Below, one piece after another: positions 1-64,000 of a DNA stretch of 64,000 bases (positions within the stretch are counted from its first letter, which is position 1; each line of letters begins with the position of its first letter). Source of the stretch: Nautilus pompilius (lineage: Eukaryota > Mollusca > Cephalopoda > Nautilida > Nautilidae); assembly GCA_018389105.1 (NCBI GenBank), contig JACATO010002204.1:434001-498000 (forward strand), read 5' to 3'. Below the pieces are notes generated by a model. The model was not told where the DNA came from, did no database searches, and worked only from the letters and a program-made list of their open reading frames with translations. A program made the translations under genes and the position numbers.

Positions 1-689
1 GGGAATACTGTAGATGGCAAAATAGAGGATATATTGGAAACTGCCCTCTGGAGCAATGTCAACATCATGCCTGGAAGCAAAACAAAAGGTAACAGCCAAA
101 GCATGACAGTGATAGCAGACCTACATAAATGAAGCAGCAAATATATAAATAATAATAGAAGAACTGAAGGTGTAACTATTAAGCATCATAATTGCTTTAT
201 AGTTACTAAAGCATGAAAAAGCAACTGCGGACTTTTAAACTTTCTGTAGTAACTTGAGAAATACTGTTTACTGAGAAAACTTATAAGGTAAATTCCACTG
301 CTGTTGTTGCACTGATGCAACAAGTGAAACAGACCTCAGGTGGAATAAATAAATTTTTAGTAACATGAGAGCAGCCAATGTTGCCCATCTGAAAAAGCAA
401 TGGCAAATATTAAATTCTAATTTATCAATCTTTTTAAAAAGTCTTGAAATAAACAAATGCTTTTTTAATTATACAGTTTTAATATTTTATCCACATAAGC
501 ATAAACAGGACCCAATGGACATTTAAAATATGAGCTGAGTAGAAAGATTTATTATAAAGTAACAATTTGAGAATTTGGTATGATTAAAACCTGTTGTAAA
601 TTTCAAAATCAATAATCAGTTTATAATAAGAGTGCACATGTCAACAAACAATTCAATAATGAATAATTTAAAAATAGATACATTGATGG

Positions 690-865
690 CAATAAATGTG
701 AACTCACCAATGAAATAATTCATCAAGTTTGGAGGATATTTTTGATGGAAAACATCTAATGTGACAGAAGTTCCTTCAGGTTTTTATATTCACCAATAAA
801 TTAATTTATGCACAGAATATTGGATATTTCATCTATGAGTGTACAATCCTGGCTGCTGGTGTACA
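690..865 (+). repeat. Dispersed repeat, family R1, copy 1
   Basis: This segment shares ordered blocks with 10590-10745 and 24838-25030. The shared blocks are an AAATAATTCATCAA-type block followed by a purine-rich GAGGA stretch, and later an ACCAATAAATTAATTTAT-type block followed by a run of mixed TG/CA words. The order and spacing are kept but identity is low, so this is an old family, perhaps a SINE or MITE. I see no terminal inverted repeats and no target duplication. AT-rich convergence remains a possible explanation. Confidence 0.35.
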
Positions 866-1833
866 CTTTTTAAATAAAGAAGTTTTGATACTTAAATTAA
901 ATTTGTAATTAAAGAGAGAAATTAAGCAGATTTAAAACAAGAAACATTATCAACTGACAGACAATGCTCAGCATTCTTTTTTGAATGCAGAGCAAATTGG
1001 AGGGAAGGAAGATATGGCTACAAAATGAAAACATCAATCTAAGGAAAGCTATAGATTTTTAAAATAAATATTCAACATACTGAAAACTGCAAGTATCCTT
1101 TTCTAAAAAAAATTTCTTTGACAATACATGCTTTTTTCAAAAAACAATAAATGAATCCTAAAGATCTAAAACCTGCACACTTTGCTTTCTTTTACAGATT
1201 GAATAGCGATAATCTTTAAATACTGATTTGTATTTTTTCAAAAATAGCTTACTATTTAATTCCTAAACTTCTAAAACATAACAAAAAAAAAAACAATAAG
1301 ATTTAAAATTTATAATTGGAGTTGCCTCTCTGTCTGTCTCCAAATAATTTCAAATCTGGTTGAAGAATACAGTCTTCTAGTCTAAGGTAGAAAGCCAAAA
1401 ATCAAGGTGGCATTAAGAGAGTTGTGCAATTAATTATCAGAGAGAGCAGAAGAATCAGAACCTCTACGGGAGTCATACTCCTCTACCATCGCAAGCAGGA
1501 GTTCGTGGGATGGAAACGTGAGCTTTTTTTATAAAAGACTAAAACAAAACACTGATCCATGAAAAACTAAAGTTTCCTGTGAAATTTTGAAGAGTAAATT
1601 ATAAATGGCAACAATTTGTTTTTCTTCTCTTTTAACAAGGTAGTTAATTAACCAGAAAGTTGTGAAATATTTTAATTTTTAGAATTTATCCATTTTCACA
1701 CTAAATAAATTAAATAAATACATTTATAATATTGACCTAATATGTTTATTTGTTGTGAATATTTAAACATTTTAACAATTAGCAGTTACTCTTAGTTGCT
1801 TGGGAATAGAATATCAGTAAAGAAAAATTAATT

Positions 1834-1856
1834 AATATATATATATATATATATAT
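1834..1856. repeat. (TA)n microsatellite
   Basis: About eleven TA units in a row, with an AATTAATTAA lead-in. Confidence 0.9.
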
Positions 1857-3594
1857 TTAGCATGAATAAGGATTTCCCCCCCCCTAAAGTAACAAAAAAA
1901 GATTTTAAATATCAGTAAATGCAAAAGTTGGTGAAAAGGGCAATCAAAAATATTCAGCAAATTAATTTAATTTTTTTCCCACTTGTAACATAATAAGCAT
2001 GTCAATAAGCTGAAAATGCTCCAACACTATTTTTTTTATTTTACTCTTCACTTTTTAATCTCTTCGCAACCCAATCAGCTTTCTCCCATTTCAAGACTGG
2101 CAAACAAAAACTGAACAAGTGTGCACACACAAAAACTCTGCTTGGGAATGGATAGGAAAATAAAACAAAAAATTTAAACAAACAAACATATAATCAAATT
2201 AAAGACGACCAAGGGATGAAGCATATACTGCGATCAATTATCCACTGCAAGGAATTTGTTGTCAATCAATATTTTCTGGTAGACAAACGGATCAAATCTT
2301 TGTCCAGCAGCCTTACCCCAATCTGTTGAAGATAAAAAGAAGGGCCCTTAGAAACTTAACCCTGGAGATAGCAGCTACCTGAGTGTGTTATCTGAAAGAA
2401 GAAAACTGACAAGCTCAGATCTTATCTAGGTCCCCATTTTCCCCCCTAAGTCTAGTCATGATAAAGATTATTCTCCACACAACAATCTTGAAGTTTTCTA
2501 AGCAAACCTGTCGAATCTAATCAGCAAAGAAAGCAACCATGTTATTATATTTTTTTTATTTTTCTCCTCTGCTAAAAATAGAGAAAACAAGCAAAAATCC
2601 CTAAGCATGCAGTCTATAAAATGAAGACTTTAAAAAAGGAGATCTTTTTTGTTTTGTTTGTTTGCTTTCCTATAATAACTACTACTACCCAGTGGACACG
2701 GGTTAATTTGGGACAAAAAAGTATGGCACAGATATTTTACTTCAGGATCAATCAATAAATCAATAAGTAGATAGCCATCTTGATTAAGATGCTAACAACT
2801 CTATTTATCCATCCAAGAACACCATTGTTTTAATTAACGTTAAAGATATAATGTTCATGCTACTAAATGGGTGCTAAAATGCAGCAATAACCATGAGTTG
2901 ATCAACATTGCATTCTTTTTCCGTAATGAATATAGGAGCAAACCTGAAATGGTTTTGCCAATATTTCTATCAGTTTGTAAGGAAACAATATCAAAGAGTT
3001 TCATGTAAGAAAGAAAAAAAAATAGATGATGAGATTTTTCTTTGTGTAATTAGAAAGGAAAATAACAACTGGCAGCAAGGCTACTCAAGAAAGTGAGCAT
3101 TTTTGAGTTCCCATACTACAAATGATACAGATAATAATGTGGAAGATAATTAGTTTAAAATATGTCATCAAAATTCCTTTGGTTTGTCAATATATCACAA
3201 AAAGTTAAGATGTTAAAATAAAGATGCTATTTAATTGGATTTTAGTTGGATTTTCAAATAGTATCAGGTGAACTTTTAATAAAATATGTAAAACTATTGG
3301 AATTGACAGCAAACAAAGTGTAATTTTGAGAAACCTTTTCCAAACCAAGTCATGTTTGGAGTGCAATGTTTAAAACCAACTTTTTAAAGCTTTAAAGTAA
3401 CATTACATTGTGCAATAAGGTAACTAATTATGGTTTGTAGGCAGCAAATGTATTATGCATTGTCATACTAGTGCTGGTTACATGTATACATTTTGTTAAG
3501 TGCATTAAAATGTGCATATAAAAAGAAAATAGAAAATGTGAAAAACTCAGAACAAGTATGATAATTTGATAGCAAAGACAAATAAGATTTCTTC

Positions 3595-3865
3595 TCCTTT
3601 GTCTCCCAGTGCCAGAGGCAGTGCATAAGGTATTAAAATCTATAACCAGCAGCTATTTTAGAAGGTCAAGCAGTTAGCTCGATACTCAACCTTTCCCATG
3701 ATAACTAGAAAGGGAACAGGCTACTACTACCTTGTGCAGCAATGCCCAAGGTCCCTACTAGAACCATTCATTTTTAGATGTGGGGACTGAAACTGGAATG
3801 CCCAAAGGAAACCCACACATTGGGAAGAGTAAGATGAATCCATACTAAGGAGATAGACCAAACCA
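3595..3865 (-). mobile_element. Probable SINE with a conserved eumetazoan core motif
   Basis: On the minus strand, positions 3819 down to 3771 read as a variant of GGGTTTCCTCCGGGTGCTCC followed by GGTTTCCTCCCACA and an A-rich stretch. From memory this motif recurs in short retroposons of many animals. Here about three quarters of the bases match, including TGGGTTTCC, GTTTC, CCCCACATC and AAAAA in the right order. A less conserved tail with GTAGTAGTAGCC and GGGACCTTGGGCATTG words follows toward 3595. I could not find a convincing tRNA head at 3820-3900, so the 5' limit is uncertain. The element would have been copied in trans by a LINE. Confidence 0.5.
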
Positions 3866-6800
3866 AGCTGTTTCCAACCAGATTTCAGTGATGTTTTAAT
3901 TGAACTATCATCTAAAAAATATCAAATTATTTAGATATTTATTTAAAACTCATTGGTCAGACTAGTTCAACATACAGTCATGGATTCCTCATTTTAATTA
4001 AGACTAAAAAAAATCATATTACAGAAAAGCAAGAATTACCTTTTATGTTTGCTAAGAATGGCTGCCTTAAGCAATCAAGATTATACCCAGTCTGTCTGGT
4101 ATGTCAGCTTTTCTGATGTAAAATCTTGCCAAAAAGAACAGCTCAAAATAACTAAAATTTTATTCTGCTTTGACTCACCAAACCTACCACAAAAATCAAG
4201 TAACATTCCACAAAGTGGCTAAATATCAGGAAGAGCTTTTAAGCCACTTTCTCTAGACTCATTCAGCATCTGCCTGGTAAAAATGTTGCACCTGAATAAC
4301 TTTAATGTGCATTAGATGATCATTCTTTAAACATATTTACCTGGCTAAAGCAAAATTCCAGAACTGAACGTTATTTTCAAAGTTTCATGCTTAAAATAAA
4401 TTTGATTTTATTTAAAATTAAGTTATAGAAAATGAATCGCAGTAGTATGAAAATGTTTATAGCATTAAAATGTATTAAATGTATTGAATAAAATAGGTAC
4501 TAATCTGAGATAGCTTCGCCTGGAATTATTTCATAAGGGAAGAGTTACCTGGCATGCATTTTATGTGGACACCAAGGATAAAGATAGTCACTGCCAACAA
4601 CAATGGTAATGATGATGATTAGTTAATACAGATAGAATATATATAAAGACATACAAAGTGATATAAGTACAGAGACCCCCACACAAATATGACTAGACAA
4701 TTAAAATGAAAAAAAAAAAACAAACACACATGGTTATAAATTTGTTCTCCCATTTCATATATCTGCCATTTGTAACCAGAAGAATAATCTATTGCCCGAA
4801 CAATATACATAGTACCAGAGTCCATATTTCATATACTGTAACAGTTTATGTAAAACAACAAAAAAACCTTAAACATTTTTGCTCACAAGTTAAGTGTTTT
4901 CAAATTACAGCTCTCAGCTAGTTAGAAATAAATACATTTTAAGGTATTTTTTGCCACTAGTGAAAATAATGTAATGGTTAAATTCTTGGCTTATACAAAA
5001 CTCCCTAAAAACAGAAAAAAATATTCCTCCAAATATATTTACAAAATTTAAAATAAAACAACACCTGTCACCTGCTTGCCAATCAATAAAACAAAAAAGA
5101 CTCAACAGAATGTAATGAATGGTAGGTACTAAGACATTTAATTCTAGGCATCAGCTCTATGTTACATAATAATTTGAAATTAAAGCAAATCTTCCATACA
5201 ACTTCCTACATGAAAACTGTCTTAGTATACCAAAGATTAATTTCTTTTAAAAAAGACATGGTTTTAATCATTAAAATAAAACATATTTATTTATTTCATT
5301 TTTTGGGGGAACATTTCATATCATTTCATTTACTTTAACAAATAGCAATCATTAAAAAGTGAAAAAAATGAAATTTAAATTAAATGCTTAACTCTTAAGG
5401 CATTCCAACTCACTGTGATGTCTGATGGATGCTGGGATACCTTTCTATATTAATTTTATGCTAATAAATTAAAAATTCATAAAAAATACATTTAACAAGT
5501 TGGCAGCCATAATTAAAAACTTACAAATAAAATGCACAATAATTCATATATAACAACTGTTATTTCATACAGTTACGTACATGTTTGTAGGCATATGACT
5601 GTTAGGAAACATACATGGCACAAAATGTTACAAGACCTTTTTCTTTCCTCCTTTTCATTTCTGCTGTAAGTCCACAACTATAGCTGTTCGTGTATTTGTA
5701 AAATAAAAAATACCCAAAGCGACCTCCCTAGAAATGTGGATTAAAAATAATAATAATTTTTAAATTAAAGTTTAAATGTCAGTGGTAAAATTATTGCAAA
5801 TGGGAAAAGTTATAAAAATGAAACAAACAAAACAGCCATAAGAAACAATTGTAACCAGAAAGCTAACTAATATCCTGCTAGATGCTTCTAAAGATGGCAG
5901 AGGAACCCAGTGGCCTTTTACAGACAAGTGTAAATTAAAGCAGCTCTTGGAATTCGGAGGTTATTAGAAATAAGTTGTTTGAAAAATTGGTATCAAAATC
6001 ATGTAGAAAAATACAAATCTTTAAACTGCTTAGCAAGAACGACTTCCAGGACAATGATAGCCGAGAGTTCAAGCAGATGTCACTTTGCTAGGCAAGACAA
6101 AATATAAGCCACCAAACACATGAGGCTAGTGACCACGAGTTTTCAGTGATCATACTTATAAAGAAACAACACAAAATAATAATTAAAAACATTAAACCTA
6201 TTTTAATTCTTCAGTATTAAGGGTAAGAGCAAATAAATTCTAGAACTTTTCAAAAGAAATTCATATTTTGGTAGATTCCCAATAAATTGTTTCTGTTTTT
6301 TTTTAAAATTCTCAACAACAACAAAAACCCAACGACTAGTCAGTCAATGTCAACTGATTACAAATTTGATACCTGTTGATATCAAATGAACTTCAAGATG
6401 ATCACACATATCAACATTTAGCTTTTTACAGCTAAGTTAATTGCTGCCTTAATGAAAATGAATAAAAGGGAAAAAAAATCAGCATGTCATTAGTGTACTG
6501 TATCACCTGGTGTTCAGACATATTATTATACAAATACACACAAAAAACTCTTCTATTTTTTATTACAATACCTATTATTTTGTATGAGTAACTATTTAAA
6601 TGAATCCAACCATTCATTATCTTTTATTCACTAAGATGCTTTGAGAAATTTGATCAAATCCACAGTAGTTTTTAGTTTGTAATAACTTAATAACAGCCTC
6701 TAACCAGTAATTTTTTAAAATTGATTTCTATGGTTCTCTTATCTTTTCTACCCAGCAAGCAACTGACTTTTGACCATATAGTGTGACAGTAAGAAGCTCA

Positions 6801-9800
6801 AATTATATAGTGTGCGCCTGGGCTAGCAACACACTAACCAAGCTTTCAAAAGATCTGATTAAACACACACATGCTCACCCCCAAATACCCTTAAATAAAA
6901 TATATAAATCTTAAAATATTTTTTTTTTTAAATGTTAAGTTGGAAAAAGTAATACAAAGAGAAATTGTTTTTAAAAAATCATCAAAATATTATTTAAAAA
7001 CATTTCCAACAGCTGGCAAGGTTACTCTGGCTGAGTTCTGGAATAGGTACGGTGTCATATTGGTGTATTTCATGTAAAAAAGAATAACTATCAAGATACA
7101 CTAGACTCTTGTCTGAACACAGGATGCCAGAAATTCAGTTATGTTGGCATGGGTTGCTGAAAGAGGGCAGTTGCCATCGTCATGCCAATGTAACATTTTC
7201 ACATGGCTCATCTAACACATCTTGGTGTCAGAATTTCCCAGCACTTTCATCTGAATGGATCACAGAAAGCAGAACTTAGGAAGAAAAAAACTTGTGAACA
7301 AAAGAGTCAAATTAGAGCTAAAATCTGGCTTATAGAACATTTTTATTTTCTGTTGGAATCAAGGTATGCATATTCTATCATACTGCTATTGCTATAAATC
7401 GTAAAGTTTTCATTAAAATGTCATATCTGAAAATAAGTAAAGTCCATGTGACATTCATAGATAAAGTTGGGCTTTACATGGAAGTAAAAACTGTTTTAGT
7501 GTTTCTTATGATATCCATGTGAATGAAATGTTTCTGACAGAAAATTCTCAGAAACCATTATTGTGTTGAATCTAATTAATTTAAACATTCATAGCAACAT
7601 TTGCATAATTTTAACACCTTAAATAAAAATATCAGAAATGGACTGCATTGACAGGTTTTATAACCAAAAAAATTTGAAGTTGATGGAAATATGCAAATCA
7701 CTCCATATGTGATGGTGTCAATTGTAATGCATTATAAATCAAGTTATCCTTGGAAAGGACAAATCAAGCAACTAATTAAATCTATGCAATTTGGATTATC
7801 ATATGTTAAGGATCTAAGTACATAGCTATTGTTTAAATATGAATATGACTGAAGTGATTTCAGTGTGGCTTATTTATTTACCTTTCCAACCTGAAAACCT
7901 TGGAGCATGCTTGGTGGTACTGATCTGACAGAGCAGTCAGCAGCACTGGGGAACAAATGAATTTTTCAGAGGGAAATAAGTGCAACATTGCAATTACTCA
8001 GGTTCACGGTACCATTATTAAACTTAGAGCTAATAAAAGTGTGATTAAGAAGCCAAATGACCATCTAAAAAAACAAGTTGGAGAACAGTAAAAGAAGATG
8101 GAAATGCTCCACAGGTTTCCAAAGAGATGAAGGAAACTGAAGAAGCCATTGAATAGCATGATAGTAAACTGTACAGCAGAGTGGACAGACAGGAACCAAG
8201 CACAAGAAAAATTTAAAAAAAAAAAAAGAAAAATCAGTTTTAGGATAACATTTTATGGAACGATAAAAGTGAAAAACAATAATCTTTTCCGTTCATCTGA
8301 TGGTATAACTTAGGACAAAAGACAGCCTAAAAAAGTTTGATGTGTGCAGGAAGACAGCATCAACACATATGTATAGGTGACATCAGCAAGAAAAGCTGAA
8401 ACAGAATTATATTTTCAAAATATACTAATTTTAGAGCACCTACCAATAATAGACAAACAGCAAACTCAAACATATTATGAAACTACACTTTATGAAATCA
8501 ACAATAAACATGGAATCATTAAGAATTACACTTATCTTTCAAGATGCTTTTATAATTTTTATATCAATGTAATTTTCATACCAAATGTTAAAAATACTAA
8601 TCAAGTTATAAATATTTTAAAAATTGTGATGAGTAACAACTCTACCAGTTTAAAAAAAAAGAAAGAAAATTAGTTCAGCTGAAGTACATTGATTAACTAG
8701 GTATGGTTGGATTTAATTAAAAGGAGTATTTAGCACAGGCATACATATCAAATATATTCCAATAGCTAAGACAATCATTGTCTAGTTCAGTTTATGTTGA
8801 GAAGATATTTTTGAAAACAATATTAAAGTAAATACAAATATTGAAGGTATGTATTTGAATACAATTGCTCCCACTCTCAAACACTGAAAATACAGTACAA
8901 CCATAACTGAACATTATCTTCTGGTGACCAAAAAAGTGGGTACTGAAAATGCACTGCCAGGGCTGACTGTTGATAGTGTTAGATGGTAGGTAGCTCTCTG
9001 GTGTGGGGCAGGATCATGACATTAACAACTTTATTTTTGTTGTTTTATTTTAGGAAAGTGTAAAGGGATCTATCTATAGCTTTGGTTAATAAAAAATTAT
9101 CTTTGCAGTCTAAAATAAATTTTTAAATATTTCACTTGGTACGTTTCCTATTGTGAAACCAATATCAATCATTACTTACAGTTAAATAAAAATCAAGTAT
9201 CTGTAAAGAGCAAATGTGGTTTAAGTGATTAAATGTACTGTTTACTGCCAAGGGATATACTACAAGCCACTGCATTCACTTTTTATTTGATTTCTTTTCT
9301 CACTTTGAATATTTACTGCTAAAAAATAAGTTTTCCTTGCTTGAAAGTTCAAAATATTTCAGCCATGTTTATTTTCTGGAGCCATGTTGTAACACTGCAA
9401 GACAGAATTCTACAATAGCTTAGCTGAAAGAAAAAGTCTGAGGGAGGAGGAGCTTTCTCATGATTACTTTCTCTGGGAAATTAATATTTCTTTTTTAAAT
9501 AATAGGAGCCAGTGTTTTGCTTCTCCTTCTGCCACACTTATTTTTTACCAACAAATTAAGCAAAATTCATGACTACCTCATAAGATTTTACCTCCACCTT
9601 TTTCTTTCCATTTATTATCATCATTAATTTTTTTATTTAATTCTAAATTTCAGATCATTGCTGTTCCAAGCAGCTGCTCCAGGTCAGCATTATTGAGAAA
9701 CATCATTTGGAAAGGAAATTGTCTGGTCGTATCAGACTACAAAATATCACTCCCCCTTTGGATTTCTTATTTTTGTGCCCTTGAGTTCAAAGAAAAAGAA

Positions 9801-10589
9801 AACTAAACAATGCCTGGCTCTCTGCAGACTTTATCCCCTCAAACAAACTTGAATTCTCAAAAAATCAAACATTGGAGTATGGCACTGCTGCTGGTGTTTC
9901 AAAGACTGAAAATTAGAGGAAGTTAATTAACATTTAATAGCTCTGGGACACTCTTTATCCTTACAAAGACTTCATTTGTTTGTTTGTTTTTGTTTTTCTT
10001 CCTTCTTTTTTACACTTCAAACATTCTAAAGAAAATCACATGGTTTCCAGGCTTAGATTTTGCTTTATAAAAAACAAACAAAAAAAGCCTCATTTTCCAA
10101 ATGTTTAGATGTAAAATCATATCAAAGGTCACTAACAATCTGGGCAAAATATTAAATCATTGCTATCTAATTTCTTAAAGTGCAGAAACTTTGAAATTTA
10201 AAAACATTTTTTTCTTTTGTTATAGAAATTCTGTCGACACAGGAACAGATCTAAAAATAGAATAAAATAATTTCCTATTTATACCCTTTTCTGCTTAAAT
10301 ACTAGTAATCATCTACAAAAGAAACATGAAAATAAAACTCATTTGCTAAAGAAAAAGAATAAACTGTAAGTAAAATATGTTAACTTTAATATTTTAAAAC
10401 TGTATAATGTAGCTATCACATTACAGAGTTGAACTGCATGTCAACAAATGCTTCAACATGGTAAATATTCTGGTTTTACTGTGAATGGGTTTCCCACAGC
10501 TTCACAACTTATTGTCCAAGCTCCAGCAGTATGACATGAATGGTTAAATTTATGCATAGAAAGGAATATACACTGGCGATCATAATAAT
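3866..10589. other. Noncoding stretch, no gene seen
   Basis: The stretch has only short AT-rich open frames with no protein-like composition. Blocks at about 7000-7260, 7890-8060 and 9350-9790 are less AT-rich than their surroundings and free of simple repeats. They are possible regulatory or conserved noncoding segments but carry nothing diagnostic. The longest open frame (8377-8673, plus) looks like chance: it is rich in N, I, Y and K and contains no motif. Confidence 0.5.
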
Positions 10590-10745
10590 GGATTCAAGAA
10601 TAAAATAATTCATCAAGCATAGAGGAAAATACTTTATTGGAAAAAGTTGTCAAAAGTTCCAAGTTTTTGTTTTTTTTGCATAAATTAATTTTCTAGCAGT
10701 CATATACATGCAGCTATAGGCACTAATAAATCGATCTGTATAAGA
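10590..10745 (+). repeat. Dispersed repeat, family R1, copy 2
   Basis: This copy shares the AATAAAATAATTCATCAA block, a GAGGA stretch and the CATAAATTAATTTT and CACTAATAAAT blocks with copies at 690-865 and 24838-25030, in the same order. Identity is low and the ends are not defined. Confidence 0.35.
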
Positions 10746-11762
10746 AATATAATGGGAAATTGAAAATAACCAAGACAACTGTTCGATGATTACACTGGTA
10801 AAATTAACTGGTGGTTTTCTCATTTCAAGAATAAGTTCAAATTATGCATAATTAAATATGTATAAACATGTCTTCTGGTTCAAGTAGGCAAGCCTCAATC
10901 ATTTCAGGATAAATATCAACAAATGTGTTGTCTCTACATCACCTATGCCACCATCAAATACTGATGCTAGTGGTGAGGCAAAATGACTATATAAACATAC
11001 AAACAATTTTTAATTTATGGATGAGGGATTATTAAGTAATTGCTCAATACTTTAATCCAAATGCAAGTGACTAATAACTATTATAGGAAAATCATTTAAA
11101 ATCTTATTTTTCTTCTTTCTTGAAATAATTAATATACATAAACACACATCAGCATTTTTAACAATTGAAGGAAGCCCATTTTCAATTAATTACTGGCAAA
11201 GTTGCCAGTCTTTTTTTGACTCCTGAAGCTGAATAAAAAAAAAAAAATGCAAATAAAAACTAGCTCTAGCTAAATCTTTAAAGTTAGCTTTGGCAAGCCC
11301 ATCTTCAGCATGAGAATACTGACTGCAGTGACACCCTCTTTACTCCTTATGGTCTTTGGTGCTACCAACCATTTCGTAAAGATAAAATAAAATTGTCTAC
11401 AGATGTTCACAACGTCACATCTCAAGTATGGAATGGCTGTCAGTAAGTACACATTATCATGAAAGCTACAAATAGTTTTGTGTTTTCAAAGACAAAAAGA
11501 AAAACGAAACTGTTTACTTAAAGTGAACCTTATGAGCTGCAATAGCAGGGGGACAGCAATACTGTAAGGATTGGAATAAAAAAGTTTTATCTGGCTGCTT
11601 GAAATTTCTGAAACTCATCTTCATCTACTGATTTAATTATTTATAATCATGAATCTCCAAATATACAATAAATAAATAAACAAGTAAATAAAAAATTAAT
11701 AAAAATTCTATAGCAATTACCTTCAGTTTAAAATTCTAAGAAAAAAATCAAATAGAGATATA

Positions 11763-11784
11763 CAGTATCAAAAATAATTATGGA
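11763..11784. repeat. Left terminal inverted repeat of the Tc1-like element
   Basis: A 22-bp terminus that pairs with 13277-13297 in inverted orientation. It begins CAGT, as Tc1-type ends do, directly after a TA. Confidence 0.85.
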
Positions 11785-11908
11785 CACACACACAGGATAT
11801 ATACACAAACAATAAGTAAATGCAACTGAGAGACAGACATATGTAATACGTGTACAATGCATGATTACAGAAAATATACAAAACAAAATGAATACATTGT
11901 ACAGTGCA

Positions 11909-13110
11909 TTAGTATTTGGTATGCAAATCTTTGTTTATATAGAACATGACACCTTGTTTTCATGCTCCCATACAGGTTATCAATGTATGACTGCAGAATG
12001 TTGATTCTAATATCCTGTAGCACTTTCCACAATTTATCTAAGGTTTTTTTTTTGTCAATTTGACTTTCTCAGTAGTCATATAACCCCCGTATAGCTTCGA
12101 TGATGTTCATATCAGGACTTTGTGCAGGCAAAGACAACTTTGTGAATGTTCCATCAGCCTCTTTACATTCCAGATATTATTTCACCATATTGGCAGTATG
12201 CTTGAAGCCAGTGTCATGTTGAAAGGTGAGTCCCTTCCCAATAAGATGTCTTCCTGGGGAAATGGCATGATAGATAAGAACCTGATTAATGGCAGTCAGT
12301 ATACCTTTAATTTTATGTAAATCTGATATTCAGCACCAAACTTGTATTGATCCAACCTCTCATGCTTTACTGTAACTGTTGTATAGTGACTCAAAGCTGC
12401 CTTTAAATAAACTACCATGATTATTTCCAAACATTTGAAACGACTCATCTGCAAAGAGCACCTTATTCCAATTTTGATCATTCCACTTTTTCATGTCTGC
12501 TGCCCATTTCAGCGTTGCTGTTTGGCTTTCCTTAGCAAAGGTTTTCTGCCATCTATTAAGACCACTTTGTGCTAATGTGTACCTTACTAATTATGAAGAA
12601 ATTTTAACACCTATACATGCAGCTAGAATCATCTGCAAGATCTCTGCTGGTTTGTTGTCTATCATGTAGAAAACAGGGTCAGATCAATGCAATCTGAAGC
12701 CCTAAGCTAAACGTTTTTTGAAGACCCAAACTCAAACCCCAAAAAGCTAGGGATACTAATTTATTAAGATTGACAATTTATTTTCAGAGATTGCGTATTA
12801 TTTATTTTTTATAATTTTAATAATTTGTTACATGAATTCATCAATAGATTTTTCATACATTTTAAAAGTGTTTTTTTCATGAGGCCCCAAATTATAGCTT
12901 ACCTAGCTTATGCCTGGTCCTAACAGTAAAAGGGCCCAAAGATACTTAACAACACTTTTAGAAAGTTTTGATTTTCTTCCTTGACTTTGTCGTTGGTTAC
13001 CAGTATTGTCAAGCTGCAATCTGCTGCATAGAGTATCCTTCAGTAACTAAGACTTTGATTGTCATACAATGTTTCCTTGCCAGGAGTCATAGTATTCACC
13101 ACACTACAGA
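11909..13110 (-). pseudogene. Tc1-like transposase, decayed
   Basis: A DDE-type transposase that would cut and paste its element at TA sites. On the minus strand, pieces in different frames follow the Tc1 order. A degraded DNA-binding part near 13100-12930 comes first, then NWNKVLFADES with FQMFGNN (first catalytic Asp, about 12480-12420). Next is GRHLIGKGLTFQHDTGFKHT (second Asp, about 12260-12200), then LPAQSPDMNIIEAI (about 12130-12080). It ends with a tail SMKTRCHV and NKDLHTKY, followed by a stop at 11909-11911. The glutamate of the third catalytic position appears as IIEAI, after PDMN. At least four frame changes and several stops interrupt it. Fragments cover nearly the whole protein, and the N-terminal helix-turn-helix is the least clear part. 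Confidence 0.85.
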
Positions 13111-13276
13111 GATATCACTGGCTATACTTTTATAATCTTTCTGCAGCTGTGACACTTTCTGATTGCCTGCATGACAATCAACCACAATGATTGTATTAAG
13201 GAACATTTCATTTTTACACATGAGATGCAATCCTATCATATGTTATTTGGATTTTATATCCAGTTTTCCCATTGTT

Positions 13277-13297
13277 TCCATAATTATTTTAATACTG
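13277..13297. repeat. Right terminal inverted repeat of the Tc1-like element
   Basis: This is the reverse complement of the left end, apart from one missing T and one G to A change. It ends in ATACTG. Confidence 0.85.
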
Positions 13298-13937
13298 TGT
13301 TAGAACTGCCCTGAAAAAAGGAAATCAAAAAGGCTGAAATTTTGATGAAACAAACTTAAGAAGATTATCCACATTAACAGGAATCAATCTAATGAAGATT
13401 TTGTATTTAAGAATAATTACTTAATTTTATGTTTAGTTTTCTTAAAGGAATTTTTTTTTAATTTGCCTATCATGTGCAAGTACTTTAAAGGAAGAAAAAC
13501 AATTGTCTCTGCACACAGAAAAAGATATTTAAAAAATGACATAAAAATACAGAATGAGATAATATCCTATAACAATTGCTCTCCTCCTCACACACTGCAG
13601 AAACACTACTTTACATCCATTACCTTTATGCATGTTCACAGACCCCACAGAGGCAACTCCAGAAATGCCTATATTGTCAGCTAATAACCTTGGACACAGT
13701 ATCTCATCTTATTACTTTAGCTACAATTATGGCCATGTGGCCAACATCAAAAACAATGAAGGTCATGCAATTTATAAAATCATCTAAACCAACACCTTTC
13801 TCACTGTCAGCAGATGTCTAAATACCATACAATACACCTAACATTTACAGATTCCATGCTGGCCAGTAATGGAGCTGTTACACTAATTCCACACTTCTGC
13901 TCCTTCACAGCAGTAAACTCACACACACATCTGAATA
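13298..13937. other. Spacer between two transposons, no gene seen
   Basis: Unique-looking sequence between the Tc1-like element and the first mariner. Two overlapping short frames at 13463-13821 have no recognisable motif. Confidence 0.5.
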
Positions 13938-13939
13938 TA

Positions 13940-15217
13940 TCAGGCTGTTACAAAAATTTGTTTGCTTTTTTACTGCAACAATAAGACTTCATATCGTTGT
14001 TGAATGTGAAGTTTATTAATCAAAGTGAGTTCCGTTACAATCAGTACACTTCTTCCTACAAGTTACAAGTGCATTTATACCATTTTGAAAAAAATCTGGA
14101 TTTCTGGAGTTGATAAACTGTTGGAAGGAAGTCAGTTTCAGTTGCTGCTCGGTTGGAGAAGGATTTCAAATGGAGGAAGCTGTCGAGGTGTTTGAAAAGG
14201 TGGTAGTCTGATGGAGAAAGGTCTGGTGAATAGGCTGGCTGAGGGGGAACTTCGTACCCTAACATGTTTAGTTTCTGAAGAGTCATGTTAGAAACATGAA
14301 GACGAGCATTGTTGTGGAGCAGGATTGGGCCTCTTCCATTCACCAATGATGGCTGTCATTGGGAGAGTTTCTGATGAACAAAGTTTAATTCACAACAGTA
14401 CCTTTCAGCTGTGGTTTTGCCAGGTTGCAACAAGTTATAATGGATGACACCAATTTCAGTCCCCCAGACAATGTCCATAACTTTCTTTGGGTGCAGGCTG
14501 GGTTTTGGAATGTGGTTAGGTGCCTTGTCTCTGTTGAGCAATTGTGCTGATTGTTTGCAATTGTCATAAAGGATCAGTTTTTCATAATGATTCGGTCAAG
14601 AAATGGGTCGTTTTTGTTTCTTATGATAAGTGAAGAGCAGATCTCCAATTGACGATTTTGTTATTGTTCATTAAATCATGAGGCACCCACTTGTCAAACC
14701 TTTCCACATTGCTGATTGCATCAAGATGCCAGAAAACAGTTGCAGTGCTTATGCCAAGCTCTCCAGCAATTTCTGGCATTGTTTTTCTTGGATCAGATTC
14801 AACTGAAACTTTCAGAAGGTCTTCATCACAGTTGGAAGGACATCTGCTACGTTCCTTATCTTTAGGTTCACATATCCTGATCCAAACTTTGCAAACCATC
14901 ATTGTACTGCCCACTCATTTCCTGTGTCCCTGCCCCATTATTGCTTATTGTTACGAGTTGCCTCGCTTGTTTTGTGGTCTAGTTTGAACTCATGAAGCAA
15001 AATAGTGCGAAAAACGTTTCTATCCAAGCTTCTTTCAGAACTCTGAAACAAATGTCCATTTGATGATTTTTAAGAAGATAGGTTTTGCATAATGTGTGCC
15101 AAAGCACATGCTACAAAACGATATATAACTTATCTACATACACCTTCACAAGCATGCAAGAAATGAACCTCAAATTAACATAATATAAAACTTGACAAAA
15201 CCTTTGTAATGAGCTAA
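13940..15217 (-). mobile_element. Mariner element of the Hsmar1/cecropia type, decayed
   Basis: The element is 1278 bp, a typical mariner length. The left end starts TCAGGCTGTTACAAAAAT just after TA (13938-13939), similar in layout to Hsmar1 ends. The right end is a degraded inverted match, ACAAAACCTTTGTAATGAGC and onward to 15217, followed by TA at 15218-15219. The minus strand carries a transposase with clear resemblance to the mariner part of human SETMAR. The next mariner begins at 15220, so the two share the TA between them. Confidence 0.8.
14056..15045 (-). pseudogene. Mariner transposase (Hsmar1-like), decayed
   Basis: Read on the minus strand from about 15045: an N-terminal part with RTILLHEFKLDHKTSEATRN, which matches the paired helix-turn-helix start of Hsmar1. 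Next come RCPSNCDEDLLK and a second helix-turn-helix, PEIAGELGISTATVFWHL (about 14800-14720), and then DKWVPHDL, the conserved mariner linker (WVPHEL in relatives). The catalytic core follows with PKPSLHPKKVM, GVIHYNLLQPG, LLHNNARLHVS and YSPDLSPSDYHLFKHL. The spacing between the second and third acidic positions is 34, the mariner D34D signature, but the second catalytic Asp is Asn here (HNN for HDN). Frame changes split it into four or so blocks, so it is inactive. Confidence 0.9.
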
Positions 15218-15219
15218 TA

Positions 15220-15248
15220 CGAGGTGTAGTCAAAAAGTATCCAACCTT
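15220..15248. repeat. Left terminal inverted repeat, mariner
   Basis: Begins CGAGGTGTAGTCAAAAAGTA and pairs inverted with 16529-16557. The first 23 bases are identical in both ends. Confidence 0.92.
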
Positions 15249-15428
15249 GAATTTGTTTGAACAAAATAATAATGCATGAGCAAAATCTGCATGGGTATTA
15301 GGTGGCCACGTCCTTCCTGAGCATGCACAAAAATTTTCGTGTCTGTAGGTTGCGCCAGTCACCCGCAGTGACCGTTGAGTACAGACGTGAAGAGGAGTGT
15401 GCTGTGCGATTTTTCTTTTTGAGTCAAG

Positions 15429-16485
15429 ATGACCGAGCGCATTGAGCAAAGATATTGTATCAAATTCTGCCAAAAACTTGGTGATACGCGATCCCAGACT
15501 ATCGAGAAGATTCAGAAGGCCTTTGGAGATGATGCTATGGGAAAAACACAAATAAAGGAGTGGTAAACCAGTTCAAAGATGGCTGCACCTCAATGGACAA
15601 TGAACCATGTTGTGGCAGACCATCGACTAGCAGAAACGACGAAATGATTGCAAAGGTTCGAGGAATAGTCTATGAAGATAGTCGTGTGACTATTGAGGAG
15701 ATTGTTGCCGAAGTTGGAATCAGCCATGGGTCAGTTCAGTCAATTATACCAAGATTTGTGCATGAGGAGTGTGTCGGCCAAATTCGTACCAAAGTTGCTG
15801 TCTGACCAACAGAAAGAAAACAGAAAGGAAATCTCCCAGGACATGCTGAAGTGTGCTAGCCAAGATCAAAACTTCATGAACACTATCATCACTGGCGATG
15901 AGACATGGGTGTATGGCTATGACCCTGAAACAAAATTGCAATCATCCCAATGGAAGCATCCATCCTCGCCAAGACCAAAGAAAGCAAGACAGGTGCGCAT
16001 CAATGTTAAACTGATGATGACCTGTTTTTTTTTTTACTACAGAGGTATTGTGCACCATGAATATGCACCACAAGGTCAGACAATTAACAAAGAATACTAC
16101 CTGAGGGGTTCTTCGTCACCTTCGTGAAGCTGTGCGGCAAAAATGACCCGACCTGTGGGCAGCAAAGAACTGGCAACTCCACCATGACAACGCACCCGCT
16201 CATTCCGCCCACGTCGTCCAAGCATTCCTCGCCAAGCATAACACACCACTTGTTCGTCAGGCTTCCTACTCCCCAGACTTGGCTCTGTGTGACTTTTGGC
16301 TATTCCCAAAGCTCAAAAAAACACTCAAAGGGAGAAGATTTGAGTCAACAGAGGACATTAAGCAAAATTCGACGGCACAGCTCTACAGCATCCCAAAAAG
16401 TGATTTCCAGAAATGTTTCCAGCAGTGGCAGGAACACTGGCAGAAGTGTGTAGACTCCCAAGGCGAATACTTTGAAGGAAACTAA
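15429..16485 (+). pseudogene. Mariner transposase (D34D), lightly broken
   Basis: The start is the ATG at 15429 (MTERIEQRYCIKFCQK), the usual place some 200 bp inside the left end. Domains in order: first helix-turn-helix with SQTIEKIQKAFGDDAMGKTQ; linker GCTSMDNEPCCGRPSTSR; second helix-turn-helix TIEEIVAEVGISHGSVQSII; then SAKFVPKLLSDQQKENR. The catalytic core has ITGDETWVYGYDPETK (first Asp), LHHDNAPAHSA (second Asp) and YSPDLALCDFWLFPKLKK (third Asp, 34 residues on). The tail is WQKCVDSQGEYFEGN with a stop at 16483-16485. All three catalytic Asp are present. Frame shifts near 15565, 15745 and 16105-16145 break it. It looks like a recent loss, because the residue-level sequence is otherwise well kept. 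Confidence 0.92.
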
Positions 16486-16528
16486 ATCAAAATGGTGAGT
16501 TTTTTAATATTACTTGTTTTTTTGGCCA

Positions 16529-16557
16529 AAGGTCGGATACTTTTTGACTACACCTCG
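16529..16557. repeat. Right terminal inverted repeat, mariner
   Basis: Ends TACTTTTTGACTACACCTCG, followed by the TA target duplication. Confidence 0.92.
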
Positions 16558-16559
16558 TA

Positions 16560-19500
16560 CATTGCACTATATACACAACACCATGAAAAAAAAAGAAGAA
16601 ATCCAATGATATATAATAAATTTAAAGTAATGTAATCTTGTGGTCAACACTTCCGAGACTTTCCAATGTACTGAGATACTTATGGAATTCTCAGCGGTGC
16701 GCTATCCTTCAACCAGTTTTGACCCATCATTCACAGGACTCTTGGATAGTTGGCCTATCAGAGGGTGGGGACCATCTATCAGCTTAGCCAGGAGTTCTCC
16801 ACTCCGGTACAAACTTCTATGCTATAACCAACTTGATGCCTTTTCAGCATTCTCACATTCGAGCATTCTGATGCTGCTTTGCAATGTTTAGATAAAAAAA
16901 AACAACGGTTTTAGTGATTTTTCCCACTATTTTTTTCAGTTGTGAAATTTTATTTCTCCATGCCCCATAAAAAATTAAGAAAATCTAAAATAACAAAATT
17001 AAATTAAAAGCCTTGACTATATATAAAACCTACAGGAAAATTTTTTAAAGGATTTTCAACAGTTTTACATAGTAAAAAAAAAGTTTTATTTCCAGTCAAA
17101 TAATGAATAATAATAAAAATAAAATTTAATCTAAAATTCTAAATGAAAAATGCTGTCATTCTTTTAAAACATATCTAACATTGCATACTTTGTTTAGATT
17201 CCTTTACCTAAATAATTATATGCTGAATAATATGAACATTTTTTTTTAAAAATAAAGATTTTAAAATTCAAATGTAACAATCTTGAATCAGGCTTTGTAT
17301 CTAAGCAAATGCTTAAGCTGTCATTCAACAACATGTATGTTCATTTATCAACACAAATATAAAATAATCAGATTTTCCGAAACTGAATGACTGATGATGC
17401 ATATCAGACCTGTGACAATTTTTTAAAAGACTACACTTGCATACAAGAAATTCAGAATTACTGCAAAAAACGAGAACAAATAGTTTGAGTATTTACCATT
17501 GATTCCATTGTTATTGCTGTTATTTTATGCACATGAATGGTGTTATTATGCAAATTAAATTGCTTGGAATGGTTCCAGTTCTCATAATGCATAATACATG
17601 GGTTTAGAGAGGATGAAAACAGGTATATTTAATAATGGTTTTTGAAATTTGATTTTTCATAAGAGAAATTAAATTGATGATAATAAAATGTTTGAATAAA
17701 GAAATTTATCTGAAAGGAAGTCTGAATTATAAATGATGCTTGCAAACATTTATATCCTCTCTGTGTACATGCATATTGAGCATAAATCATGTATAAAGTG
17801 ATTGTATATATAAGTCTGGAAATGCCAAACCCCATTTAACAAACATCTGAATATTCACTTAAAAAATCTAGATTTTTAAAACTGCAATATTAATTATTTA
17901 TTTACAAAGAAATGGAGTTAGCTAAAATATATTTTCTTATAAAGTAACATTATGCCATGTGGATCTGTTATCTACTTTTGCAGGTTTTAAAACATTTTTT
18001 GTCCAACATTTATGAAAACAAAATATTTACATTACATACAAATTCAAAAATCAGACTGATCTTTTCTGGTGAATTCTTCAAAAAGGGAAATGTATTTTCC
18101 TTTACTGGTGAATATTCACACATATTTTTCTTCCTTTTTTTAAATCAATGCTGTCTTCACAATCCTGTGCTGGCTTTGTACTGGCCATCAGATGACTAAG
18201 TGTAAAATTACGACATACAAACATCTGAATAAGGGTGATAACTTGTAAAATATGTACCCTGTGATTTTTTTTAGCATGTTTTTTTTTTTTTTTTTAAATT
18301 AGGAGATCTTAGAAACCAGCTAAATTCAAGAAACTTGATAAGTAATTTGAGCCTCTATGTGAAATACATAGCATAGTTAGCACGAAAATGCACCTGTGTA
18401 CATGTAAAGCTTTGTGAGAATTAGCTATAACCATAAACTAAAATAAATTAATACTTTTATGCATATTTATTAAAGTCAGTAATCTTTATTGAAAATGATG
18501 AACAGTTTTTATATAAATGTTGCTGTAACATTTGGCATAGATGTTTTGTTTTTTTGCTGATGTATATACACACACACACAGTAAAAAAAAAGTCTAGCTG
18601 AATGGTGGTGGTGAGAGATAATATAAAATGGTTCTTCATTGTTAATTGGTTTGCCTTTCTAAAAAGACATCACAAGGGACACCATTGTGCCTAGTAGTAG
18701 TTTGGTTATAGTGAATGAAACCTCCCTTGCTCCCTCCCAATGAGTGGGAGGCCTGTGTACCTAAATGGTTGACTAATTGATGCCATTGTCTTCTTGCATG
18801 CTTAAGCCTGTGGGGCAGGAAGAAAAATTATCAGTAAATCCCTTCTTTTCACTGAAATTCGTTCAGGCACAAATCCTACAAAATATCTCAACAGTGATAG
18901 CCAGAGGGTAAAATCCAACAATGAGATCTGGTCTGCTGACCAAGTGTTAGAAAAAGAAATGAATAAAATAGCTTTGTAGAAAATCAGGACATGCATGCAT
19001 GCTTGGATCCTTCCAAACATTTCTGCTTAGTCCTTCTCCCATCCCCAAGACTTCCAAATGTATCTTAACATAAAATCTGGTTAAACAGTTACTAAAAGAC
19101 TGGTCTATTTAATTTCTGGTTACTTCACAATCATAATATAATATCTTTTTGCTGCTATTGTCTTTATTTTCTGATTTCTAAATGCTTTAACCAAATCTTT
19201 TAATGAATATTTCCTTCATACTTAAATCTAGCCTACTATTTTGAAAAAAGAAATAGATTATTAGTGTGTATTTATAGACATAAAGAAATCTTTGCAAATC
19301 CTAGATTCTGTGTCACTATAATTTTTTGAGAGAATATGTTTAGACATTTTCCATTATCTTATTAGCAACAACAAAAATAACCATAAACCTGTTTATCTTT
19401 CCCTGTCGCAAAAATATTCCTTCTCAGTAATAAACCTTGATGATGACAACAGTTGGAGATCACTGAAACATAATAAATTCATTAGCTAGGTTTTTTCCCT

Positions 19501-22500
19501 ACTAATAGGGTGATCAGAAATTCCTGAAGTACCCCTCTATTTTCTGTAAATGACATATCACCAATAACTTTCCATTCTTATCTAGAATATTCCTGTTGAC
19601 CAGTACATAGCATAATCATGGCAGGGAGTATGAATATTAAAAGTGCACAAGATGATGTTAAAAAATCTGTCCATTGAATACAGCTTTCTCAGTAAAACTA
19701 ACTTTTGGCTCAATTTGCTTACCGCAAAACAAGCAAAAATAAAAGCATTGTTAGTGATAGACATAACATGATAAAGTGAAAGTTAAAACTGCAAACAATC
19801 ACAACAGCACTGACATTTGTCTTGAGGGAGGAGACAGTAATATATAATCCTTTTATTGTGCTATAAAAAGTCTCAGAGTGAAAACAGTATAAGTGAAAAT
19901 AATCAATTATTTATAGAAGTGTTACCTGTTATAGATAGCGTTTTTTTTTAAGACTCGTGAATATTGTAATTATTATTATAAAGAAGAGTTCATCAATTGC
20001 TGATGTTAGTAGCCATCTCATTTTATTGTTGAAAATTTTTTTCAAAAGTGGCAGTAAAATTTAATCTAAATCTCAAATGGAAAAATTAACCAAGAACATT
20101 GAAAGGATGCTAATCTATTTTAAAGAACAATGCTTAAAAAACAAACTAAAAACATAATTTAATTATTTTCTTCTTGGATATTAATATCGTGTAATATTTT
20201 GATGAGAGAGTCATCAAACAAAATTCAATTGTGTAGTGCATGTTCATTTTATGAAACAATACATTCCTGCATCATTATCAGTCTGTAAAATTTCTGAAAA
20301 GCATTAGAATAAATAAGCATTTAAGGGTGTAAAACTGCATGTAAGATATGTTTTCTGAATGAATAAAGTCTCCACTTTTTCTACTCTCTCTCTCCATTTT
20401 TTGACTCAGACAGTTGTTTAGCTCAGAAAAATTCATTAATGAGAGCACACTCCTTTTGTATTCCAATTCTATCATATCAACACATCCTTTGTCCTTTTCT
20501 AATTCCTGTTTACTCAAAGCATTCCTCGCATTTTGACAATTTGACCTCCTGTGGCCATACCAGTAATCACTGCCACAGAATCCCATCTAATGCAATTAAT
20601 TATGCAAATGACATCAAACCTCACCAGTTACAGCTGAGTCTTGGAGAACACTAATTTATCTCTGAGAAAATTCCAAGTCCAGACGGGAGAGGGGGCTCCA
20701 TTGGTGAAGGCAGGCGCCCACACTGCTTCTTATTAAACAATCACAGTTTATCTCCATAGCCCTCCCCTTTTCCTGTCTTGTCAAGCAGCCTGCAAACAAT
20801 GACTATAAATCAGAGGATTTCTTGCTTTACAATGGAATGAGTCCATGTCTGTCCATGGCTTGCGCTGCACAGACAGCGATCCATCACAGGATTTGGGCAG
20901 TTCGATGGACAAGCGGCATCATGCTGTCCGATTTGATGCATATCACTGGCTTGTATTCTCTGACATCAATCCTGCACCCAGGCCCAATCTCGTTCGTTAA
21001 AGTGTAATGAACCACACTCAGGTCTGCTTTTCTCCATCCCTAAATTAAACTTCCTCTATGTTAAGATCTTGCTGTGATTCTTTGTTCCTCTCGTAAAATT
21101 TCCATAAGTTACTGGACACATAATGATGTTGCAATAAATCAAAATTTATTAAGACCAAATTCTGGTTACATATATCAACGACATTAACTGTATACTATAA
21201 CATTATCACCATTCTTTTTCTTTTCTTTTAACTTCTGTGCTACAAGGAAGAAACTGATGCATGTTCCAGCTATTTCCCTGCCACTCTCTAATCACAATAG
21301 TACCAATTTATCTTAATAACTTGCCAAACTGCCATAGTAGCACACATGTTTATCAAGTGGTAGTCTAAATCCATGTAGCTGTCATGGATCCATCTTCCTC
21401 CAGGAGACAAGCTACCTCAATTGCAAGAAAGGAAAAAAAGCTAGACTTGGCAAAAAAAAAAAAAATTCTACAAAGAGAAAGCAAAGACTGTATTTTTTAG
21501 GGCCATTAGAAAAAAAAAACACTACTCTTTAACTTGAAAATGTAATATAGAATTTCAGGAGGAGGAACCAGGATTTTCCACATTTGCAACTGAAAATATT
21601 TAGAAAAAGCCAATGATATCCGGTTTTTTGTGCCAGAATAGAACAAACAGGATATCATCATTTAATTTATCTAAAAGAATGAAAAAAGAGAAACAATTAT
21701 TTGATCTGTGATCATACTCAGTTTTATCATTTTTTTTAAAAAAAGCTTAGTTTTTTTATTTAAACATTTTGAAAACCAGTAAAAGCGTTTTAAAAAGGGT
21801 GGGAGAAAGAAATGAAGGATCGACTCATTCTTTTGCATGAGGTGGAGAAAAATTCCAATATCTACAAATCTCCCCAAAATAATTTAATGGTTATTTATTT
21901 TACTTAATGAAGTTCCTGGTTTTCTTGTTGTTGTTGTTGTAAAGAAAATAAAGGCTAGAAGACAAGATGAGAAGGAAAAGCAAAAATGCTCAATAACAGT
22001 GGAGTTCAAAGACAATATTATTGCAAGACATCTTCACAAAACTCATCAGAGATTACAAAACGAGAGAGAGAGAAAGAGAGGGCATTTGTAATAAACCAAA
22101 AATAAGTCTGTATATTTAACAAGCTAGGGGTTTATACACCAATCTCTTTGTTAGCCACTTATCCATTATCTAAAAAATGCGTGCACAAGAGTTTTTTTTT
22201 TAAATAAAAACAGATCTGGAAAAAAACAATATAATATCCTTTTAAAACCAAGTAGATTAAGTAAATGATTTCTATGTCATAAGCAAAACAAATTGTGTAA
22301 AATAATGTAATTAATCTTACCTGCTAAGTTACCTTCTTGTATAACTATCCAGTATTATTACACCCATACAAAGATTGTTCTCTGAAAAGAAAAGAAGAAA
22401 CAAACATCAACATTTATGCCATGTTTTAAACTGCTTGATGTAATTATAGATACATTTTTAAAAAGTGGCATTAATGCTTTGTTTTTTTTTATGTTCAATG

Positions 22501-22859
22501 TTTCAAGTAATTTAGCCTTGGAAAGTTTCAAATGAGTACAAATTAAAAGATGCACAGACAACATATTGCCTATGATTTTTTTTCAAACTTATTAAATACA
22601 AAAAATACAGCTAGATTCTACTGCCATTTCAATTCTATTACTGAAGCCAATACATAATAAATCAGAATTATATAAACAATATGCAATCTAACAATTTGAA
22701 ACTTTCAGTTACGTTGTCTCTGATATAATAAGCACTAGCAACACATGATTCTGAAAATTGTTAGAAACAAAGTTTGAATATTAGTGAATAAAAATGACAA
22801 TAATGTTTATTGTCTGACATCAGCATCTCCAAATGATGTAATGTAACAACATGACACTA
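16560..22859. other. Noncoding stretch, no gene seen
   Basis: No protein-like frame. It contains poly-T of about 17 at 18279-18295, a short CA run near 18573, and a block at 20520-21010 that is clearly less AT-rich and carries homeobox- and POU-like sites (see findings). A segment at 16630-16870 is also less AT-rich and may be an old repeat that I cannot name. A GA-rich run lies at about 22061-22081. Confidence 0.5.
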
Positions 22860-23697
22860 GGAGCACAACAAATCAAGTATTTGGCAAGCGGCCTCTTGAA
22901 ATGGTGCATACAAAGCCTATTGGCTAATGGACTAGCAAAGATGATATGGCTGCAAACAAGTTGTTCCAATCTTATAAGACAACAGTTCATCCCAGACATG
23001 CTACATAAATAGTCTAATCTGGGTAACCAGTCAAATGTGCTAATGTTCTTTTTGCTTTAAGAAAGCTTTTGATCAATCTAGGTTTGAGACATGTGTTGTG
23101 TGTTGCTGCTCTTCTGGAAGGTACAGTTAACATTGCTTTAAAAAAGAAGAGAGAAGTGAGCACAGAATAATATCCACATAGTACTGGCTAATTGAAAGTA
23201 TTCACAGCAGCTCACGCCACGACAGTGCCACTCTAAATCTGTCTTAAACCATTCAAGTGTATAGCAGTAAACCTAAAAAAACCCTGACATCAGCAAATGA
23301 CAAATTATGACTTGTATGAGAAAATGACATTAATCCATGAGCTTTAACATTGATATGCATCTATGTCTGCCCCATTGAATAGCTTCCTATAATTTGTTGT
23401 CCTACTTCATCTTCCTGAAGATCAAAATTCAATGCAATGGTACACCTTGTTTACCTATAGCCACTGTCTATTTTAATATTCTGTAACATCACAAGACTGG
23501 CCAGACCTTGGCATATCTCTAATATTACCTGTAGCTTTGTGACAGAATATGTAGTGACTCATAGTAGACACGTGAACAGTTTGTGAAATCTCCATCCAAC
23601 ATGCAGAACATATTGTTATTTCTATCTGTTTGTTCAAGTCATGACATCTTAACAACTTATGCCACAGTTTTAAAGCATTCTTTTTATAAACAATCAT
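22860..23697 (-). mobile_element. Tc1-like transposon fossil, strongly decayed
   Basis: On the minus strand the frame ending near 23473 carries a Tc1-type DNA-binding start: CSACWMEISQTVHVS, then ATGNIRDMPRSGQ. This matches the common pattern of a second helix-turn-helix followed by TGxxxDRPRSGRP. After a stop, DRQWL fits the next part of the family. Further down, HVWDEL (near 23000) and DWNNL are reminiscent of the C-terminal IEHVWDEL and EWNNI words, but they fall in different frames. I found no terminal inverted repeats, so the limits are approximate. The N-terminal part is convincing; the rest is suggestive only. Confidence 0.45.
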
Positions 23698-26600
23698 TCA
23701 GAGTTTCCAGGATAAATCTTGACAGTTAATAGTCATGTTGCGCAAAATATAAAAAAAAAAAACAAAGTAAATTGGTATATAGTGCTTCTTTGCATATCTA
23801 ACTATGTCAGTGAGTCTCATTAAGCATGGATAAAATACTTTAAATACATGTGACCACAGCCAGCACCATATTATAAAGGAAAGGTTGCATTTAAGTGACT
23901 GAATATATCAGTACATTTAAAACCAAACAATTTTTGTATATATAAGGTGCATCTTTAAAAACATTATGTTGTAACTAAAACCACTTCTTGGAGATACTGA
24001 AAATGGCTAAAATTCCAATGATCTAAATATTATTCTCTGTGCTAAAATAATGCTTTCTTTTCTTGTCAGGCCCACATTAATTTTCATCTGTATTGATTAA
24101 ATTGCTACATGCAGGCCTGTTTCAGTTGAATATGCAAACATCATAAACTAGCTAGTTCCCTCCCCACATATTTATTGCATGTCGGTCATACACTTATCCT
24201 GTCCCAAGAACGCTGCTACAGCAATGGCTCAAAATGTGTATGCATAAATAGTTTAAAAGGACAGATAAGAATATAAAAGCAATCAGCATTATTACAATTG
24301 GGCAAAGTCCTTTGAGTACAAAAAGAACAATAGTGATTCATGTACACAAATTAAATCCATGCGTGTATATGAGTTAAGCTTCTTCCTTTCACTAGTACAC
24401 TGTCATAACTATTTAGCTTTAACACTTAGGATACTAAAATTTTAAAATATTTTATTAACGAAAATCTTAAAAAATGAAAACATGAAAAATTATTCAAATA
24501 CATTGGTTAATAAGTAGTTTGAAGGGAAGGAGACATGAAATGAAAATAACTATGAAACAACAAATAAAATCTTTAATTTATCCAAAGTAACCTATATGTT
24601 TAAAAAGAATAATTATACATATAGTGGTGGTGAAAAGTATCCCATAGCCAGTTATTTATTGTTTTGATATTCAGAGGGACTCAGTGATCAGCATTCTTAA
24701 TGCAGTTAACTCTTGTGGATTACAATAAAAGCTAAATAATCAATCAAAGATAAGTAAATATTTAAATATTCAACTCGTAATTGTATAATTACAATTTTAA
24801 AAAATCTGAACTATTTTCAGTAATGCAATAAATTTGGCAACACTGGGTAGTTGTAGTTGTGAACTTGCCAATAAAATAAATTATCAACCATAAAGGAAGA
24901 TAGTTACTCTGATAGTGTAACAAAAAGTTTAAAAATAACTCTTCTTTTCAGCATTATAGATTTTCTCACAGTCACATACCTATACATAAACTATGTGCAC
25001 CAATAAATTGATTTACAAGATGTGAAAACTTTCTGGAAAAACCAGAATTGTGGCTGCAAATGTATGTGCAACTGTTTCACATCTTTATTTGTTTTATCTT
25101 TTTAACAATATTTCCCTTGAAATTCAGTCTACATATTATAACGAATAATCGTTCAATAAATATTTGACAGCTCATTGACTAAAACAATTTCATTACTAAG
25201 CAAAACTCACCATCTGCATGTAAATTTTAATTTCGGAAATCTTCAGAGAATGTCTCATAAAAGTCAAAACTTTAGAGAATATTCACCATCTATTTAAACT
25301 TATCAATCTTGAGGAAAAATAAAGTCTGTTGGCATTTGCAGAAGCTGAAATAAAGGGAATGGGCTACACCTTCCCACACTGAAACTTTCAAACTGGCTAT
25401 GTAGTACCTTTAGTGTTCAGAGTTTAATGAATATGAATGGCTGTAATCTCCTTTGACAGAGCCTTCACATCATTTTTCCAAATCATCTGATATTAGGTAA
25501 AAGCTGAAGATATGCATCAGAGAATCTGACAGAACCAAGGCACACAGTTAACCAAAGTTTGACACTACCATCCATTAGTCAACTATACCACCATCTGGAC
25601 CAAAAACAACAACAAATAATAAATTTCCTGCTGACTGATAGAAACAGTGAAAACCCAATTCCCTTTAAATTGAACAAAGAAACCTGGCTCAATCAGCTTG
25701 GTCCAGTATTCACTACTGGTGCCCACCCAGACTATGCAGCCTCCAGACCTTCTTTCCTTACCAGGATGTCCCCCCCCCACCCTTCTTCAGGAAGGAGGAG
25801 GGTGGCTGGCTACCTCATGATAGCATAAACATTCACAGCCTTTTAAAGTTATTAAGTCACTCCTTCAACAGCCATCTGTAGAACTGATATAGAAGCATCT
25901 CACATATTTAATATAAGCACCAACACCAAATTTTCTTTGAAAATAAGAGAAAAGAAATGTAACACTCGCACTGGACTTCAGATCCAAAACAGTAGTTGAG
26001 ATTTGCTCCTAACCTCCCCCTCCCCCCAACAAAAAAAAACATGATATCTAAAGTAGTTGAGCCAGTAACCCTGCTGAATTATTATTAACCTGTTTCTCTA
26101 TTTATTTACTTTTGATTGGCTAGATCAACAAATAGAATGTGTTAATTAATGTACTATTTCTCACTTCCTATCCTGATTGATCATGAGACAGTAAAAAAAA
26201 TTACACTAAGCAATGATAAATATCAACAAGGTAAAGAAGTAATATTTTGTTGTTTTGTGTTGTTGCAGTTTTTCTTTGTAGGAAAATTTCACCTGGCATA
26301 TACTGTAATAAGAAAAGAGATTCATGTGTACATTATAAATAACATCCAAATATAGATAGTACACTTCTCCAGCTTTATAAAGATTTACTTTCTGTTTCTG
26401 AATTAATTCAAAACTTCAGGATGCTAACTTCTAAAAAAAAAAAGGAAAACAACCTGGTAAAAGCTTTGGAAATAACATATAAATCATCTCTTTTGAAAAA
26501 GATTTAAAAAAAGACAGTTTTTTTTCCCTTAAATTTATAGCAATCAGTCTTTTACCTTGTTTTGAATGAGTTGTCACAAAAGCCTACCTGTTTCAAGTTT

Positions 26601-29600
26601 TAATAATCAAAATGACATTACTTCTAATTTCTACAAAACTTGCAGATGAGATCATTAATTTACTAACATTTAAAAAATAAAATAAAGAGTAAGTGTTACA
26701 ATTAAAGTGCAGAGTGGTTCTTCAAACAGCAAAGCTGTGAATGGAATTAAATATTGAGGTATTAAAAATTTGCCCCTATTAGGATGCAAAAAGATTTACC
26801 TGAGATTCAGTTTGGGAAAAATTCCAATGAGATATAAATTCGATATTCTATAATTTTCTACCTGAAATTATTTGTTTTAAATTTGATTTAAAGATTTAAA
26901 AAAAAATATCTTCATTTATTTGTCAAAACAAGACAACAGAAGTCCAGTCATCATGTTTCATGTTACCAAATGCCAAAAAATTTAAACAGTACATAAAATA
27001 TGGCAGCAGAAATGTGAACATTGTTTTCTTTCTCAAAAGCACCACACTCCATCCCTCTTAAATATTTGTGGAAATTTAATTTATTCTAGCTCTGCTGCCA
27101 CTAACTCATTTCATTGTATTTCCATCTCCCAACACTAAAGAGCTCTCTATACTGGCTGCCTATTAATGCTTTTTCTAGACTATATTAACACACTGGATCA
27201 CCACTAAGGGCTTCAGCAGACCTCCCAACAACAAGCAATTATCAGAGAGGTTTAAAAGACATGAAAAATTAATTAAAAAACAAACCAAAAATGCACTATC
27301 TATTGCAATTTGTTTCTCTGCAACCTCATTCTTTATGTGTTGATTTATTAAGTATGAAACAATTTGAAGTTAAATAATTAAAAACTGTTCTTCAGTGACT
27401 TAGTACACTCTTGCAGTATAGATGCTCCAAGGCAAAGACTTCATGTTTCCTCACATTAGAACCTAAAGGCTTCTTTTTCTTTCCATAGACAAGTTATAAC
27501 CAAATTTATTCTTTTTCATTTTCCTCTGAATCTGCAGCTACCTTCACCTACGGCTGTTCACCAAAAAATTAACATTCATTCCTTTAGAAAGCTTCTGATA
27601 AATGTACTATATTAAAAAAAAAAAATATTCAATCACTTTTATTTTCCTTTGGGGTAAATTCCAAAGTACCATAAATTCCAATTTCAACTAAGGAAATTAC
27701 ATTTTTATACAGCATATGTAACTTCTATTTTTTTTATTTTTTAAATATATATTTTGGGAATAGGATAAATTCCTTTAATATAAAATCCAGAACTTTCACT
27801 TGAAAATCTAATAAAAATCTAACCCTGCATTGGCCATTTCTACAAAACAGAAGGAAACCAACAAAAACAAATCATGATACTGATAATCACATTTTTTTGT
27901 CTTTTAATGATTACCTGTATGTATACATTTATAATCCAATAAACAAACTGATAAAGCATTCTGATTTTTTTAATGAAAAGAAAATCAGAAATAATTTATT
28001 TTCCAAGCATGACACTGATATGATAACATAGAAATTTAACTGAACTTTAGAAAATATTGTCCATAATCTTTCATTGAATCTATGGGGAAAAAAAGGAAAA
28101 CAGCCACTTTAATCAAAGTTGTGACGTTTTTTGACATTTAAACTTTTCTGAGTCAACATGATTAGCATTCAAGATTAATACAAAGTTAAAGATGGTGACA
28201 AGAACAAGCTTTAGCAGCTAAAGCAGAATGCATTCTCAAAAGGTAATCAAGGTAAATGCTGTTCAATTTGAACTCTTTTGCAGCTACAGACCATCAAGTG
28301 CTCTAAATTTATTAGCTATTTGTGAAATTTTTTCACGCATAAACAGAACAGTGAGAAATATTTGAAAAAAAAAAAAGAAAGAAGAGATAGTTTATAAAAA
28401 GCATTTGTCATGCTTTTTGTTCATTCTAGTATTCATTAACTGTGAATTCCCATGATTCACCCTATCACACTATCCACCAGCTATCCTACTACTGCAGAAG
28501 GCATGCCTGCACTATGTACTGTGCCTACATAATGAAACATTATATTGATTTGACCATTTTATCAGCCAGTTATAAACGCTACTGAATCAATCTACAAACT
28601 AGTTCCTATGAACAACAGCACATCAGTCCAGTTCCCTGTACACTTGCAGCTTTCAATTTTTTGAGCTCAAATGATCAATTAACATAAAAACAAATTCTCC
28701 ATTTTGTTCTAACTTAACAACCAGATTACTGATGGTGATAGAGTGAGCATGCACACACCTGAAGAAAATACATTGCAGCAATATTAATTCTTGTTTTATA
28801 ATCAGCAGTTTTTAATTAGCACTTTAATTGAATTCCCCTGGGTGCAGACTACAAGAGCTCAGACAGACTGACTGCAGTGTTTTACAGTGCAGAGTTCATG
28901 GCTAATTAGGTAACCGTTTTGTTATTGAATGCCAGAAGTCAGTGGGGTTAGGAGGACAGCTACTAGAGAAAAGAGCAATCAACAGTAGAAGAAAACCAAA
29001 CCATAAATATTGATTGGAACACATTGCAAAGCAGGGATTTTACCTCAATATTATAACTGGATCCCCTTGTAAAGGATTTGACCAACAAAGAATCTCAGAC
29101 TCACCCACCACTCCAAGAAGGCATAAATTGTACTATATTTTAGAAGAACCATAGTGAAAAACAATAGCAGTCACAAACATGGAGAACCCCAGTAACTGGT
29201 GTTAATCACAGTTAAGAAAGGATATAGGATTTTTTTCATCACATCACTTTTATACTAGAAAATATTCATTCTTGACTTTTAATCACAAATTTTTTTAATA
29301 TCTTTGTTTTTTTTAAAATTTATCCAGTAAAAGACCAGGGGGGGCTGCAATATTAAGGAAAAAATATGAAAAGCAAAAAATGGTTTCTTGAGATGGAGCT
29401 GGGTGCTGTCAGCCCACTATACCCATACCTGTCAACCTCATACGTTGAAAATCTGGTGCATGTGGTAAAAAACAAAAGGAAAAAAACTGGAAGATAATGA
29501 AACAAAAATTCAAAAAGCAGTTTCTGATACTGATATAAACTACCGTTAACTTTTGTATATATGTCTATGATACGTTGGTTTGAGTTGAAACACCATTTGG

Positions 29601-29965
29601 TATTTTTTTCTCAGTGTTCTTCTTGAAAGTTTTGATCTAAAAGCAGACTATGCTTGCTTCACATGCTCACAAGTTCCAAGAAATTCAGGTGACCAAAATT
29701 AGCTGAAGAAGCGGAAATAGTCTCAATATTTTTGGGAAATTTAAAAAAAAGTAAAAACAACCATTCTGAATGTCTTAAATCAATGTCTCACAGCCAAAAC
29801 AGGTAGGGTTAACATGTATGCACCAAAAACAGAGCCAGTATTAAGATGCTTAAAATTTTTCCATGTGTGCCAGTCTATCAGGTTAATAGTGTTTCACTTT
29901 CACTTAAAACCTCCAAAACAGCTCAAATGTGATTTGCTTTTTCATAGATCTTCGGGAGATGGCTA
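23698..29965. other. Noncoding stretch, no gene seen
   Basis: Only chance frames. It includes one R1 repeat copy, homopolymer runs (for example A runs near 23749-23762), and a poly-C-rich patch near 25770. A block with repeated TAATTA-type sites at 28790-28960 is listed under findings. The frame at 25559-25828 has no recognisable motif. Confidence 0.5.
24838..25030 (+). repeat. Dispersed repeat, family R1, copy 3
   Basis: Carries the same ordered blocks as 690-865 and 10590-10745: GAACTTGCCAATAAAATAAA, a GGAAGATA stretch, CAGTCACATAC, then GTGCACCAATAAATTGATTT. The end block is the best match to copy 2 (CAGTCATATAC, GGCACTAATAAATCGAT). A weaker relative of the end block appears near 44250-44280. 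Confidence 0.4.
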
Positions 29966-29989
29966 GGTTAGGGTTAGGGTTAGGGTTAG
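29966..29989 (+). repeat. Interstitial telomere-type repeat (TTAGGG)4
   Basis: Four units of the metazoan telomere hexamer in register, with GGCTA on the left and TAGCTAGCC on the right. It is far too short to be a telomere. It may mark a repaired double-strand break or the end of a dispersed repeat. Confidence 0.9.
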
Positions 29990-31773
29990 CTAGCCAGAGT
30001 GAATGACCTCCTGGCCATAAGAGCCATTTATAGTCAGAATAATTAAATGACTAAATAAACAAGTTACAAAGAAAACAAACAAACAGTGAAATACTCCAGG
30101 CAATCAGTGTAATATATATGTTGGAAAGGAAGGAGTGCTCTGTCTGCTTATTCAGACTATTACCATCTTCTTGTTGGAACACTACAGTAAAAAAAAAAAT
30201 ATTTGTCAGGAGTGGCCCTTAGAGATGGGAGATAATTTCCTGAATATCAAACTAAGGCTAATAAAAGTGACCAGAACATAGACTTAGCAATTAGGTAATT
30301 AATACAATTATCAAAAATAAAATTATATATATTTTTTTTACTTAAATGTTTACATTTGCATATATAAAGTATTTATAAATTAATAAATTTATCACATACC
30401 AGATTTAATTTATTCACTTTTTAAAATTGTTATTACTCTCATTATATTCTTTTCAATGTTAGTATTATTAACAAACTACGTGAATCCAAGAAAAGATTTT
30501 TCCCATTAGTTTTTTATTTCTGGTATGATTGTGTCTTTTTCAAATAAAAATATTTAAACTACTTGATGCTTGTTTGTATTGTGCTCTTTTGAAAACCACC
30601 AGTAGTTTCTTATGGATTATGTCCACAGATTAAAATTAAGCTCATTGTTCAAGATGAAACCAAAGGAATGTGTACACTGACTCCTTTTGTATGTAAATAA
30701 AATGTGCTGTACTTAGCTATGCAGATTTTATGGTTGCCATTAACCATGTTTTGTTTGGTTGTTTTTAAGTAAATCAGCATCTTTCACATAAACCTAAACA
30801 ATATTTTTCTGTATCTTTTTATTTAACAGATTTAATCTGTCACTTTGTACTGGATATGAACAATTTAGCTACCTTATTGTTTACCATAAATACTAGGAAA
30901 ATACTTTTTTCCAGCATAATCATTTGGTGCAAAGACTGGCATCTGTACTAACAAAAATGTTATGAAAGGAATCAGCTAAGAATCTTGAACAAGTGATGAA
31001 GTGACTGGGCCTACCTAGATTACAACCCAGTTTAAACAGAAGCAAGCTTGGGAGAAAGCTATAAATTGAACAGGACACATAAGTGTAAAAGAGCCATTTC
31101 AGAAAACTGAAGATCTGATTGCTTCTGATTTGGTTCTCAGTCATTATGCTCCCAATAAGCCTGCGGTTAGCCAGAGATATGGCTCCTTATGAATTGAACC
31201 AGGTTATTGGGTCTGACATTGAGTAGAAACGGACTGCTTTTGCCTTAAGGTCTCCCATGTCATCTCGGATAAATTACTTCCAAATTTATAAAGTAGTACT
31301 AAGTATTTTTTGGGAAGAAGTGCATTGATTTCATCACAATAGTTTTCAACAAAGGTCTATGCTGGTAACTCACCATCTGCCTCCTGTTGGCTATAACTGG
31401 ATCCTTTCAAATGAAACATCATCACATTTGAGTCTTTGCTGTAGACATTGAAAACACGTCAAAGTGTCATCAGATAAATATTTTATCCTAATTATTTCTG
31501 CATATGCCTATACCATCAGAAAGTAGAGATGCATGCATGTACTTCATAGTTTATGATTTTCAGTTACATGCACTGAAATTAAGTACAAAACATGGGAGGA
31601 TAGTACATTTTTCACAGTTACTAAATAAAGCATATGGTAAGCTGAGTCCTCAGACAGCAGATTCTTAGATTTATTGTAGTAATAAAAATAAACTGGAAAT
31701 GAAACATTTTATAGTACATATCCATATTAACATCTGAACTTCATTCCCATGTGGTTAAGCAGTTGACTAGCTA

Positions 31774-31805
<32 letters not shown>

Positions 31806-32769
31806 CAATGCACAGATTTTAAATGTATTAAGCAATTTCAATGCCACTGTTAAGAATTCCTAGCTTCTATTGAAATTTAAAAATAGACAGGCAGCTTGAT
31901 AAACTACTGGTCATAGAATAGCAAAGGTGTATGCATGGCACGGGAGAGAACTAATGATGTCTACAACAACATCATCATCATTATCATCAACAACATGGAG
32001 GAGTCAGTTTGCACAAAAGGGGAGAGAACTAGTGGCCTTTACATTGATAACATATTTTCTCAAATCTCAATAAATAAAACACCCAACTAGAAGTTCACGG
32101 TGTAACAAAGACTCACCCACTCAGTACATTAATAATCATAAATACGCATATTTATAATTAATTTTAAATACTCCATATGCATTTCATACTGAATACTTTA
32201 AATATTAGCAAGTAATAGAATTATAGAAGTGGAAACAAAATGTTAAATATGAGTGTGGATTAAGGAAGTCAGGGGGTCAGGAAGTTTTTAGAATTACTGT
32301 TAAAGCTGCCGTCATCAAACCACAAACATTTAGTCTTTTAAATATTTTTTTTTTTAAATAAAAATTATGCTTTCTACTTTTACTACATAATTTGACAAAG
32401 CATTCTAGAAAGATACTACACAGTTAATAAAAAAGCATACTAACTGAGATTTGTTTGCTATTTATCTCATTCTTATGATCCATAGTAATGTATGATGTGG
32501 AAACAGCATAAAAAAAGTTTATGCATTCCTTCTCAATTTCTAAAGATGGAAATCTAAAAGGAGGGCATATTTTCATGAAAAATATCTTCAGTGGTCAAAG
32601 TTTCACCATAAAATTGTTGTAACACATTCTTTCATGCATGTATGAATTTTATGTCACTATATCCAATAATAAATTAATTTATACAGTTCACATGACTACA
32701 AATGTATTCCCAATAGTAAATAAATAGATTTGTTTGTCTTCTTCCTAAATCAAAAATTGATAGCCTCTT
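29990..32769. other. Noncoding stretch, no gene seen
   Basis: Contains a 29-base poly-A run at 31777-31805 and a short ATC-rich patch near 31970-31995. No frame resembles a protein. Confidence 0.5.
31777..31805 (+). repeat. Poly-A run of 29
   Basis: Uninterrupted A run. It could be the tail of a retroposed copy whose body lies upstream, but I see no recognisable SINE or LINE sequence before it. Confidence 0.9.
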
Positions 32770-32935
32770 ATCTCTACAAAGCCATGACAATCTCACACAT
32801 GTAATACTGATAATCTGACATCTACATAGCCCTAATCATTCCATATCTTTGTAGCCCTGACAATCTCACATTTATGTAAACTTGACAATCTTATGTCTGT
32901 AGCCCTGATCATCCAACACTATTCTAAAAAATTAT
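32770..32935 (+). repeat. Minisatellite array, about 25-bp unit, copy A
   Basis: Diverged tandem units with the consensus TGTAGCCCTGACAATCTCAC plus ATCTA. Five to six units are visible (for example at 32850-32875 and 32896-32920). The same unit makes up 34840-35010. The array runs straight into an ATC microsatellite. Confidence 0.75.
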
Positions 32936-32938
32936 AAT

Positions 32939-32941
<3 letters not shown>

Positions 32942-32982
<41 letters not shown>
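32942..32982 (+). repeat. (ATC)n microsatellite
   Basis: About thirteen perfect ATC units, directly after the minisatellite array. Confidence 0.95.
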
Positions 32983-34839
32983 TTAAAATCACAAGATGTG
33001 CATCTTAAAGTCACCTACCAAAGGATCATTTTATAACATAATCAGAAAAATTCCATCATTGAGAATAATAAAATCCAAATCTGCTGCCCATAGCTGGAAA
33101 GCATAAACTTTAATTGTAGTGTACTTAAAGTTAAAGAAACAAACTAAAATAATTTTTTATTCAATCAACTAAATTAATTTAATTTTTAAATTCAAACTTA
33201 CACAGGAGATGGACGTGTACATAATAAGGAGCTAAAATCTGTGCATGCAAGAATGACTGAGAGAGCAGCAGCAACCAGCTAGCAAACAGTAAGCAAATAT
33301 TCTCAACCTATGTAACATTTGTATTAGCTAATAAACTGTACATAAGGGTCATATAAGGGCCTTGCATAATGATCCCAGTCTCATGGCTTATTACCTTTCC
33401 TTAGATTTCAGCCAAAACTTTGTCTGTATTTTTACTTTTATTTGATTTTCTACATTTATCTTTTGACAAACAAGCAAATTAAAACAAACAAATAAGTGAA
33501 TTAACCAGTCAAAGAAAAATTGAAATTGTCAACCTAAGAACTGCATGACTATTAAAAAGTCCAATTGTTCCACTAAAATTATCAGCAGTGGAGTATTGAT
33601 GGCTATGTATGAGATTCAGTAAGTCATGATTTTAAGCAAGGTTTCTGCTATTCAAAAAGAAAAAAAACAGGTGGTGGTTATTATTTTTGTTCTGACTTAA
33701 ATTGGGTCTTCAGAAGTATAAGTTTAAAGCAGCATTATAGCCAGCTGTAATGAATGGGTGCCATTATTCTCTTCATGTTAAAGTCGTTCAGGAGAGAGTA
33801 AGGAACTTTTATGCCCACACTTCTACATCAGAAATTTATCAATAGTGCAGTGCTAAAATGTTACATAAAAAACATAAGCACAAAAAATATGGACATATAA
33901 GGTTGTTTTATTTCAGGTTTTTTTTTTCTTCATTTGGTTTGTGGAAATTTTCTTTAGTTCTCTTTGAAATCTCTACAAAAAAAAACAGAATCAGAATATA
34001 ATTGTCTTTTGAATAACCAAATGGCACATAAAACAAACCAGATGTAAGCACTCATCTCCACTGAACAAGATAGTTAAGAGAAAAGAAAACAAAAAGTAAA
34101 ACTCATTATTGTTGTCAGAAAAATGCAAGGCAATATGGAGGAGTTGATTTCCTGAGCAGAGACTTTGTTAAAGTTAACTAATACACTTATATAGAACCAA
34201 TACAAGAAAGCACATTCATGTATTGTCAGTGATTTCTTTTGCCATCTTAGAAAAAAAGAGAGAGATAACAATTTTCTGAGTTCTAAACATATTGTGCTGT
34301 CTTTGACTAATGGACATCAGCATTACTGGATTTTTCCTGCTCATGCAATTATGTTGACGGTCAACTTTCACTACACTGAACTTTAATTTGAGCTAATTAC
34401 CCCAATTAAGCATTTAATAACACAAGGTTCCCTTTCATTTTTTTTCCCCCTCCATCCTTTTTATCATCATTGTCAAATCATCTTTCTTTCACAACATTTC
34501 ACTAAATCAAAGAGCTGTCTGCAGCCCAAGAACAGAAAGATGCATTAGATGCTGCTGGTGCAGCTAAAATGTTTAAACATTGATTTCGCATTCTAGTTAC
34601 TGACTCAATTTCAAAATATTCTAAACAGATATGTTTCATCTTCACTTAACTTAATTCATAAAATATAATTTTCAATCTTTCAAAATTAAAAACAACTAAA
34701 ATATTTCTGAAATTTTATGAAATTTATATTTAATTCCATAATCATGATTGAAAGTAAAAGAACAAAAAAAACATTAGATAGATGTTGAAAGAAAATTATT
34801 TTTACCTCAGTAATTCCCTGATTTTCCACAACTATTCAA
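32983..34839. other. Noncoding stretch between the two minisatellite arrays
   Basis: No gene seen. The first 150 bp after the ATC run share words such as AAATCCAAATCTGCTG with the sequence after copy B (near 35105), which suggests both arrays are part of one longer dispersed repeat. A block at 34350-34570 carries GCTAATTACC and CAATTAAGC homeobox-type sites. Confidence 0.45.
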
Positions 34840-35010
34840 TGTAGTTGTAACCTGTCTACATCTTTGTCACTATGTCAGTGAAGCCATCACCATTTCACAT
34901 CAATGTCAATTTAGTCCAGATGGTTCCACATCTTTTCCATGAGTCAATGTAACCCTGACCATCTCACATCCATGTAATCTTGATCATTTCACATTTATTC
35001 TATTTTAAAC
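34840..35010 (+). repeat. Minisatellite array, about 25-bp unit, copy B
   Basis: The best units are at 34930-34990 (TGTAACCCTGACCATCTCAC, ATCCATGTAATCTTGATCAT). Outer units are more diverged. It has the same consensus and orientation as copy A, about 2 kb away, so the two are either dispersed copies of one element or products of a local duplication. Confidence 0.7.
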
Positions 35011-37039
35011 AATTATTAAGCCAATATTATTATATTAAATCATCCATCTACCACTTAATTATATAACATGTTTAATCAGAAAGTTTTTATTGCCAAGAAA
35101 TATAAAGCCATCCAAGTCTGCTGTCCTTAATTTTCAAGTGCAAATACAAGAAAGTAAAAATTTAGAGGGCAATGTCAAGTCAAAATGTTACCACGTTACA
35201 GTAAGAAGTTTGAGTCACAGCACAGAAAATCTGTCTTTTAATCAAGCATGTGTTTGTAATCTTCAGACCAAATACACCATCATATTTCATAGCTGCATCT
35301 CAAAATAATTTTGAAGTATAAACAGTATTGATTTGTTGTTGTTGTGTTCTACTAAAAATTCATTGTGCAACTAAATGAAAGTGATAGTAATTGTTGTCCA
35401 CTGTTGTCATTGTTACTTTCTTGACAGCACTTGGTACAGATGTATTTTGAAGTACAAATCATTTAAATCAAAGTTTTAATACCATGTTCATTATTATTTA
35501 GCTAAATGCATCACCTAGTTTTTCATAAAAGCTGGGCGCCAAGGGAAATCACCAATTATTGGTAGCAAACCATTGTCTTCTTTTTCTAAAAGACAAGCAA
35601 ACAACATAACAAACCTTGCAAAGCATAAAATCAACTCACTGCTGATTAATTAGAGCACTCAGGGCAATCTGAAAGAAAATACTGCTTATAGATTTTTTTA
35701 AATTTAGTTCAAAATCCAAAAAAATAGTTTAATGATGTTTATGGAACAAGCCATAGAACTCCTGAACATAATGGCAATTATTTACTTTTTTAAAACATTT
35801 TCATTTGTTAACTCATGCAGGGATTTTACAATAGCAATACTGAAAGAAAGACTGAAACGCTAAAGGGGAAACATTTATTCCTTGAAAACAAACAGGTTGC
35901 AGTAGTTTGACATTTCCCAGATACTTTTGTTGACACTAATAACTTTTTTAACAGAATGCTGATCTTGAATTTTGTGATAATCATGTATTTCATCAGACTG
36001 TTGTTTAAGTCTTAATGGTCATAATATAATGGAAGGAAAGGAAAAAAATGTTCAGTTCTGTAGAAATAGTGAAGGACAGCTAAGTTACAAAAGTTACATG
36101 GTTAATCCAGGTTTGTTGATAAGCATATGATAAAATTGTTTTTATTTTTTCAAATAAAATATTGACTATATAAATAAAAGTTGCTTTTCAAAATTTACCA
36201 CCATAATTAAATAACAGCAATGCATCAAATCATGTCAGAAAACAGTTTTACCATTTAAAATAAATTTTAAATAATTTGTGAACTTTGCCTGTATACTTTC
36301 AATTAAAGCTGATAGTTTTATTATTATCTAATTATAGTCATGCTAGCTACAGGTACATCAGAAACATCTGATTAAGAATTCTTGTATGTTACAGTTAAGT
36401 TTGAGGTTCTCACTCCTGGTTTTCAATTAATAAGTTACTCAATTAGAAAGCAGTTCTATGTTTGTCATAATAGCTGATTTTCAACAAGTAGATTTTATAA
36501 ATCTTCCAAATAATGTTGTCAGGACACATTTCATGTGGCTCTGAGATATACTGTCTGGTGGAAACATAACAAAATGTTTCATGTTACAATAGGTTTTAGG
36601 GTATCAAATTAAAACTGAATATGCCTCCCTCCAAAATGGAAAAAAAAAAAGAGTCATATTTAAGGGTCTATGTTCAAATATTTCAAGGGAAAGTTCACTG
36701 GCAGGAAAACTCTGCAGTCGATATTCCCAGCTACCCATGGAAATTTCTGTGTTTTAAAAATGATAGAAACCCTGCAATGCCTATGATTAATTTTTCTCTT
36801 TTTTTGAGGTGGGGAAGTAAAAATATGAAATCTGAATTGTAAGTCTTCTAGCAGGTAGACAGTTACAGTTTGTGTGTCAAACATTTATAATGACAAACCA
36901 AAAATTTTTCAGACTCTTACTGCTCAGATTCAAAACAATTTTGTTATTCAAAACAAACTTTTATCTTTTAATTGGAATACCCAAATAAATAAACACTTTA
37001 GTTATTACCAGGCAGTAAGTTGTCATGGTTTATACAAGC

Positions 37040-37066
37040 CACACACACACACACACACACACACAC
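37040..37066 (+). repeat. (CA)n microsatellite
   Basis: About thirteen CA units. Confidence 0.95.
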
Positions 37067-38184
37067 AAAGAGGACATGATTATTGGATGTCTTCAGTATA
37101 GATGGCGCCACTTAGTACCAAGAAAAAATAATAAAACAACTTTAAGCCAAAAGAGAGATTTAAATGGAAATGAAATAAAAGTATGATAAAAGTAGGCCAA
37201 ATGGTTGTAGAACTGTTAGAATGAACCAAAGACCTTGGACAAAATGGCAACCCAATTATCTAAAGGATGTCAACTAATCCTTTCCTTCTTTTTGAATTTT
37301 TCATGCTGTTAGTGACCTGCAGAAAAAAAAAGATCTCTTTTCAGAAAGAACGAAATATCAAAATGATAAAGGCTGACATCTCTTATATGAAATGGGTTGA
37401 GGGAAAGAGGAAATTACTTTGGGAATAATCAAATGACTTGCTGATAGAGCATCAAGGCAGCAAATTTCCAAATGGTAGTGTTAATTTTTTAAAAAATTTA
37501 GACACAAAACAATTTTAGAAAAAAACCACATGCAAACACACACACACACATATATAAAGTAAATATTAATTTTCCATGCTTTCCCTTCTCGTTTTATACA
37601 AACCATTTTTCTAAGTTAAAAAATGAGACCAAATTAGAACAACCCTGACGTCTGCTTCATCTAGCTCACCCATCAGGCACCATGAAGTTTCCAACATTAC
37701 AGAGCCACACAACAGAATGTTGATAGCAATAGTATAAATGTTTTGTTCAGGAATGTCAAACTTGGCCTCTATCATCGGCTGCTAACTTGTAATGAGCTTT
37801 TATTAAATTTTGATTAATTAGTTTTAGCTGATGAAATCACAAATTACAGAAAAGAAAAGAAAAAGCAGGGGGAAGAAAGAAAGAAAGAAATCAAGAATGA
37901 AAAATATTGTCTGATTGAATGCTGATCAATTTTCTCATTTTTTATAACTTTCATTTGTCAGTCATTTTCTGTCAGCTTTTGTGGCTGCTTTTTGCAAAGG
38001 CTGTTATTAAAGCCTGATTTATCCAGCAGCAAATCTACTCTTTAATTGTAACTTTCAATTAAAAAAATAAATAAATAAAGCTAAAAAACTTAGTAACAAA
38101 TAATCTGGATTACTTCATTAAATCAGTTTTGTTAATAATCCTATTTTTAAAAATTTACCTATTTTTTTCTATTCTGTTGCTTCA

Positions 38185-38185
38185 T

Positions 38186-38218
<33 letters not shown>
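38185..38218 (+). repeat. (CT)n(CA)n compound microsatellite
   Basis: About nine CT units followed by eight CA units. Confidence 0.95.
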
Positions 38219-39092
38219 TTTCCCATTTTGATTTATTTACACATTCATGTATAGAATTAGGCACAAAATATTGGTGCATGTAGAACTTAGTGATCTGAAC
38301 TTTAAAGTTTTTATAGATACACTGAGAAATAAATATAAATCATAGATAAAATTTTTGTTGATCACATTCGTCAAAAAGTTTTTTTTTTTTTTTACAAAAA
38401 CTGTGTGTGGTTTTCAATCAACTGGAATTTGTGCAGAAATGACTATACAGTAAAATTAATAACTGATTAATATGATTAGTTTCATTAAAAGACTCGGTTC
38501 TTGGGCCTTTATTTAAGACTAATTTTGAGTGGTAGTTAGTGCAATCTACTTGATAAACACGATGGTGGCCAAGATTAGATTGCTGCTGGCAGAAATGTGT
38601 ATTTCTGGTAATTCATTATTTTGTATGGATAGATATTGATGTAGCCCCTTAGTTTCAAGGATGGTCTTAACTTCATTTGATACAAGGTTCCAAATCAGCA
38701 TATGGAAAGTAAGTATTAAACTTTATGTAACAATCTTACCACTAGTTTGCTTGATGACAATAATTCCATAAACAATACAATCTGAATGCTTAGCAACTAG
38801 AACGATATTATCATGGGTGGCCTTAATTTTCTGAGACTAACTGGAAGCCAAAACACATGCTAGTTTAGCATTTAAAGACACACAAAACAGTTTTTAATGC
38901 ATATTATTCATGAAACAACAACAGAATATCTCATATCAATCCTGTGTTGGTTCCTAATCATAGCCGTCAGCATAATATTAATATCCCTAAACCACTAATG
39001 AGCAACAATCACTCGATGGTGAACATATTAATGTCAGCATTGTTAATGATCACAGCTTAAGTTCAAAAGGGAATTTTAGTAAATTTTAAAAT

Positions 39093-39306
39093 GTGCCAAC
39101 CATCATTAAAAATGTGATGTGGAAACTGAAAGCCATAACGAAATTATGACAGAAGAGTACCAGAGATGCTTCAACAAGTGGCAGGAGCACTGGAATCACT
39201 GTGTCCACTCGGGTAGGGACTATTCTGAAGATAAATTTTATTAATTGTTTTGTGCTTTAGTTTTGTATGAATAAATTTAGTCCTGGACCTTTTTGATCAG
39301 ACCTCA
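39093..39306 (+). mobile_element. Mariner 3' fragment, same family as 58008-59176
   Basis: From ATGTGCCAACCATCAT to the terminus CCTTTTTGATCAGACCTCA, then TA at 39307-39308. It aligns base by base with the right arm of the element at 58904-59176. It encodes the transposase tail (words like STRDASTSGRST and INFINCFVL) in shifted frames. The 5' three quarters of the element are missing and I found no partner terminus upstream, so it is a truncated copy. Confidence 0.85.
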
Positions 39307-39539
39307 TATGTATAAAAAGCATATGAATTAAGGTCACCTTACACAGGATTAAAGAGGGCTTCAGAAAGTTAAAGTTTTGAGAAAAACTAACAGTAAACAT
39401 TAAATCCATTACAATTTTATGCACATGTCCAAGAAAACATGGTTTATAAGGAAAAACTTAGACATTTGCCCAGCTATTAATTAACCTTTTATACTACTGT
39501 ATGTACTATGAAAGATACTGTAAGGTGAAACTTTAACAT

Positions 39540-40740
39540 CTACAAGCATAATGGTATCACCATAATGGAGTACATAGTAAAGCAAAAACTTAATAAGCTT
39601 AAATTAGGTGGAGGGAGATGACTTGATGATATTATTCCTAGAATTCTAAAATCTAGATGAAATTAAATACCCTCTTAGTAGGATTTTCAATCAATCGATC
39701 TTTTTCTTCAGCAAGGTGCCATGAGATTGTGAAATTGCTGTTTCATCCATTTTTAAAGTAACAAAAGTCAATCACAACATTACTGACCAGTTAGCTTATG
39801 GAGTAGCAAAGGCTAAATGTTAGAAATAATCAATAAAGAAAAACTTATGGATTACCTAAAACAGAGCATACTGAGATATTCTAGTCTTACAAATCCCTTT
39901 AAATTTATGAATGATGCTTTTTGATGATAGTAATTTACTTGGACTTCAGCAAGGCCTTTGATATGCAGAAATTAGTTTTTCTGGCTCAGTTTATTATAAA
40001 ATCGAAAACAACATGTTATTTTAAATGGTACTAAATCTTCATTCATAAATCCTATCAATAGAGTAGCCAAAGGTTCTGGTTATAATTTATGCAAATGATA
40101 TTGATATTAGGTAGATTAATAAAATTAAAGCAGCTTGCAGATGATGTCAAGTTATATGGCAAAGCTGATACATTTTTTGGCAACAGTCAAATCCAAACAA
40201 TTTAAATATGTCTGACTGAGCAATCAAGTAGCAAATGAACTTGAGCATTTTCAAGTGTAGATGTATTGATATGCATCACAGAAATTGTAACAATGCAAAT
40301 AGCTTGAATGATAGTTTTATTAGGAATACTGATGAGGGGAAGATTTTGGCATGACTATATATAACTTGAAATGGAATAAGTTATGCAAACAAGCAGCTGA
40401 TAGAGTAAATATGATCTTATGGTTAATGAAAATGCAAGAGGTGCTTATTGTCTTATTTAAAGCTTTAACTAAACCACATTACAGTGTGATGCTGACTTGG
40501 TGGGAGAGTGATAGTCTAGAGATTATTTAAAGGCATTTTACTAAAATGAACTAAGAAAGGAAAGATCATAGATATTCAAAAAGTTTAGCAAAACTAAGAT
40601 GTCTTACTCTGGCATATTGCAAATACTACTTTACCCAACATAGTTGTTTAGTCTACCAGTAGTAAATGTGTTTAGAAACATATTGGACAGACATTTTGAG
40701 AGGAGAGGAACTCTATATGAGTCCTAAGACTTCTTAGGCC
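39540..40740 (+). mobile_element. CR1-like LINE remnant, reverse transcriptase region
   Basis: Pieces of a non-LTR reverse transcriptase follow the normal order on the plus strand. EYIVKQKLNKLKLGG is near 39570. A QPVSL-like word and LEIINKEKLMDYL lie near 39790-39860, and VIYLDFSKAFD at about 39921-39953 is the catalytic A block of RT. QLADDVKLYGKAD at about 40133-40171 is the C block, with the paired Asp. MHHRNCNNANSLN and NGISYANKQ words of the thumb and connection follow, and then an IIDIQKV region like the CR1 tail. Stops and frame shifts are frequent, so it is old and dead. No endonuclease domain and no 3' tail were found, so both ends are approximate. It starts about 230 bp after a mariner fragment. 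Confidence 0.8.
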
Positions 40741-43700
40741 TCTGCAAATAATTGTCAATAATCAAAACAGTTCTAACAGGTTCTTTCTCTGCTCAACTTA
40801 ATAGTATTTAGCCTGTTTATACACAGGAGCAGGAGATCTTTCCTGAAATATCCAATATCCTTTGCATATTTACAGAAAAACATCCTTATCAATTACTAAC
40901 AGTAACCCTATAAAAGAAAAACAGGAAAAAAAGACTGATCAGAATTATGTACAGTTTAAAAAATTTTCATAGAACAGAATTTGTATGAAATGAACAATTG
41001 TAGGTGTTTATTTTTGTAATTATTATTGCTATTATTATACATATTTTCAATCATAGAAAAGTCTTTTTATTGACTCTTTGAAAAAAATAGTGGTCTTTAT
41101 ATGAAATACAGCATGGTGGACATGAGTAGTATAAGAAATGACTGCCCTTAATCATAGCTGGGACTGGGGCAACTGAATTAGATGAGTAGAATGGGAAGGT
41201 GGGCCTCTATCAGTCAGAGAAATAACTACATCTAATACATATTTTCAAGTGTTTGTGCATTTGTTTGTTACTCTTTCATGGCTGAACATTAGCACCTAGA
41301 GATCCCACACTTTGGATGTAGGTACTTCAGAATCTGGGCAAGATTTTAAGCTACCACACTAATGAAGGTACCTCAGGATCAAAAGCAGAATCCAAAGATA
41401 TCAGAGCTGCCTGCCTGGTCTCAAAGGCCAAACAAAGGCCACCTTTCATGGTTCAGAGTTACTACAGCTTCATGGTACTCATTCAACTCAGAAGTGATCA
41501 CAGATTTTTTTAACAGTTGGCCTTAAATTAAAAGACAGTTGAAAACCATCAATGACAGGTTTTGAGATCATACATGGTATAACTTTGAAAACTAAGAATA
41601 AAAATTCATTTAGTAATTTGCTACAGGTTTGTCAAAATCTTATAAGCTAGCCATGTATTGTGTCAGGTAATTTTTTAGATTCCTAAGCAAATCAGCTGAA
41701 CATAACCATCATGGAATTTTAAAAAAGCTTCTTTTAATTCTAAAGAATTCAGTTCCCTATAAAACTCAGCTTTGCTATGTCCATCAATAAAGTACAGGGT
41801 CAATCAATTAGAGCTGTTGGCCTCAATTTGGATGGTCCATGCTTTTCCCTATAGACAACTGTATGTTGGATGCTCAAGAGTTGGCCAAAAAAAACAAAAT
41901 TTGTTTTGCTTTTCACTCCAAGAAAAAACTGAAAACACTGTCTATAAAGAGACTCTTATGGAACAAAGTTAAATTTAAGTGCACGGGTTATAGAATATTA
42001 AGAAACATATCATTAGCATCAGTTCAATTTTCATTCAATGACTGTGTATTTAAACAAATAAATTTCTGTTTTCCAAATTGATATAAAACTACTTTTTCCC
42101 ATGCCAAGCTATTTGGCTATATGGGGCTGTTGGAGAGAAATAGCTCTGAGCAGCCAGGCAGAAATTTGGTTATGCTATTTGTGAATTCTAAGAGATTAAA
42201 TGAACACACATTATTATGTTAAATTGTTCACAAAGTTCTATTTGGTAAACCAAATTAAATAAACAAACAACAAATGAATATTCCATTTTCTACACCTAAA
42301 ATATAAATTTTGAAAGTTCAACCAAAGGACTCTATTCTTTAGTGAAAGCAAAACCAGAATCTTCTAGGTTCAATACAACCAATAGTACATTGGTGATTAA
42401 ATGTTTTATAAAAGTGCTTAATATTTCAATAATACAGCAAAACAGACATGATAAACTTAATTTCAGAAAATTTTTAAAAAAATTATTGTTCTCCTCTACT
42501 AAATAATAAAAAAAAATTATATCATTAGTTTGAACTCCCTGAGGCAATTCAATGTTTATAAATTTAAACATCAGCATTCACTTTTCTCAAAATATTACTT
42601 CTTTGCTAATTCTTTTCTCATTTTATTCTCACCCATATTGCCGCTCCTTAGAAAAATAAATTGTTTTTAATCTTTTCCTTAATCTAAAATCACATCTATT
42701 CATTCTTTTTTCGCTTCCAAATTTCTCTTCATTTGGTGTCTGTAGACATCAGGCTGCCTGCCTTTGAGCTCACTTTTAGTATTTTCTTCAAAATTCTTTT
42801 AGTTTTCTTTCTCCATATTTGAAATTCAACACTCGTAAGATTTTACAATTAAATATGCTACTGAAAAACATTTTAATCATACTTTTCAAGACCTTAAGCA
42901 GTTTAAGTATTATAACTTCTGTTAATCATAGATTAAAAGGAACACACACACACAAAATGCTGCTGAAATTCTGAGAAACTACAAACAACAATCTGCCGCC
43001 AAATGAAGCTGAGAATATAAAACCCAAACCTTTAGCACCGCACAGTATTTCACTGCATGCCACAGCAGATTTCAAGCTATCCAATTGGGTTTATTTCCTC
43101 TGAAATTGATTTAAATTTAATTATAGTTTCAAATTAAAGTTCCTAATACATTTTAAAAATCTTTTTATGCAAAAAAGTTTTTTTTCCCATAAAAGTTTAA
43201 TTAAAATTTTAGAAAAAAGAATAAAGAAAAATTGACTCAAACACTTGTAAAGTGGCAGACTTGAAAGGAGTTAAACACAGCTGTTAACAAGAAAAGTTGA
43301 TAAAATTACAAACTGAAAGCTCTAAAATAAATAGCATTAATCTATTCAATTAAAAGTTAGTGTTGCAAATACATTTTAGCACACTTAATCAAGTTAAAGA
43401 TGACGTTATATATTCATTCAGACACAATGCATGCATGCATTAATCTCTCCATATCATCCAGTTTCTGACAACTTTTGTTTGTTATTTCTCTCTACACAAT
43501 GGATAATTAAAAATTCAAATCCATTTAAGTTTCACAATTAGTATCCTTGTATTTAAGTTTTTCATGTATAATCTAGGATGATCCTAGTTTCTTAAAAGTG
43601 TATATATCTTTTTAAAAATTGCAAATAAAATCTATTAAATCCCAAATAAACTAGTGATTTACATATAATCAGTCCATGTGGCAAGCCAGACCACCAGTTC

Positions 43701-46700
43701 CCTAGTTATAGCACTAGATTCTGAGATTGCTTGGCTTTCACAACGACAAAAAGCAGCCACACTTACTGAACAAGTGTGTGTCAAATGGAATTTTATTGAA
43801 CACTATGTACTATTAAATTTAGTGCACAGTACTTTAGCTATCTCTGGAACATCAATGAGAAAAAACAGCATAGCTCTCTCCTCTATTTGTGCACATGGAT
43901 TCTGATGTCGCTGATGCTTCTACTTTTATATTTAAAACCTTCCCAAAAAATATGAGATGGCATTTCTTGAAATATCAGCATGAGAATATCTAATGAATTT
44001 TATTTCTTACATACATTTGATCATTTGTCATTACTAGCTTTAGCTCTGAAACAAAATCATTAGTAGTAATATACATGAAAACGCTGTGGAATTCAGAGTT
44101 GCTTCAAATTTATGTTCACTTCATTTTATTTATCCATCCAAGATTTCTCTTTAAATCACTGCACATTTTTTTTGCATATTAAGTTTGTTTTTGTTTTTTC
44201 TTTATGATAATGTTCACTGATAAATGTACATTATGACTTATGCCACATATTGTGCATGTAGACACTAATAAATGTACTTCCAGTATGCAGCAATAATAGT
44301 TGTAGCTTATTTATTATATTATGCACCATATTGAGCAGAAAGTAATAATAATACGAGCATAGTTACCTAAAATTTTTTGGCAGAAATTTTATTTCCAATC
44401 TTGATAATTTTCCTCCTTTTGCCCTTGGAAACAAACACAATCACTACATTAAGACACTGTACTTCAAAATAAAATTTTCATGTATACCATAAAAAATTCC
44501 TATATTCTGCCAGTCACATTTGTGGAAAATAAATGCAATTTTTAGATATTATAAATTTAACACAAAAACTAAACTAGGTGAGAAAAAGACAGACCAACAA
44601 CTAGGCTTACAGTGTGTGTGTGTGTGTGTTTTAAAAGAGTGCAGAGTAAGTAAATTAGCGATTGAGAGAAAAATTAATAAGAATAAACCTAATCACTGAA
44701 TACTGGTTTGGAAAGAAATTGAGTAACATTTCATAATTTATAATCACTACAGAACCTAGTACAAATCCCAATATCACCCACTATGAGATTAATACCATTA
44801 AATAAAGCAGAGTTGTCACACCAAGACAGATAAAAGAAAAACCATAGTACATTGGACACTCTTTCCATTGTATCCAAAACTACAATTTTGACATTTTACA
44901 AATTATCTAACTGACATGTGTAGACTTTTGCACACTGTGTGTGTTTCATACTTTTTAAATCTTCCATTATTCATTGATGAACACTAAAATTTGACACTCA
45001 ATCCAAGTATCAACAAAAATAGCTGAAGATGAGGTTATGTATTTCACCATCTGCCAGTCAATACCAAGAGTAAATTGAGTAACGGGAAACAGAGTATCTC
45101 AAAGTGAGGCTAAAAGAAACCATTACAAAATCACTACACATATTAAATAATGTCCAGATATTGGAATATCTACTGCACTGTTTCTTTCCAAACATACACA
45201 GACATAAACAACTAAATATGTAAAAAAATATGTATCCAGGAAGAAATGAATTAAAATATACTTTTCTATATTAGCAATACTGCAAAACTTCCTAAAAACA
45301 AGAACCTGGAGTATTTAGGAGCAGAACGAGCCAGATGTCAAAATGAGAACAAAAGCAATTTGCATCATCTGAATGCCTAATCTATCTAGTTTTAAAAGCT
45401 AATCTTGATCAAACTTTGGGAGGCCTTGTGTGAGGAGCATAAAATATCAAATCTTTGACCCAACAAACAAAGAGGACAGAAAATTTTTTTTAAAAAGTGC
45501 CATATCTTCCAAATGGCTGCAAAGTCACATAAATCAAGACAGTGACTAATCAGATTACAAATATTTCCCAGTATTTGTTTTTCTCTTTTCTTCTAAATGA
45601 TACCAACCCCATGTGACAGAGAGACATATCGTCAATCAACCGGACTTGTATCAAAGTGATTAACTGTCCCACAAGCTTGTGATAATTAACAATTCTGTCA
45701 AGCATGCAGTCAAACCAGATAAATTTTAATTACTTAAACTGCATCTTGCAAACAATGTTTGCCATTACTCAACCATGTCATGGCAGCAGCATTGACCCAT
45801 CAATACCAAGATGTGGTAAAGAATTTTGTTTTCTTATCTGGCAATCTGTGGAAAAGGAAAGTTAAAACCTGATATTGTCTGAAAATTTATTATTAGCTTT
45901 TGTGAAAAAATAAATTATTTAGGTAAACATAGATTTGCATAAAATATTTTGGAGTGACTATGTGGAGCAGCAGGACCTATTTTTATACTCTTTCTGATCA
46001 TTGAACCTTGACATACACATTCTTTCTCTATCCAGTTTTTTTTCTAATTCTCATGACACCTCTGCTACCACACAGGTAACCTAGCACCTGAACAGATGAA
46101 TTATTACTTCCACACAGCAGCAAGCCAGCATAAAGTAAAGTGGCTAAATAGCCACTTAGCTCTTAACTTATAGTGGCGGCATCTACCTTAACACAAAAAA
46201 ATCAGAACATTTACTATTTATCCTGACTGACACTTTGAAGATTGCTAAAATTTCCACATCACATGCTAAATTTGTTTGGATAAAATTTAATAAGAGTCCA
46301 TACAAAAATCTTCTAAATTCTGTGCTAAAAACACAACAATGTAATCCACATAATTTTGATCTGCATATAATATACTTGATTCAGTTACAATGAGAAAAAA
46401 TAATCAAAGTATCAGATAAATGTAAAAAAAAATAATTAATTAAATATATCAGTAAATCATGGACTTTCACACAATGTTTTTTTTGGGGAGGGGTCTTTGA
46501 AAAAAGTAGAAAAATACCAATGATGTCAAAGTTATGAAGTTTGCCTACTAACAGACATTAAGGTTTTTTAAATAATTTGTCAAGCTCCCACCCCATTACT
46601 TTAAATTAATAAAGAACTTTATATCTGCTCAGTATATAAGCACTTATAAAAAAATTATCCTTCTGTTAAAGAAATCAATTCCTAAGAAGTTACTGAATAT

Positions 46701-47184
46701 AGTCAATTAAAAGATAAAGAGCAGAGATTATTATGTAACATTTTTAGAAGAAAACATTAAATGTGAATACTATCTACATTCTCATGCTGGTTAAAACAAT
46801 AAAGAAATTAGTTAAATCATCCAACTATGTATTCCATAGCTCTGTTTTTATTTCTCAATCAGTTGAAATTCTACTTTGTTGATAATGTTATTTAAATTCA
46901 TAAAAATAATTATTTAGTTTTCTCTAAAAGAAATTATTTTTATTTTTATACAAATCTTTGCCATAAAAAGCTAAGCATTTTTAAAATAGTAAATTTGTCC
47001 ATGATTTACATATCCAAACAGTGACACCCCTATAAAATAGATCATGAGATGCTGAAAGTACGTGGTAGATAAGATATTTTCACATTTACTCGGAGTCTGC
47101 TCTGTCTATGCTGTATTTCTGTCATTCTTTTCACCTCACTGTGTATAAGCATTGTACATCAAATAATTCACTGATACTCTGCCA
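40741..47184. other. Noncoding stretch, no gene seen
   Basis: A GT microsatellite lies at 44612-44629. Blocks at 42960-43140 and 45630-45800 are less repetitive and rich in homeobox-type sites (see findings). The frames at 41772-42081 and 43678-43905 have no recognisable motif. Confidence 0.5.
44612..44629 (+). repeat. (GT)n microsatellite
   Basis: Nine GT units. Confidence 0.9.
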
Positions 47185-47570
47185 CTTTTATTGCATGCAC
47201 AGAGTATATTGTTATTGCCACATTTGCAGGGACTGTTAATAAAATCTTTCAGCTATCGCAGTGCCAACAGCACTAGTTTGTGTTCTGTAAAACAGCTCCC
47301 ACATACACTTGGATATACCGGACAGGTTGCTTGACATGTGGCATGTTAATAAGGGCCATCATTTCTTTGCCTGGTAAACATGCAGATTGGCATTTTATTC
47401 CCCTTGTGTATTGGTGGTTCATAATCTTTAGAGTATCCATGGGTCTGAAGGGTTGATGTGGCTTCTGATCCAGCATATTTACAAGCATGGAAGGTATGGA
47501 GCAACAATGCAGGCAAGCATTTGAAATCTATGGCAGATATTTGTATATCTGAAGAAAATGCCATGGGAAA
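47185..47570 (-). pseudogene. Decayed fragment of an unnamed cysteine-rich protein family
   Basis: On the minus strand, blocks appear in an order that I recall from a large set of unnamed invertebrate proteins, usually multi-copy. First is LPALLLHTFHACKYAGSEAT, resembling the LPxxHAFTGCDTxS block. Then comes MPICMFTRQRNDGPY, and HVKQPVRYIQVYVGA, resembling an H-x-x-R-x-x-YQ-x-x-W helix. Last is FINSPCKCGNNNILCACNKS, resembling a terminal C-x-C / C-x-C-x-K-x-G cluster. The blocks lie in different frames, so the copy is dead. Composition is less AT-rich than the surroundings. The family's role is not known to me; its copy number in genomes suggests a mobile element. The assignment rests on motif order only. 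Confidence 0.4.
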
Positions 47571-50500
47571 TTTTTATATACAGAAATAGTTGTTATGTTA
47601 CCATTGTTCAATGAAAGAAACCTGAAGGAGCTATTTTCGTAGAACTCAGCATGGACACATGCAAACACAAACAGTAAAAACATAATATAGCATATTTGAT
47701 GTAATAAGTGTTATCAAAAATATGTTAACATCAACAGTATGAATGAATAATAATATCCATAAAAATTCCAGTAGGAAAGACTGCCATATTCAGTAACTTT
47801 AATCATATAATGGGTTTAAACATGTCAAGGTATAGCAATAGCATGCACATAATTTTCAGATTATCAGTCATCCATTACTCTGAGAACAAAGGGAGGGAAA
47901 CAAATTTTTCTTTTCTAGCAGAGTGAACCACCAGACTGGCATGTCTGTGTTTTCCGCAAGTTCATACTTCTAAACTGATCAAAGCGAACAACGTAAATAT
48001 CTTGATAAGATAATCATGAATGCAAACAAGAACATAATCAAGATACGTTCTATTGACTTTCTTCACAACCACCATCTTCTGGTCCTTTGATGTATTTTAG
48101 CCCTATAATCAGAAGGGACACTTAAAGCATTCTCTGGTGTTGCTTGTGAAATGTCAAAAGGTCTTTGTTTCATAATTAAAATGGTTTCTATTTAGCAAGA
48201 GTGCTTCATGTTTGGTCAAGCTAAAGGACAGAGCAAATAAATTCCCATAGCCATCATTATGGCCACCCCAATAAGTCTGAACCTAAAAGACAAGCATCTT
48301 CCTTTCCTTCTCTCCTAAAATTTTAGATCTTAACAAGTTATACACGCCATAATCATTTCCTCTTTAAATCTCAAACCAATTTTAACTGACACAAGATACA
48401 TTGATGGCTAAAATTATTGGTTCACCTTTTATTTTTAAAGAAAATACTGAGTTTCTTTATTGTGTCATAAAGCAACAATGCATTTTCAACAAAATAAAGC
48501 CAATTAAATATTGCTTTAATATTTATTGAGTCTTTGTACTAAATAAATATTCTTAATGAGGTAACCTCAAGATTCAACTACAGATTAACAAAACAGTAAA
48601 CTCAAATAAATGCATGCTTTTAAATATTTTTTTTCTGATTAATGAATATTATTTTAACAACAAAAAAAGGCTAAATAACAAATCAGAAACAGAACAAATG
48701 TTTAAACATTTCATTATTCATAATATAATTACACTTAAAATAAAAATCTCAATAACTGTAGTGGATGTAATAATTTTGGCCATCCTGTACACTTTTAAAA
48801 AGTATAATCTATTTCTTATACTATACATAATAAACCATCTTCCATTATAAATATAAAAATAATATTTAATATTGTCATTAATCATTCAGCACAGCTTATA
48901 TAAATCTTAAACATTTGGAATATTCTTAACATTTATTATGTGGATTTGGTTAAAAATAATTACAATAATAATAATTTAAATATTTTGAACCTTTTAGTAA
49001 ATAAGTTACAATCAGCGATGTACAAGACTTCATTTATTTCTAATCACTGTTTCCATTCTCCATTTTCAATTTCTTACTTGTTAATTAAAATATTTATTTT
49101 CATAAAAAATCCTTTTTTCTTTTTATCATATTATAAAATGCTCTCACTAATCTAAATTAATTTAAGAATGAGTAGAAAAGTACCTTTTTGCAAATGAACA
49201 TTAAATTAGAAAGAAATATATTGGCCAAAATTGGGTTTGCTCTGCTGATACATTTGATCACCTGTATTGTATACAGAGCATCAAATTCTAGAATGTAGAA
49301 CAATCAAGAATATGTTTTTGAATATGATCCATGAATGTATAACAAAAAAAGTGGCAGCATTTTTCTCTAATTACTGTTTTCTTTTCACATATAAATAGGC
49401 AGTTTGTTTCCTCTCTCCATCCCACAGCAAAAACAAAAAAAATAAAATATTTATCTTTAGTTTTTTTCATTTAAGTTATTCCCTTCTACATTGTGCACAT
49501 ACATATAGAAAACCAGAAAGTATCCCTTAATTGAATTTTGCTACTGACATATCATTAAATCATTAACTTACCTAGAATACCGATGCACTGGAAATTCAAC
49601 AAAACTTCTTTATCTCTGAGTATGCATAAAGTAAAGAGTTAATACCATACTATGGAAACATGCAAATCCAGGATTATATGCACAGACAGACATGTTTATC
49701 TATCTACTTTTTGTCTTGTCACTGTATAGTTACACTAACCTTAATTGTTGATGTAATTAGCAGTGATACTCATTATTAGAACACAAAAGGGGAGACTCTC
49801 CCTGCATACCTGAAAGGTGAGACTAAAAACAGTTTATGTGATCTGTTCTAAACGAAAAAAACCAAAATAACCTGAAGCATTAGATCATAAATTTATATTA
49901 TGACTTCAAAAGAAAGAGAATAGAGTAGCACAGTAAAAAAATATCAAATCTAGGTAGCATTAGCACCAAGCTATATATATTTGAGTGCTAGTTCTCAGCC
50001 TGACCTACAGCATTCTATATCAACTTGTTTAAAGAAAATGTAGTATATTTTTAACAGTCTCAAATATTTTATAAATTGATTTTTAAAATATCTTTAAACA
50101 ATTGCTAACACTCAACTTAGGATAGTATTAACAGTAAACAATGCCTAAACAATTAAATTATATTTCATGTGCTCTTCACATATTTACTATAGATGATGAA
50201 ACAACTCAGATAGTTGCTACAGCGCAGTGGGCAAATAGTAAGAGTACACAAACAAATTACAGTAGCTTAGACCAAAAAAACCACACGGGGAAACATAACA
50301 TATAAAACTATATATATCAGGTAAGTGGAGCTTTAGAAACTTAATGTTGTTCATGTGAGCTACAAGATGATGAAAGAAAAGCAAATACAATAATAAACAA
50401 CAAAGAAACAAAGATTTATAAAATCTCAGCTATTTAATTTTTCTCACTAACTGAAAGTGAAAATATAGCCAAGTATACATATTCTCAAAGTTAGATCCAA

Positions 50501-53500
50501 TCACTTGTTTTATCAAAAATGACTTAAAAACAGCCCAGATTACTGAAGAGGTCCCTGCATGTTTGGCTATTCTCATAGGATACCGATTACTCCTTTATTG
50601 ATTCTGTCATGTTGTCAGATTAAATTAATTTGTCCGTTAACCCGGTCCTGAGAAGCTGGCCAGTAATTGCAACCAATTATACATGAAGTTTTATGGCCAT
50701 GGCAAGCAGGTGACACAGTTGGACAATCTATATTCTTTATTTTCAGCTGGTGATGAAATACAGGCTAGTGCCAATAGGTTCTCAACAAGAACAAGGTGAA
50801 TGGACTGTAAACTTTTAAGTTAAAAAAACTGAAAACATAAGTTAAGCACAAAGATTATCACAAAAGTGATCACTACAATAGAAGATCGACTTACCCATTA
50901 TAAAACAGCTATGAATACTAGACAGAGTTAATAATATTCAGTGTCCATCAATGTATATAGACTGACTGCAAAATAATTAATAAAAAGCCAAACATATCCT
51001 AAATGTACATAATGGAAGAAAAGAAAAACTTGCATAAACACTTATTAAAAGAAGAGAGATAAGCGATAACAATCCTTGTGAACCTTTCTTATTGTAGTAT
51101 TATTTTTCTATAGCAATAAGATCTCCATAAATATGATAATGCATAACCAAAGAAATATTTTAGTTGAACATCGGATGTTTATTAGTAGCAGGAGAACAAG
51201 GTGGGGGGACTCATTTCTACTTCAAATTGTATAATTGTAAGAAGGTATCAGCATGAATTCCACAGTTTTTTTTTAAAAAAAAAAACCCTGGTAGGCAAAC
51301 ATTTTCATTCTTTCTTCTTTTTATTTGTAGGTTGAATTCAAAGACATTGTCCACCAGTCTCCATTTAAGACATTTTAAAGAAGAAAAAGTAAAAATAAGT
51401 GGTGACACCTTTAATTCTGTATTTTTTCTTTCCTTTTTCTTTGCAGGAAAACAAAAACATATTCATTTTTACCTGTAAGGTAATCCAACTTATCTTTGAC
51501 TGCAAACTTAAATCATAAATTGATAATCCCATGCAGTGACTCCATGGGTCAAGCAATATCTGGATGTACTCCTTGCATACTTTCCCTGCTGTTCGTCCAG
51601 CATAATGATACGGTGAATAACAATGCATCTATACAAACAAATTATGAAATCATGATAATACTTATTGTAAAAGTATTTATTAGTTAAACAAATTCTATAT
51701 GTATCCCCTTACTGCAAATCACCATCTGAACAATTTATTTATTTTTTAATTCCAAACTTGCTTGACCACCTTTCACAGAACAAGACCTGCTATAGCCATA
51801 AAGACTTCCTTTTCATTTAGAATGAAAAATTTCTTGCAAAACTATGTACCTTATATTAGACAAATTTAATGGAAATACATAGTTGTTTTTTTCTGATGGT
51901 TTCTTTGTTCAATACTGAGATCACTGAATTAGTGGGAAGTCTGTGAAATCCAGAGGAAGCTTCATTCCATCAACATTTTAAAAAATCATTCCCACAATAC
52001 ATTGGTGCCATTAGACTTGATGGCCCAGTTCTTAGATACAACAATGGAATTTATGATTAAAAGAGAATTATGCCAGTTTAGCTGTAGCACTGCATTATGG
52101 GAATGTTCCTTAAAGCAGCAGTTAACAAAATGTTTTTATTGATTCTGTAACCACCCCAATTCAAGTAAAAAAAAGACAAAAAAATACTTTTGTCTGGTAA
52201 ATGTTTTCAATGAAAATTCACTTTAATAATAGTAATTTTGCAAATGTTTAATTAATTTTATGAAGAACAACCCCAAAAACAAAATGAGAAAACTGGAACT
52301 TTAGAGAAGGGAAGTAACTCAGCTGGTAAAGTTTTCCAGAGTTTATTAATAAAACAAATGCTGTAGAAAAACATGTCCTTAATGTATCAGTAAATATGAT
52401 GCAGAGATAGATTTTGCTCAATTTTACTGATTCTGAATCATTCATCATGTCTTTTATATTTTTTTCTGAATATATATATACTTTTAAGAACAGGATTATG
52501 TTAAACAGTAAAGAGCTTCAAAGAAGGAATTTCTACAATCTGAACATGTTGTGCAGCATAACAGAACTAAAATTTAAAATAATAAAATATACATATTTTT
52601 TTGTTTTCAAAAGATTACAAATTAAACTGAACAAATTTCTAGAAAAAAAATTTGATTTTTAATGATTTCAGTGCAAATAGAAATAAAATTCATGGACTAA
52701 AATAACATTTAACCATTCATTCATAACCACTATTTTGGTTTTGTTAAACTTATATAAGAAAAATCCAACCACCAAAAGGTAAGTATAAGCTGGTGATAAT
52801 GCAGTGATTAAGAGAAAGAGGTCAGGTCCTCTACACAGCTAGTCTTCCTAACAGCCAATTTTAAAACCTTTGTTTGCTAGTAACTGAAGAATCCTTTATA
52901 TAAGACTCTTCTTGCCAGCAGAAATAATAAGTAATGATTTCAGGGAACTGATTACAATTAAGAAGCAAGCATTCAAACCTGAAATATATGAATATCCAAA
53001 ATATGATTCTGCAGAGTTTGTGGCAGATATTAAAATAAAAAAAAACAAAAAAAAAAATAAAAGATATGTACCTGCCAGGGATATGTGTGTGTGTGTGTGT
53101 TCAAAAACCATGCTTGCTTGTTTTTGTAACTGCTTTAAGTTGAGATTATGTAACATACCATACAATCAATTGTTGGTCAATATGTAACAAAATGCTTACT
53201 GGTTCTTATGAAATATTAAGCTGTATTTAAGTAAAGGTTATTTCTATAGCAATATTCTGCATATGCAAGCACACACCAAATGCATTAATTCCATCAACTG
53301 TTTAACAAGTTATGTTGTAACAAATGCAGATGCTAAAAAATTCACTCCAATACAGCTGAATTTTCAGCATTGAATTATGGGATCTAAAAGGTTCTAAGAA
53401 TGCAATGTTAAAACATGCTAAAGCAAAATGGTTATAGCTCAAAGTTCTGTCACTTAATAAAAAATGTCATTAAATTATCCTACAATTCAAACACCAACCA

Positions 53501-53803
53501 GTTCTGTGTTGTTTCTTCTCAATGTTGTTCTGTTTTTCATATGTTCAGCACTGCCCTTGTGGCTGCATATTACCATTAGAGAGCATGCTTAACATCTACA
53601 AATGAGTGGACTGTCACTTAACATACATGAACAAGTTAACTAGTTCGTATTTCTCCACCTTGTTTTTGGGAAGATGTAATACATTTCCTTCTCCTTGTAC
53701 CAGCTTTTAATTTACTATAAAACATTAGCCAAAATAAATAGCTTTGAAGTGATCTAAGAAAATGTGGTAGATTTTTAAATATTGAGTTTTATTTAGCATA
53801 TCA

Positions 53804-53804
<1 letters not shown>
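47571..53804. other. Noncoding stretch, no gene seen
   Basis: Very AT-rich at 48400-49200. A GT run lies at 53083-53101. A more balanced block at 50560-50800 carries a TTTTATGGCCAT site and paired TAATT sites (see findings). At 51419-51446 a strong polypyrimidine tract ends in GCAG with a possible donor about 35 bp later, but the 35-bp piece between them carries no coding signal. Confidence 0.5.

Positions 53805-53850
<46 letters not shown>
53805..53850 (+). repeat. (ATT)n microsatellite
   Basis: About fifteen perfect ATT units. Confidence 0.95.
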
Positions 53851-53853
<3 letters not shown>

Positions 53854-55788
53854 TCAATGCTTTATAATGATATGTAATGAGATTCAAAATTGCTAGGTTT
53901 AGGAGCCTGTGTCTCAGACTATACCTGACCAGGTTACATAACTCAGTGAGTAACAGCTGGGGGAGGGACACATAAGACTGTCTCTCAAAAGACTGATAAT
54001 GATAACTGTAATGCTTTTCTTAATTTTCTCTTCAAACATGAAAAATTCTAAGTGAATTAATTGCAGAATATGGAAAATAAAAATACCTGCAAATAAATAT
54101 AAATGTAAACAGTTGCTTTCAAAATAAATTACTAATTTCCATTTGGATCAATTACTAATAGCCATGTATGCGTGATTGCTAGGTATCAGTGTATCATAAA
54201 TAACAGCCCATAATTTTGTATCCAATAATTTACAAAATTATGGGTTGGTCACTGGTCAGTTCCATGCCACCATAATTTTCTACAACCTTGTAATTCAACA
54301 AGGCAACCAGGAAGTTGTTACTGGCATTTGATAATATGAAAAGGTCATGGTTGTGGTTACTGATTGGTGATAGGTTAATTTGGATAATGCTTGTCTGGCT
54401 GCTGTTGTACAAACCAGAGAAATCCATTGACCTAGAATTTAATCTGTGGGCCTCAAATATCCCAGATCTTTAATGTTATAAGCTGGAGACAGACTCCTCT
54501 GATATATATTATGCTGTGTATGAACCACAATATATTACTTTGACAGATCATGGGGTGCTGTAGAAATCTGCTTTAGCAATTAAACCAGTAGAGGCCTAGA
54601 CTAAGGAAGGCAAATTTTAAGGCTAAAAACACTGACATACCCATAAAATGTCTCTCATGAAAAATAATTCATCATGAAATGTCTAGATTCTGTTTCTTTC
54701 TCTCTCTCTCTCTCTCTCTCTCACACATACAATCTCAAACATCCTTTTTTCCCCCAATTTGAAAGGGTTTACTCATACACTAATATGAAAAATAAATGAG
54801 TTAAGGATAGGAAAGTTGGTAATCTGCCTATTTCATTTATATCAAAAATGAGAGTTCAAAGAAAAATTGAGATAGGTATTAGTTGAAAGAAAAAATTAGA
54901 AAGAAATTACATACAAACACAAAAATCTTTATATTTGCTTTGTTCGTGCACTGAACTACAGATGAGTCACAAGAAAAAAATTTTAAAAAAAATATAGAGG
55001 TTTGTGTTTGCCTGTCCACACACACACATTTTAACTCTATTGATCCTAGTAAAAACCAAACTTGGAGTAAATAGTTCTGTTGGTTTTAATCTTTTAAGCC
55101 ATTGACAGCAAAAGATTGCATTTTCATTCATGTGACCAGCTATCTGTTTTTTTTTTCCACATTTTTCACCTTCCCTCATATTTTACCTGCACAAAAACAA
55201 AGCATCCAAGTTTACACTTGGACATATTTGTCTGATGTTGCATAATTCTATTATTTTCTTTACTTCTAGGACCCGTAAATTGTTTAATTTGAATTGGCTT
55301 TACATTAGTTTTAATGTTAATACTTTAAAATTATTTCTGTTGCAGTTTTTAGTTTTATTCCTTTCTTTTGTTTTGTTTTTTTTGCCATTTCTATAATATA
55401 TCTTTTGAGTAAGAATTTTCTGATTTTAGCAGATTCTTGGCTCCCTTGTACTGGTACCATCAAACACACACACAAAACACATCACAACTAAATAATAATG
55501 TCCTAGAATACAATTGGATATGGCTTGTAATGCAACTTTTTAAAAGATGTAACACAAAATCATCATCATAATTAATGATTGTAATAGTAATAATAATAGT
55601 AAAAATTTTCAACTAGGAAAACAAAATGCATCATTCAATACATGTCAGCTAAGCAAATAGAAATTCTGTCAATGGATACTTCAAGTGTCCAACCACTTCC
55701 TCATTAATTTAAAGGATTCCTTATCTATTCCCATGTGCTTACATTGACTATTTCTCATGGATTCAAATTTTGTGTCCCATCATTTTCA
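53851..55788. other. Noncoding stretch, no gene seen
   Basis: Apart from the CT microsatellite nothing is recognisable. The segment at 54170-54620 is less AT-rich and lacks any coding motif. Confidence 0.5.
54699..54722 (+). repeat. (CT)n microsatellite
   Basis: About twelve CT units followed by a short CA stretch. Confidence 0.95.
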
Positions 55789-55966
55789 GAGTGTGCTGGC
55801 CCAGACTCCTGTCCAGAAGTTCATTTTGACCAGCAGAAAGCTCTTGGAGTTTCCCAACATAATGAAGATCCACCCTGGCAGCCCTGATCAAGACAAATTT
55901 CTAGTTTCATTTCACCTTACTCAAAGCACAGCAAGAAAAAGAAAAGATAAGGGGGATTCATCTTAA
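55789..55966 (+). CDS. Doubtful terminal exon, product unknown
   Basis: The sequence before 55789 (GTGTCCCATCATTTTCAG) is a good splice acceptor. An open frame of about 59 codons follows (starting around SVLAQTPVQKFILTSRK and ending RKRKDKGDSS). A TAA stop lies at 55964-55966, and an AATAAA polyadenylation signal 15 bp later at 55981-55986. The piece is markedly less AT-rich than its flanks. I do not recognise the peptide: it has no motif apart from a basic tail. It could be the last exon of a host gene or noncoding RNA, a retroposed fragment, or chance. No matching upstream exon was found in the window. Confidence 0.2.
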
Positions 55967-55986
55967 TCATGAGGATGCTGAATAAA

Positions 55987-56639
55987 CCAACCTAAGACTC
56001 CATTTCCACAAGACTTCATAGTACAATATTTTATAGCCAAATTTGACACCTAATGGTCCATATATACATATGTATGCTTGTGTATGCTTGTGTGTGTGTG
56101 GAGAAGTTCTTTTTTGTTTATAGATTTTTGCATCCTCCTAGAACCTGATGAGAATAAGATTGTGAAGTATGCACTGTTAATCATCATGAAATTGTTGTGA
56201 TTTCACGCTGAAAAGCAAACCAAATGTGACTAGTGAAGAAAACCAATACTACTAGTACATACCTAGATCAACATTTATTTATTCATGCTCACAGCTGACA
56301 TAAGTGAAAGCAACACAAAAAAACAAAAAAGTGATTAATTATTATTTTCCAAAAAATGTTGAATAAAAAAACAATAATCTCCTCGAGCCAGACAGGTCAA
56401 TGGTCATTTTTATTTTTTTTTTTACTTTTGCTTAGTTTAAAGGGTCATCTCTCAGTACTATATTTATTAATATATTAAACTTCATATGAATTTATCTGAT
56501 CTTCAGAAATGACAATAATATCACATAACCAATACTAAGAGATTGTGTGTTTGATATAGAATTATTACCACTTTCATTATTATGAAAGATTATCTAAGCA
56601 TGCTTCATATATCATTATCATTAGTATCTTGCTAACAGG
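55987..56639. other. Noncoding stretch, nothing recognised
   Basis: AT-rich, with a short GT run near 56085-56099. Confidence 0.5.
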
Positions 56640-56905
56640 TAGGTCTAGGACACAGCCCCATATCAGGAAGATGAATAGCTAAGGTAGTTTTTCATTGCCT
56701 TCCTTAATAAATGAAGATGTGTGACTAAAGTCTCTGTTAGAAATCATGTGGGATGAAACCAAGGATCTTTAAGGAAACTCACATGGACACTCGGTGAGAA
56801 GAAACTGCACCAGCAAAGGTAGTCAAATCAAGCCGGTCTCCATGGAGATTCAAACACAGGGCCCTCAACCTGGCAGTCAGTCCACTAGTCTACCACACTT
56901 TTTGT
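56640..56905 (-). mobile_element. tRNA-derived SINE candidate
   Basis: The minus strand from about 56902 begins like a tRNA gene. TGGTAGACTAGTGGA (56895-56881) resembles an A box. About 24 bp further, GTGTTTGAATCTCC (56857-56844) resembles a B box, the spacing of an internal RNA polymerase III promoter. A tRNA-unrelated body follows to about 56640. The head does not fold as a clean cloverleaf by eye and cannot be assigned to one tRNA. I saw no clear poly-A tail or target duplication, so the far end is approximate. Confidence 0.5.
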
Positions 56906-58007
56906 TTTATTATTAATAGAGTAAAAAATAAAAGGAAGGAAGGAAGATACACAATGTGTGAACTTTATCCAAACATTAAATGTTTCAAACTCAAACATGT
57001 ATTTCAACTGAATATTGCACAACATGGGATCTAAATATTTACGCTTATCAGCAAAGAGCTTGCTTTGTCAGGTTAGGCAATCTGTCATAACTTTCCATAA
57101 TTTTGATAATCTATCTGTTATTAATCTAATTTTAATTTTCTTTCCCTCTCTTTTAAATATTTTGTCAGCAAGGTCCAGAAATCAAATAGATAACTATTTA
57201 ATAAATGAATCAAGTGGCAGGTCCGCACACTTCAATCTTACCTGTTTTTTTTTTTTAAATTTTGCCTGTTTTATCTCAGCTGACAATACTGATACACTAA
57301 AAAAATGTCAAGTTTGCCTACCATCACCCCCTTTTTTTAAAAAAAGGCAAAGTATACAAAATAAATGTTAAAATAATGACTAGTCCTCCGTGCCTCAGAT
57401 ACTACAGCATCCCACTTGAGAAATGACTTTCTGCATGCCTTTTTACTTTGTATCAGAATCTCTGCCACCTCACCTTATGCCAGGTTGACATTCGCCCCCT
57501 TTCCTATAATCCTAATCTGTCTACAATGCTCCAACATAGTATAGCACTTATAGGATCACTGTGAATGCTAGTTTAACTTTGTTAAATATCTGTATTTTTT
57601 ATCTCCCCCCTTCTCTTTTTTCTTGTGCTTTTATTAAAATGTTGCTCAGGCAGGTGAGTGAGCATCTCTGAGAAACTGCTCAGAAGACTGTGCTCTACTG
57701 TACATGGATAGGACAAACGCTAACGAGGATGGGAATGTAGAACTACAAATAATATGGCCATTACAGAGAAAATACAAAAACAATATGTTCAAAGCCATTA
57801 TATTTATTTAACTTGTTAATCTTTTGAAAAAATTAACATGGAAATGAACATGGACTTTAGTGGGTGGAACCATAAATAATACAAGTTGTAGATAAAGGTG
57901 TCTGAGTTTGCTTTGACTTCAATTTAAGTGCAATAGGATTACCACAGTTTGTTTTTTTTGTTTTTTTTTTACAGGAGAAAGACTTGTCTCCCTTTCACCA
58001 CTGAGTA
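56906..58007. other. Noncoding stretch, no gene seen
   Basis: The open frame at 57015-57371 has chance composition (rich in L, N, S, F) and no motif. T-rich runs lie near 57246-57259 and 57951-57970. Confidence 0.5.
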
Positions 58008-58053
58008 GAAGGTCTGATCAAAAAGGTCCAGGGCTAAATTTATTTAGACTAAA

Positions 58054-58880
58054 CTAAAGCACAAAACAATTAATCAAATTTAGCTCCTTCAGAGTAGTCC
58101 CCTCCTGATTGAACACCGTGATTCCAATGCTCCTGCCACTTGTTGAAGCATCTCTGGTACTCTTTTTCCTGATGGTTTTCAGTTCCCATGCCACATTTTG
58201 GATGATGATTGGCACATCCTGAAATCTCTTTCCCTTTAGGTTGTGTTTCAGTCTGGGGAATAAAAAAAAGTCACTCGGTGCCAAATCTGGTGAATATGGT
58301 TGGTGAGGAACCAGTGGAATGTTGTGTGCAATCGTAAATTCTCATTTGGAGAATGCTGAATGTGACAGTGCATTGTTGTGAAACAATGTCCACACATCTG
58401 ACTGCTTTTCCAGGCCATTTCCATCAAAGTGCATCTCTTAGATGATTCAGGATGGCCAAATAAAACCACTGATTCACTGTCAGACCTTGTGGAACAAACC
58501 GATGGTGCACAACACCCTCAGTGTCAAAAAAAATCATCAACATCGTCTTCACATTTGAGTGAACCTGTATTGCTTTCTTTGGTCGAGGCGACAACGAGGT
58601 CCTCCACTGAGAAGACTGATACTTAGTCTTGGGGTCATAGCTGTAAATCCAAGTCTCATCACCTGTAATGATGCTGCATAGAAAGTTTTCATCTCTGGCT
58701 ACATGATCAGTGAGTTCTTGACATTGTGAGACAATGTTCCTTCTGTTCTGGAGTAAGAACTTGAGGGACAAACTTTGCTAAAACTCACTTCATTCTCAAA
58801 TCTTGAGTCAAAATTGTTTGGCATGTGATGTAGGAAATGCCAACTTCTTCAGTCACTTCACGAATCGTCATTCATCTGTC
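58054..58880 (-). pseudogene. Mariner transposase lacking its N-terminus
   Basis: Read on the minus strand from about 58880: a second helix-turn-helix with TIREVTEEVGISYITCQTIL, then KFVPQVLTPEQ. The catalytic core has IITGDETWIYSYDPKTK (first Asp), RPKKAIQVHSNVKTMLMIFF, GVVHHRFVPQGLTVNQ and YSPDLAPSDFFLFPRLKHNL (third Asp). The HDN block is degraded to a HHNA-like word in another frame (about 58370). The tail RDASTSGRSIGITVFNQEG leads to the 3' end. At least three frame breaks and the missing first domain make it inactive. Confidence 0.88.
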
Positions 58881-58903
58881 ATCATAAATTTGTTGGTACC
58901 AAA

Positions 58904-59110
58904 TGACTTTTCTATTCCCCAGACTGAAACGCACCCTAAAGGGAACAAGATTTCAGGATGTGCCAACCATCATCCAAAATGTGATGTGGGAACTGAGAAC
59001 CATTACGAAATCACAAAAGAAGAATACCAAAGATGCTTAAACAAGTGGCAGGAGCACTGGAATCACTGTGTTCAATCAGGAGGGACTACTCTGAAGGAGA
59101 TAAATTTGAT
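58904..59110 (+). pseudogene. Inverted second copy of the mariner transposase tail
   Basis: The plus strand encodes the same C-terminal stretch as the left arm: PRLKRTLKGTRFQDVPTIIQ and a degraded DASTSGRSTGITVFNQEG in shifted frames. It diverges from the left arm by scattered substitutions and a few small gaps, more than expected for a very recent palindrome. Confidence 0.85.
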
Positions 59111-59176
59111 TAACTATTTTGTGCTTCAGTTTTGTGTGAATAAATTTAACCCTGGACCTTTTTTGATCTGACCTCA

Positions 59177-59429
59177 TATTATAGAACAATAAACACTCTT
59201 CAAAAGATTGGTCAATTCACTTTGAGCTTATGACACAGTTCCAATCATTTTCTTTTTGAAAATGTAAACATTTCATTAAAACTACTCCCCACCAATATTA
59301 AGATTGACAATGGCTTTTATCTTTAGGCCAAATGCCAGTTGTTTTTAGGCACCAACTTAAACCTTTTCAGAATTTAGGTGTTATAATTTTTAAAAAATCA
59401 AAAAGCATTGCATGTACTACAACTGAATA
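59177..59429. other. Short noncoding spacer
   Basis: Nothing recognised between the mariner and the LINE tail fragment. Confidence 0.5.
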
Positions 59430-59800
59430 TTAAATATTTATGAGGAGACCTAATAGAGGTTTCAAAAATAATTAATGGTTTTGAACTCAAAGAGGATAAA
59501 TTTTCTTTGGCTATCTAATTAAAAATTAGCTACAATTCCAGGATAGTTAGACATCAAAACATTTATTCCAACGAAACATATCTAATTACTAAAAAAGGTA
59601 CTTAAATTTAATTTAAACATAACAACAAAAATACCAAAGAATTTTAAGATTGGTATGTAATAAAGGTCTTAACTCAACAATAGAAAGGACTTTAGTGGAA
59701 TTTTTCCTATTTCTCAGTCCCTCATAAATCTATACTCATACACCATGCAGTAAAATTCCTTGTTTTGTAAAAAAAACTTCTTTAAAAATACATTGTTTAA
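59430..59800 (+). mobile_element. CR1-like LINE tail fragment
   Basis: The frame EVSKIINGFELKEDKFSLAI (about 59456-59515), preceded by a degraded RRGDLI-like word, matches the end of CR1-type reverse transcriptase proteins, where the order is RRxRGDLIEVFKIINGF. A further weak NSRIVRHQ stretch fits the next block. It may be the same family as the LINE at 39540-40740, but the preserved parts do not overlap. It ends roughly where the next transposon begins (59890). Confidence 0.55.
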
Positions 59801-59889
59801 TACAAAAAAAAGTCAGAAAATCAGTTGAATCCCATGATGGATTTATTCCACTGATGCCATGCCACTTTTCTGAAACATTTTATCAATAA

Positions 59890-60032
59890 CACTGGTCAAC
59901 AAATTTTTATTTTTTTTCTTTGGCAGACCATCTAGGAGTGTTTTCTGGGGTTTTGAAGGTCGCTGATTACGAATATAACATTGGTTTTGTCTGATTGGCT
60001 CTAGTTTAGAAGATATTGATAGCCTCAAATAA
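59890..60032. repeat. Left imperfect terminal inverted repeat
   Basis: Pairs with 61510-61641 in inverted orientation. The outer 12 bases are identical, and matching is patchy but clear throughout. The minus strand of this arm opens a 61-residue frame that is only a by-product. Confidence 0.8.
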
Positions 60033-60142
60033 GCCTAAACTGCTAAAATTCTCCCTGAAATACTTCAATATAGAAGCAGTAAATAATAATTTTCTGATAT
60101 TATTGAATCATTATAACATACTATAGGACAAGGGAAGGCAGC

Positions 60143-61171
60143 TTGCTTCGTTTCTTTTCTAAAGAAGATGACCTGATCTTTTGTAATGACGTTTCTGCAC
60201 TTCTTAACTGCATGGGGATCTCGTCATATGACCCAGCAGATTGGCGTCTCTTTATAGATAGCTCGAAAGCAAGTCTAAAAGTTGTACTTTTGCATAATGG
60301 CAATAAGTTTGCTCCTGTACCACTTGGCCATTCTACCAAGATGAAAGAAGAGTATGATGGTATCCAATTTGTTCTTGAAAAGCTAAATTACAACACTCAT
60401 AAATGGCTGATTTGTGTGGACTTGAAAATGGTGAATTTTCTGCTTGGTCAGCAAAGTGGGTACACAAAGTATCCCTGCTTTCTTTGTTTGTGGGATAGCA
60501 GAGCAAGAATCCAGCACTGGAGAAGGGAGAACTGGCCAGAACGAGAAAGTCTCGAAGTCGGCACAGCCAACGTCATCAATGAGCCTTTGGTACCCAGGGA
60601 TAGAATCATCTTCCCTCCATTGCACATAAAACTAGGGCTCATGAAGCAGTTTGTTAAGGCGTTGAACAAAGATGGGGATTGCTTCAAGTACATATGCAGG
60701 CAATTTCCAGGTCTTTCCATCGAAAAAGCTAAAGGTGGCATCTTCGATGGACCTCAGATTCGAACGCTCATGAGGGATTCTGACTTCACTAATCATATGA
60801 ACATGGTTGAGTTAAATGCTTGGGTGTCCTTCACAGATGTAGTGACAAACTTTTTGGGAAATCACAAAGCTGACAATTACAAGCAATTGGTCCGTAAGAT
60901 GCTTACTGCATACGAAAAACTAGGGGCAAATGTGAGCATCAAAGTTCATTTCTTGTTTAGCCACCTCGACAGATTTCCTGGTAATCTTGGTGATTACAGT
61001 GAGGAGCAAGGAGAGAGATTCCATCAAGACATCAAAACAATGGAAGAGAGGTATCAAGGCAAATGGGATGAGCACATGATGGCAGACTACTGCTGGAACC
61101 TTTTGAGAGACTGCCCGAAAGTTGCTCACAAGCGAAAATCGTATAAACGTCAATTTCACTTTTGTGAATAA
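60143..61171 (+). CDS. Putative DDE-type transposase of an unnamed family, intact frame
   Basis: The frame is open from 60107 to the TAA at 61169-61171, with AATAAA overlapping the stop. The codon at 60143 is TTG; the first in-frame ATG is at 60212. The true protein therefore either begins upstream, joined at a possible splice acceptor (AG at 60125-60126), or is N-terminally truncated. Counting from 60143, WRLFIDSSKASLKVVLLHNG (34-53) and LICVDLKMVNFLLG (89-102) give candidate catalytic D39 and D93. YPCFLCLWDSR (110-120) has a CxxC. FPPLHIKLGLMKQFVKALNK (157-176) and SEEQGERFHQDIKTMEERYQ (286-305) follow, the latter offering E288 or E291. This arrangement suggests an RNase-H-fold DDE nuclease acting on the element's ends. 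From memory the family is widespread in invertebrate genomes as unnamed proteins. It is the best-preserved frame in the window, and its GC is higher than its surroundings. Confidence 0.8.
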   Translation: MLRFFSKEDDLIFCNDVSALLNCMGISSYDPADWRLFIDSSKASLKVVLLHNGNKFAPVPLGHSTKMKEEYDGIQFVLEKLNYNTHKWLICVDLKMVNFLLGQQSGYTKYPCFLCLWDSRARIQHWRRENWPERESLEVGTANVINEPLVPRDRIIFPPLHIKLGLMKQFVKALNKDGDCFKYICRQFPGLSIEKAKGGIFDGPQIRTLMRDSDFTNHMNMVELNAWVSFTDVVTNFLGNHKADNYKQLVRKMLTAYEKLGANVSIKVHFLFSHLDRFPGNLGDYSEEQGERFHQDIKTMEERYQGKWDEHMMADYCWNLLRDCPKVAHKRKSYKRQFHFCE

Positions 61172-61509
61172 AATATTGTTTTGTGTGTTCATTGTAACTA
61201 AGAATCTAGTGTATAATAATGCTTTGCATTAATTTATGATATATAACTGATTATGTAAATGTTTTTTTCCCTTGGAGAATTAAAATTCAGCAAATTTTTA
61301 GCAAATTTTTTGTATATTCTCGAAATATATGAAAAGTGTTCATTTATTAATAAATGAAATGATGTTATATCTAACTTAACTTGTTAGATTGAGATTTTAC
61401 ACTGTCTTTGTGGTTTTGGATTATCATAAAAATCAATATCTGACATTTTTGCACTATTTAGCCGTTTTTTGTACGTTTAGTTATGGTCGCGAATGGGTGA
61501 TTTCAGACG

Positions 61510-61641
61510 AACGACCCCCCTGTGATATCTCCAAAACTAGAGCCAACTTGAAAAAACAAATGTCAGATTCGGATTCAGCGCCCTTGAAAACCCCAGAAAC
61601 CAGTCTCACTTTTCCTGCCAAAAATATTGTGTTGACCAGTG
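61510..61641. repeat. Right imperfect terminal inverted repeat
   Basis: The inverse partner of 59890-60032. The plus strand of this arm contributes part of the 112-codon frame at 61389-61727, which I do not regard as a gene. Confidence 0.8.
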
Positions 61642-64000
61642 TAATTAATCAAACAATCCCACAATGCATTGGGGAATGCTTTCCTATTAATTGGCATAGA
61701 AAGGTTGAAAAATGGTTACAAATTTAAAACACTTTAGCTTTCTAAAGTGACACACACACACATATGTAGATGCATAGCAAACATTTTAAAAATAACTTAG
61801 TGGTATTTGTTAATTTAATGTATTAATAAAGTAAAACGTTTGTTAGATAACCTTCTCTACTGGCAGTTTTCCCCTTTATAAACTAGAGAAAAGTTATGTA
61901 TGAAAAACTAAATGAAATAGTCTTCTGGCTTACTGAAGGGACTAATTAAAATTTTATTTCATTTCTCTCTCATTTGTCTTCATTATGCCGGACAACACCT
62001 CTTTGGTGCATACTTAAAAAAATATAAGACCATCTTTACATAATACCTTGTATTTAGGATAATTAAAGATACTTTTTTGGTTTTCTCAGCAGTTAAGGAT
62101 AAGCTTTCAGCTATGTGTTGTAGAAAACAAAACTTCTGGTGAAATTCAGTCCCTCCAAACCAACCATCAGCTAGTAAAAACAAACACTCTAATTTAAAAT
62201 ATCGGTCAATAAAAAGACATTAGCAAGGATGTATTTGGTTATAGAGATGCTTACTGAAGCAAGATGCTTGCAAACAAAGCACTATGAAGAAATATCAGCA
62301 TATCATTTGGTGAGGCAACAAAAATTAGAAAACAAAACAAAACATGATGTAATAAATATAGTCTCTCACATGCATTCTGGACTCAGTTGCATCAGTAGTA
62401 TATGAGAGATAGTAGCTAAAGCAACAGTCTACTAGGAGTGAAACTGTTGAGCAAGTTTCAGCAGCAAAGTAGCTCATCATCAGGTCTGTGCTCTAGTAAG
62501 AAGAGTAAAAAATAACTGAAAAGCTTGTGAATGTCTTATTCCAATTTTTCTTTGCAGTTTTATGGGGATGTTATTTTGACTAATTGTGGGGGCTTGGTTT
62601 CTGAAGCAAACTCCTTGCAACCATGCAGATTTGTCTGCTGAGCAGTAAGCAAATACTTTCATAATAGTCATGTTAGAATCTATTAAAGACCACACATTTT
62701 TGTGAAATTCTAAGTGTAACGGATCACAATATTCATTCTGCTTGTCAGTATTGGTATCCAACATTTCTAAATTTATCACTTAATGATTTCATTCTGAGTT
62801 ATGTACTGTACATTCCTCATTCACAGCAAATGTACAGTCTCCAAAAGATGGATCAGTTCCACCATTTGTTTTTCTGTTTACCTTGCTTAAACTATAAACT
62901 TGTCAACTTGCACTACTTTTTTAAAAAAAAAAAATATTTTACTTATTTTGTCCATATATATTCCTGAAATTTTAATAACTTATTCAGTTTATAGAAAATT
63001 TCAGAGTTCTAGGGAAGCTTAATGAGCAATTTCTCAAGACTTCTCCCTAAACAGAGTGCTGTTTTGGTTTCTGAGATCCATCAGATATACAACCTTGAGT
63101 ATAGTGCACCTATATTTAATGAAATTATTATTAAAATGAACATTGACATACTGAACAAACAACAAAAACAAAATCTAAACAAATAAGTAGTGCTGGCATC
63201 ACTGGAAGTGCCTACTACAATGGTTATCTTGCACCTTTGAAGAAAACCTATCAAATATCTTTGAGATCTTATAGCCACTTCCGCAGGCTCAAATTTGAAC
63301 CAAGGGACTTGACTCAATCAACATCACACTTCACCAACTACACAGATGTTGATGACTTCTGGCAGCAGAAAAGTATCCCTGAATGAACTAACCAGCTAGT
63401 TTACCAAACTTGGCATCTGTGGAATAGATCCTAGATTTTCTCAGTCACTAAGTCTACAACCATCTAAGCCCTCCAGCAACTTTTAAGCAGCTGCATGCAC
63501 TGTGGAGCAGGAATGGCCTAATTCACTCTTACCAATGGTGCAGACATGAAAAGAAACTATTCAATGTGTCTTTACCCATGAGATCTTTACATCTGGCATT
63601 AAAAAAGGGAAGGGTGTTTGAAACTTTATTCTTGAAATTTTAGCATAAAAGTTTAGCCAGGTGCAGCAATGCCATGTCGATGTGTTCAATACTTTTGAAA
63701 CCTTTTTTCCTATTTAGTGTTTATTGAGATGGGGGTTCACAGCTCTGTGGTGTTCTTCAAGCTGCTAAAGACTATTTCACTAGATGGACATACAATCTAC
63801 AGGAGAGTTACATGCCAATCTTCTAATGATTCAAAATAAGGGTGCTACTTTAGATTCAAATATTATTTATGAATGCTGAAGGGGGTATTAAAAGTTCTGT
63901 TGATAAACTTCAGCAATTACAACTATAAATCTCTCAAACTATGTTTGCTAGCAGTTTTACCTTAACATTTCTCACCAGTGGCAGCTGTAGCATTTGAACA
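61642..64000. other. Noncoding stretch, no gene seen
   Basis: No convincing frame. The minus-strand frame at 62480-62779 (99 codons) ends in a CTGATGATGAGCT-type word seen at ends of some retroposons, but its protein has no motif I recognise. A run of A lies near 62922-62935. A GGTTCAAATTTGAG word on the minus strand near 63290 resembles a B box but lacks an A box partner. Confidence 0.45.

Follow-up and report, generated by a model that had tools for sequence, protein, structure and literature searches.

Terminal repeats, flanks and open frame of the element

The window analysed here is a stretch of 64,000 nucleotides from Nautilus pompilius (contig JACATO010002204.1, positions 434,001 to 498,000 of the forward strand), and all coordinates below are those of the window. 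An element of 1752 bp at 59890-61641 has inverted repeats at its ends, is abutted by TAA on both sides and contains a long open frame. Its motifs and ends are compared below with those of the CACTA-Mirage-Chapaev (CMC) clade of DNA transposons. The features of the element are as follows.

59887..59889, no strand: left TAA target-site duplication, read from the sequence, with A at 59886
59890..60016, + strand: left terminal inverted repeat, beginning with CACTGGTCAACA, from a 127-bp local alignment with the right end
60143..61171, + strand: 342-codon open frame, probably encoding the catalytic C-terminal region of a DDE transposase of CMC/Chapaev3 type, from the open reading frame and its motifs
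60476..60487, + strand: C(2)C motif CFLC, at D93 plus 19 residues as in RAG1, from motif scan and alignment
60947..60964, + strand: H(4)H motif HFLFSH, from motif scan
61525..61641, - strand: right terminal inverted repeat, with which the + strand finishes in TGTTGACCAGTG, from the alignment of the ends
61642..61644, no strand: right TAA target-site duplication, read from the sequence, with T at 61645

Perfect 12-bp CACTGGTCAACA termini are located at 59890-59901 (+) and 61630-61641 (-), and the window contains no other perfect match to them. Allowing up to two mismatches gives six matches in the window against a chance mean of 5.57; as this count is not above chance, the window gives no indication of additional copies. 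The best gapped local alignment between the two ends covers 127 bp on the left and 117 bp on the right with a score of 89, compared with a maximum of 28 among 300 single-base shuffles. The core of the inverted repeats is recovered by BLAST as 81 bp at 81% identity, and a repeat search gives 98 bp at 78% identity. An A precedes the left TAA and a T follows the right one (A-TAA at 59886-59889 and TAA-T at 61642-61645), as read from one copy with no empty site for comparison.

The listed start codon of the 342-codon frame is TTG, and the first ATG is codon 24 (60212). Stop-free runs in the element extend to 354 codons, whereas the best of 1000 shuffled versions of it reaches 162; in the rest of the window the longest runs are 153 codons to the left of the element and 99 codons to its right. 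The length of the frame is far above chance. G+C content by codon position within the frame is 0.48, 0.33 and 0.46 (0.38 for the whole element), a pattern that fits coding sequence.

Acidic residues of the encoded protein include D39, D93, E288 and E291, the last of which lies downstream of CxxC, LH and H(4)H motifs. The protein has one CxxC (C112-C115) and one Hx(3-4)H (H269-x4-H274). An LH at residues 160-161 falls between them, and a second LH at residues 50-51 lies outside this interval. Shuffling the residues of the protein reproduces the ordered motif set, taken with loose spacing, in 309 of 20,000 trials, and the motifs by themselves are suggestive. A single-sequence structure model of the protein has a mean pLDDT of 34.9, too low to prove any fold.

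A preliminary description of this locus, made from the sequence, had reported an intact 342-codon frame between inverted repeats, common termini with TAA flanks, and D39, D93 and E288/E291 around a CxxC, and all of these are found where it had placed them. It had also put the repeats at about 140 bp; the inverted repeats are confirmed, and their length, at 127 and 117 aligned bp, had been slightly overestimated. The same description had suggested that the protein family is conserved and widespread.

Comparison with RAG1 and database searches

Chapaev3 elements belong to the same wide clade as RAG1, the enzyme that shuffles antibody genes. A stretch of RAG1 from the PDB was used as reference for the alignments and for motif spacing. 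The order of motifs, with the second D followed by C(2)C, LH, H(4)H and E, is common to the element and to Transib/RAG1. The window protein and mouse RAG1 agree in having a spacing of 19 between the second D and CxxC, and H-x4-H is of equal length, whereas the remaining spacings differ between the window and RAG1 (49 against 68, 108 against 142 and 17 against 20). Because RAG1 also carries H(4)H, this motif alone is not diagnostic of Chapaev.

An unguided local alignment with RAG1 brings the D, both C and the LH into register, at a score that is not significant (reached by 100 of 1000 shuffles). When residues 85-180 are aligned with the first 130 residues of the RAG1 stretch, spanning D to CxxC, the score is equalled or exceeded in 45 of 2000 shuffles. 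The C-terminal part aligns out of the expected register, with a score reached by 669 of 2000 shuffles, and it is misplaced in a MAFFT global alignment as well. Comparison by hhalign gives a probability of 0.6% and a P of 0.094. Taken over the whole comparison, neither the local alignment, judged by shuffling, nor hhalign shows significant similarity to the RAG1 core. Based on its position after H(4)H and on a common E-x-x-E (EQGE here, EGNE in RAG1), E291 corresponds to the RAG1 glutamate, catalytic E962, that reads Q in one RAG1 sequence (6cik).

The transposase profile search that had been proposed for this protein was carried out against Pfam-A and returned, at E values up to 10, no match to a transposase family. 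This holds for Transposase_21 (PF02992) of EnSpm/CACTA as well as for PF06918 (DUF1280), a family described in the cited passage as putative Chapaev transposases (PMC3985635). The sole Pfam listing is a glycosyl hydrolase with an E value of 0.084 and 13 bits where the cut-off is 29.6, which is below threshold and is taken as chance. Three matches from a search of PDB sequences (E 0.6 to 1) were dismissed.

Relatives were sought in viral, phage, plasmid and prokaryotic collections. In viral contigs, the whole-protein query gave four pattern matches and two protein fragments gave one and 15, none of which was confirmed, and a DNA pattern from the CxxC region gave no matches. Phage and plasmid collections yielded no relatives. 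Prokaryotic genomes were covered by a single DNA pattern, that of GERFHQDI, which matched two viral and 15 prokaryotic stretches; in a tblastn comparison of all 17 stretches the best E value among the 20 top rows is 0.082, and these matches are attributed to chance. Six peptide strings had no match in paper texts.

Probable assignment to the Chapaev3 group

Hallmarks of Chapaev elements, in the passages cited here, are 5'-CAC and GTG-3' ends, duplications of 3 to 4 bp and a DDE motif (PMC4079192). The motifs C(2)C, LH and H(4)H are given there as characteristic of the Chapaev superfamily, with a Chapaev3 element as an instance. Every Chapaev3 element examined in that work is described as having a TWA duplication flanked by A and T (PMC4079192). 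Chapaev3 is a sublineage of Chapaev according to a published figure 5 legend, and, among papers on Chapaev3 in arthropods, at least two genome reports use the label CMC-Chapaev-3 once each (PMC7268684; PMC7878743).

The element carries 5'-CAC..GTG-3' terminal inverted repeats, and its single copy shows a 3-bp TWA duplication (TAA) that has A as its 5' neighbour and T as its 3' neighbour. Its protein has C(2)C (C112/C115), LH (L160/H161) and H(4)H (H269/H274), followed by E291. It therefore resembles the Chapaev3 elements Merrow, Garfield and Conan in its CAC..GTG ends, A-TWA-T duplication, C(2)C, LH and H(4)H motifs and candidate DDE residues, as these are described in the cited passages (PMC4079192). 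The case for Chapaev3 is made by motifs, ends and target taken together. The match is one of motifs and of anatomy (ends and target), not of profiles or of alignment to Chapaev3 transposases, and the fit of the motifs was in part assessed post hoc, with the literature already known. On this evidence the locus very likely holds one copy of a CMC-clade DNA transposon that moves by cut and paste, and within that clade Chapaev3 is the most probable group.

The superfamily had been called uncharacterised in the preliminary description, a reading that the evidence does not support, as the same ends, A-TWA-T target and C(2)C/LH/H(4)H motifs are published for Chapaev3 of the CMC clade in the passages cited (PMC4079192). 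That description had also named, as evidence against novelty, a profile match to a named superfamily with the same ends and target size; Chapaev3 comes near to this, as it agrees in ends, target size, motifs and anatomy, while Pfam-A supplies no such profile match. The element is unlikely to represent a new type of transposon, and the family is probably one more of Chapaev3 type or one already catalogued.

An EnSpm/CACTA element of the same CMC clade is an unlikely alternative to Chapaev3, although several features are shared. CAC..GTG termini with 3-bp duplications are counted as compatible with EnSpm, and C(2)C and H(3-4)H are given for the whole clade, so that H(4)H alone does not decide against EnSpm (PMC12730594, cited passages). 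Chapaev3 is nevertheless preferred, mainly because of the A-TWA-T target: a TWA that invariably has A before and T after it is a reported trait of Chapaev3 (PMC4079192) and matches the flanks here, and in the cited passages this target is described for Chapaev3 and not for EnSpm. The lack of a Transposase_21 match noted above also argues against EnSpm.

It is quite unlikely that the element represents a CMC/Transib lineage apart from the named Chapaev3 families, characterised by repeats of about 120 bp, a compact form of 1.75 kb and a protein unmatched in Pfam. That the CMC/Transib clade has here a truly novel lineage with Chapaev3-like ends and target is very unlikely. The protein has no Pfam transposase match and no relative in the viral, phage, plasmid and prokaryotic collections, as such a lineage might; however, absence from collections of this kind says little, and ends, target, adjacent bases and motifs all coincide with those of Chapaev3. 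Harbinger elements have TWA as their target duplication. A PIF/Harbinger (PHIS) element, for which a 3-bp duplication is given (PMC12730594, cited passage), thus agrees in duplication length and sequence but is highly improbable, as both the CAC..GTG termini and the protein motifs C(2)C, LH and H(4)H agree with CMC and the Harbinger family is unmatched in the Pfam search.

State of the copy and neighbouring sequences

On the Chapaev3 reading, the element would encode a DDE transposase (D39, D93, E291) whose RNase H-like fold is interrupted, as in Transib/RAG1, by a C(2)C/H(4)H insertion of zinc type. The transposase would bind the inverted repeats and cleave at the 5'-CAC..GTG-3' termini, and the element would integrate into ATWAT sites with duplication of TWA (TAA here). 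We infer catalysis, zinc binding and family membership, as well as the loss of an N-terminal part.

The Chapaev3 element Garfield_BM is 2289 bp long and encodes a 556-residue transposase in two exons, compared with 1752 bp and 342 codons here; most other Chapaev3 transposases are apparently encoded by single exons (PMC4079192, cited passages). Between the aligned end of the left repeat (60016) and the listed start of the frame there are 126 bp, and stops occur in frame upstream. The copy has probably lost an N-terminal part and kept the catalytic region, and it is therefore probably non-autonomous.

Motifs and ends provide a name for a protein that lies outside all Pfam families. This would be of use in genome annotation, where frames of this kind should be masked as transposases of CMC/Chapaev3 type rather than treated as host genes. 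In other respects the element is an unexceptional transposon copy and is probably truncated.

Two mariner-type transposase fragments are present elsewhere in the window. One is located at 15693-16127 (+) and matches Transposase_1 with an E value of 2.1e-10 (40.8 bits; cut-off 24), and the other, at 58424-58771 (-), matches the same family with an E value of 5.7e-10 (39.4 bits; same cut-off) and sits approximately 1.1 kb to the left of the element. The second fragment is adjoined on the opposite strand by a 122-codon frame at 58803-59171 (+) that has no Pfam match. By eye, the middle part of this frame resembles the C-terminus of a mariner transposase; this would be a hint that two decayed elements lie next to each other.
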